Assembly (NCBI GenBank): GCA_021324675.1
Contig: JAJPIR010000329.1
Span: forward strand, 1 to 36,429
Source: Actinomycetota bacterium
Lineage (GTDB): Bacteria > Actinomycetota > Actinomycetes > Mycobacteriales > Pseudonocardiaceae
Direction of reading: 5' to 3'
Length of the DNA: 36,429 nucleotides
The position numbers were made by a program, and so were the translations under genes. Within the stretch, counting starts at the first letter, position 1. The number at the start of each line of letters is the position of its first letter. This document shows, one piece after another, positions 1 to 36,429 of the stretch. The notes beneath the pieces are model-generated. The model saw only the letters and a program-made list of their open reading frames with translations. It did no database searches and was not told the origin of the DNA.

Positions 1-681
1 CTGCTCAGCGACCCCGCCCGACGCACCAACACCACCGGCAATAACCGGGTCAAATGGCTGGGCAGCGGCCTATACGTGTGCGGCGCCTGTGGCCAGCCCG
101 CGCTGCGAGTGTCCTACACCGGCAACCACCGCCAACCCGCCTATCGGTGTAAGGCCCAGGACAACACCAGACACAGCGCCGGGCACGTCGCCCGCGCCGC
201 GCCACCGCTTGATGATTACGTCGAGCGGATCATCGTGGCCCGTCTGCAACGCCCCGACGCCACCAGCCTGTTCACCGCCCCGGCCGACACGGACCTAGAT
301 ACCACCGCGCTGCAGACCGAAGCCGCTGCCCTCGGCCAGCGCCTCACCGATCTCTCGGCGGCCTTCGCCGAGGGCGTGATCACCGTAGCTCAGTTGCGCA
401 CCGGTACCAGCAAACTCCGCGCCCGGCTATCCGAGATCGAAGACACGCTGACCGCCGCTGCGAAGGTCAATCCCCTGATCGGACTGGCCGGGCAAGCCAA
501 CATCACCCAAATCTGGTACGGCACCACCCCGAACCGCTCCGACGGGCTCGACCTGGGCCGGCGCCGCGCCGTGCTCGCCACCCTGCTCACCGTCACCGTG
601 TTGCCCACTAGCAAAGGCAGACGCCCCAACGGCAGCTATTTCGACCCCACCGGAATCCACATCGAATGGAAAACACACTAA
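1..681 (+). CDS. Large serine recombinase, C-terminal part (5' end outside window)
   Basis: The reading frame is open from base 1, so the N-terminal catalytic resolvase domain lies outside the window. What remains is the DNA-binding C-terminal half of a large serine recombinase. A zinc beta-ribbon is visible (CxxC in YVCGACGQPALR, then YRC about 20 residues later). A helical, coiled-coil-like stretch follows (LQTEAAALGQRLTDLSAAF...LRARLSEIEDTL), then the typical end region with RRAVLATLLTVTVLP. Family knowledge: such enzymes integrate, excise or invert DNA between att sites by a serine-phosphate intermediate, and the attachment site often lies next to the gene. Here a block of iterons and a 97-bp element repeated at the other window end begin 41 bp after the stop. 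The start is not visible. Family call is firm; which element it serves is unknown. Confidence 0.88.
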   Translation: MLSDPARRTNTTGNNRVKWLGSGLYVCGACGQPALRVSYTGNHRQPAYRCKAQDNTRHSAGHVARAAPPLDDYVERIIVARLQRPDATSLFTAPADTDLDTTALQTEAAALGQRLTDLSAAFAEGVITVAQLRTGTSKLRARLSEIEDTLTAAAKVNPLIGLAGQANITQIWYGTTPNRSDGLDLGRRRAVLATLLTVTVLPTSKGRRPNGSYFDPTGIHIEWKTH

Positions 682-721
682 CCACACCACCCACCGGTCA
701 CGCGGTTAGTCCACGGCGCGC

Positions 722-869
722 AACCCGTCACAACCAGGGGCTACCCGTCACCGCGGTGTGACGGGTTACGCGGTGCCCTGTGACGGGTTCGTCGGCACTT
801 GAGCTGTGGAAATAGGCAACGTGACGGGTGTGACAGGTTGCGCGTCCCCTCGTTAAACCCGTCACAAAA
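722..869. repeat. GTGACGGGTT iteron block
   Basis: At least six copies of a 10-11 bp word are seen on both strands: AACCCGTCACA at 722-732, ACCCGTCACC near 743-752, TGTGACGGGTT at 757-767 and again at 779-789, GTGACGGGTG at 821-830 running into GTGACAGGTT at 830-839, and AACCCGTCACAAAA at 856-869. The block follows the serine recombinase stop. Repeated short words of this kind are usually protein-binding sites (recombinase, accessory factor or initiator). Which protein binds here is not known. Confidence 0.75.
773..869 (+). repeat. Left copy of 97-bp terminal inverted repeat
   Basis: Bases 773-869 are identical over 97 of 97 positions to the reverse complement of 36333-36429, the last bases of the window. 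The copies then diverge. The left copy runs directly into GGCTCGCG, whereas the right copy has about 13 extra bases before the same GGCTCGCG. The repeat reaches the window end, so its full length is unknown. It holds most of the GTGACGGGT iterons. Confidence 0.9.
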
Positions 870-904
870 GGCTCGCGACGATGCATCATCGGTCAACACG
901 ACTC

Positions 905-1155
905 TTCGCTTAAGATTTTTGATGCCTCTGGCGCGACGCTCGCGGGCCGGTGAAACTGGGGGCGCGTCGCCCGCTGACGTCGTTGTGCCTTGGTGCGGGT
1001 GAGCCCGTGCTTAAGATTGACGCTGGAGCCTGTCCCGGTGGGGTACTCCGGGTTGCCACCTTTCGAGCGCGAGTCTCAGACTCTTGATCTTCATGCGGGT
1101 TCCGTGGGCGGCGCGCCGTAGTGGCCGTTCGGAGGGGAGCCCCACGGTGGAGATC
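905..1155 (+). ncRNA. Candidate IS110 bridge RNA region (left end)
   Basis: IS110-group elements transcribe a bridge RNA from the non-coding left end, upstream of the transposase. Its two loops pair with target and donor DNA. This 250-bp stretch has no gene on the plus strand. It carries a 10-bp direct repeat GCTTAAGATT at 908-917 and 1009-1018, a CCCGG...CCGGG hairpin near 1036-1054, and a GAGTCT/AGACTC inverted repeat near 1072-1084. The position and structure are suggestive, but the loops cannot be assigned by eye. Confidence 0.4.
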
Positions 1156-2403
1156 ATGTACGAACGGGTGGCCGCGATCGATGTTGGCAAGAAGATCATC
1201 GCGGTGGCGGTGCGCACTCCGGGTGAGCGAGCGGGCAAGCGCCGCCAGCAGGTGCGCAAGTACAACACCTTTCACCAGACGCTGGCCAAAATGGTGGCCT
1301 GGCTGGTGTCCGAGGGCGTCACGCACGTGACCATGGAAGCGACGGGGATTTATTGGAAGCCGATCTTTCACGCCCTGTGTGAGGCCGAAGGCCCTGTGGA
1401 GGTGTTGCTGGTCAACGCGCGGCATGTCAAGAACGTCCCAGGCCGCAAAAGCGACGCCCTGGACGCGGTGTGGCTGGCGGAGTTGACCGAGTGCGGGCTG
1501 CTGCGGGGCAGCTTCATCCCGCCACCACAAATCGCCGCGATCCGGGAGTTGACCCGCTACCGCAAAAAGCTCATCGAGCAACGCACCAGCGAATTGCAGC
1601 GCCTGGCCAAGGTCCTTGAGGACAGCGGAATTAAGATCGACTCGGTGGCCTCGAAGTTGACCACTCTGTCGGCCCGAGACATGATCGAGGCACTGATCAA
1701 CGGGGAACGTGATCCCGCCGTGCTGGCGGATCTGGCTCGCGGGGTGATGCGCAAGAAGATCCCCGAGCTAACCATGGCCTGCGCCGGGCGCTTCAGTGCC
1801 CAGCACGCGCTGATGTGCACCCTGCACCTGGAACACATCGACCACCTCGCGGACATGATCGCCCGGCTGGACACCCGGATCGACGAGGCCACCCTCCCTT
1901 TCGTCCGGCAGACCGAGCTGCTGGCGACGATCCCGGGAATCGGTGAGCGCGCCGCCCAGGTCGTCATCTCCGAGATCGGTGTGGAGATGTCCCGGTTTCC
2001 CACCGCGGCACACCTGGCGTCATGGGCTGGCTTGTGCCCGGGCAACAACGAATCCGCCGGGCGGCACCGATCCGGCAAGACCCGCAAGGGCAACACCGAA
2101 CTCTGTGAGATCCTCACCGAATGCGCCTGGGCCGCCGGACGCACCAGCACCTATGTCGGTGCCCAGTTCCGCCGCTTTCACCGCCGGTTCGGCAAAAAGG
2201 GCGGCCAGAAGGCCGCTACTGCCACCGCCCATACCCTGATCGTGATCATCTGGCATGTGCTCGCCGAGACCACCGCCTACCGCGACCTCGGCCCGGACTA
2301 CTTCACCCGCCGCATCGACAGTCCCGAAGCCCGCAAACGCCGACTCATTCACGAACTCGAAGCCCTCGGACACAAGGTCACCATCGAACCCAACGCTGCG
2401 TAA
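1156..2403 (+). CDS. IS110-family transposase (DEDD plus Transposase_20)
   Basis: A 415-aa transposase if started at ATG 1156, which follows a GGTGGAG motif; an in-frame ATG at 1084 has weaker support. The N-terminal RuvC-like DEDD domain shows D9 in AIDVGKK, E61 in MEATGIYW, and D100/D103 in KSDALDAVW. The C-terminal Transposase_20 domain shows the helix-hairpin-helix-like TIPGIGERAAQ, then LASWAGLCPGN and NNESAGRHRSGKTRKGN, where the serine of ESAG is the expected nucleophile. Length and domain order are full. Known IS110 recombinases use a structured RNA to choose donor and target. The gene looks intact, so the element may still be active. Confidence 0.93.
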   Translation: MYERVAAIDVGKKIIAVAVRTPGERAGKRRQQVRKYNTFHQTLAKMVAWLVSEGVTHVTMEATGIYWKPIFHALCEAEGPVEVLLVNARHVKNVPGRKSDALDAVWLAELTECGLLRGSFIPPPQIAAIRELTRYRKKLIEQRTSELQRLAKVLEDSGIKIDSVASKLTTLSARDMIEALINGERDPAVLADLARGVMRKKIPELTMACAGRFSAQHALMCTLHLEHIDHLADMIARLDTRIDEATLPFVRQTELLATIPGIGERAAQVVISEIGVEMSRFPTAAHLASWAGLCPGNNESAGRHRSGKTRKGNTELCEILTECAWAAGRTSTYVGAQFRRFHRRFGKKGGQKAATATAHTLIVIIWHVLAETTAYRDLGPDYFTRRIDSPEARKRRLIHELEALGHKVTIEPNAA

Positions 2404-2578
2404 CCGGTCACCAGCATCAATCATCAACCAACCCGGCACCCAGCAGGGTCACCAACCCCTGCGTCCGGAACGTGCCTGGTCACCGCAGTTTCGTCTCAGA
2501 CACACCTATCGGGTGACATCTGGTGTGGCTGGGTTACGGGAACGGTTGTCGGTCGCCCGTCTTTGCTTCGCGAAATAT

Positions 2579-2626
2579 GACCCGCCCCCGGCAGCGGACG
2601 CGGTGTGTCGCTGCCGGGGGCGGGTC
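2579..2626 (+). terminator. Perfect 18-bp stem, 12-nt loop hairpin
   Basis: GACCCGCCCCCGGCAGCG at 2579-2596 is exactly complementary to 2609-2626, with a 12-nt loop. There is no T-tract, so if it terminates transcription it is of the GC-rich actinobacterial type. It could end transposase transcription on the plus strand and/or the decayed gene on the minus strand, whose stop lies at 2642. It could also be a structured edge of the insertion. Confidence 0.65.
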
Positions 2627-2641
2627 GTGCTATTGGTGAGT

Positions 2642-2970
2642 TTAGTGCGTGGTGGTTGGTTGGCGGGGTTGGAGGATGGCTCGGAGGGCGGTGCGCTGGG
2701 TGTCGGTCAGCGGTGGGGCTTGAGCCACGAGGTGCTGGATGTGCGCGGTGAGGCTGTCCGGGCTCGGCCGTGGTGACGGGACCGCTGGGGTGGTGCGGGT
2801 GCGGTCACCTGGTGCGGGGCCGGTCGGTGGGGTGGTTATGGTCGGGGTGTTGGCACATCACCTCCAAATGGTGGGAGAGCGCGCGGGCGAAGATGGATAA
2901 CGAGTCAGCGGCGAGGAAGGTACGGTCTTCCGTCCGATTGTGTGCTGGGACGCGGGTTTGACGCGCCGAT
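2642..2970 (-). pseudogene. Decayed small actinobacterial gene in two frames
   Basis: On the minus strand, one frame reads RTEDRTFLAADSLSIFARAL...EVMCQHPDHNHP and stops near 2803. The next frame then continues with SLTAHIQHLVAQAPPLTDTQ and ends TTTH at a TAA (2642-2644). The AQAPPLTDTQRTALRAIL ending resembles short actinobacterial proteins that often sit near integrases and end in a similar 'PPLTxxQRxxLxxLL' phrase (recalled pattern, not searched). There is no good start codon, and a frame change is needed near 2810, so this is best read as a remnant or as a gene broken by a sequence error. Function unknown. Confidence 0.35.
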
Positions 2971-2973
2971 AGG

Positions 2974-3016
2974 CCCCGCTACCGCGACCGCCGCGCCGCC
3001 GATGGGGGTAGCGGGG
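2974..3016. repeat. GC-rich hairpin
   Basis: CCCCGCTACC at 2974-2983 pairs with GGTAGCGGGG at 3007-3016 (10-bp stem, 23-nt loop). A further palindrome, CTACCCGGGTAG, follows at 3021-3032. Several hairpins in a gene-free stretch suggest a structured regulatory or replication region, but nothing identifies it. Confidence 0.5.
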
Positions 3017-3032
3017 GGTCTCTACCCGGGTA

Positions 3033-3820
3033 GGCCCCCTGGGTAATGGCCGCTGACCAGCGCGGTAACGGGGGGAGACCCCCCGTGTGCCGGCTGTCTA
3101 ACGGCGCGGTGTTTGCGCCCGTGGTGGCCGCCGGTCGGGGGTGGCGGGACGTGGGGCAGGCGCTGAGGCGCCAGCGGTGCGCTAGGGCACATGCCTCACG
3201 TCGGCGCCCGATCTGTTGCCGGTGCTGACGTGCGGCGAGGCAGACCACCCGGCGAGGCAGGCCCCTGTGCGTGGGCCGGAGACAGGTCCGTTTCAGCGGT
3301 CGAGACGGGGTAGCGCTATGTGCCTCGGGATCGCCGTGGTGAGCCCCCGGTATCGCGGGGAAGAAGGGGAAGCAAGGGATCCGTGATCAGCTCGCTGCTC
3401 GCTCGCAGGACGAGGGCAACCGGGCCGATGAGGTGTCCGCCCGCCGGTTTTCCCTTTTCCTGCCGACTGCTTGAAACCCGTCCCAGGCATGTCCGGCCGG
3501 ACCTGTGCGGGACGGGGGTGGTGGGACAGCTTCGGTGCGGTCGCTGAGCTGCGCAGAGTAGTCATGGGTGGGCGGTTGGGACGGGGTGGCGACGGCTGTC
3601 CCCAGCCCGTCCCGACCCGGTTGACAGGCCCACTCGACGGCGCACGGCGGTGCGGGACGGACACCCGATGCTCCGCACTACCGTGGTCATCCGATAATTA
3701 CTGTACGTAGTTGAATGCCGTGAGGGAGGGAGGCAATGTCCCGGGGTGGTCAATGCCGGAATCGGGGTGAAGGAGAGTGTGGCCGGAGGCGCGTGCAGGG
3801 TCGCTGCGCGGCCATACTCC
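3033..3820. other. Stretch without a supportable gene
   Basis: About 800 bases where the open frames are short and have arginine- or proline-rich compositions typical of chance frames in GC-rich DNA. I see no recognisable domain on either strand. A local AT-rich patch (GATAATTACTGTACGTAG, about 3691-3708) stands out against the GC-rich background and could be a promoter or an origin-like melting site. No further function can be supported. Confidence 0.4.
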
Positions 3821-3823
3821 CTG

Positions 3824-3904
3824 TTCGAGTCAGGGAGGTGCGGGGAGGGACCCGGCAGGGAGAACTCCCTCGCATCCCTCGGTGCCTCCCTGACTAACTC
3901 CCTC
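3824..3904. repeat. Cluster of AGGGAG/CTCCCT iterons
   Basis: Within about 80 bp the word AGGGAG or its complement occurs repeatedly. There is an ACTCCCTG copy near 3825. AGTCAGGGAGG at 3828-3838 has an inverted partner at 3884-3894. AACTCCCTC occurs at 3863-3871 and again near 3896-3904. The regular alternation looks like a multi-site operator or replication iterons. No initiator gene is visible beside it, so the role is open. Confidence 0.55.
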
Positions 3905-4174
3905 AATCACTCGAACTGAATAGGTGTCACCGATCGTGGTTGGGAACACTGTGAGCTGACAACGGTGACGGTGTTCGGGCCCAGTCCAGCCGCGACCAAA
4001 GTGCCAGCGCGGTAGCGGCAGAACACGCGGCTCGGGAATATCTCGGGGGAGTCGATGCACCCGTGCTGCCGCGTGGTTTGCCTGTGCAAGGGCGGCTAGC
4101 TCCCCCGGTGGCACACCGGTCATCATCGCTGCGCCACTCATCGCGCCTCGCTCGGCCTGACGACCGCGACCCAC
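3830..4174 (-). CDS. Possible small hypothetical protein running into iterons
   Basis: A 114-aa frame with a plausible N-terminal half (MSGAAMMTGVPPGELAALAQ from an internal ATG at 4141, then RVHRLPRDIPEPRVLPLPRW) and good G/C at third positions. Its last 35 residues are encoded by the CTCCCT iteron cluster and are probably not under protein selection. There is no known domain and no clear ribosome site. It may be a real short gene with a decayed 3' end, or chance. Confidence 0.25.
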   Translation of the reverse strand: MGRGRQAERGAMSGAAMMTGVPPGELAALAQANHAAARVHRLPRDIPEPRVLPLPRWHFGRGWTGPEHRHRCQLTVFPTTIGDTYSVRVIEGVSQGGTEGCEGVLPAGSLPAPP

Positions 4175-4559
4175 CGACCTCGATCGGCCTGGGCGCCCGG
4201 TTCACCGGTCCCACTTTTCTTCGTAATACTCGTGGCTGTCGACTACCTCGGAGACAGCCCGGCGAGAGCACGTCCGGGTGGTCCTTCGGCCATCTTCTGT
4301 CGCGTTGAGCTGCCAACCACCCCAGCGCACAACGCCGACCACTACATGTAGGCGCCGGACGCGACGTCGTGAACTGGCGGCTCCGTCGGTGGCAGATGCT
4401 GTAACTCCTAGTCACCGACTCTACCGCAGCGGCATAGTCGATCAGGCCGACCAGACCTCGCGGTCGCCGCGCGCCGGCGCAAAGTCAAGACGTCGGGCCG
4501 TTCATCCAAACGACTGCCCGCCGATCGATACCCGCACCTATCGAAGAACTGCCCCGACG

Positions 4560-4757
4560 TCACTCGCCAAGTCTGCGTGCGCCGACGGGTGCGCACTTCT
4601 CGCAGAGCAGCACCATGCCGGCCACCTTATGCAAGGACATATACCTCTCGGCCGTCATGAAGGTGCCGTCCTCGCGGGGTAGCTGCACATCGCGTTCGCA
4701 GCCGCACTTCTCACACGCCAGTGACATCCATTGGGCAGGTTCAGAGGTTGTCGTCAT
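4560..4757 (-). CDS. Small four-cysteine (zinc-ribbon-like) protein
   Basis: A 65-aa protein starting at ATG 4757. Two CxxC pairs (CEKCGCERDVQLPREDG near residues 15-31, and LLCEKCAP near 50-57) flank a conserved-looking stretch, FMTAERYMSLHKVAG. Four cysteines in two knuckles suggest binding of one zinc. The codon use and cysteine spacing make this much more protein-like than the overlapping frames. Nothing nearby shares its strand, so context gives no function. Small zinc ribbons of this kind can bind nucleic acid or protein. Confidence 0.6.
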   Translation of the reverse strand: MTTTSEPAQWMSLACEKCGCERDVQLPREDGTFMTAERYMSLHKVAGMVLLCEKCAPVGARRLGE

Positions 4758-5456
4758 GCCCGCATCGTGTCAGAACCTGGCGCGGCGACGTGACCCGCTG
4801 GCGTTGGCAAGCTGCGCCACCCCTCCTGCTCCTAGGCGCTTCGCGACTAGCTCGACTAACAAAAAACGCCGGATGAGAATTAGTTGACCAACAAACAGGT
4901 GTGCGATCTGGTCCGAGGACGCAGAACGGGCGGCGCCTACGGCCAGGCGTGAGGACTCTCGGTCCGTGCAAAGTTGGAAGGCCGGGTCCTCCGACGGCTC
5001 GACCTCCGGGGTGGTCGACAGCCTGGGGGTTACGCAGATCGAGGAACGCCAAGGTGGTTACGGGGGCTACCGGCTGGCCCGGTGAACCAATCACCGCGAT
5101 CGGCGTGACAAGTACGCTGGGAGCGGGCTACGACCAGCCAGCGGATCGGGTACGCCACCGGGATCGTCGACAGAACCTCTCCTTGGGGCACCCGCCGCGG
5201 CTGCTGACCTGGTCAAGTTTTGTTTTGGCATGGTGCTGGCCGGCTGACTAGGCGTGGGTGAGGCTGAAAAAGCCAGGATCGTCACCAGCTACGCTGGACC
5301 CGTCGGGGGACTACTTGGCCGCGTTGGCGAGCCAGTTGGCACAGTTGGTTGGTGTCCTTGTCCTCGGAGCGGACTGCGGCTACGCCGTGTGGACAGTGAG
5401 TGAGGGGCCCCCGCGTGCGCGGTGTCGTCGGCGGGTCAGGAAAGAGGACGCAAGCC
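4758..5456. other. Stretch without a supportable gene
   Basis: About 700 bases with overlapping open frames on both strands, none with a recognisable domain or convincing start. The frame at 4901-5251 (+) and the one at 4741-5094 (-) are both arginine/proline-rich. One patch near 5290-5390 (+) reads DYLAALASQLAQLVGVLVLG and could be a gene scrap. Confidence 0.35.
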
Positions 5457-5729
5457 GTGGAGCACCAACACGCCGCGCATGACCTCGCTGAGGCGTTTGG
5501 GTCTTTCGATCGGGCCCGCCTTGATCGAATGAGCGAGGTCGATCGAGCGAGCCAGCTAGACGCCCGCCAGCGGCTCCATGACTATGTGGACGGGTTGTGG
5601 GCAGACATCGATCAGGCCGGGGAGCGCCCGGCCGTGGGAGAGAAATACCAGGCGATCGCGGCGATGCGGGAGCTGACCGGGGCGCTGCGGACAATCGCTT
5701 TCGAGGCAGTGTACAACGCGCCGGACTGA
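5457..5729 (+). CDS. Hypothetical protein, 90 aa, helical
   Basis: Start chosen at GTG 5457, which follows an AAAGAGG motif. The protein begins VEHQHAAHDLAEAFGSFDRA and continues with the helical, charged segments RLHDYVDGLWADIDQAGERP and KYQAIAAMRELTGALRTIAF, ending NAPD. Codon use is typical coding, and the overlapping minus-strand frames are less plausible. I do not recognise a family. It is likely soluble and helical. It stands alone between non-coding stretches, with no operon partner visible. Confidence 0.5.
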   Translation: MEHQHAAHDLAEAFGSFDRARLDRMSEVDRASQLDARQRLHDYVDGLWADIDQAGERPAVGEKYQAIAAMRELTGALRTIAFEAVYNAPD

Positions 5730-5823
5730 GCGGTCTGGCCACCTGGCATAGCCCCGAACCGCGACGTCGGATGTCAGATCGTCGCGGCCCAGGCAGCATC
5801 CGTGACCAAGGAAAGGCACGCCT

Positions 5824-6065
5824 TGACTGATCAGGTAAAACAGCACAACCACAACGACGGGTTGTTCCGCACGGCTGAGCAAGCAGACGAGCGGCAAGTG
5901 GCGTCAGACGTCACTGACGGTAGACCCAGGACGCGACCGTCTCGGAATCTGTTCCGCCACGCCGTCGACTGCGAAGCAGCGGAGCCGCAGCGTCCGACTA
6001 CTCAACGCGACGATGCGGCGATGCGGTCGCTGCGGTTTCCCTTCGATCAAAACGACGGTAGATAG
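5824..6065 (+). CDS. Possible small hypothetical protein
   Basis: A TTG at 5824, preceded by GGAAAGG, would open an 80-aa reading frame beginning LTDQVKQHNHNDGLFRTAEQ and continuing into less protein-like sequence. The N-terminal 30 residues look coding; the rest is uncertain. It lies 94 bp after the preceding hypothetical gene on the same strand and might form a unit with it. There is no known domain. Confidence 0.22.
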
Positions 6066-6510
6066 TGGACAAGTCAGCTCCATCTGCACGGTTGGCCATC
6101 GGTGCAGGGAGGACTCGCTCAGAGACCCTCGGCCGCGACCGGCATCAGTTCGGCCACTAGTGTGCAAGTGAGCCGTGGGAACACCTGTATTCGTGCGGCC
6201 CGTGTCGGCGCGCACTAGGTTGGGCTGGCCAGCGCCATCAGAATGCACCCTTCAGACCGGCGAGCATCAACCGCCTCGGCATGAACCAATTCGGCCTTTG
6301 ACGCGATGCCAGGCGCCGTTCGGGCCGTCGAGGACGGCCGGGTCAAGTGGCGCCGCCGGCAACTCGCGTCGATGGTCCGCGACGATCCCGAGGAGACCAT
6401 ACGCGTCTTGCGCGACGAGCTTGGCTACGAGGTCATATCACCAGCGTCCGGTGCCTGTGGTGTCCGGTTCGATCGGCTGCGAGGTTGGTAAGACGGCCAA
6501 CGGCCAGAGA

Positions 6511-6603
6511 TTGAAACGCACCATCGCCTGGCTGTTCGGCTACTGCCGACTGACCATCCGTGACGAACGCTACGCTCACCGGCGATGCGCCTTCCCAGCT
6601 TGA
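6511..6603 (+). pseudogene. IS5-like transposase 3' remnant
   Basis: The reading KRTIAWLFGYCRLTIRDERY matches from memory the conserved C-terminal phrase of actinobacterial IS5-family (DDE) transposases (RTIAWLFGYRRLTIRYER). The usual following tail is replaced by AHRRCAFPA and a stop. Upstream sequence does not continue as transposase. It is therefore a short relic, probably cut by the IS21-like end directly downstream. Confidence 0.6.
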
Positions 6604-6627
6604 ATCGAGCCAGGGTCTCGGGGAAGC

Positions 6628-6674
6628 TGGTCCACTTTCAGTTGCCGCGCGGTGGTCAGTTTTCAGTTGCCGCC
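6628..6674. repeat. Tandem repeat resembling an IS21-type end
   Basis: Two copies of a 22-bp unit lie 25 bp apart: TGGTCCACTTTCAGTTGCCG begins at 6628, and TGGTCAGTTTTCAGTTGCCG begins at 6653, followed by CCGACA. Repeated TGGTCA...TTTTCAGTTGCCG(C)..GACA words are typical of IS21-family terminal regions in actinobacteria (recalled pattern). No istA/istB genes are present, so this is an end relic. Confidence 0.45.
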
Positions 6675-6747
6675 GACATACAAGAAACTCGTTAAGACCA
6701 GCTGAGCCAGTTCTAAAGCTAGGCGTGGTCGAAAACCTATGGTGTGC

Positions 6748-7707
6748 CTACGTTACGGGCTGGCCACCGGTGACGCCGAGAACTTCAGCGGTGATGTAGC
6801 TGGATTCCTGGGAGGCGAAAAAGACGTAGGCGGGAGCGACCTCGGCTGGCTGTCCCGCCCGCTGCAGGGGCACCTCTTGTCCGTGGGATTCTACTTTGGA
6901 CTTGGGCATGGTCGCTGGAATGAGCGGTGTCCAGATCGGCCCCGGCGCGACCGCGTTCACCCGGATGCCTTTATCAGCGAGCATTCTGGACAGCCCTTTG
7001 GTGAAGTTGACAATTCCAGCCTTGGTGGTGGCGTAGTCCAGCAACTCCGGGGACGGATCCGACGCCTGGATCGAGGAGGTGTTGATGATGCTCGCACCCG
7101 GTTGCATGTGCGGGATGGCACGTTTGCACAGCCAGAACATGGCGTACAGATTGGTCTTGAGGACTCGATCGAACTGCTCGGTGGTGATGTCTTCGATCCC
7201 GCCCACCTGAACCATTTGATAAGCAGCGTTGTTGACCAGAATGTCGATGCGTCCAAACTCTTGCACCGCCCGATCAACCAGCCGCTGGCACTGCTGTTCT
7301 TCAACCAGGTCACCAGACACGGTCACAGCACGGCGCCCGGAATCCTCGATAAGCCGAGCTGTCTGCTGCGCATCTTGCTCTTCCGAGGGCAGGTAGGAGA
7401 TCATGACATCAGCGCCTTCCCGGGCGAAGGCCAGGGCGACGGCACGGCCGATACCGGAGTCACCGCCGGTGATCACCGCAGTGCGGTCATCGAGCCGGTG
7501 GCTGCCGCGGTAGGAGCTCTCGCCGTGGTCGGGCTTGTTTTGCATCGCGCCGGTGTGGCCGGGGTAGTCGATCTGGTCGCCGTCAGTGTCAGGCGGCGGG
7601 TACTGACGGGTCGGGTCCTGACTGGTGTACTGGTCAGACGTGTGGGTGCCGAACTGGTCATCCACGGCGGTGACCTGCGGGACCGCTGGACGGTGGTCGT
7701 CGGGCAT
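6748..7707 (-). CDS. SDR-family oxidoreductase (general-stress YhdF/YhxC type)
   Basis: A 319-aa short-chain dehydrogenase. The cofactor motif is VITGGDSGIGRAVALAFARE (about residue 78), with NNAA in ILVNNAAYQ, a catalytic Ser in INTSSIQ, and YxxxK as YATTK. The end, ITAEVLGVTGGQP, is complete. The N-terminal extension with YPGHTGAMQNKPDHGESSYR is the mark of the stress-induced YhdF/YhxC branch. NAD(P)-dependent activity on an unknown alcohol or sugar is expected in the cytosol. ATG 7707 has no clear ribosome site, and an internal start cannot be excluded. Upstream, at 7814-7840, lies an inverted copy of its own codons 15-22 region. Confidence 0.9.
   Translation of the reverse strand: MPDDHRPAVPQVTAVDDQFGTHTSDQYTSQDPTRQYPPPDTDGDQIDYPGHTGAMQNKPDHGESSYRGSHRLDDRTAVITGGDSGIGRAVALAFAREGADVMISYLPSEEQDAQQTARLIEDSGRRAVTVSGDLVEEQQCQRLVDRAVQEFGRIDILVNNAAYQMVQVGGIEDITTEQFDRVLKTNLYAMFWLCKRAIPHMQPGASIINTSSIQASDPSPELLDYATTKAGIVNFTKGLSRMLADKGIRVNAVAPGPIWTPLIPATMPKSKVESHGQEVPLQRAGQPAEVAPAYVFFASQESSYITAEVLGVTGGQPVT
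7640..7666 (+). repeat. 27-bp dispersed repeat, copy 1 (inside SDR gene)
   Basis: Bases 7640-7666 are the exact inverted copy of 7814-7840 (27 of 27). A related copy occurs at 15021-15043 (21 of 23 positions matching 7641-7663). The shared core is TGTGGGTGCCGAA followed by YTGGYCATCC. In this copy it encodes DDQFGTHT of the SDR on the minus strand. Confidence 0.85.
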
Positions 7708-7813
7708 GATCGCCAGTCGTGGCGATTCGACTGCAGTATCGCCGTCCCAGTTTCACTTGCGACGTCGCGATCTACTTGGCAGGTTGCTACACGAATACGC
7801 CCAGGTCGCACGA

Positions 7814-7840
7814 CGTGGATGACCAGTTCGGCACCCACAC
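7814..7840 (-). repeat. 27-bp dispersed repeat, copy 2 (upstream of SDR)
   Basis: Perfect inverted copy of 7640-7666, separated by 147 bp. The pair could form a long stem at the 5' end of the SDR transcript or a cruciform in DNA. Confidence 0.85.
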
Positions 7841-8082
7841 CGTGCTCCTGCGGAGAAGTCAGCGACAACAGTCCAGTGTGCGGCTGGGGACACGTTTCGG
7901 CAGCACCGTGTGGGAGCACCAGCTCCGCCTTGGCCCCATGGATCGGCTGGCGTGTTTTCACGCTGGGTGCACCCGCTGATCATGTCGGTCGCCCGGGACC
8001 GGGGCGGGGAATTTATATGCGTGGTTTGCGCACATGGGTTGACAGGGGTTGTTGGGTGGGGGTGCACTGGGTGGTGCAGCAC
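7841..8082. other. Intergenic, M-box promoter region
   Basis: There is no convincing gene on either strand. The transcript carrying the M-box must start here or just upstream. A TTTATAT patch near 8011-8017 is the only AT-rich spot. A TTGACA at 8039-8044 lies about 40 bases before the M-box and is a possible -35 element, although no clear -10 follows. Confidence 0.4.
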
Positions 8083-8242
8083 CTCGTTCGGTGAGGCGTC
8101 TGTGCGGACATAGGCCACTGACCCTCCAGTGTCGAGAGACGCTGCTGGGTCAGGACAGGTCTCCCCGGCCTAAGGGGTGACCCCAGGTGGCTTCTCGCCC
8201 AGGTGGGTGGGGTACGCCGTGCAGTGCCAAAGCTCTGACGAG
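8083..8242 (+). ncRNA. M-box (ykoK leader) magnesium riboswitch
   Basis: The segment follows the M-box consensus in order: closing stem CTCGT (8083-8087) with ACGAG (8238-8242), GGTGAGGCGTCTG (8090-8102), ACATAGGCCACTG (8108-8120), AGACGCTGCTGGGTCAGGAC (8137-8156), GGCCTAAGG, and the hallmark CAGTGCCAAAGCTCT (8222-8236), close to the consensus CAGTGCTAAAGCTCT. Known M-boxes fold when Mg2+ is plentiful and shut off expression of Mg transport genes. Here it leads a unit with an NRAMP-type transporter, an MgtE-domain protein and MgtC, which agrees fully. Confidence 0.9.
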
Positions 8243-8243
8243 G

Positions 8244-8312
8244 GGGTGCCTGAGTTCACTGCGCCGGTTTCGGGCGCTGGGTATCTGCGCTGCGCCGGAA
8301 GTGATGGCACCC
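8244..8312 (+). promoter_or_regulatory. Long hairpin after M-box (expression platform candidate)
   Basis: GGGTGCC (8244-8250) pairs with GGCACCC (8306-8312), and TCACT (8256-8260) with AGTGA (8300-8304). The inner part is rich in further GCGCC/GGCGC pairing. The hairpin starts two bases after the riboswitch, where an expression platform would sit. No U-tract follows, so Rho-dependent or structural control is more likely than a classical intrinsic terminator. Confidence 0.55.
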
Positions 8313-8344
8313 GCGTGTGCCCTGGCGGCGAGGAGGTGGGCGGC

Positions 8345-8425
8345 ATGAAGCCGGGCGATAGTTGCCCTTTGTCTTGTTTGGTGTTCCTCGACACGTCCAC
8401 CGGGGTTCATGTGTTGATTACCTGA
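8345..8425 (+). CDS. Possible 26-aa leader peptide in the M-box mRNA leader
   Basis: ATG 8345 follows the strong ribosome site GAGGAGGTG with a short spacer and encodes MKPGDSCPLSCLVFLDTSTG followed by VHVLIT and a stop. It lies between the riboswitch hairpin and the first structural gene. Leader ORFs are known in Mg-regulated messages of enterobacteria (for example mgtL), where their translation controls termination. A similar role here is inference. The strong ribosome site is the main support. Confidence 0.45.
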   Translation: MKPGDSCPLSCLVFLDTSTGVHVLIT

Positions 8426-8496
8426 TCGGCTAATCCTCGCCGGGGGCTGTGTCGAGCTGGTCCCTCCACCTGTGCTGGGTGGGTTGGGAGGCCGCC

Positions 8497-8679
8497 ATGT
8501 CGATCACGATCACCATTGCTGGTGTGGACCGCTCAGCTGGTCTAGGTCGGGTCGTCCGCGACCTGCTGCCCGTGCTGGGCAGTGTGCTGCTGCCCATCGC
8601 CGAGGAGTTCGTTCCCGGCCTGGGGATCGCCGTTGGCGTGAGCAAGCTGCTCGGGCTGCGGGTCGAGGTGATCCGGTGA
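8497..8679 (+). CDS. Small 60-aa hydrophobic protein preceding the transporter
   Basis: Begins at ATG 8497 after GGGAGG. The sequence MSITITIAGVDRSAGLGRVV leads into a mostly non-polar middle (LLPVLGSVLLPIAEEF) and LGIAVGVSKLLGL. Its TGA overlaps the GTG of the transporter in GTGA (8676-8679), so translation is coupled. It is too short for a transport protein by itself. It may be a peripheral or single-pass accessory of the transporter. I know no family for it. Confidence 0.6.
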   Translation: MSITITIAGVDRSAGLGRVVRDLLPVLGSVLLPIAEEFVPGLGIAVGVSKLLGLRVEVIR

Positions 8680-10343
8680 GCAGGAACACGCCGGCGACCC
8701 GAGCGCCTGTCCGTGCGGAGCGGGCTCAGAGTGCGGTGCTGGATGAGGCCCACCTGGGGGATATTCAGGGTGCGTTGGGCACCATCCGCGACGATGACCA
8801 GGCGCCCCGTACGGGGTTGGCGGCTCGGTTGAAGACCCTGATAGCGATCGTGGGCCCGGGTCTGATCGTGATGGTCGGGGACAACGACGCGGGGGCGTTT
8901 GGCACCTACACGCAGGCGGGGCAGAACTATGGCACGGCGCTGTTGTGGACGTTGTTGTTGTTGGTCCCGGTGTTGTATGTCAATCAGGAGATGGTGGTGC
9001 GCCTGGGCGCGGTGACCGGGGTGGGGCATGCCCGGTTGATTCTGGAGCGCTTTGGTCGGTTCTGGGGCGCGTTCAGTGTGATCGACCTATTTTTGCTCAA
9101 TGCGCTGACCATTGTCACCGAGTTCATCGGGATCAGCCTGGGCCTGTCCTATTTAGGGCTGCCCAAAGTGCCCGGGGTGCTGCTCGCCGCGGTGGTGGTG
9201 ATCGCCGCGGCGTCGACTGGAAGTTTCCGCCGCTTCGAGCAAGTATGCCTGGCGCTGGTGGCCGGGTCGCTGCTGTTGGTGCCGATCGTGGTGATGGCCC
9301 ACCCGCCGCTGGGCCAGCTGGCCCGGGATTTTGTGGTGCCGGGTCTGCCGGCGGGGGCGCAGCTGTCCACGGTGATGCTGCTGATCATCGCGATCGTGGG
9401 GACCACGGTGGCGCCGTGGCAGTTGTTTTTCCAGCAGTCCTATTTGATCGACAAGCGGATCACCCCGCGGTTCATTGGTTACGAAAAAGTCGATTTGTGG
9501 ATCGGGATCGTCATCGTCATTGTGGGTGCCGGCGCGATGATGGCCTTTACCACCGCAGCGTTCACCGGGCATCCCGAGTTCGGACAGTTCAGTGATGCTG
9601 GTGGGGTCGCCGCCGGTCTGGGTCACTATGTCCACCACGCCGCCGGGGTGTTGTTCGCCTTGGCGTTGATCGACGCCAGCATCATCGGCGCCGCCGCGGT
9701 GAGCCTGGCCACCGCGTATGCGATCGGGGATATGTTGGGGTTGCGGCACTCGCTGCACCGCCGCCCTCGGGAGGCTGCGGGGTTTTATGTGGTGTTTGCG
9801 GGCTTGTTGGTGGTCGCGGCGATCATTGTGGTCATTCCGGGGAGCCCGCTGGGTCTGCTCACCGAAGGGGTGCAAACCCTCGCGGGGGTGTTGTTGCCCT
9901 CCGCGACAGTGTTTTTGCTGTTGCTGTGCAACGACCGTCAAGTGCTCGGACCGTGGATCAACGGCCCAAAAATGAATATCTTCACTGCGGCGGTGATCGC
10001 GGTGTTGGTGATGCTCTCGATTGTGCTCACCGCCGCGGTGGTCTTCCCCGACATCACCAGCACCGCGATCCTGACCATCCTCGGTGGGGGTAGCGGCCTG
10101 GCCGTGCTGGCCGGAACCTACCTCGTTGTGCGCCGCCGTCGCCACGGCGAGCAGATCGAGACCCCGGCAGCGGTGGACCCGCAGCTGCGCGCCAGCTGGC
10201 GCATGCCCCCGCTAGTGCTACTGACCCGGCCGCAGCTGAGCGCCGGGCGCCGGCTCGGGCTGGCCGTGTTGCGCGGTTATTTGGTCATCGCCGCGGGGAT
10301 GGTGATCGTCCGCGTGGTGCAACTTGCCCTGGTCGGTCACTAA
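8676..10343 (+). CDS. NRAMP-family transporter, probable Mg2+ type (NRMT-like)
   Basis: A 555-aa polytopic membrane protein with a hydrophilic N-terminus of about 50 residues and at least eleven membrane segments. GTG 8676 is coupled to the upstream gene. The fold and the first helix GPGLIVMVGDNDAGAFGTYT are NRAMP, but the metal-binding motifs differ from Mn/Fe carriers. The DPGN of helix 1 is replaced by DNDAG (residues 69-73), and the MPH of helix 6 is APW (residues 246-248). Loss of the soft methionine ligand is the reported feature of NRAMP-related Mg transporters. The M-box upstream and the MgtE-domain and MgtC neighbours point to Mg2+ uptake. It was probably derived from an mntH ancestor, but MntH would be a misleading name. 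Confidence 0.85.
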   Translation: MSRNTPATRAPVRAERAQSAVLDEAHLGDIQGALGTIRDDDQAPRTGLAARLKTLIAIVGPGLIVMVGDNDAGAFGTYTQAGQNYGTALLWTLLLLVPVLYVNQEMVVRLGAVTGVGHARLILERFGRFWGAFSVIDLFLLNALTIVTEFIGISLGLSYLGLPKVPGVLLAAVVVIAAASTGSFRRFEQVCLALVAGSLLLVPIVVMAHPPLGQLARDFVVPGLPAGAQLSTVMLLIIAIVGTTVAPWQLFFQQSYLIDKRITPRFIGYEKVDLWIGIVIVIVGAGAMMAFTTAAFTGHPEFGQFSDAGGVAAGLGHYVHHAAGVLFALALIDASIIGAAAVSLATAYAIGDMLGLRHSLHRRPREAAGFYVVFAGLLVVAAIIVVIPGSPLGLLTEGVQTLAGVLLPSATVFLLLLCNDRQVLGPWINGPKMNIFTAAVIAVLVMLSIVLTAAVVFPDITSTAILTILGGGSGLAVLAGTYLVVRRRRHGEQIETPAAVDPQLRASWRMPPLVLLTRPQLSAGRRLGLAVLRGYLVIAAGMVIVRVVQLALVGH

Positions 10344-10438
10344 CCAGATCTACAGTTACTGCGGTGACCGGCTCAGGCCGCCAGGACGGTGCCTACCAGT
10401 CGATGACCGAAGTCTTTACCGGAAAGGGACCCCTGGTC

Positions 10439-11908
10439 ATGACTTCCCCCCAGGACCCACCACACACCACCAGTGCTCAACTTTCGGCGCCGAACCCGGG
10501 CTCAGGATCCGCCTCGCCGGCGCACCCATCTGAGCAGACCGTTCAGACGCTGTCGTTGTCGCAGCTGCTGCGCCGGGCGGTGGTGGGAGCCCGGGGGCAG
10601 AAATTGGGTGGCCGGGTGGTCGATGTGATCGTCCGGCTGCACGGTAGTGACTATCCGCTGGTCACCGGGCTGGTCGCCGAGCTTGGTGGGCGGCGGGTGT
10701 TCGTGCCGGCCGACATGGTCACCCAGTGGGACACCGACGAGGTCTCGCTGTCCTCTCCGCGGGTAGATCTGCGTCCTTTCGAACGCCGTGAGGGTGAGGT
10801 GTTGCTGCGCGCGGACATCCTGGGCCACCGGTTGATCGACATTCCCCGGGCCCGGCTGGTGCGGGCCTATGACCTGGAACTGGCGCACACCCCGGCCGGA
10901 TGGGTCCTGGCCAGAGTGGACACCCACCCCACCAGCTGGTGGCAGCGCCTGCTGCGCCAGGTCACGTCCGCTTCAGGCCATCACGGTGGCGACGATGAAA
11001 GCGAGGCGGGGACTCAGGGCTGCCGGGATTGGAAGGCCTTCGAGGCGCTCATCGGTCACCAGCCCACGGTGTTGATCCGCCGCCCGGTCGGGCGGCTGCG
11101 TCGCCTGAAGCCCCCGCAGATCGCCGACTTGCTGGAACAAGCCTCCCGCGCGGAGCAAACCGAGCTGCTCGACCAGGTCCACGCCGACCCCGAGCTGGAA
11201 GCCGACGTGTTCGAAGAACTCGACGACGACCGCCAATCCCGGCTGCTACGCGACCGCAGCGATGACGACATCGCCGCCCTGCTAGCCCGGATGCGCGCCG
11301 ACGACGCCGCCGATGCCATCACCGAGTTACCCCAACACCGCCGCCAACCGGTCCTGAACCTGCTGCCCCCCGGCCAACGCACCAAAGTGACCGCGCTGCT
11401 GGCCTACAACGCCACCAGCGCCGGAGGCCTAATGGGCCTGGACTACCTCGCCCTGCCCCGCGACACCACGGTCGCCGCCGCGCTGGAGCGAGTCCGCGCC
11501 GCGCGCACCCTGCAACCCGAGGCCCTGACCACCATCTTCAGCCTGGATAACCACCACCGGCTGCGCGGTGCCACCGGCCTGGTCACCCTGCTGCAGGCCG
11601 ACCCCAGCGCGCAGCTGCGCGACATCGCCGATGCCGACCCCATCCGCGTGCATCCCGATACCGACCTGATCGACGTCACGCTGCTGATGACCGATTACAA
11701 CCTGCTCAACCTGCCCGTCGTCGACGACAACGACCACCTCCTCGGCGTGATCACCGTTGACGACGCCCTGGAATCCACCGTGCCCCGCAACTGGCGCCGC
11801 CGCGAACCCACCCCGCAGCCCGACGCCCCCGACGACCCCGACCAGACAACCCCGACCGACCCGCACCCAGGAACTCACCGCAACACGGCCACACCCAGGG
11901 CTACCTAA
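10439..11908 (+). CDS. Soluble PRC-barrel / MgtE N-domain / CBS protein
   Basis: A 489-aa protein without membrane segments. ATG 10439 is preceded by GGAAAGGG; an in-frame ATG at 10403 lacks this. After a Pro/Ser-rich start come PRC-barrel-like repeats (about 40-185, GARGQKLGGRVVDVIVRLHG), the MgtE superhelical N domain (about 215-340, with LKPPQIADLLEQ and ADDAADAITELPQHRR), and a CBS pair (about 345-460, ending LPVVDDNDHLLGVITVDDAL). In MgtE these last two parts sense Mg2+ and gate the pore, but no pore domain follows here. A role as a separate Mg sensor acting on the adjacent NRAMP transporter is an attractive inference. The charged Pro-rich tail is disordered. Confidence 0.85.
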   Translation: MTSPQDPPHTTSAQLSAPNPGSGSASPAHPSEQTVQTLSLSQLLRRAVVGARGQKLGGRVVDVIVRLHGSDYPLVTGLVAELGGRRVFVPADMVTQWDTDEVSLSSPRVDLRPFERREGEVLLRADILGHRLIDIPRARLVRAYDLELAHTPAGWVLARVDTHPTSWWQRLLRQVTSASGHHGGDDESEAGTQGCRDWKAFEALIGHQPTVLIRRPVGRLRRLKPPQIADLLEQASRAEQTELLDQVHADPELEADVFEELDDDRQSRLLRDRSDDDIAALLARMRADDAADAITELPQHRRQPVLNLLPPGQRTKVTALLAYNATSAGGLMGLDYLALPRDTTVAAALERVRAARTLQPEALTTIFSLDNHHRLRGATGLVTLLQADPSAQLRDIADADPIRVHPDTDLIDVTLLMTDYNLLNLPVVDDNDHLLGVITVDDALESTVPRNWRRREPTPQPDAPDDPDQTTPTDPHPGTHRNTATPRAT

Positions 11909-11938
11909 ACCCCGACACCCACGGCGTCAGGAGTGATC

Positions 11939-12445
11939 ATGGTCCCTCCACCGCCCACCCGACCACGATCACCGGCCCAGCATGCGCATGCGCGTGGCCG
12001 CCTCCATGCTGCGCCACGGCCACGACCCCCACGCAGTCGCCGAGGCCACAGCGGTTCCCCTGGCCCTGGTGGACCTGATCAGCGAGCAGCTCGACACCCA
12101 CCCCGCGACCAGCCCCCACCACCGGCCACCCACCCCACACCTCACCACCGCGCGGGAAACAACATCATCGGCGCTGACCCACATCCGCCAGCCACACCCA
12201 CTAACCCGGTCGGAGCTCCCCGCGCTCCCGAACGGCACGCCCGCCGGGGGGCCCTCATCACCGTGGCGGCCCTGATCGGCTGGATGATTAACCTGGGCCT
12301 GTCGGCCACCGCAGACATCATCCACCTACCCACCCTCGGAATAACCTCATTGATCCTCGCTCCGCTGCTCGTGGTCGCCCTCGTGCTCAACGCCACCCGG
12401 TCGCCACGCAGACCCGGACCCAACCGGGGTGCACCCCGGCGATGA
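11939..12445 (+). CDS. Small membrane protein coupled to mgtC (frame uncertain)
   Basis: ATG 11939 lies just after AGGAG. The frame runs to TGA 12443-12445, which overlaps the mgtC start in ATGA, so its 3' end is clearly used. The C-terminal part has two hydrophobic helices (ALITVAALIGWMINLGLSA and LGITSLILAPLLVVALVLNA). The first two thirds in this frame, however, are Pro/Arg/His-rich and look like a shadow of the better frame at 11982-12275. The likely gene is a helix-turn-helix-like N-terminus joined to a membrane C-terminus by frame changes near 11960 and 12160, or by sequence errors. Confidence 0.5.
   Translation: MVPPPPTRPRSPAQHAHARGRLHAAPRPRPPRSRRGHSGSPGPGGPDQRAARHPPRDQPPPPATHPTPHHRAGNNIIGADPHPPATPTNPVGAPRAPERHARRGALITVAALIGWMINLGLSATADIIHLPTLGITSLILAPLLVVALVLNATRSPRRPGPNRGAPRR
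11982..12275 (+). CDS. HTH-like reading frame overlapping the preceding gene
   Basis: From ATG 11982 or 11988 this frame reads MRVAASMLRHGHDPHAVAEA followed by TAVPLALVDLISEQLDTHP, a convincing helix-turn-helix-like segment with strong coding bias. It then turns Pro/His/Thr-rich and stops at 12275. It has no ribosome site of its own. It is best viewed as the N-terminal part of the same gene as the frame ending at 12445, separated by an indel, or as an independent overlapping ORF. Confidence 0.4.
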   Translation: MRMRVAASMLRHGHDPHAVAEATAVPLALVDLISEQLDTHPATSPHHRPPTPHLTTARETTSSALTHIRQPHPLTRSELPALPNGTPAGGPSSPWRP

Positions 12446-13251
12446 CCACCCTGGACATGCTGCTACGCCTGGCCACCGGCCTAGGCCTGGGAGCGCTGAT
12501 CGGGATCGAGCGCCAATGGCGGGCCCGGATGGCCGGGCTGCGCACCAACGCCCTGGTCGCCACCGGCGCCACCCTGTTCGTGCTGCTCTCGGCCTACGGC
12601 TTTACTACCACCGGAATATCCAGCGTCATCCGCGCCGACCCCACCCGAGTAGCCGCCCAAATCGTCTCCGGGATCGGATTTCTGGGCGCCGGAGTCATCC
12701 TGCGCGACGGCCTGAACGTGCGCGGCCTGAACACCGCCGCCACCCTGTGGTGCTCCGCGGCGGTCGGAGCACTCGCCGGGGCCGGCATGTACCCGATCGC
12801 CGCACTCGGCACCGCCGCGGTCATCACCGCCAACGTGCTACTACGCCCGCTGGGCCGACGCATCGACCGCCAACCCAGCGGCGGCACCGAAATCGCCGTC
12901 GGCTACCGCTTCCAAGCCGTCTGCGCCGACAGCGCCGAAGCCCACATCCGGGCCCTGCTCGTCCAAGCCATCACCAACACCGACTTCCAACTACGCGCAA
13001 TCCGCAGCTACGACACCAACACCGACCATCAAGTCAGTGTCACCGCCGAGCTCACCGCCCAACACCGCGACGACCGCCAACTCGAAGCCGCCGTCAGCCG
13101 CCTCAGCCTCGAACCCGCCGTCACCGCCGTCAGCTGGACCGTACAAGCCGACCTCCCCGAGGACACCACCGACGACGACCCACCAGCCGGCGACCCCACC
13201 CGGGCCAGCTTGCGACTACGCTCTGTCCTCACCCGCCACCGCCCCCACTAA
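12442..13251 (+). CDS. mgtC: MgtC/SapB-family membrane protein
   Basis: A 269-aa protein starting at ATG 12442, which overlaps the preceding stop (ATGA). The MgtC membrane domain is typical: LLRLATGLGLGALIGIERQW, then AGLRTNALVATGATLFVLLS, VSGIGFLGAGVILRDG and VRGLNTAATLWCSAAVGALA. An ACT-like C-terminal domain of about 100 residues follows. In pathogens MgtC aids growth in low Mg2+ and restrains the F-type ATPase. It is not itself a proven transporter. As the last gene of the M-box unit it should rise when Mg2+ is scarce. The ending is Pro/Asp-rich and variable. Confidence 0.93.
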   Translation: MTTLDMLLRLATGLGLGALIGIERQWRARMAGLRTNALVATGATLFVLLSAYGFTTTGISSVIRADPTRVAAQIVSGIGFLGAGVILRDGLNVRGLNTAATLWCSAAVGALAGAGMYPIAALGTAAVITANVLLRPLGRRIDRQPSGGTEIAVGYRFQAVCADSAEAHIRALLVQAITNTDFQLRAIRSYDTNTDHQVSVTAELTAQHRDDRQLEAAVSRLSLEPAVTAVSWTVQADLPEDTTDDDPPAGDPTRASLRLRSVLTRHRPH

Positions 13252-13286
13252 CCCTGCTCAGCATCGGCGAGTGCCCGGTAAGGCTG

Positions 13287-13305
13287 ATCCTCCGCCACGA
13301 AGGAT
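13287..13305. terminator. Weak hairpin between convergent genes
   Basis: ATCCT (13287-13291) and AGGAT (13301-13305) can pair around a 9-nt loop in the 58-bp gap between convergent mgtC and the VWA gene. The short stem without a T-tract makes this only a possible bidirectional terminator. Confidence 0.25.
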
Positions 13306-13309
13306 GAGG

Positions 13310-14278
13310 TCAGGCGGGCAGGCGTTGGGAGAGCACCAGCCCCGCACCCGCGGCGGCCAGGCAGCTCAGAGTGCCCAGGATCAACCAGGGTCGGCTGACG
13401 TCCTGGCGGATGGTTTGGTAGCCGATCTGCTGAGCCAGACTGTCGTAGACCTGATGGATCTGTTGGTTGCTTTGCGCCGGATAGAACTGGCCACCGGACA
13501 GTTCGGCGACCTTGGCCAGGGAGTCATCATCAACCGGTACCGGGACCTGTTCACCTTGGATCTCCACGGTGCCATACGAGGTGCCAAACGAGATGGTGCT
13601 GATCGGGATGTGGGCCTGACCGGCCTGGGTGGCGACGGCGAATTCGTCCCGGCCGGTGGTTTGTTTGCCATCGCTCATCAGCACGATCCGCGCTGGCGGC
13701 GCTCCCTGGCCCTGACCGGGGATGAGTTGGTTGACCATGTCGATGGCGTTGAGCGCGGCCGCCAGGGCATCCCCGGTAGCGGTGGCCTCAGCCAGTCTCA
13801 ACGTTTGGATAGCGCGCACAGCTTGGTCGTGGTCGGGGGTGGGGCTGACCAGCACGGTCGCGGAGCCGGCGAAGGATTCCACGCCCAAATTAATCCCCGG
13901 GGTCAGCTGCCGGACAAACGAGATCGCGGCGTCTTGCGCGGTGGCCAGCCGGGTGGGGCTGACGTCGGTGGCGTTCATCGACAACGACACGTCGATCACC
14001 AGCATTACAGTGGCCCGGTTACGGGGCACCTGGGCCTCGGCGGTGGGCCCGGCCAACCCCAGGGTGAGCAGCAGCAGCGCCACCACCAGCAACACCGCCG
14101 GAATCTGGCGGGGCCAGCCCGCTCGGCGCGGCGCGATGCGCTCCAGTAGCTCCAGGTTGGCAAAACGCAGCAGATAACGGCGGGCCCGCCGCTGGGTCCA
14201 GAGGTATCCGGCGATCACCGCGGCTACCAAGCCCAGCAGCGCGAACCACCCGGGTGCGGAGAAGCCACCCACCACCAT
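13310..14278 (-). CDS. VWA-domain membrane protein (BatA / Rv1481-like)
   Basis: A 322-aa protein with two N-terminal membrane segments (about 8-26 and 59-77), a von Willebrand A domain (about 90-280) and a final membrane helix (about 300-318). The MIDAS metal site is intact: DVSLS at 96-100, the TGDAL region, and LMSDGKQT. This layout matches BatA-type proteins and the mycobacterial Rv1481-like group, in which the domain faces the cell surface or membrane. Such genes usually sit with a MoxR ATPase and a DUF58 protein; neither is here, so this copy is an orphan. Function in this setting is unknown; a divalent-cation-dependent membrane role is possible. Confidence 0.88.
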   Translation of the reverse strand: MVVGGFSAPGWFALLGLVAAVIAGYLWTQRRARRYLLRFANLELLERIAPRRAGWPRQIPAVLLVVALLLLTLGLAGPTAEAQVPRNRATVMLVIDVSLSMNATDVSPTRLATAQDAAISFVRQLTPGINLGVESFAGSATVLVSPTPDHDQAVRAIQTLRLAEATATGDALAAALNAIDMVNQLIPGQGQGAPPARIVLMSDGKQTTGRDEFAVATQAGQAHIPISTISFGTSYGTVEIQGEQVPVPVDDDSLAKVAELSGGQFYPAQSNQQIHQVYDSLAQQIGYQTIRQDVSRPWLILGTLSCLAAAGAGLVLSQRLPA

Positions 14279-14357
14279 GGCGGGCAGTCAACCCCACCAC
14301 TCATACGACTCGGGTGAGGCCGCATCGACCGCCCGTCCCCCGAGCCAACCGCGCTAG

Positions 14358-14537
14358 TCACCTCCCGCGCAGCACCCGCAATCGGCGCTGAATGCGGAAC
14401 CGGTGGAGCACCCACCGTGGGATACCGGCTCGCGGGCTAAGCACCACAGCTGACCAATCGATGATCACACCACCGATTGCGTGCAGGTAGCACCGCCCGG
14501 CCAGACCCGGGATCTGACACCACGACGACACCCACAT
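14358..14537 (-). CDS. Possible small protein upstream of the VWA gene
   Basis: ATG 14537 follows AAGGGGG and encodes 59 residues: MWVSSWCQIPGLAGRCYLHA, a hydrophobic GGVIIDWSAVVL, and a basic tail RIQRRLRVLRGR. It lies 79 bp upstream of the VWA gene on the same strand and could share its message. No family is recognised. The basic tail after a hydrophobic segment suggests a short membrane-associated peptide, if real. Confidence 0.33.
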   Translation of the reverse strand: MWVSSWCQIPGLAGRCYLHAIGGVIIDWSAVVLSPRAGIPRWVLHRFRIQRRLRVLRGR

Positions 14538-14704
14538 CGAGGCACCCCCTTGTTGGCGTTTTCGCCCGTACACAGCGTGCTGTGAGGCGGCTGAGGCAGG
14601 CTGGGGCCTATGGACGACGGTTCACGTGTGCTGCTCATCGATGAGCAAACCCAAGGGCGCGTGCAGAAACTCCGAGCCCATAACCGGCACCGTATGCGGC
14701 CCGG

Positions 14705-15100
14705 GTGGAAGAACAGTACGACCGCAGAACCCGCATCGCCCGGTTCAACGCCGCGCTAGCGGTGGCGATCACCAAAGGGCTGGGATCGATGTGGTGCGCC
14801 TACGCCTTCGCCGCGGTAGCGCTGGTCGGGCTGCCGGGGGCGATTAACGGTGGTGTCTATGACGTCGTGCAGTGGATCGTGCAAACATTCCTGCAACTCG
14901 TCCTACTGTCAATCATTCTGGTGGGGCAAGACGTGCAGGCTGCCGCGTCGGACAACCGAGCCCTGGACACCTACATCGACACCGAGGCGATCCTGCACGA
15001 AGTCGCTCAACTCCACACCCTGTGGGTGCCGAATTGGCCATCCGGGGCCAGCCTGTACCCAATGCCCATCCCGCACGGCAGTTACGACACGGCGTTGTGA
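14705..15100 (+). CDS. Small membrane protein, DUF1003/low-affinity iron permease-like
   Basis: A 131-aa protein from GTG 14705. Two hydrophobic helices (SMWCAYAFAAVALVGLPGAI and VQWIVQTFLQLVLLSIILVG) are followed by QDVQAAASDNRALDTYIDTE, the usual pattern of DUF1003-like proteins in which the second helix is followed by a Gln/Asn-Arg-rich helix. Its end (WVPNWPSG) is encoded by a 23-bp copy of the dispersed repeat seen near the SDR gene. In another frame, ATG 14610 opens MDDGSRVLLIDEQTQGRVQK, which looks like a lost N-terminus and hints at a frame change near 14700. Transport substrate unknown. Confidence 0.6.
   Translation: MEEQYDRRTRIARFNAALAVAITKGLGSMWCAYAFAAVALVGLPGAINGGVYDVVQWIVQTFLQLVLLSIILVGQDVQAAASDNRALDTYIDTEAILHEVAQLHTLWVPNWPSGASLYPMPIPHGSYDTAL
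15021..15043 (+). repeat. Dispersed repeat, copy 3 (diverged)
   Basis: TGTGGGTGCCGAATTGGCCA followed by TCC matches copy 1 (7641-7663) at 21 of 23 positions. It sits inside the end of the DUF1003-like gene. Confidence 0.6.
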
Positions 15101-15301
15101 TCACAACTTTTTGGAACGCGACACACCGATGGTCGCCAGCCGCCCGCGCGGTGGTCAGTCGGCGTTCCACTTCAAAGGTTGTTGTGGTACAGCCCCCAGC
15201 GTGGCTAATTCCCGGGACGACGATTCGTCACCTGATCGTGTACGGGGTGCTTAATGCGCCCGGTCTTGTCTTGATTGGATATCCCGATATCTGGGTGGTT
15301 G

Positions 15302-17725
15302 TTACGGGTTGTCTTGGTGGGGTGGGGTCAGTAGTTCGTAGGAGGGGTTGGTGAAGATCCGGGTGTTGTTTTCGGTGGTGGGTCGGCCGTGGATTTTGAT
15401 ATGGGCGCCGGGGTTTAGTCCGTGGATTTTGGGTCGACCATAAAAGCGGGCGAGGACGCGGTCGGTGTCGTGGATGATTTCGCATTCGAGGACGTGGCTG
15501 CCGTCTACTTGGCGGATCTCGGTGGAGTGGACGCGTCCTTGGATGGTGGTGGGGTGTCGTGGGGTTGTCCCGTCGGTGGGTGTAGTCGCTGTTGGCTGTC
15601 TGGCTGCGGGTGGGGGTGTTGCTGGCGGCTCGGGCGCGGGCTGCGCGGATGGGATGGACGACGGGGTTGGGGTGGCCTTGGGCGGGGTACGGGATGCGCG
15701 CTGATGGTCGAGCCGGCGGGCGGTGTCGAGGAATGTTTCGCCCTCGCGGTGGGCCTGGGTCAGGCGTTTGATGGGAATGCGGAGGTCGAAGGGCACGATG
15801 GTGGCTGCTGCGTTGGGGACGCGGCTGATGCGGGCGGCGAGGTGGTCGGCGGTGCGGTCGTGTAGCAGTCGCCCGACCACGGGAGTGTAGGTCCGCCGGG
15901 GCAGCAGGACGGTGGCTTCGGTGCGTCCGTCAGCGACGGTGCGGGTCAGCAGGTCGATGGAGGCGCGTCCGAGGCGACGGTCGCGGCATTCGATCAGCTC
16001 GAGGTTGATGTCGCCGCGCTGGATGCGCATCCAGCGGTCGACCAGCGCGCGTGCGTGGGGTTCGTCGAGCACGAAATGTATGGCGCGGATTTTGTCGGGG
16101 CGCAGGCCGCGGGCATAGCGCAGGGCGCGCAGTGTGGCCAGATCGAGGTTGTCGACAAAGACCAGTACTTCGTGGCGGGCCCAGTTGGGTTCGACGTCAA
16201 GGATTGGGGCTAGTGCGGCGAGGGCGGCTTCTTCTTCGCGGTATTCGCGGTTGAGTCGAATCAGCGCGAACACCAGGATGGGGAACAGGATTACCACGGC
16301 CCACGCGCCCTCGGTGAACTTGACGACGGCGAAAATCGCGACCACCAGCAGGGACAGGCCACCAGCACTGGCGTTGATCACCAGTTTGTGTCGCCAGCCG
16401 GGTTCGCGGTGGGTGAGGTGGTGTTTGGCCATGCCGAAACCGGCCATGGTGAACCCGGTGAACACGCCGATGGCGTAAAACGGGACCAGCGCGTTGACCG
16501 TGCCCCCGGTCGCCGCGAGCAGGAGCACCGCGACGATGGCTAGCACGATGATGCCGTTGGAAAACACCAGCCGGTGTCCGCGTTTGGTCAGCTGGCGGGG
16601 CAAAAACGAGTCGCCGGCGACGAAGCTGGCCAGAAAGGGAAATCCGTTGAAGCTGGTGTTGGCTCCGGTGTAGAGGATCAGCGCCGAGACCGCCTGCACG
16701 GCAGCGAACAGGATCGTGCCCAGCGTGTGTTGGCCGAACACCGCGCGGGCCTCTTGGGAGATCACCGACGGGTAGCCGCTTTGATACGGGGTGGCGTGGG
16801 TCAGATGGGCCAGCCAGGACACCCCCGCGACCAAAAATCCCAGAGTGGTGGCCATGATGACCAGGACTCGGCGGGCGTTGACGCCTTCGGGTTTGCGAAA
16901 GGCGCTGACCCCGTTGGAGATCGCCTCCAGGCCGGTCAGCGAGGAGCCGCCGTTGGCGAATGACCGCAGCAGCGTCAGCACCACCACCCACAGGGTCAGT
17001 CCGGTGCCGGTGCCGACGGGCACTGCACCCGGTAGATGGGTGGGGTCATAGCGGGGCAGGGTACCGAGCAGCTCCCGGATCACCCCGGTGATGATCACCG
17101 CGGCGATCGCGGTGGAAAACAGGTAGGTCGGTAACGCAAACGCCCGTCCGGCTTCGCGGATGCCTCGCAGGTTGCCGTAGGCCAACACCACGACCACTCC
17201 GATGGTGATCTCTAAACTGTACGGGCCTAGGGCCGGGACCGCCGAGACCACCGCGACCGTGCCGGCCGCGGTTTGCACCGCGACGGTGACCACGTAATCG
17301 ATCAGCAGCGCGACCGCGGCGATTTGCGCCACCCGGGGGCCGAAATTATCCCGGGCTACCACGTAGGAGCCGCCGGCTTTGGTATAGACCTGTACGACCT
17401 CGCGGTAGGACAGTGTCAGCAGCACCAGGATGCCCAATACCACCCCGGTGATGGGTAACACCAGACTAAACGCCAGCAGGCCGAACACGGGTAACAGCTC
17501 CAGCAGCATTTCCTCGGTGCCATAAGCCGATGAGGAAATACAATCCGGAGCCAACACTCCTAATGCCAGGCCGTTGGGTAACCGCTCGTGCCGCAGCCGC
17601 TCGGTGACCAACGGCGGTCCCAGCAGTACCCGCTTGAGCCGATAGCCCATCGACTCCGGGACCACTGTGGCCTGTGCAGAGCTAGACCCCGGCGCGGTCG
17701 GCTGCGGGCTAGCAGAATGCGTCAT
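15302..17725 (-). CDS. KimA-like K+ importer (APC superfamily) with C-terminal OB-fold-like domain
   Basis: An 807-aa protein. Residues about 30-480 form an APC-type transporter with some twelve helices, including LALGVLAPDCISSSAYGTEE and ALSYREVVQVYTKAGGSYVV-like motifs of the YdaO/KimA family. About 480-660 is a cytosolic domain (VLVFVDNLDLATLRALRYAR). A Pro/Thr-rich linker then leads to a final segment of about 75 residues (IQGRVHSTEIRQVDGSHVLE...PGAHIKIHGRPTTENNTRIF) that reads as a small beta-barrel of OB-fold type. B. subtilis KimA is a proton-driven K+ importer inhibited by c-di-AMP. The ATG at 17725 lies 17 bp inside the preceding kdpA-like gene, so both are likely cotranscribed. The OB extension is unusual. 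Confidence 0.87.
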   Translation of the reverse strand: MTHSASPQPTAPGSSSAQATVVPESMGYRLKRVLLGPPLVTERLRHERLPNGLALGVLAPDCISSSAYGTEEMLLELLPVFGLLAFSLVLPITGVVLGILVLLTLSYREVVQVYTKAGGSYVVARDNFGPRVAQIAAVALLIDYVVTVAVQTAAGTVAVVSAVPALGPYSLEITIGVVVVLAYGNLRGIREAGRAFALPTYLFSTAIAAVIITGVIRELLGTLPRYDPTHLPGAVPVGTGTGLTLWVVVLTLLRSFANGGSSLTGLEAISNGVSAFRKPEGVNARRVLVIMATTLGFLVAGVSWLAHLTHATPYQSGYPSVISQEARAVFGQHTLGTILFAAVQAVSALILYTGANTSFNGFPFLASFVAGDSFLPRQLTKRGHRLVFSNGIIVLAIVAVLLLAATGGTVNALVPFYAIGVFTGFTMAGFGMAKHHLTHREPGWRHKLVINASAGGLSLLVVAIFAVVKFTEGAWAVVILFPILVFALIRLNREYREEEAALAALAPILDVEPNWARHEVLVFVDNLDLATLRALRYARGLRPDKIRAIHFVLDEPHARALVDRWMRIQRGDINLELIECRDRRLGRASIDLLTRTVADGRTEATVLLPRRTYTPVVGRLLHDRTADHLAARISRVPNAAATIVPFDLRIPIKRLTQAHREGETFLDTARRLDHQRASRTPPKATPTPSSIPSAQPAPEPPATPPPAARQPTATTPTDGTTPRHPTTIQGRVHSTEIRQVDGSHVLECEIIHDTDRVLARFYGRPKIHGLNPGAHIKIHGRPTTENNTRIFTNPSYELLTPPHQDNP

Positions 17726-19583
17726 GAGATTGAAGTATGAGGATCGGTGTCTGTATCGGCCTGTCGATTTGAACTTTTCCGGACGCGCTGGGCGTAGTAG
17801 CGGTCCGCAAGTTAGGGGTCGTGGCGATGCTGACGGGCAAGCCTGGGCTGGGGAACGGGACGGTGGGCTTAAGTAGCGGCTGGATTGGATGTGCCTGTGT
17901 GGCTGGTCGAGAGGTGCTGTGTTCGGACGGAGGGTGGAGTCCTTCGGTAAGCGGACCCAGTGCCAGGGTGGGAATGAACGTTAACGCAGTGAGAATCAGC
18001 GCGACGCCGATGACCAGGGCGATGAACAGCGGCCGATGGGTGGGCAGGGTGCCGGTGGTGATCGGGCCGTGGTGTTGCTGGGCGAGGCTGCCGGCCAGGG
18101 CAACGACGAAAATGATCGGCAGGTAGCGGCCGATGAGCATCACGATACCCAGGACAGTGTTGTAGAAGCGGGTGTTCGCCGACAAGCCGGCAAACGCGCT
18201 GCCGTTGCTGTTGGCGCTGCTGGTGAAGGCGTAGACGATCTCGGAGAGGCCATGCGCGCCGGGGTTTCCGATGGCGAGACGCCCGGCGGGCAGCGCCAGG
18301 GCTATCCCGGCGCCCACCAAGACGGCGGCCGGGGTGGCCAGGTGGTAGAGCGCGATGAGCTTGATTTCCGGGGCTTTGATGCGTTTGCGGAGGTATTCGG
18401 GAGTGCGTCCGATCATGAGTCCGCCCAGGAACACCGCGAGCATGCTGATCATCAACAGGCCGTAGAGGCCGGATCCGGCGCCTCCCGGGCTGATTTCGCC
18501 GAGCATGATCGTGGCCAGCAGCACCCCGCCGCCGAGGCTGGTGAAGCTGTCGTAGCTGGCGTTGGCCGCCCCGTCGGCACTGCCGGTGGCGGCCACGCCG
18601 AAGGCGGCGCTACCAGGGACCCCGAAGCGGGTTTCGGTGCCTTCGGTGGCGGCGCCGGCGGCCAGGGCGGCGGGATCGTGGTAGGCGTGCTCGGCCGCGC
18701 CGGCCGCGAGCAGGGCAGCGGTGAACAACAACCCGGCGACGGCCAGCAACGCCCAGCTTTGACGCCGGTCGCCGATCATCGTTCCGAAGGTGCGCAGCAT
18801 CGCGGTGGGGATGAGCAGCATCAGGATGATCTCGATGGTGTTGGTGACCGGGGTGGGGTTTTCCCAGGGGTGGGCGCTGTTGGCGTTGAAAAACCCGCCG
18901 CCGTCACCGGAGAGCAGTTTGATCGGTTCCCACGAGCCGACCGGCCCACCGAGGATCGTCTGGTGCCCGTGGGACAGGGTTGTCACGGTCTGCGGGTCGG
19001 CCAGGTTCTGGACAACGCCACAACCAATGAGGATCACCGCGCCGATAGCAGACAGGGGCAGCAGGACCCGGGTGATGCTGCGCAGAAAGTCCACCCAGAA
19101 GTTGCCGACCGTGTCGGTGTGATGGCGGGCCAGCCCGCGAATCAGGGCCAGCCCGGCGGCGAGTCCCACGGCGGCGCTGGCGAAGGCTTGCCCGCCCAGT
19201 CCGGTGGCTTGGGCGAGGTGTCCCAGGGTGGCTTCCCCGGCATAGTTTTGCCAGCTGGTGTTGGTAGCGAAGCTGACCGCGGTGTTAAACGCCAGCCCCG
19301 CAGGCACCCCTGGGTGGCCGGTGGCCCAGGGCAGGTGGGCTTGCCAACGCAGCAGCGCATACAGCGCCACCACGCCCAGGGTGGAAAACGCCAGCAGAGA
19401 GGCCAGGTAGTGGGTCCAGCGTTGGTCGGACTGCGGGTCGATGCCGCATATCCGATACAGCGCCGCCTCCAGGCGCCAGTGCCGGGTGCTGGTATAGACC
19501 CGGGCCAGGTAGTCCCCTAACGGGATGTGGACCGCGGCGACCACCGCCACGATGAGCAGGGCTTGCCACCACCCAGCCATCAC
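17709..19583 (-). CDS. kdpA: Second, divergent KdpA-like K+ channel subunit
   Basis: 624 aa, homologous to the K+-binding subunit of the KdpFABC pump and to the other copy at 26248-27909. All four pore loops are recognisable: FATNTSWQNYAGE, DGGGFFNANSAHPWENPTP (the usual TN before GGG is GD), LGGGVLLATIMLGEISPGGAGSGLYG, and [15 protein letters not shown] normal KdpA would end at LGPLTEGLH. Here about 70 Pro/Thr/Ser-rich residues follow and run into the start of the KimA-like gene, suggesting loss of the original stop. No kdpB, kdpC or kdpF lies next to it. It may serve as an alternative subunit for KdpB or be drifting. ATG 19583 is the first of two Met codons (MMAGWW in the frame). Confidence 0.88.
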   Translation of the reverse strand: MMAGWWQALLIVAVVAAVHIPLGDYLARVYTSTRHWRLEAALYRICGIDPQSDQRWTHYLASLLAFSTLGVVALYALLRWQAHLPWATGHPGVPAGLAFNTAVSFATNTSWQNYAGEATLGHLAQATGLGGQAFASAAVGLAAGLALIRGLARHHTDTVGNFWVDFLRSITRVLLPLSAIGAVILIGCGVVQNLADPQTVTTLSHGHQTILGGPVGSWEPIKLLSGDGGGFFNANSAHPWENPTPVTNTIEIILMLLIPTAMLRTFGTMIGDRRQSWALLAVAGLLFTAALLAAGAAEHAYHDPAALAAGAATEGTETRFGVPGSAAFGVAATGSADGAANASYDSFTSLGGGVLLATIMLGEISPGGAGSGLYGLLMISMLAVFLGGLMIGRTPEYLRKRIKAPEIKLIALYHLATPAAVLVGAGIALALPAGRLAIGNPGAHGLSEIVYAFTSSANSNGSAFAGLSANTRFYNTVLGIVMLIGRYLPIIFVVALAGSLAQQHHGPITTGTLPTHRPLFIALVIGVALILTALTFIPTLALGPLTEGLHPPSEHSTSRPATQAHPIQPLLKPTVPFPSPGLPVSIATTPNLRTATTPSASGKVQIDRPIQTPILILQSHDAFC

Positions 19584-19687
19584 GGCCCCCGCTGACCAAA
19601 GACGCGCTCATTCACCACGAATCCCCTTTGGCGCTTTCTTGCTCGCTGGGCATCGTGGTCGACAAGGGGCTGGGGACTAGGCATTGA

Positions 19688-20113
19688 TCACCGCCGTCGT
19701 CGAGTACGCAACCCAGCCACGGTGTAGCTGGTGGCTGGCGGAGTGACCAGCGGGCAGCCCGTCGTTCGTTCGGCGTGAGCGTGGGTGATCACCCAGCCCC
19801 AGGGCAACAGGCATCGAGACGGCACCCGGTGCCACATCGCGACGGTGGTGAACCAGCCGGTGCCTATCGGGTCGGGGTGGTAGGTCAGCACCCGCGGCTG
19901 CCGGCAGCGATCCGGGAGAAAATCGGCGCGGACCAGCGCGACCACCTGGATGAGAGCAGCCATGATCGGGGGTCCGGGATTGTCGAGGGGCTCGCCGAGG
20001 ACGATCACGGGGCGCTGCCAGCGGTGGCGGGGAGTGAACACCCGCAGGTGGGCGTAGCCTACAGGCTGGTTGGGCAGCTGGTAGGTCACGACGGTGTCGG
20101 TGGTCAGTAACAT
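19688..20113 (-). CDS. Hypothetical protein between kdpE and second kdpA
   Basis: A 141-aa frame beginning MLLTTDTVVTYQLPNQPVGY, starting 32 bp after the kdpE stop on the same strand. Sequence such as RWQRPVIVLGEPLDNPGPPI and PDPIGTGWFTTVAMWH looks coding and mixed alpha/beta. There are no membrane segments and no motif I recognise. Its place inside the potassium unit suggests co-expression, but no function can be given. Confidence 0.6.
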   Translation of the reverse strand: MLLTTDTVVTYQLPNQPVGYAHLRVFTPRHRWQRPVIVLGEPLDNPGPPIMAALIQVVALVRADFLPDRCRQPRVLTYHPDPIGTGWFTTVAMWHRVPSRCLLPWGWVITHAHAERTTGCPLVTPPATSYTVAGLRTRRRR

Positions 20114-20145
20114 GCTGATGCCCCGCGTTCACCGGTGAGGGCGTT

Positions 20146-20868
20146 TCATGGCTGGTAGCGGTAGCCCAGGCCGGCTTCGGTGAGCAGGTAGCGCGGGTGG
20201 GCGGGGTCGGATTCGAGCTTGCGGCGCAGCCCGGCGATGTGAAACCGCAGGGAATCGGTGTCCGTGCGGTAGCGGGGTCCCCAGATTTCGGTGAGCAGCC
20301 GTTGGGATTCCACGAGCGCACCGGGATGACGCAAAAGCAGGGCGAGGATTTTCCATTCGGTGGGGGTCAGGTGCACCGTAGGGGGGCTGCTCAGCAGCGC
20401 GGGGGGTTGACCGGCGCCGGTGGGTGCTGGGATACGGCGGGTGATGCGGTGGGCGGCCAGGTCGATGGTGTAATCGCCCAAAACGATTCGCTGTCCGAGA
20501 TCGGTGCTGGCCTGGTGGCGCAGCGCGGCCCGGATACGGGCGAGTAACTCGTCCATGTTGAACGGTTTGGTGACATAGTCATCCGCGCCGGCGTCCAGGG
20601 CCTGGATCTTGTTAGCGGGGTCGGCGCGGCCGGAGAGCACGATGATCGGGACCTGGGTCCAGCCGCGCAGGCCGGTGATGACCTCGAGGCCGTCGATGTC
20701 AGGCAGTCCCAGGTCGAGCACGACGACGTCGGGGGAACGGCGGGCCACCGCCGAGAGCGCGGTCGCGCCGTCGGCGGCGGTGTCCACCTCGTAGTGCCGG
20801 GCGCGCAGATTGATCCGCAAGGCCCGTAGCAGCTGAGATTCGTCGTCGACGATGAGGATGCGGGTCAT
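20146..20868 (-). CDS. kdpE: KdpE response regulator (OmpR family)
   Basis: 240 aa. The receiver domain starts MTRILIVDDESQLLRALRIN, with the acidic pair at D8-D9 and the phospho-acceptor D52 in VVVLDLGLPDIDG, and the conserved Lys in YVTKPF. The winged-helix DNA-binding domain (about 155-240) includes VHLTPTEWKILALLLRHPGA and SLRFHIAGLRRKLE. The ATG overlaps the kdpD stop (ATGA at 20865-20868), so the pair is coupled. KdpE activates kdp transcription under K+ limitation; candidate sites lie at 28343-28400. A linker of extra residues (RRIPAPTGAGQPPAL) separates the domains. Confidence 0.95.
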   Translation of the reverse strand: MTRILIVDDESQLLRALRINLRARHYEVDTAADGATALSAVARRSPDVVVLDLGLPDIDGLEVITGLRGWTQVPIIVLSGRADPANKIQALDAGADDYVTKPFNMDELLARIRAALRHQASTDLGQRIVLGDYTIDLAAHRITRRIPAPTGAGQPPALLSSPPTVHLTPTEWKILALLLRHPGALVESQRLLTEIWGPRYRTDTDSLRFHIAGLRRKLESDPAHPRYLLTEAGLGYRYQP

Positions 20869-23450
20869 GCCGAGATCTCCTCACTGGTCACCTCAACGGG
20901 GCCGGGCTCGGGAGTGGTCAGGCGCAGGGTCACGACCATGGTCAGCCCGCCGCCAGGGGTGTCTTCCGGTGCCAGGGAGCCGCCCATGGCGTCGATCAGC
21001 CCGCGGGATAGCGCCAGCCCGAGTCCCAGGCCGGTGGTGTTGTCCCGGTCCCCGAGGCGCTGGAACGGCACGAAGATGTGCTCCCGGTCAGCGTCGGGGA
21101 TGCCCGGCCCGCGGTCGATCACCCGGAGTTCCGCCTGGTCGCCCAGGGCGCTGGCGGTCACCACTGGGGGGTGAGACGCGGGCCTGTAACGCAGCGCGTT
21201 GCTGACCAGGTTGGCGATCACCCGTTCCAGCAGCACCGGGTCGGCCCAGACCAGCGGCAGCGCCGGCGCCGGTTGCCAGCGCACCGTGGCCGCCTCGGGG
21301 CCCAGCGCGTCGAGGGCGATCGGGACAAGCTCCTCGAGATCAACGGGTTCGCGGTGCACGGCCATCGCTCCGGCTTGCAGCCGGCTCAAATCGAGCAGGT
21401 TGTCGATCAGCCGGGTCAGCCGCTGCAAGGACTCATCGGCGGTGGCCAGCAACTCGGCCTGGTCCCCGGCATCCCAGCTGATCTGGGGGTTGCGCAAGCT
21501 GGTGACCGCGGCGCTGGCCGCGGCAAGCGGGGTCCGCAGGTCGTGGCTGACCGCAGCCAGCAGCGCGGTGCGCGTCCGGTCGGCCTCGATGGCGGGTTGG
21601 GCCGCGGCGGCCTGGCGGGCGAGCAGGTCCCGGTCGAGTGCGACCGCGACCTGCGCGCCGAACGCGGTCAGTACCCGCTGGTCGGCGGCGGGCAGCACCC
21701 GGCCGCGCAGCGCCAGCACCGCGTCCGCGCCGACCGGGACGGTGACGTCGGCCTCGGCCGGGCAGCGCGCAGGGGGTGCCCCTGCGACACCCAGAGTCTC
21801 CCACAACTGCGGGAGATCGGAAGGGATGCCGTCTGCGGGTAACTCAGTTTCGGTCCGCCGCAGCAGGGTCGCCGAGGTCATCCCGAAGGTCTCCCGGGCG
21901 CGCTCCAGCAGCGCGGGAATTGCCCGTTCCCCGCGCAACACGCTGCCGGCCAGCACGGCCAGGGTCTGGGACTCGGCCAAGGCGCGCGCGGCCCGGTGGG
22001 TGGCCCGCACGGCGATGTCGACCACGGCGGCGACGGTCAGCGCCACCAGCACTAACACGAGCAGCGCGATGATGTCGTTGGGAGCGGCGATGGTCAGCTG
22101 GTAGAGCGGGGGGATGAAGTAGTAGTCGAGCAGCAGCGCGCTGACCACGCCGGCGAGCAGGGCCGGGCCGAGCCCTCCGAGACAGGCGATGCCCACAGCT
22201 CCGAGCAGGAACAGCAGCGCTTGGCTGGTCAAATTGAGCTGCTCACGCAGCTGGGCGAGGATCGCGGCGATCACCCAGGGTGCGGTCAAGGCCGCGGCCG
22301 CGGCCGCGAGCTGGCGCCGAGAGGACAGGTACGCACGCACCGGCGGCAGCCGCTGGCCTTGGCTGGCGTAGGGGTGGGTGACCAGGTGCACGTCGATGTC
22401 CCCGGAGCCCGCGGTCACCGTCTCGCCAATTCCCCGCCCGCCCAGCAACCTGGCTATCCAGCTGCGACGGCTGGTACCCAGCACCAGTTGGGTGGCGTTT
22501 TGCGCCCGGGCGAAGTCCAACAACGCGGCGGGAATGTCATCACCAACGACCAGGTGGTAGGTGCCGCCCAGGGATTCGGTCAGTCGGCGCTGGGCGGCCA
22601 GCTGCGCGGGATCAGCACCGGTCAGCCCGTCGCTGCGGGTGACATGCACGGCAAGCAGGTCGCCGCCGCCTCCGGCGTGGGTGGCGATGCGGGCGGCCCG
22701 GCGGATCAGGGTGTCGCCCTCCGGGCCGCCGGTCAGTGCGACCACGACGCGTTCCCGGGTTTCCCAGACCCCGCCGATGCCGTGCTCAGCCCGGTAGCGT
22801 TGCAGGCCTTCTTCGACCCGGTCGGCCAGCCACAGCAGGGCCAGCTCGCGCAGCGCGGTGAGATTCCCGGGGCGGAAGTAGTTGGCCAGCGCGGCGTCGA
22901 TCTTTTCCGGGGGGTAGATGTTGCCGTGGGCCATCCGCCGCTGCAGCGCCTCGGCGGTCATGTCGACCAGCTCGATCTGGTTGGCCCGCCGGACCACGTC
23001 GTCGGGCACTGTTTCCCGCTGCACGATGCCGGTGATCTTCGCGACGACGTCGTTGAGGGATTCCAGGTGCTGGATGTTCACCGTGGTGATCACGTTGATC
23101 CCGGCGGCCAGCAACTGTTGGATGTCTTGCCAGCGCTTGGCGTGGCGTCCCCCGGGGACGTTGGTGTGCGCGAGTTCATCGACCAGGGCAACCTGGGGTC
23201 GGCGGGCCAGGACGGCGTCGAGGTCCATTTCGGTGAACTCGGCGTCCCGGTAGATCCGCCGGACCCGCGGCACCACCTCCAGGTCACCGATCAGCGCCGC
23301 GGTCTTGGCCCGGCCGTGCGTTTCCACCAGGCCGATCACCACGTCGGTGCCGCGGTCCCGGCGCCGGTGTCCCTCTTCGAGCATCCGGAAGGTCTTGCCG
23401 ACCCCGGGCGCTGCGCCCAGATAAACCCGCAGTACTCCGGTCGTGCCCAT
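20865..23450 (-). CDS. kdpD: KdpD sensor histidine kinase
   Basis: 861 aa from ATG 23450, with GGGAG just upstream; a GTG three bases earlier is also open. Domains in order: KdpD N-terminal with Walker A GAAPGVGKT (about 13-21) and the VDELAHTNVPGGRHAKRW motif; a universal-stress-like domain (about 235-360); four membrane helices (about 385-480); a GAF-like region; HisKA with the phospho-accepting His in AVSHDLRTP (about 636); and HATPase with DRGPGIPDADREHIF and GLGLGLALSRGLIDAMGG. Full length for the family. It senses K+ shortage, and family members may bind c-di-AMP in the stress-like domain. It phosphorylates KdpE. Confidence 0.95.
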   Translation of the reverse strand: MGTTGVLRVYLGAAPGVGKTFRMLEEGHRRRDRGTDVVIGLVETHGRAKTAALIGDLEVVPRVRRIYRDAEFTEMDLDAVLARRPQVALVDELAHTNVPGGRHAKRWQDIQQLLAAGINVITTVNIQHLESLNDVVAKITGIVQRETVPDDVVRRANQIELVDMTAEALQRRMAHGNIYPPEKIDAALANYFRPGNLTALRELALLWLADRVEEGLQRYRAEHGIGGVWETRERVVVALTGGPEGDTLIRRAARIATHAGGGGDLLAVHVTRSDGLTGADPAQLAAQRRLTESLGGTYHLVVGDDIPAALLDFARAQNATQLVLGTSRRSWIARLLGGRGIGETVTAGSGDIDVHLVTHPYASQGQRLPPVRAYLSSRRQLAAAAAALTAPWVIAAILAQLREQLNLTSQALLFLLGAVGIACLGGLGPALLAGVVSALLLDYYFIPPLYQLTIAAPNDIIALLVLVLVALTVAAVVDIAVRATHRAARALAESQTLAVLAGSVLRGERAIPALLERARETFGMTSATLLRRTETELPADGIPSDLPQLWETLGVAGAPPARCPAEADVTVPVGADAVLALRGRVLPAADQRVLTAFGAQVAVALDRDLLARQAAAAQPAIEADRTRTALLAAVSHDLRTPLAAASAAVTSLRNPQISWDAGDQAELLATADESLQRLTRLIDNLLDLSRLQAGAMAVHREPVDLEELVPIALDALGPEAATVRWQPAPALPLVWADPVLLERVIANLVSNALRYRPASHPPVVTASALGDQAELRVIDRGPGIPDADREHIFVPFQRLGDRDNTTGLGLGLALSRGLIDAMGGSLAPEDTPGGGLTMVVTLRLTTPEPGPVEVTSEEISA

Positions 23451-23499
23451 CACCGCTCCCCACCTCGTTTGCTTGCTGGCAGCCCGCCCACCCGGTGGC

Positions 23500-24138
23500 C
23501 TAGTGCAGGTGGGCCACCGCGATGTTCAGCGTTAAGACGTTGACCCGGGGCTGGCCCAGAATCCCCAGCGGGCGGCCCTGCACGTGGGCGGCCACCAGCG
23601 CCCGCACCGCTGCGGGGTCCAGCCCACGAGCCCGTGCTACCCGGTTGACCTGCTCGTCGGCGTACGCCGGGGAGATGTCCGGGTCCAGCCCGGAGCCGCT
23701 AGCCGTCACCGCATCCGGCGGCACGCTCGCTGCGGGCACCCCGTCAAAGGCCGCGACCGCCGCCCGGCGGTCCTGAATGCTTTTAAGCAGGACCGGGTTG
23801 GACGGGCCGAGGTTGGACGCACCGGAAAACAGCGGGTTGCACCCGGGATCGTTTTTGACGCTGGGATCGGTGGCCGCGGACGGGCGGGGCTGGAACCACT
23901 GCGGCAAAGGATTGCCCTGGGCGTCTACGAATGCCTGACCCAGCAGGCTCGACCCCACCACCTGCTCGCCGTTGCGCACCAGCGACCCGTTGGCTTGGTC
24001 GGGGAACAACATCTGCCCGATCCCCATCACCACCAGCGGGTAGAGCACACCGGTCAGCACGGTCAGCACCAGCAGCGCCCGCAGCGCGGCCAGGTGCTGG
24101 CGCACCACACCCGGCCACCGGCTGGTCATCACCGACAT
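23500..24138 (-). CDS. kdpC: KdpC subunit of the K+ pump
   Basis: 212 aa with one N-terminal membrane helix (about 18-42, ALLVLTVLTGVLYPLVVMGI) and the conserved extracytosolic domain: FPDQANGSLV, GSSLLGQAF, WFQPRPSA, SNLGPSNP, and DPDISPAYADEQVNRVARAR. This is the typical KdpC signature set. It begins 6 bp after kdpB and stabilises or assists K+ loading of KdpA. It is followed by a 49-bp gap to kdpD. Nothing odd is seen. Confidence 0.95.
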   Translation of the reverse strand: MSVMTSRWPGVVRQHLAALRALLVLTVLTGVLYPLVVMGIGQMLFPDQANGSLVRNGEQVVGSSLLGQAFVDAQGNPLPQWFQPRPSAATDPSVKNDPGCNPLFSGASNLGPSNPVLLKSIQDRRAAVAAFDGVPAASVPPDAVTASGSGLDPDISPAYADEQVNRVARARGLDPAAVRALVAAHVQGRPLGILGQPRVNVLTLNIAVAHLH

Positions 24139-24144
24139 GTGCGG

Positions 24145-26247
24145 TCACCCCAATCCGGGAATGAACTGGACGATCAAGTCGATGAGCTTGATCCCGATAA
24201 AGGGCAGTACCAACCCGCCGAGGCCGTAGATCCACAGGTTGCGACGCAGCAGGGCCGAGGCCGACGACGGGGTGTAGCGCACCCCGCGCAGGGCCAGCGG
24301 GATCAGCACCACGATGATCAGCGCGTTGAACACGATCGCCGACGTGATCGCCGAAGTCGGGGAGTGCAGCCGCATGATGTTCAGCGCGTCCAAACCCGGG
24401 TACACCGCAGCGAACATGGCCGGGATGATCGCGAAGTATTTGGCCACGTCGTTGGCGATGGAAAACGTGGTCAGTGCCCCACGGGTAATCAGCAGCTGCT
24501 TGCCGATCTCGACGATTTCGATCAGCTTGGTCGGGTTGGAGTCCAGGTCGACCATGTTGCCGGCCTCTTTCGCCGCCGACGTGCCGGTGTTCATGGCCAC
24601 CCCGACGTCGGCTTGGGCCAGCGCGGGGGCGTCGTTGGTGCCATCGCCGGTCATGGCGACCAGCCGGCCCCCGGTCTGCTCGCGGCGGATCAAAGCCATC
24701 TTGTCTTCCGGGGTGGCCTCGGCGAGGAAGTCGTCCACTCCGGCCTCGGCGGCGATCGCGGCCGCGGTGAGCTGGTTGTCACCGGTGATCATGACGGTGC
24801 GGATGCCCATCGCGCGCAGCTCGGCGAACCGTTCCTGGATGCCGTCTTTGACCACGTCCTTGAGATGGATCACACCCAGCGCCCGGGCGGTGCCGTTGCT
24901 GTGTTCGGCCACCACCAAGGGAGTGCCCCCGGCGGCGGCGATGGCGTCGACCATCGGCCCTAACCCGCTGGCCGGCTGCCCACCACCGGCGCGAATCCAT
25001 TCCCGGACCGCGCTGGCCGCGCCCTTGCGGATCTGGCGACCATCGGGCAGGTTCACCCCGGACATCCGGGTCTGGGCGGTGAACGGCACGAACTCGACGT
25101 CGGTGACGTCCCGACCGCGCAGGCCGTAGGCCTGCTTGGCCAGCACCACGATCGAGCGGCCCTCGGGGGTCTCGTCAGCCAGGCTGGCCAGCTGCGCGGC
25201 GTCGGCCAGCGCCTCGACCGACACCCCCTCGACCGGGAGGAACTCGATGGCTTGCCGGTTGCCCAGGGTGATGGTGCCGGTCTTGTCCAGCAGCAGCGTG
25301 TTCACATCCCCGGCGGCCTCCACCGCCCGGCCCGACATGGCCAGCACGTTGCGCTGCACCAGCCGGTCCATCCCGGCGATGCCGATCGCCGAGAGCAGCG
25401 CCCCGATCGTGGTCGGGATCAGCGCCACCAGCAGGGCCACCAGCACCACCAGCGACTGCGGGGCATGCGAGTAGTAGGCCATCGGCTGCAGGGTGACCAC
25501 GGCGAGCAGGAAGATGATCGTCAGCGAGGCGAGCAGGATGTTCAGTGCGATTTCGTTGGGCGTCTTTTGCCGTGACGCGCCCTCCACCAGTGCGATCATC
25601 CGGTCGATGAAGGTCTCGCCGGGTTTGGAGGTGATCCGCACCACGATCCGGTCGGACAAAACCGTGGTGCCCCCGGTCACCGCGCTGCGGTCCCCACCGG
25701 ATTCGCGGATCACCGGCGCGGACTCCCCGGTGATCGCGGACTCGTCCACGCTGGCGATGCCCTCGACCACGTCGCCGTCACCGGGGATGGTCTGCCCGGC
25801 CTCGACCACCACGTGATCACCCACGCGCAACTGGACGCCGGGAACCTGCTCCTCGGTGACCGAAGGGCCGGGCCATCCGATCAGCCGCCGGGCGGTGGTC
25901 TCCCGCTTGGTGCGACGCAGCGTCTCGGCTTGGGCCTTTCCCCGGCCTTCGGCGACCGCCTCGGCGAGATTGGCGAACACCACCGTCAGCCACAACCAGG
26001 CCGTGATCACCCAGGCGAACACCGTCGGGATCGCGATCGCCTCGATCGTGGTCAGCACCGAGCCGACCTCGACGACGAACATCACCGGGTTGCGGATCTG
26101 TACCCGCGGGTCCAGCTTGCGCAGCGCGTCGGGAGTCGACCGGAGCAGCTGCTGGGGGTCCAGCAGCCCGGCCGATACCCGCCGGGTCTGGCCGCCGACC
26201 GGTTCCCTTGGTGGGCGCCGCAGCCGCGGGATCGTCGTGATCGACAT
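24145..26247 (-). CDS. kdpB: KdpB P-type ATPase subunit
   Basis: 700 aa, full length. It shows TGES (about 173-176) for dephosphorylation, the phosphorylation motif DKTGTIT with D321, [40 protein letters not shown], and the KdpB-specific pore-adjacent region [14 protein letters not shown]. It energises K+ uptake through KdpA by ATP hydrolysis at the membrane. The start ATG at 26247 directly abuts the kdpA stop (TAAATG). All key residues appear present. Confidence 0.97.
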
Positions 26248-27909
26248 TTAGTGCAGTCCCTCCGCGAGCGGGCCCAGCGCTTCAGCCGGGAAATAGGTCA
26301 AGGCCACGACGATGAGCACCACGCCGAGCAACATGCCAATGAACAGCGGCCGGTGGGTGGGCAGCGTGCCCGCGCTGGCCGGCACCGCGCGTTGCGAAGC
26401 CAGCGATCCAGCCAGTCCCAGCACGAAAATCATTGGCACGAACCGGCTGAGCAACATCACCACACCGAGCACGCCGTTGTACCAGACGGTGTTGACCGAT
26501 AACCCGGCAAAAGCCGATCCGTTATTGTTCGACGCCGAGGTGAACGCATACAGCACCTCAGACAATCCATGCGGGCCCGGGTTGAGAATAGACGCTTGTT
26601 CCCCCGATAGCGCGATCGCAAGACCGGTGCCGATCAACACCAGCGCCGGAGTAGTCAGAATATACAAAGAAGCGAGCTTGATTTCCGGCGCCCGAAGTTT
26701 CTTACTCAAGTACTCCGGGGTGCGCCCGACCATCAGTCCGGCCACAAACACCGTCACCACAGCCAAGACTAAAATGCCGTACAGGCCAGAACCGGTACCG
26801 CCAGGCGCGATCTCGCCCAGCATCATGTTCACCATCGCAATCCCGCCACCGAACGGGGACAGCGAGTCGTGCGCATTGTTGACTGCCCCGGTTGAGGTCA
26901 GCGTGGTCGACGCGGAAAACAGCGTCGAGGCGGGGATACCGAACCGGACCTCCTTGCCCTCCAAGGATCCGCCCGCGGCTAGCGCGGCACCACTGTGATA
27001 CCCGGATTCGAAGAAACTGATCCCGGCCACCGACCCCGCCCACAGGATTGCCATCACCGTGAGCACGGCATAGCCCTGCCGGTTATCGCCGACCATCCGA
27101 CCGAACGCGCGCGGCAACGCAAACGAGATCACCAAAAGCAGGAAAATCTCCACCAGGTTCGTGAACGGATTCGGATTCTCAAACGGATGCGCCGAATTAG
27201 CGTTGTAAAAGCCGCCACCATTGGTGCCCAACTCCTTGATGGCCTCCTGAGACGCCACCGGCCCACCCGTGATCACCTGATGCTGGCCGGCCAGGGTGGT
27301 CACCGCATGACCAGCCGAAAAGTTGTCCACGACGCCGCCAGCGATCAACACCACCGCGAAGACCGCCGCGATCGGCACCAACAGCCGGCACACCGTCCGC
27401 ACCAGATCAACCCAGAAGTTGCCGACCCGGTCGGTTTGGGACCGGGCAAACCCGCGGATCAGCGCAATCACGGCCACGACGCCTACGGCGGCGGAACCGA
27501 AGTTCTGCACCGCCAGGCCCGCCATCTGCACCAGATGGCCCATCGTCGACTCACCCGAATACGACTGCCAGTTCGTGTTGGTAACAAACGACGCCGCCGT
27601 GTTAAAGGCCTGATCCGCTTTCACGCCGGGAAAACCCAACGAAAGCAGCAAATGGGCCTGAAGCCGCTGAAAGCCATACAACAACAGCACGGACACCACG
27701 GAGAACGCCAGCAGGCTGCGCAGATACGTGGGCCACCGTTGATCGGCGTCGGCGTCCACTCCGATCAGCCGATAAATGCCCCGTTCCACCCGCCAATGCC
27801 TAGTGGTGGTGAAAATGTGGGCCAGATAGTCACCCAGCGGCCGGTAGGCCAACGCCAGCGCCGACACCAGCAGCCCGGCCTGCAACCACCCCGCCTCCGC
27901 GGTGCTCAC
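26248..27909 (-). CDS. kdpA: KdpA K+-binding subunit (main operon copy)
   Basis: 553 aa when started at GTG 27909 ([20 protein letters not shown]), normal for the family; the longer open frame upstream is kdpF read out of frame. Pore loops: [58 protein letters not shown], and [14 protein letters not shown]. It ends at LGPLAEGLH, as expected. The start overlaps the kdpF stop (GTGA), and the stop abuts kdpB. Compared with the second copy at 17709-19583, this one keeps the canonical TNGGGFF filter and normal C-terminus, so it is the likely partner of KdpB. Confidence 0.96.
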
Positions 27910-27998
27910 GTGAACCTCTCCGGAGCAACCAAAGCCACCACCAAATAGCCCACCAGCAGCACCGCCACCACTAACCCGGCAAGATCCGCGAGGCTCAC
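27906..27998 (-). CDS. kdpF: KdpF small membrane subunit
   Basis: A 30-aa single-helix peptide, [20 protein letters not shown] followed by [10 protein letters not shown]. The size, position before kdpA and ending (APERF) match KdpF, which sits at the KdpA-lipid interface and stabilises the complex. GTG 27998 overlaps the stop of the preceding small gene, and its TGA overlaps the kdpA GTG, so three genes are chained by overlaps. It is too short for most gene finders. Confidence 0.92.
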
Positions 27999-28234
27999 CT
28001 CGCCACCTGCCCATCGGGCAGCGCACCCATCACGACCGCACCCACGCTGGCCGCCCGGCCACGGGAATCGTCGCCGCTGTCCGCATCCGGATGCGCGGTG
28101 CGCTGCTGGCCACCCAACGAATCAGTCCAGTCACTGCTGGCCACCGGCCTGACTAGGCGCTCCACCCCCTGGACCACCACAGCCATCACCGCAAAAACCG
28201 CGATCGTCAACCCAATAAAGGCAACATCCGACAC
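27995..28234 (-). CDS. Small single-pass membrane protein at the head of the kdp operon
   Basis: Start chosen at GTG 28234, after GAGCCTGAGG. The 79-aa product has one helix ([20 protein letters not shown]), then VERLV and a polar tail ending PDGQVAR. Its TGA overlaps the kdpF GTG. Similar short proteins precede kdpF in other actinobacteria (recalled, not searched). It is probably a small accessory of the pump or of KdpD signalling, but no function is established to my knowledge. Confidence 0.75.
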
Positions 28235-28342
28235 CTCAGGCTCCTCACCGTCGCACGGTGTCAGGGCTCGATGTCTCCCCTCATGCGAACCCGCGAGGCG
28301 ATCCCGCATCGCCAGCCCAGTAGACCCCCGACGACACCCGAA

Positions 28343-28400
28343 TGAGGAAGATCCTCATGAAATCCTGACGCCCACGGGACGATTCCTCACAAGATCCTCA
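28343..28400 (-). promoter_or_regulatory. Candidate KdpE operator region of the kdp operon
   Basis: AAGATCCTCA occurs at 28348-28357 and again at 28391-28400, 43 bp apart (about four helical turns). The first copy is part of the palindrome TGAGGA-AGA-TCCTCA (28343-28357). A third partial copy, ATTCCTCAC, lies at 28382-28390. The sites are 110-165 bp upstream of the first kdp gene, where an OmpR-type activator would bind. Assignment to KdpE is inference. Confidence 0.5.
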
Positions 28401-28640
28401 CACGCCTCACGAAACACAATCAACCAGAAACCGACCGTAACCAAATCGCGGACGGTCACCGACGCCGTCGTGACCACTACCCGCAAAAAGCCGCTCGGGT
28501 GCCGAGCACCACTCTCGCGAACCCCTCAATCCGTCACAGACCTCAAAACGGCCCTGTGATCCCTCCCATCCCCATTTCCGTACTCGTTGATACTCACATG
28601 ACCCCACCGCGCGCCCTATGCACGCACCAATCAGGCCCGA
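28401..28640. other. Intergenic stretch, no supportable gene
   Basis: About 240 bases upstream of the kdp promoter region. Open frames on both strands are short, with no domain or ribosome site. Base composition is less GC-rich than the neighbours. Confidence 0.4.
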
Positions 28641-28644
28641 CGAC

Positions 28645-28733
28645 ATATTCTTGCTGGTCAGCGCACCAGGTGAAGCGGACTGTAAATCCGTCGGCGTATG
28701 CCTACCAAGGTTCGAATTCTTGATCTACCACCC
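28645..28733 (+). tRNA. tRNA-Tyr(GUA)-like remnant with broken acceptor stem
   Basis: The 3' two thirds match actinobacterial tRNA-Tyr in order: anticodon arm GCGGACTGTAAATCCGT (28675-28691, anticodon GUA), a class II variable arm with GGC/GCC (about 28693-28702), and a 5-bp T arm CAAGG-TTCGAAT-TCTTG (28706-28722), then ATCTACCACC. A CTGG/CCAG D stem can be drawn upstream. The 5' acceptor strand that should read GGTAGAT is absent. It is best read as a pseudo-tRNA or an att-like 3' fragment of a tRNA gene left by integration. Confidence 0.55.
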
Positions 28734-28739
28734 AGCGGA

Positions 28740-29165
28740 AACGGCCCGGCCCGCGACGAGCACCAACCAGGTTGTGAGCCGATCTTCGTCACATCCGGTG
28801 TGATCCGGTTGCGGCTGGCTGTCCACGGGGTATTCGCGCTCCATACCCGCTTCAGTTCCCGCCGAGCGGCGGCGCGGTGCAAGTCGTGATCGTGTGAGTA
28901 GTGATCGTTTGAGATTTCGCGCGCGGGGAGTGGTGGGGTATCCCGTCAGCGTGGCGCAGCCTGACCACGCGCTGCCCGAGAGCAACATCCTTCCCGACTC
29001 TCGACCAAGCTTGCGACCACGGTGAAGTGGTTTCGCTGGAATATTTCGGTGCCTCGACGGATTGGCAGACGCCATTTCGGGAATTCGGTTCACCAGCGAC
29101 GCCGTCGCGGATGCGGCCTAAGGCACCCTTGGACGCACAAGCAGTAACCCAGGGAGGTATCCCTT
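28740..29165. other. Intergenic region upstream of transaldolase
   Basis: There is no convincing gene. Possible scrap on the plus strand ending RFSSRRAAARCKS at 28889. The transaldolase promoter should lie in the last 150 bases, but no clear -35/-10 pair is seen. GGGAGGT at 29152-29158 is the ribosome site for the GTG at 29166. Confidence 0.4.
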
Positions 29166-30293
29166 GTGAGCACGACCGATTCCCTGCTGGCGCTATCTGA
29201 GGCGGGTGTGTCGATCTGGCTGGACGATCTGTCCCGCCACCGGATCATCTCAGGAAATCTTGCTGAGCTGATCACTCAACGGCATGTGGTTGGGGTGACC
29301 AGCAATCCGACAGTCTTCGCGCATGCGGTCGAGCACGCGGAAGATTATGACGAGCAGGTCAGGGTGCTGGCTGCTCGCGGCGCCTCAGTGGAGGAGGCCG
29401 TCCGGGAAATCACTGTCGCGGACGTCCAATCTGCCTGTGACCTGTTCAGCGGCGTTTGGGAGACCACCGGCGGGGTGGACGGCAGGGTGTCGCTGGAGGT
29501 CGATCCCCGGCTGGCGCATGACACTGCGGCCACCCTCGCCCAGGCTGCTGAGCTGTGGAAGTTGGTGGATCGACTCAATTTGGTGATCAAAATTCCGGCG
29601 ACGGGAGAAGGATTGCCAGCGATTACCGGTGCGCTGGCTGACGGGATCAGTGTGAACGTCACGTTGGTCTTCTCGGTGCAGCGGTACCGCGAGGTGATGG
29701 CGGCCTTTTTCGCCGGCCTGGAGCAAGCCAGCGCCAACGGCCACGACGTGGCCTCGATCGCGTCGGTTGCGTCGTTCTTCGTGTCCCGGGTTGACACCGA
29801 GATCGACAAGCGACTGGAGGTGATCGGCACCGAGCCGGCGCTGGCGCTGCGCGGTCAGGCCGCGGTAGCGAACGCTCGGCTGGCCTACGCCGCATACCAG
29901 GAGGAATTCGCGTCACCGCGGTGGACGCGGCTGCGTGAGGGTGGGGCACGGCCGCAGCGACCGCTGTGGGCATCCACCGGCGTGAAGAATTCGGACTACC
30001 CGGACACCGAATATGTCACCGAACTGATCGCTCCCGGAGTGGTCAACACCATGCCGGAGAACACCCTGCTGGCTTTTGCCGATCACGGCGAGGTGCCCGG
30101 TGACCAGGTGTCCGGCCGGGCCGGGGAAGCGCAGCGCGTCTTCGATGAGCTGATCGCAGTCGGGGTCGATCTCGACGACGTGTTTGCCGTACTGGAGCGC
30201 GAGGGCGCGGAGAAGTTCGAGGCATCCTGGTCGGAGCTGGCCAACACGGTCGCCGAACAGCTGGCCACGGCCGCAGGGTCGACGGCGGGCTGA
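29166..30293 (+). CDS. tal: Transaldolase
   Basis: A 375-aa actinobacterial-type transaldolase starting at GTG 29166 after GGGAGGT. It shows the early [12 protein letters not shown] and [13 protein letters not shown] motifs, the Schiff-base lysine K142 in [44 protein letters not shown], and [11 protein letters not shown]. It moves a dihydroxyacetone unit between sugar phosphates in the non-oxidative pentose phosphate pathway. With transketolase 400 bp downstream it forms a two-gene set. The usual partners zwf, opcA and pgl are absent, so this is probably a second, accessory copy. Confidence 0.95.
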
Positions 30294-30295
30294 GC

Positions 30296-30490
30296 TGGCG
30301 ATCCCCGAACTCGAGGTCGACATTGTCCCCGCGGGTCAGGCCAGCGCGGCCGAGTCGCGGATCGACGTGGGAGCCGCCAAGGTCGCGGCCCGCGAGCAGC
30401 TTGCCGCCACCATGCTGCGCGATGAGCTGGCAGGTGACGCGGGCAGGATCTGCTTAATCGCCACCTGCGCCGTCGAACCGTCGAGGCAGA
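30296..30490 (+). pseudogene. Coding-like fragment between tal and tkt
   Basis: Immediately after the tal stop, one plus-strand frame shows very strong coding bias and protein-like sequence: LAIPELEVDIVPAGQASAAE, then SRIDVGAAKVAAREQLAATM and LRDELAGDAGRICLIATCAV. It then decays into Arg/Thr-rich sequence. No start with a ribosome site is visible. I cannot name the family. It looks like a gene fragment whose 5' part was lost when the two sugar-phosphate genes were brought together. Confidence 0.4.
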
Positions 30491-30695
30491 ACCGGACGCT
30501 AACCCACGATCACAGTCGGATAAGTCGGCCGCGCGGTAGAGATATCGGCAGGAAAGTCGGCCTGCGGACCAGGCCACGTATGCCGGTGAGATCAACCAGC
30601 AGAACATTTCTTGAACCCCTGGTGCTGGCGGGAGTTTCTGCGCGATTGCGGGGGGTATCCGCACAGGGAACACATACTCGGGGCCAGGAGTTGAT

Positions 30696-32558
30696 ATGTC
30701 GGATAGTGACTTTCGTCGGGAACTAGCGCAGCAACTGCGGGTGGATTCGGTACGCGTCAGCGCTAGGGCCGGTTCGGGTCATCCGACTTCCTCGATGTCG
30801 GCCGCCGACATCATCGCGGTGCTGCTCGATGGCTACCTCACCTTGGACTTCCAGAAGCCAGAAGACCCACGCAACGACCATTTGATCTTCTCCAAGGGGC
30901 ATGCCTCACCGCTGTACTACGCCGTGCTCAAAGCTGCCGGTGCGATCACCGACGACGAGCTACTCACCTACCGCTCCTTCGGTAGCCGGCTGGAGGGTCA
31001 TCCCACCCCACGGATCCCGCCCACCGACGTGGCCACCGGCTCGTTGGGGCAGGGACTGCCCATCGGCGTGGGCGTGGCGCTGACCGGCAAGAAACTGGAC
31101 CAGCTGCCGTATCGGGTATGGGTGCTCTGCGGAGATTCCGAGATGGCCGAAGGATCCATGTGGGAAGCCTTCCAGTACGCGGCGTGGGCACAGCTGGACA
31201 ATCTCACCGCCATCGTCGACGTCAACCGGCTGGGCCAGACCCGGGAAACCATGCTCGGCTGGGATCTTGACGGTTATGCAGCGCGGGCCCGCGCCTTTGG
31301 CTGGCATCCGATCCTTGTCGACGGTCACGACGTCGATGCCCTCGACGCCGCGTTCGCCGAGGCTACCGCGATCACTGGCCGGCCCACTGTCATTCTCGCC
31401 CGCACCAAGAAGGGGCGCGGCGTCAAAGCCGTCGAAGACCAGACCGGCAAGCACGGCAAAGCGCTGCCGGATGCCGAGGAAGCGATCAGCGAGCTCGGCG
31501 GCGAGCGCGATCTCAACGTGCAGGTGGCCACGCCGAGCGGGCCTACCGAAGTGCACCGATTCCCGGCTACCGGGGACGAGCTGCCCACCTGGGATCTGGG
31601 GGAGGAGGTTGCCACGCGCGAGGCTTACGGGAAGGCACTGGCGGCGCTCGGCGGTCAGCGGGGGGACGTGGTAGCCCTCGACGGCGAGGTGTCCAACTCC
31701 ACAATGTCGGAAACCTTCGCCCAGGCACATCCGGATCGGTATTTCGAAATGTTCATCGCCGAGCAACAGATGGTGGCTGCGGCAGTCGGCATGCAGGTCC
31801 GCGGCTGGGCCGCCTTCGCATCGACGTTCGGCGCATTCTTCACGCGCGCGTATGACTTCATCCGGATGGCCGCGGTGTCACGAGCCAACCTGCGCCTGTG
31901 CGGATCGCACGCCGGGGTGTCCATCGGGGAGGACGGCCCTTCGCAGATGGCGTTGGAGGACATGGCAGCGCTGCGGGCGGTGCACGGAAGCACCGTCCTG
32001 CACCCCTCCGACGCCAACCAAACCGCCCGGCTGGTGGCCGAGATGGCCGATCATCCCGGCATCTCCTACCTGCGCACCCTGCGCGGCAAAACTGTGGTGC
32101 GCACCCCCGCCGACGAAGACGTGCGCATCGGCGGCAGCCGGGTGCTCCGCAGCACCGACCACGATCACTTGACCATCGTCGCCTGCGGGATCACCCTCGC
32201 TGAGGCGGACAAGGCCGCTGACGCCTTAGCCGCCGAGGGCATCCGAGCCCGGGTCATCGACTGCTACTCGATCAAACCCATCGACGAAGCCGGCCTCGCC
32301 ACTGCGGCAGATCAGACCAGCGGCATCATCACCGTCGAAGATCACTGGCCCGAAGGGGGCCTCGGTGAGGCGGTGCTCAGCGCGATGGCCACGCACCGCG
32401 ACCGTCCCCCGATCCATATGCTCGCCGTCCGTGACATGCCGATGTCCGGCAAACCCGCAGAACTGCTGCACGCCGCCGGTATCGACGCCCAAGCCATCAC
32501 CACCGCAGCACGGCAACTACTCAACCACCACTCCGTCACCTCCGGCTCAGGCCGGTGA
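30696..32558 (+). CDS. tkt: Transketolase
   Basis: 620 aa from ATG 30696, preceded by AGGAG. The thiamine diphosphate domain shows RAGSGHPTSSMSAADI, DHLIFSKGHASPLYYAVLKA and the GDSEMAEGSMWEAFQYAAWA motif with NRLGQ. The pyrimidine domain shows DGEVSNSTMSETFAQ and MFIAEQQMVAAAVGMQVRGW, FASTFGAFFTRAYDFIRM and HAGVSIGEDGPSQMALEDMA. The C-terminal domain has VIDCYSIKPIDEA. It is shorter than E. coli TktA and closer to the animal-like/archaeal-type single-chain form. It exchanges two-carbon units in the pentose phosphate pathway and pairs with the upstream transaldolase. Confidence 0.94.
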   Translation: MSDSDFRRELAQQLRVDSVRVSARAGSGHPTSSMSAADIIAVLLDGYLTLDFQKPEDPRNDHLIFSKGHASPLYYAVLKAAGAITDDELLTYRSFGSRLEGHPTPRIPPTDVATGSLGQGLPIGVGVALTGKKLDQLPYRVWVLCGDSEMAEGSMWEAFQYAAWAQLDNLTAIVDVNRLGQTRETMLGWDLDGYAARARAFGWHPILVDGHDVDALDAAFAEATAITGRPTVILARTKKGRGVKAVEDQTGKHGKALPDAEEAISELGGERDLNVQVATPSGPTEVHRFPATGDELPTWDLGEEVATREAYGKALAALGGQRGDVVALDGEVSNSTMSETFAQAHPDRYFEMFIAEQQMVAAAVGMQVRGWAAFASTFGAFFTRAYDFIRMAAVSRANLRLCGSHAGVSIGEDGPSQMALEDMAALRAVHGSTVLHPSDANQTARLVAEMADHPGISYLRTLRGKTVVRTPADEDVRIGGSRVLRSTDHDHLTIVACGITLAEADKAADALAAEGIRARVIDCYSIKPIDEAGLATAADQTSGIITVEDHWPEGGLGEAVLSAMATHRDRPPIHMLAVRDMPMSGKPAELLHAAGIDAQAITTAARQLLNHHSVTSGSGR

Positions 32559-32560
32559 GT

Positions 32561-32996
32561 AAGTACTGGGCTGGCTGGATGAGATGGTCAACGGGTCCGT
32601 GCGGTCGAGGTAGCCAGCGTGAGATGCTCGCCGCCGCGGGGAGCAACGAGATTCGGATTTGGGACCCGAAAGCCGCTGTGCTCGACGGGAATGACTTTCA
32701 TCGTCGGCGCGGCCTATTGCATGGCAAGTTCGCATATCCGTCGATGATCCAATGTATTACCTATGCTTATGCGGAGTTGCTAATTCTCAGCGATAGGTGC
32801 TGATACTGCGACGTCCAGCGGAGTCCGCATTTCCCCGTAGCGTGGTCACCTGCGCCTGCCGGCATTGCGTGGACCATGGCGCGTGAGTAAGGCGTGCTCC
32901 CCCGCGCTCGGGTGACCACGAGTCGGTCAGGGAGCAGGCGGGACGCTGGATTGGATCGGCGCCCCCGGCGGGAAAGGCATCACGGGTGGCTAGGCG
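32561..32996. other. Intergenic stretch, no supportable gene
   Basis: About 430 bases after transketolase. Frames on both strands lack domains. The part near 32740-32800 is notably AT-richer than its surroundings, hinting at foreign or non-coding sequence. Confidence 0.4.
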
Positions 32997-33598
32997 GTGC
33001 GGGCCGAGGCGGTGTGGAGTGACCTTAATCTGGCGTTTCCGCTGCCGGTAGGGCACCACCGGCGGGCCGTTGTTGACGGTCTCATGCTCAGTGGCTCGAT
33101 GCCAGGCATGCTCAAACGCTGGGTGCGTAGTTCCCCGGGCGAGTGGTACGGGCTGGTGTGGGTCCCGCTGGGCAACGAAGACGCGGACATCCGGCTCACC
33201 CTCGACGACCCATTTATGTCAGCCGCGCTGCGGTGCGCCAACGACCAACACCTTCGGATGATCCAAGCGTCACATCGGCAATCGGAGCACTCAGCGATGT
33301 CGCAGCTCGGGTCGGGCGCGCCCGAGCACGGCCGGAGGCCGCGCGCAGTGGCGGGCCCGACCCGAGCGCCAACGGGTTACCCTGCTCAGGCATCTGCACG
33401 CCGCCGGAGGCGGCGCTTCTTGAAGAACTTCAGAAGCGTATTCGGCAGCACAACGCCGTGCGAGAGTGGGAAAGCGGCGATCGACACCTCCTGTGGCATT
33501 ACGGGCTGCGCAAGCGGCGCATCAGAGTGGGGAGGTCGGCGCGTCATAATTCGCTGATCGAGTTGCCCAACCCGACTGCCGCCAGGTCCTGGTGGTGA
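32997..33598 (+). pseudogene. Hypothetical gene split by a frame change
   Basis: From GTG 32997 one frame reads VRAEAVWSDLNLAFPLPVGH, then MLKRWVRSSPGEWYGLVWVP and IRLTLDDPFMSAALR, all protein-like. After about 33235 this frame becomes implausible. The frame two bases over takes up with PSVTSAIGALSDVAARVGRA and TPPEAALLEELQKRIRQHNA, VREWESGDRHLLWHYGLRKR, ending at 33598. One indel near 33230-33260 would join them into a protein of about 200 aa. Function unknown; a WYG-type small domain followed by a basic helical tail. Confidence 0.5.
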
Positions 33599-33661
33599 TG
33601 TGGTCTTAGGTTCCTGCAACTTGCGATTGATGTAACACCGCCTGTTCTGGCTGGAAGTTAA

Positions 33662-33955
33662 TCATTCGATCCTCCAATCGGACACCACGGTGTGCAGCAC
33701 CGTCAGGGCGCCCCCGTTGACTCGTTGCGTCACCGGTAGACCGCCGGGCACGATTAGCGACCATCGGCGACGGCGGGTGGCATGGCATGCGTTCGCGAAC
33801 CCGCCGAGATAGATCTCGTCGCGCCACGCGATGGTTTCCCGCATTCCACGTAGGGGCCCGTCTGGACCTGGTGTGAGGCGCTGGAAGGTAAACCCGGCGT
33901 CTTTGGCGGCATCCAGCAGTCGCATCGCGGCCACCAGATCGGGGCCGTTAGTCAT
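33662..33955 (-). CDS. Conserved small hypothetical protein
   Basis: A 97-aa protein starting MTNGPDLVAAMRLLDAAKDA, then GFTFQRLTPGPDGPLRGMRE, DEIYLGGF, RRRRWSLIVPGGLPVTQRV and ALTVLHTVV. I recall very similar small proteins beside XRE regulators in Pseudonocardiales genomes, without known function. The start is ATG 33955, with a GTG one codon earlier also open. It overlaps the end of the next upstream gene by 8 bp, so it is cotranscribed with it. It is the most intact gene of this minus-strand trio. Confidence 0.7.
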   Translation of the reverse strand: MTNGPDLVAAMRLLDAAKDAGFTFQRLTPGPDGPLRGMRETIAWRDEIYLGGFANACHATRRRRWSLIVPGGLPVTQRVNGGALTVLHTVVSDWRIE

Positions 33956-34303
33956 CACCGACCGTCGCCTGATCAGGTACCAGCTCAGGTAGCTGCTCTA
34001 GCTGGTCGATGATGTGCTCGGTGCTCAGTGGTGACGTGCTGGCTTCCCGCGGTGCCGGTCGGGTCCTTTCGGTCTGCAGGGCCGCGCGCACACTGTCGTG
34101 TTCTAGCGCCAGCTCTGCAATCAGCTGCCAGCGGCTGGGGAACACGCTGCTGTTTCCGGCCAGTGTCACCACCTCGGCCAACAGCGCCGCCACTGCGCCA
34201 ACTCTTCCACGAGATCAGTGACGGGCGGGACCGAGCGGCGGCTGGACGCGGTGGGTAACGGGGGCAGCTCTCGCGGAGACCGGTTGGGAATCGGGGCGGT
34301 CAC
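33948..34303 (-). pseudogene. Small hypothetical gene with internal frame change
   Basis: The N-terminal frame opens at GTG 34303, which overlaps the preceding TGA, and reads VTDLVEELAQWRR before a stop at 34166. The adjacent frame continues AALLAEVVTLAGNSSVFPSR, then WQLIAELALEHDSVRAALQT and ends DQATVGDD at 33948. Related proteins (recalled) read straight from ELAQWR into AALLAEV, so a single indel near 34190 is likely. A GTG at 34193 could instead restart translation. No known domain; mostly helical. Confidence 0.5.
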
Positions 34304-34538
34304 CCGGCACACTGTCGGCACCGACCACGGCCGGGATCGGTCAAACTGGCCGCCAGCCTTCGGCCCCGCACACGGCCAGAAACCGGCCCGCATGCCGCCG
34401 CGCCGCTAAAGACTCATCAGGCACCAGATGCTCCACACGGGTGCGCGCATCTGTGACCCTTACCGGCCGGATTCCCCGCTGGCCAGGCACTGCAGCGTGC
34501 GCAGCGTGAGCCCGGTGTCGGTGTCTGCCTGCCATCAC
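34300..34538 (-). pseudogene. Small conserved actinobacterial gene with one-base deletion
   Basis: The first frame reads VTDARTRVEHLVPDESLAAR and RRHAGRFLAVCGAE. The next frame continues LAASLTDPGRGRCRQCAG and stops at 34300-34302. In relatives I recall, the text is CGAEVLAASL. Here the GTG codon for V appears as GG, so loss of one T near 34360 explains the break. The C-terminal CRQC pair and the earlier Cys suggest a small metal-binding fold. It is transcribed away from the XRE gene and overlaps the next gene by GTGA. Confidence 0.6.
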
Positions 34539-34733
34539 CGCACCATCCCCACGATGGTCTCCCGGGGCTGCGGCCCTTCACCGGCCCGGCTGCGGTAGGT
34601 CTGCGGGGGTGTGCTGCCACAGTGGGCTTGATTCGTGATCATGGTCCCACCGTCGCGCCAGGATGGGACAGGTGCAACCCTGTCAGTGTCGCCCTGGCAG
34701 AGGCGACATCGGGTAGGCGACGTGAGGCGACAG
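34539..34733. promoter_or_regulatory. Divergent promoter region of the XRE regulator and small-gene trio
   Basis: A 195-bp gap between genes transcribed in opposite directions. A regulator of this type commonly controls its divergent neighbour. A direct repeat, GGCGAC, at 34702, 34717 and 34726 lies just before the regulator's start. No clear promoter boxes are seen. Confidence 0.35.
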
Positions 34734-36077
34734 ATGGACAGCCACGAGCGGGAACACTTCGCCACTGAGCTGCGCCGGTTACGCGCTCACGTGGGGCTGT
34801 CCCTAGGCGAGTTGGCTGCGCAGGCCCATGTCAATCGCGGCTATGTCAGCCACATCGAGCATGGCCGGCGTTGGCCGTCTCGTTCGGTGGCGGCGGCACT
34901 GGATGACGCGCTGGATGCCCGAGGCGTGCTACTGGCCGCGTGGACGGCGGGAGACCGCGCGGCTGTCCCTACTGTTGCGGTCGAGGTTGGGTCGGATGAC
35001 GAAACCCTCGCCCTGCCTTTCGATGAATGGACCACCACCGACAGCCAAGGGTTGGCCGAGCGGCTTGCCACGGGCAGCGACCGGCCCCTGACCTTAATCA
35101 CCGCGCGACGACTCGTGCACGAATGGCTGGCCGCCGACATACCGCAGACCGTCGAGATCACCGCTGGACGCAGGATCGGGACGGGCATGGTTGACGCGGT
35201 CGCCCGTCGGGTCGCTCAGCTGCGGCGAGTCGACGACTTCATTGGCGGGCGGGAGCTGCGCCCGTTGGTCGAGCGGGAGCTCCGGCTGACAGCTGGGCTG
35301 CTGCGTGAGGCCGCCTACACCGATCAGGTCGGTCGTGCGCTGCTGTCTGCGGTCGCCGAGCTGTGCCAACTAGCGGGCTGGGTGACCGTCGATGCAGGAG
35401 CCCCGCAGCGGGCGGCTCGCCACCTGGCCGTGGGCGTGCACGCCGCACACGCTGCTGGGGACCGGCCCACCGCGGCCAATCTCGTGTCGACGCTGAGCTA
35501 TCAGGTGGCCAACCTCGACGACCCGCAGGAAGCCATCTTGCTTGCGCGCAGCGCCGCTGCCGGTGTCCGAGGGCGCGCGAGCGCCACTACTTGCGCGTTG
35601 CTGAACGAGCGGGTCGCTTGGGCGCACGAACGGGCCGGGGAGGTTCGGCATGCCGAGCGGGCGTTGGCGGCTGCGGAAACCGAATACGAGCGGCGACGCC
35701 CGGCCGATGATCCGGAATGGGTGTACTGGCTGACCGAAGACGAGATCATCGTCATGGCCGGGCGCTGCTACGTCGAGCTTGGCCAGCCCGACCGGGCGAT
35801 TCCGCTGTTGACCGGTGTGCTGGCGCGCTATGACGAACGTCAGACACGGGAGTCTGCCCTGTACACCTCATGGCTCGCCGAAGCCCATGTGCAGGCCGGC
35901 GATGTTGAGCATGCCGCGGCGCTTGCCCAGCGCACGCTGGAACTATCCAGTTCGACCAGTTCCTCACGCGGCGACGACCGAGTAACACTGCTCGCCCAAC
36001 GCCTGGCGCCATATCACACGGTGGGTGCTGTGCGCGAGTTTCTCGACCATGAATCAGAGTGGCGCCGCGGCGGATAA
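34734..36077 (+). CDS. XRE-family regulator with TPR-like C-terminal region
   Basis: 447 aa from ATG 34734; the open frame extends upstream, but that part reads poorly. The N-terminal Cro/C1-type helix-turn-helix (about 8-62) shows LRAHVGLSLGELAAQAHVNR, GYVSHIEHGRRWPSRSVAAA. The remaining region is a run of helical repeats resembling TPRs (ALLSAVAELCQLAGWVTVDA, LLNERVAWAHERAGEVRHAE, MAGRCYVELGQPDRAIPLLT, WLAEAHVQAGDVEHAAALAQ). This layout is common in actinomycetes, where such proteins regulate secondary metabolism or stress and often pair with a small neighbouring gene. The repeat part probably binds a ligand peptide or protein. Target unknown; the divergent small genes are first candidates. 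Confidence 0.87.
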   Translation: MDSHEREHFATELRRLRAHVGLSLGELAAQAHVNRGYVSHIEHGRRWPSRSVAAALDDALDARGVLLAAWTAGDRAAVPTVAVEVGSDDETLALPFDEWTTTDSQGLAERLATGSDRPLTLITARRLVHEWLAADIPQTVEITAGRRIGTGMVDAVARRVAQLRRVDDFIGGRELRPLVERELRLTAGLLREAAYTDQVGRALLSAVAELCQLAGWVTVDAGAPQRAARHLAVGVHAAHAAGDRPTAANLVSTLSYQVANLDDPQEAILLARSAAAGVRGRASATTCALLNERVAWAHERAGEVRHAERALAAAETEYERRRPADDPEWVYWLTEDEIIVMAGRCYVELGQPDRAIPLLTGVLARYDERQTRESALYTSWLAEAHVQAGDVEHAAALAQRTLELSSSTSSSRGDDRVTLLAQRLAPYHTVGAVREFLDHESEWRRGG

Positions 36078-36332
36078 GCCGCGTCGAGCTGAACTTTGCA
36101 TTGATCGCCCTGTCGTACATTAAGTGCCCGTGCCGAGCGCCGACACCAAAGTGGCCTACCCGATACCCGTATCTAGACCTTGGTAAGCCAACCACGATTC
36201 TGGCTCTGCCAAATCACCAACTTTAAAGCCCGCCCGCTGCCCGTCGTTGCGTCATTTACCGGCTCTCCGCGGTTCCGGAGGCGAGCAGTGACATTGTGAT
36301 GGCCGCGGTCACGCGAGCCCCGTTTTGGTGTG
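36078..36332. other. Gene-free stretch before the right inverted repeat
   Basis: About 255 bases with lower GC content than the genes and no supportable frame. It ends at the 97-bp inverted repeat. Just inside the repeat lies TGTGTTTTGTGACGGG, where the left copy lacks about 13 bases. Confidence 0.45.
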
Positions 36333-36429
36333 TTTTGTGACGGGTTTAACGAGGGGACGCGCAACCTGTCACACCCGTCACGTTGCCTATTTCCACAGCT
36401 CAAGTGCCGACGAACCCGTCACAGGGCAC
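36333..36429 (-). repeat. Right copy of 97-bp terminal inverted repeat
   Basis: Perfect inverted copy of 773-869, including the GTGACGGGT-type words. The window stops inside the repeat, so the copy may continue, possibly into a second recombinase gene in reverse orientation. If both copies are real in one replicon, they bound about 35 kb and could support inversion or mark the ends of an island. If the window is a whole contig, the repeat may instead explain why assembly stopped here. Confidence 0.88.

Follow-up and report, generated by a model that had tools for sequence, protein, structure and literature searches.

An M-box-led operon with an NRAMP-related, probably Mg2+-importing carrier in an uncultured actinobacterium

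M-box control of NRAMP-related carriers

M-box riboswitches located upstream of NRAMP-related genes (NrmT) were reported by Shin et al. (2014, PMC4072509), who describe complementation by these genes for Mg as well as their repression by Mg, and who note a partner gene encoding an MgtE N-terminal domain. The same study reports a relative from A. capsulatum which is not preceded by an M-box, has an MgtE-like partner and rescued Mn transport, and which is likely to carry mainly Mn. The related EleNRMT of Eggerthella lenta (PDB 7QIA) transports Mg2+, and also Mn2+, according to Ramanadane et al. (2022, PMC8806188). In mycobacteria, M-boxes are reported to precede metal-transporter genes, including a class designated the 'Mn-type', and to control the pe20 operon in which mgtC resides; in M. 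tuberculosis this control is described as operating via translation plus Rho (D'Halluin et al. 2026, PMC12810186). The mycobacterial leader peptide has been called genus-specific in a published study.

The stretch of DNA analysed here (36,429 nucleotides, henceforth the window) very probably carries a Mg2+-starvation operon of the kind described in 2014, from an uncultured actinobacterium that is probably a member of the Pseudonocardiaceae. It shares with the M-box-controlled NrmT operons of Shin et al., such as those of C. acetobutylicum Ca_c0685 and Ca_c3329, an M-box directly before an NRAMP-related carrier and a partner with the MgtE N domain. The operons described in that paper are mostly from Clostridia and Deltaproteobacteria, whereas the window belongs to the Actinomycetota, contains an additional leader ORF and 60-aa ORF, encodes a partner with a weak PRC match and ends in mgtC. 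The earlier note had regarded the pairing of M-box and NRAMP as new, but it was already published by Shin et al., together with a test of Mg transport; what is new here is the scope, which extends to many actinobacteria, and a number of corrections.

The operon and its carrier

All features lie on one strand in the order M-box, leader ORF, 60-aa ORF, carrier, MgtE_N/CBS gene, split small gene and mgtC (Table 1), which makes the M-box the leader of a set of Mg-homeostasis genes. The strong M-box match claimed from the letters alone is borne out by the Rfam gathering scan, in which RF00380 scores 125.6 bits (gathering score 44, E 5.4e-28) over model positions 1-169 of 169 and is the sole Rfam match in the whole window. 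The bounds first proposed (8083-8242) overlap this match and fall 7 and 10 bases short of its ends. By family membership, the M-box would be a Mg2+-sensing aptamer. The ORFs between M-box and carrier and the split small gene before mgtC are additions to the earlier gene list.

Table 1. Features of the M-box-led operon (positions in the window)
Feature	Position	Strand	Evidence or remark
M-box (ykoK leader) Mg2+ riboswitch aptamer, full length	8076..8252	+	Rfam RF00380
SD-led leader ORF, 26 codons, placed like the mycobacterial Rv1805A-type uORF	8345..8425	+	SD GAGGAGGTG precedes ATG
60-aa ORF ('small protein B')	8497..8679	+	stop overlaps carrier start (GTGA)
NRAMP-related transporter, probably Mg2+, NRMT/NrmT branch, DxxA subgroup, 555 aa	8676..10343	+	PF01566
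Soluble protein with MgtE_N, CBS and a weak PRC match; likely partner of NRMT that senses Mg2+	10364..11908	+	Pfam, TIGRFAM, PDB matches
Small gene split over two frames	11939..12445	+	frames 11982-12272 and 11939-12445; one ORF in L193
MgtC/SapB family protein, 269 aa	12442..13251	+	PF02308, PF21770

The earlier description of a unit holding an NRAMP-like carrier, a soluble MgtE-sensor protein and MgtC agrees with the Pfam matches (Nramp PF01566, 1.3e-77; MgtE_N, 2.3e-21; MgtC PF02308, 9.9e-39). The partner protein has the N domain and the CBS domain (1.7e-11) in common with the MgtE channel, with a PRC match below cut-off (0.0025), and it matches the cytosolic structures of MgtE (8gpv, 2.1e-24; 2yvy, 2.8e-23) and the TIGR00400 mgtE model at positions 27-249 only. 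The MgtE transmembrane domain PF01769 finds no match in this protein nor anywhere in the genome, and the label of soluble MgtE-sensor therefore fits. The true start of its gene may be internal. The small gene has no Pfam match; its N-terminal part (frame 11982-12272) appears helix-turn-helix-like and its C-terminal part (frame 11939-12445) hydrophobic and transmembrane-like. The MgtC protein contains both domains of its family, including MgtC_SapB_C (PF21770, 2.3e-28), and matches PRK15385 at 2.4e-60, below the cut-off of that model.

The closest solved relative of the carrier is EleNRMT, a Mg transporter, which is the best match among PDB sequences (7qia, 3.6e-51), with an E-value 33 orders of magnitude below that of the next (8.7e-18). 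Helix 1 of the carrier reads D71-A-G-A74, having lost the Asn of DPGN, and helix 6 reads T243-T-V-A246 followed by PW, so that the metal site is DxxA-TxxA as opposed to the DPGN-AxxM of classical NRAMPs. The replacement of the Met ligand by Ala and the Trp after the helix-6 Pro (APW) are shared with EleNRMT as described by Ramanadane et al.; the two differ at residue four of the helix-1 motif, which is Ala rather than Gly in the window, and in length (555 aa compared with a 438-residue chain). The published NRMT consensus is DxxG; the window has Ala at the corresponding residue, as do 81 of 85 matches in the loci of relatives, and Gly is found in 12 of the 21 carriers of the M-box set. Since the Gly is absent, the carrier is assigned to a DxxA subgroup next to the strict NRMTs. 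Its placement in the NRMT/NrmT branch also draws on a tree, which contained neither EleNRMT nor the Clostridium proteins. None of the 21 carriers in the M-box set has the classical Met or the DPGN Asn; the classical NRAMP in L016 retains DPGN/ATVM.

Family, metal-site residues and M-box control together suggest that the carrier is probably a Mg2+ importer. The earlier note had taken the linkage to an M-box as independent evidence that this branch carries Mg2+; the biology is probably right, and the branch is known to carry Mg2+, but the linkage alone is no proof of substrate, because the related NrmT without M-box is likely to carry mainly Mn (Shin et al. 2014). A carrier that imports mainly Mn2+, or divalent ions in general, and is merely induced at low Mg2+ would be in keeping with the Mn transport reported for the A. 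capsulatum relative and its MgtE-like partner, with the Mn2+ also carried by EleNRMT and with a site that is DxxA and not DxxG. This appears improbable, as the A. capsulatum gene is without an M-box and as the genome itself distinguishes the two kinds of carrier: both NRMTs among its three NRAMP-family genes are M-box-led, and the M-box is absent before the classical NRAMP on contig C283 (DPGN, ATVMPH), as it is before the sole CorA on C52.

The window's M-box is one of three in its source genome. A second M-box operon repeats the leader ORF, small protein B, the NRMT (87% identity) and the MgtE_N gene (80%). The two operons could represent two strains binned together, given that the assembly is fragmented (364 contigs, 3.47% contamination) and that a contig ends 199 bases from the M-box of the second copy. 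This is rather unlikely, since 87% protein identity in combination with different downstream genes looks more like paralogues than strain variants, and the reading of the window itself is independent of the question. The third M-box (C130) is followed by a 52-aa ORF and then by a long ORF without Pfam match.

Small ORFs between M-box and carrier

The leader ORF starts at +270, counted from the aptamer start, and an SD-led ORF is present at +218 to +320 behind 86 of 94 actinobacterial M-boxes, compared with 9.6 (sd 2.6) and at most 16 in 40 dinucleotide shuffles. M-boxes followed by an ORF of this kind occur in Streptomyces, Kitasatospora and Pseudonocardiaceae, among others. The peptide encoded in the window has Cys at position 7 and Pro at position 8; the conserved Pro at position 7 of Rv1805A-type peptides is absent, and the ORF is therefore classed as being of the same kind only, not as an Rv1805A homologue. 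Codon and frame tests give no clear sign of selection at the peptide level. The fraction of silent changes in frame 0 is 0.162 against 0.181 and 0.181 in the other frames of the f8 set (184 pairs), 0.281 against 0.268 and 0.224 in a set of 19 pairs, and 0.242 against 0.238 and 0.172 in a set of four, the pairs being overlapping and non-independent. With the frame 0 excess missing from the first set and slight in the smaller ones, conservation of the peptide is unsupported.

The operon resembles the M. tuberculosis pe20 system (PMC12810186) in its M-box, in the SD-led short leader ORF that follows the aptamer and in the presence of mgtC; NRMT and MgtE_N genes replace pe/ppe. Translational and Rho-dependent control is reported for pe20 and would apply to the window by analogy. 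At low cellular Mg2+ the aptamer would open and a downstream ribosome-binding site would become free; the leader ORF would be translated, and transcription would proceed through this presumed platform. Expression of the NRMT carrier, the MgtE_N/CBS protein and MgtC would rise, the carrier would import Mg2+, and the soluble partner would probably report cytosolic Mg2+ to the carrier, as Shin et al. proposed.

In silico, the window's own ribosome-binding site switches weakly: the SD is predicted to be unpaired at 0.62 with and 0.38 without the 3' strand of the aptamer, a difference equalled by 8 of 60 shuffles. An alternative pairing that governs the ribosome-binding site gains support on average over the 58 scored of 74 leaders, where the mean change is 0.24 versus 0.06 when shuffled; the change is zero or negative in 14 of these and surpasses at least 57 of 60 shuffles in 16. 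Among the 13 scored leaders of the window's family the change is negative in five, and only L103 beats at least 57 of 60 shuffles. The predicted expression-platform folds of the window are no more stable than their shuffles. A scan of 7750-13400 yields five terminator-like sites (2.4 expected, sd 1.5), every one of them on the plus strand. Four fall within the carrier gene and the fifth (8353-8367) within the leader ORF, and an intrinsic terminator is unconvincing as expression platform.

Small protein B has no match in Pfam or among PDB sequences. Changes between the copies of the window and contig C326 number 12, 8 and 18 by codon position, a third-position excess. Strong copies occur four times in the 11 genomes of the genus searched, each directly after an M-box; among 120 sampled genomes of the family they are confined to the window's own genome, with three weak matches elsewhere (E 5.5e-4, 3.5e-3 and 4.5e-3). 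Small protein B is absent from all 80 NRMT loci L004-L083 (tblastn, E 1e-3), and together with two genus copies that have no NRMT in their stretch this leaves a general role as NRMT companion unsupported. These two copies, in L096 (4.9-kb stretch, GCS2-family gene next) and L100 (3.6-kb stretch), would suit an M-box whose sole direct targets are the leader ORF and small protein B, with the carrier and later genes under a Mg2+-unresponsive promoter of their own. Such an arrangement is very improbable in view of the four-base overlap between small protein B and the carrier start in both the window (GTGA) and C326 (ATGA), and of the repeated pairing of M-box and NRMT where small protein B is absent. 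In a scan of 7750-13400 for the sigma-70 consensus only, which may miss actinobacterial promoters, the sole promoter-like site lies on the minus strand.

Distribution and meaning

A survey of M-box leaders before NRAMP genes, as the earlier note had proposed, finds an M-box just upstream of the NRMT in 21 of 80 relatives; 20 of these 21 bear the title Actinomycetota. The M-box alignment model includes the M-box of G006 C84, apparently L012's contig, so that L012 matches this model by construction. An MgtE_N gene is located within 1.5 kb of the NRMT in 19 of the 80. The same arrangement recurs in L193, which belongs to a different family of the order, with M-box, NRMT (75%), MgtE_N (56%), small gene and MgtC (43%). 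On the actinobacterial branch of the carrier tree, an M-box was not found for 24 of 65 carriers. No M-box in proteobacterial relatives is convincing: one locus is titled Proteobacteria (L019) and adjoins L015 in the tree on short branches, which makes misbinning likely, and three further matches have E-values of 0.07 to 0.29.

Ten M-box-NRMT loci come from mycobacterium-like genomes, with 51-55% identity and DAGG-TTVA sites. They probably correspond to the mycobacterial class named as a manganese-transporter type in PMC12810186, whose genes look like NRMTs.

A joint reading, which we consider tentative, is that the actinomycetotal M-box forms one translational module of an aptamer and a leader ORF at fixed distance, in which translation rather than the peptide would be the switch, placed before NRMT, MgtC, MgtE, PE/PPE or other genes. 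On this reading the 'manganese-type' operons of mycobacteria would encode NRMT-branch Mg2+ importers, and in the genus the module might also yield a 60-aa accessory protein dedicated to the Mg2+ response. M-box control as a mark of the Mg2+ branch of NRAMP carriers is corroborated here from another lineage, in which the genome's own classical NRAMP serves as an internal control. A kind of leader ORF described as specific to mycobacteria extends to other actinobacterial M-boxes, and the mycobacterial 'manganese transporter' genes may merit testing for Mg2+.

The M-box operon and its counterparts in the same genome

A scan of the whole window against Rfam gives one match only, a full-length M-box on the forward strand (8076-8252, 125.6 bits, E 5.4e-28), which bears out the riboswitch assignment of the earlier note; the NRAMP-like carrier, MgtE-sensor protein and MgtC that it had placed downstream are all seen as ORFs with domain matches. 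From position 8497 onward the operon lies on a single strand throughout, with genes that overlap or leave gaps of at most 30 bases. In the small gene before mgtC, the N-terminus is helix-turn-helix-like and lies in the 11982-12272 frame, and the C-terminus is hydrophobic and lies in the 11939-12445 frame; the homologue at L193, a locus from another family of the order, is a single ORF. The split may stem indistinguishably from an assembly indel, decay or frameshifting. A terminator-like hairpin with a T-rich tail (8353-8367) lies within the leader ORF; most such scan sites fall in the carrier gene.

Features of the M-box operon and copies of small protein B
Feature	Position	Remark
Leader ORF	8345-8425	26 codons, strong ribosome-binding site; added to the earlier note's list
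Small protein B	8497-8679	60 aa, stop overlaps the GTG start of the carrier; added
NRAMP-family carrier	8676-10343	GTG start
MgtE_N + CBS protein	10364-11908	PRC match sub-threshold
Small gene between MgtE_N gene and mgtC	11939-12445	in two frames; added
MgtC	12442-13251	
Small protein B copy, L002	618-799	
Small protein B copy, L096	4281-4457 (-)	
Small protein B copy, L100	2941-3126 (-)	

Small protein B represents a 60-aa family with an MSITIT start; in the 11 genus genomes searched, its members occur only immediately behind M-boxes. At L096 the gene that follows it is of the GCS2 family (glutamate-cysteine ligase-like), and at L100 no transporter was recognised.

The genome to which the window belongs (5.63 Mb in 364 contigs, 95% complete, 3.5% contamination) contains 3 M-boxes, 3 NRAMP-family genes and 1 CorA, and its assembly gave no match to the MgtE transmembrane domain. 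Both NRMTs sit behind M-boxes: the second operon, on contig C326, repeats the M-box, leader ORF, small protein B, NRMT (87%) and MgtE_N protein (80%), with no MgtC found within the 9 kb available. The third NRAMP is classical (DPGN, ATVMPH), and its contig, C283, yielded no M-box. Two M-box-led NRMTs against an M-box-free classical NRAMP in one genome provide tidy corroboration of the Mg2+ reading. The third M-box, on contig C130 (region 5985-8254 of locus L095), heads a 52-aa ORF, which is followed by a 500-codon ORF that runs from 6753 to the contig end and had no Pfam match.

Carrier identity and the recurrence of M-box-NRMT linkage

The best solved relative of the carrier is 7QIA (3.6e-51; next NRAMP 8.7e-18), an entry checked to be EleNRMT. 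Its metal-site residues are D71-A-G-A in helix 1 and T243-T-V-A-P-W in helix 6. Both classical NRAMPs examined have DPGN and ATVM, whereas the carrier is without the asparagine and the methionine; relative to the strict NRMT consensus, published as DxxG and TxxA/T (Ramanadane et al. 2022, PMC8806188), the exact glycine is replaced by alanine. The carrier is therefore assigned to a DxxA subgroup that stands next to the strict NRMTs. The two classical NRAMPs separate with 100% SH-aLRT in a quick-method tree of 106 proteins that left out EleNRMT itself.

The pairing recurs in a survey of M-box leaders before NRAMP genes such as the earlier note proposed. The 80 loci that encode the carrier's closest relatives (best 80 of 571 confirmed) were scanned with a covariance model made from 21 of the order's M-boxes; 21 of them have an M-box (E at most 1.4e-28) immediately upstream of the carrier, with 240-417 nt between the M-box end and the aligned carrier start. 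By record title, 20 of 39 Actinomycetota loci in this best 80 of 571 are M-box-led, against 1 (L019) of 41 others. L019, titled Proteobacteria (BP9.bin99), resembles closely the M-box-NRMT locus L015 (Actinomycetes, BP9.bin26) and is probably misbinned. Upstream sequence is shorter than 700 nt in L007 and L019, and the absence of an M-box in L007 says little. Among the best 80 of 571, 19 loci have MgtE_N, and 16 have MgtC, within 1.5 kb of the carrier; L054 alone combines both with an M-box. At L044 (Actinacidiphila oryziradicis) three M-boxes fall within 3 kb (2281-2454(-), 3987-4165(-) and 5001-5174(+)), and the NRMT gene at 5501 lies on the other strand from two of them.

M-boxes occur in 27 of 298 genomes of the order sample (63 sites listed, 3 from the window's own genome). 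An NRMT lies downstream, within about 6 kb, in 12 of the 60 non-own loci and starts within 1 kb in 11, the downstream stretch being only 2.7 and 4.9 kb at L148 and L165. A further 11 non-own M-boxes come from the 11 genomes of the genus sample and the 120 of the family sample; 7 of them lead an NRMT. In the 106-protein tree every one of the 41 M-box-linked carriers belongs to a single 65-row branch (97% SH-aLRT), which also contains 24 carriers for which no M-box was found; the M-box label needs 13 changes on the tree compared with 32.7 in shuffles, a kind of clustering that near-copies inflate.

The leader ORF as a possible element of the switch

For the pe20 M-box of M. tuberculosis, D'Halluin et al. 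(2026, PMC12810186) report a platform that acts on translation, together with Rho-dependent termination and a short uORF that is regulated. Of 94 actinobacterial M-box loci, 86 have a Shine-Dalgarno-led ORF of at least 13 codons that starts 218-320 nt after the aptamer start: 51/57 in family f8 of the order sample, 14/14 in the window's family, 3/3 in two other families and 18/20 among the relatives. The 94 comprise 74 loci drawn from the samples of the order, the genus and the family, and 20 loci of the relatives, L012 being excluded as L098's contig. Dinucleotide shuffles of the same stretch yield 9.6 of 94 (sd 2.6, maximum 16, 40 rounds), and 62 of the 86 ORFs have 23-27 codons, compared with 0.7 in shuffles. 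Many leader-peptide N-termini are alike, with PGDS or PGHS cores. A codon test did not favour frame 0 of the leader ORF, and therefore RNA conservation around the start suffices to account for this likeness. The leader peptide of D'Halluin et al. (2026) is described there as specific to mycobacteria; leader ORFs of this kind extend beyond that group.

In a pairing test on 58 of the 74 leaders, those that have a script-usable site, the ribosome-binding site of the leader ORF is on average 0.45 unpaired with the aptamer 3' strand versus 0.21 without it, the mean opening delta being 0.24 versus 0.06 for shuffled spacers; 16 leaders outdid 57 or more of their 60 shuffles, and 14 show no or negative change. 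The window's site gives a weak 0.62 versus 0.38, with an equally large change in 8 of 60 shuffles, and in its family the change is negative in 5 of 13 leaders and a single leader outdid 57 or more of 60 shuffles. On these results, a translational platform acting via the ribosome-binding site of the leader ORF is no more than plausible.

Relation to the known M-box/NrmT class

M-boxes before NRAMP-related genes, named NrmT, were reported by Shin et al. (2014, PMC4072509), who already noted an MgtE-N-domain partner gene. Mg-transporter-deficient B. subtilis was rescued by Ca_c0685 and, at higher Mg, by Ca_c3329, and an NrmT relative without an M-box probably carries mainly Mn (Shin et al. 2014). 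A term search of the main text of that paper finds neither Actinobacteria nor Streptomyces, and Mycobacterium in the references only. Among titles and abstract openings, most subscription papers lying outside the search, no study of actinobacterial M-box-NRMT operons was found beyond the mycobacterial one. The argument of the earlier note that the linkage newly indicates Mg2+ transport by this NRAMP branch was thus anticipated in 2014, and the in-genome contrast corroborates it. The window locus is a real and well-supported actinobacterial member of the M-box/NrmT class, ordinary in kind.

Of the 12 M-boxes in the order sample that lead an NRMT, ten fall in a single genus (g53, family f8), which is taken to be Mycobacterium because its other M-boxes precede PPE-like and Rv1535-like genes. 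The g53 carriers share 51-55% identity with the window carrier and have the strict NRMT pattern (DAGG-TTVA). In the 'Mn2+-type' M-box class described by D'Halluin et al. (2026), genes of manganese-transporter type lie downstream, and it seems likely that the g53 M-box-NRMT loci are this class. If so, the 'Mn2+-type' genes would be better read as Mg2+ carriers.
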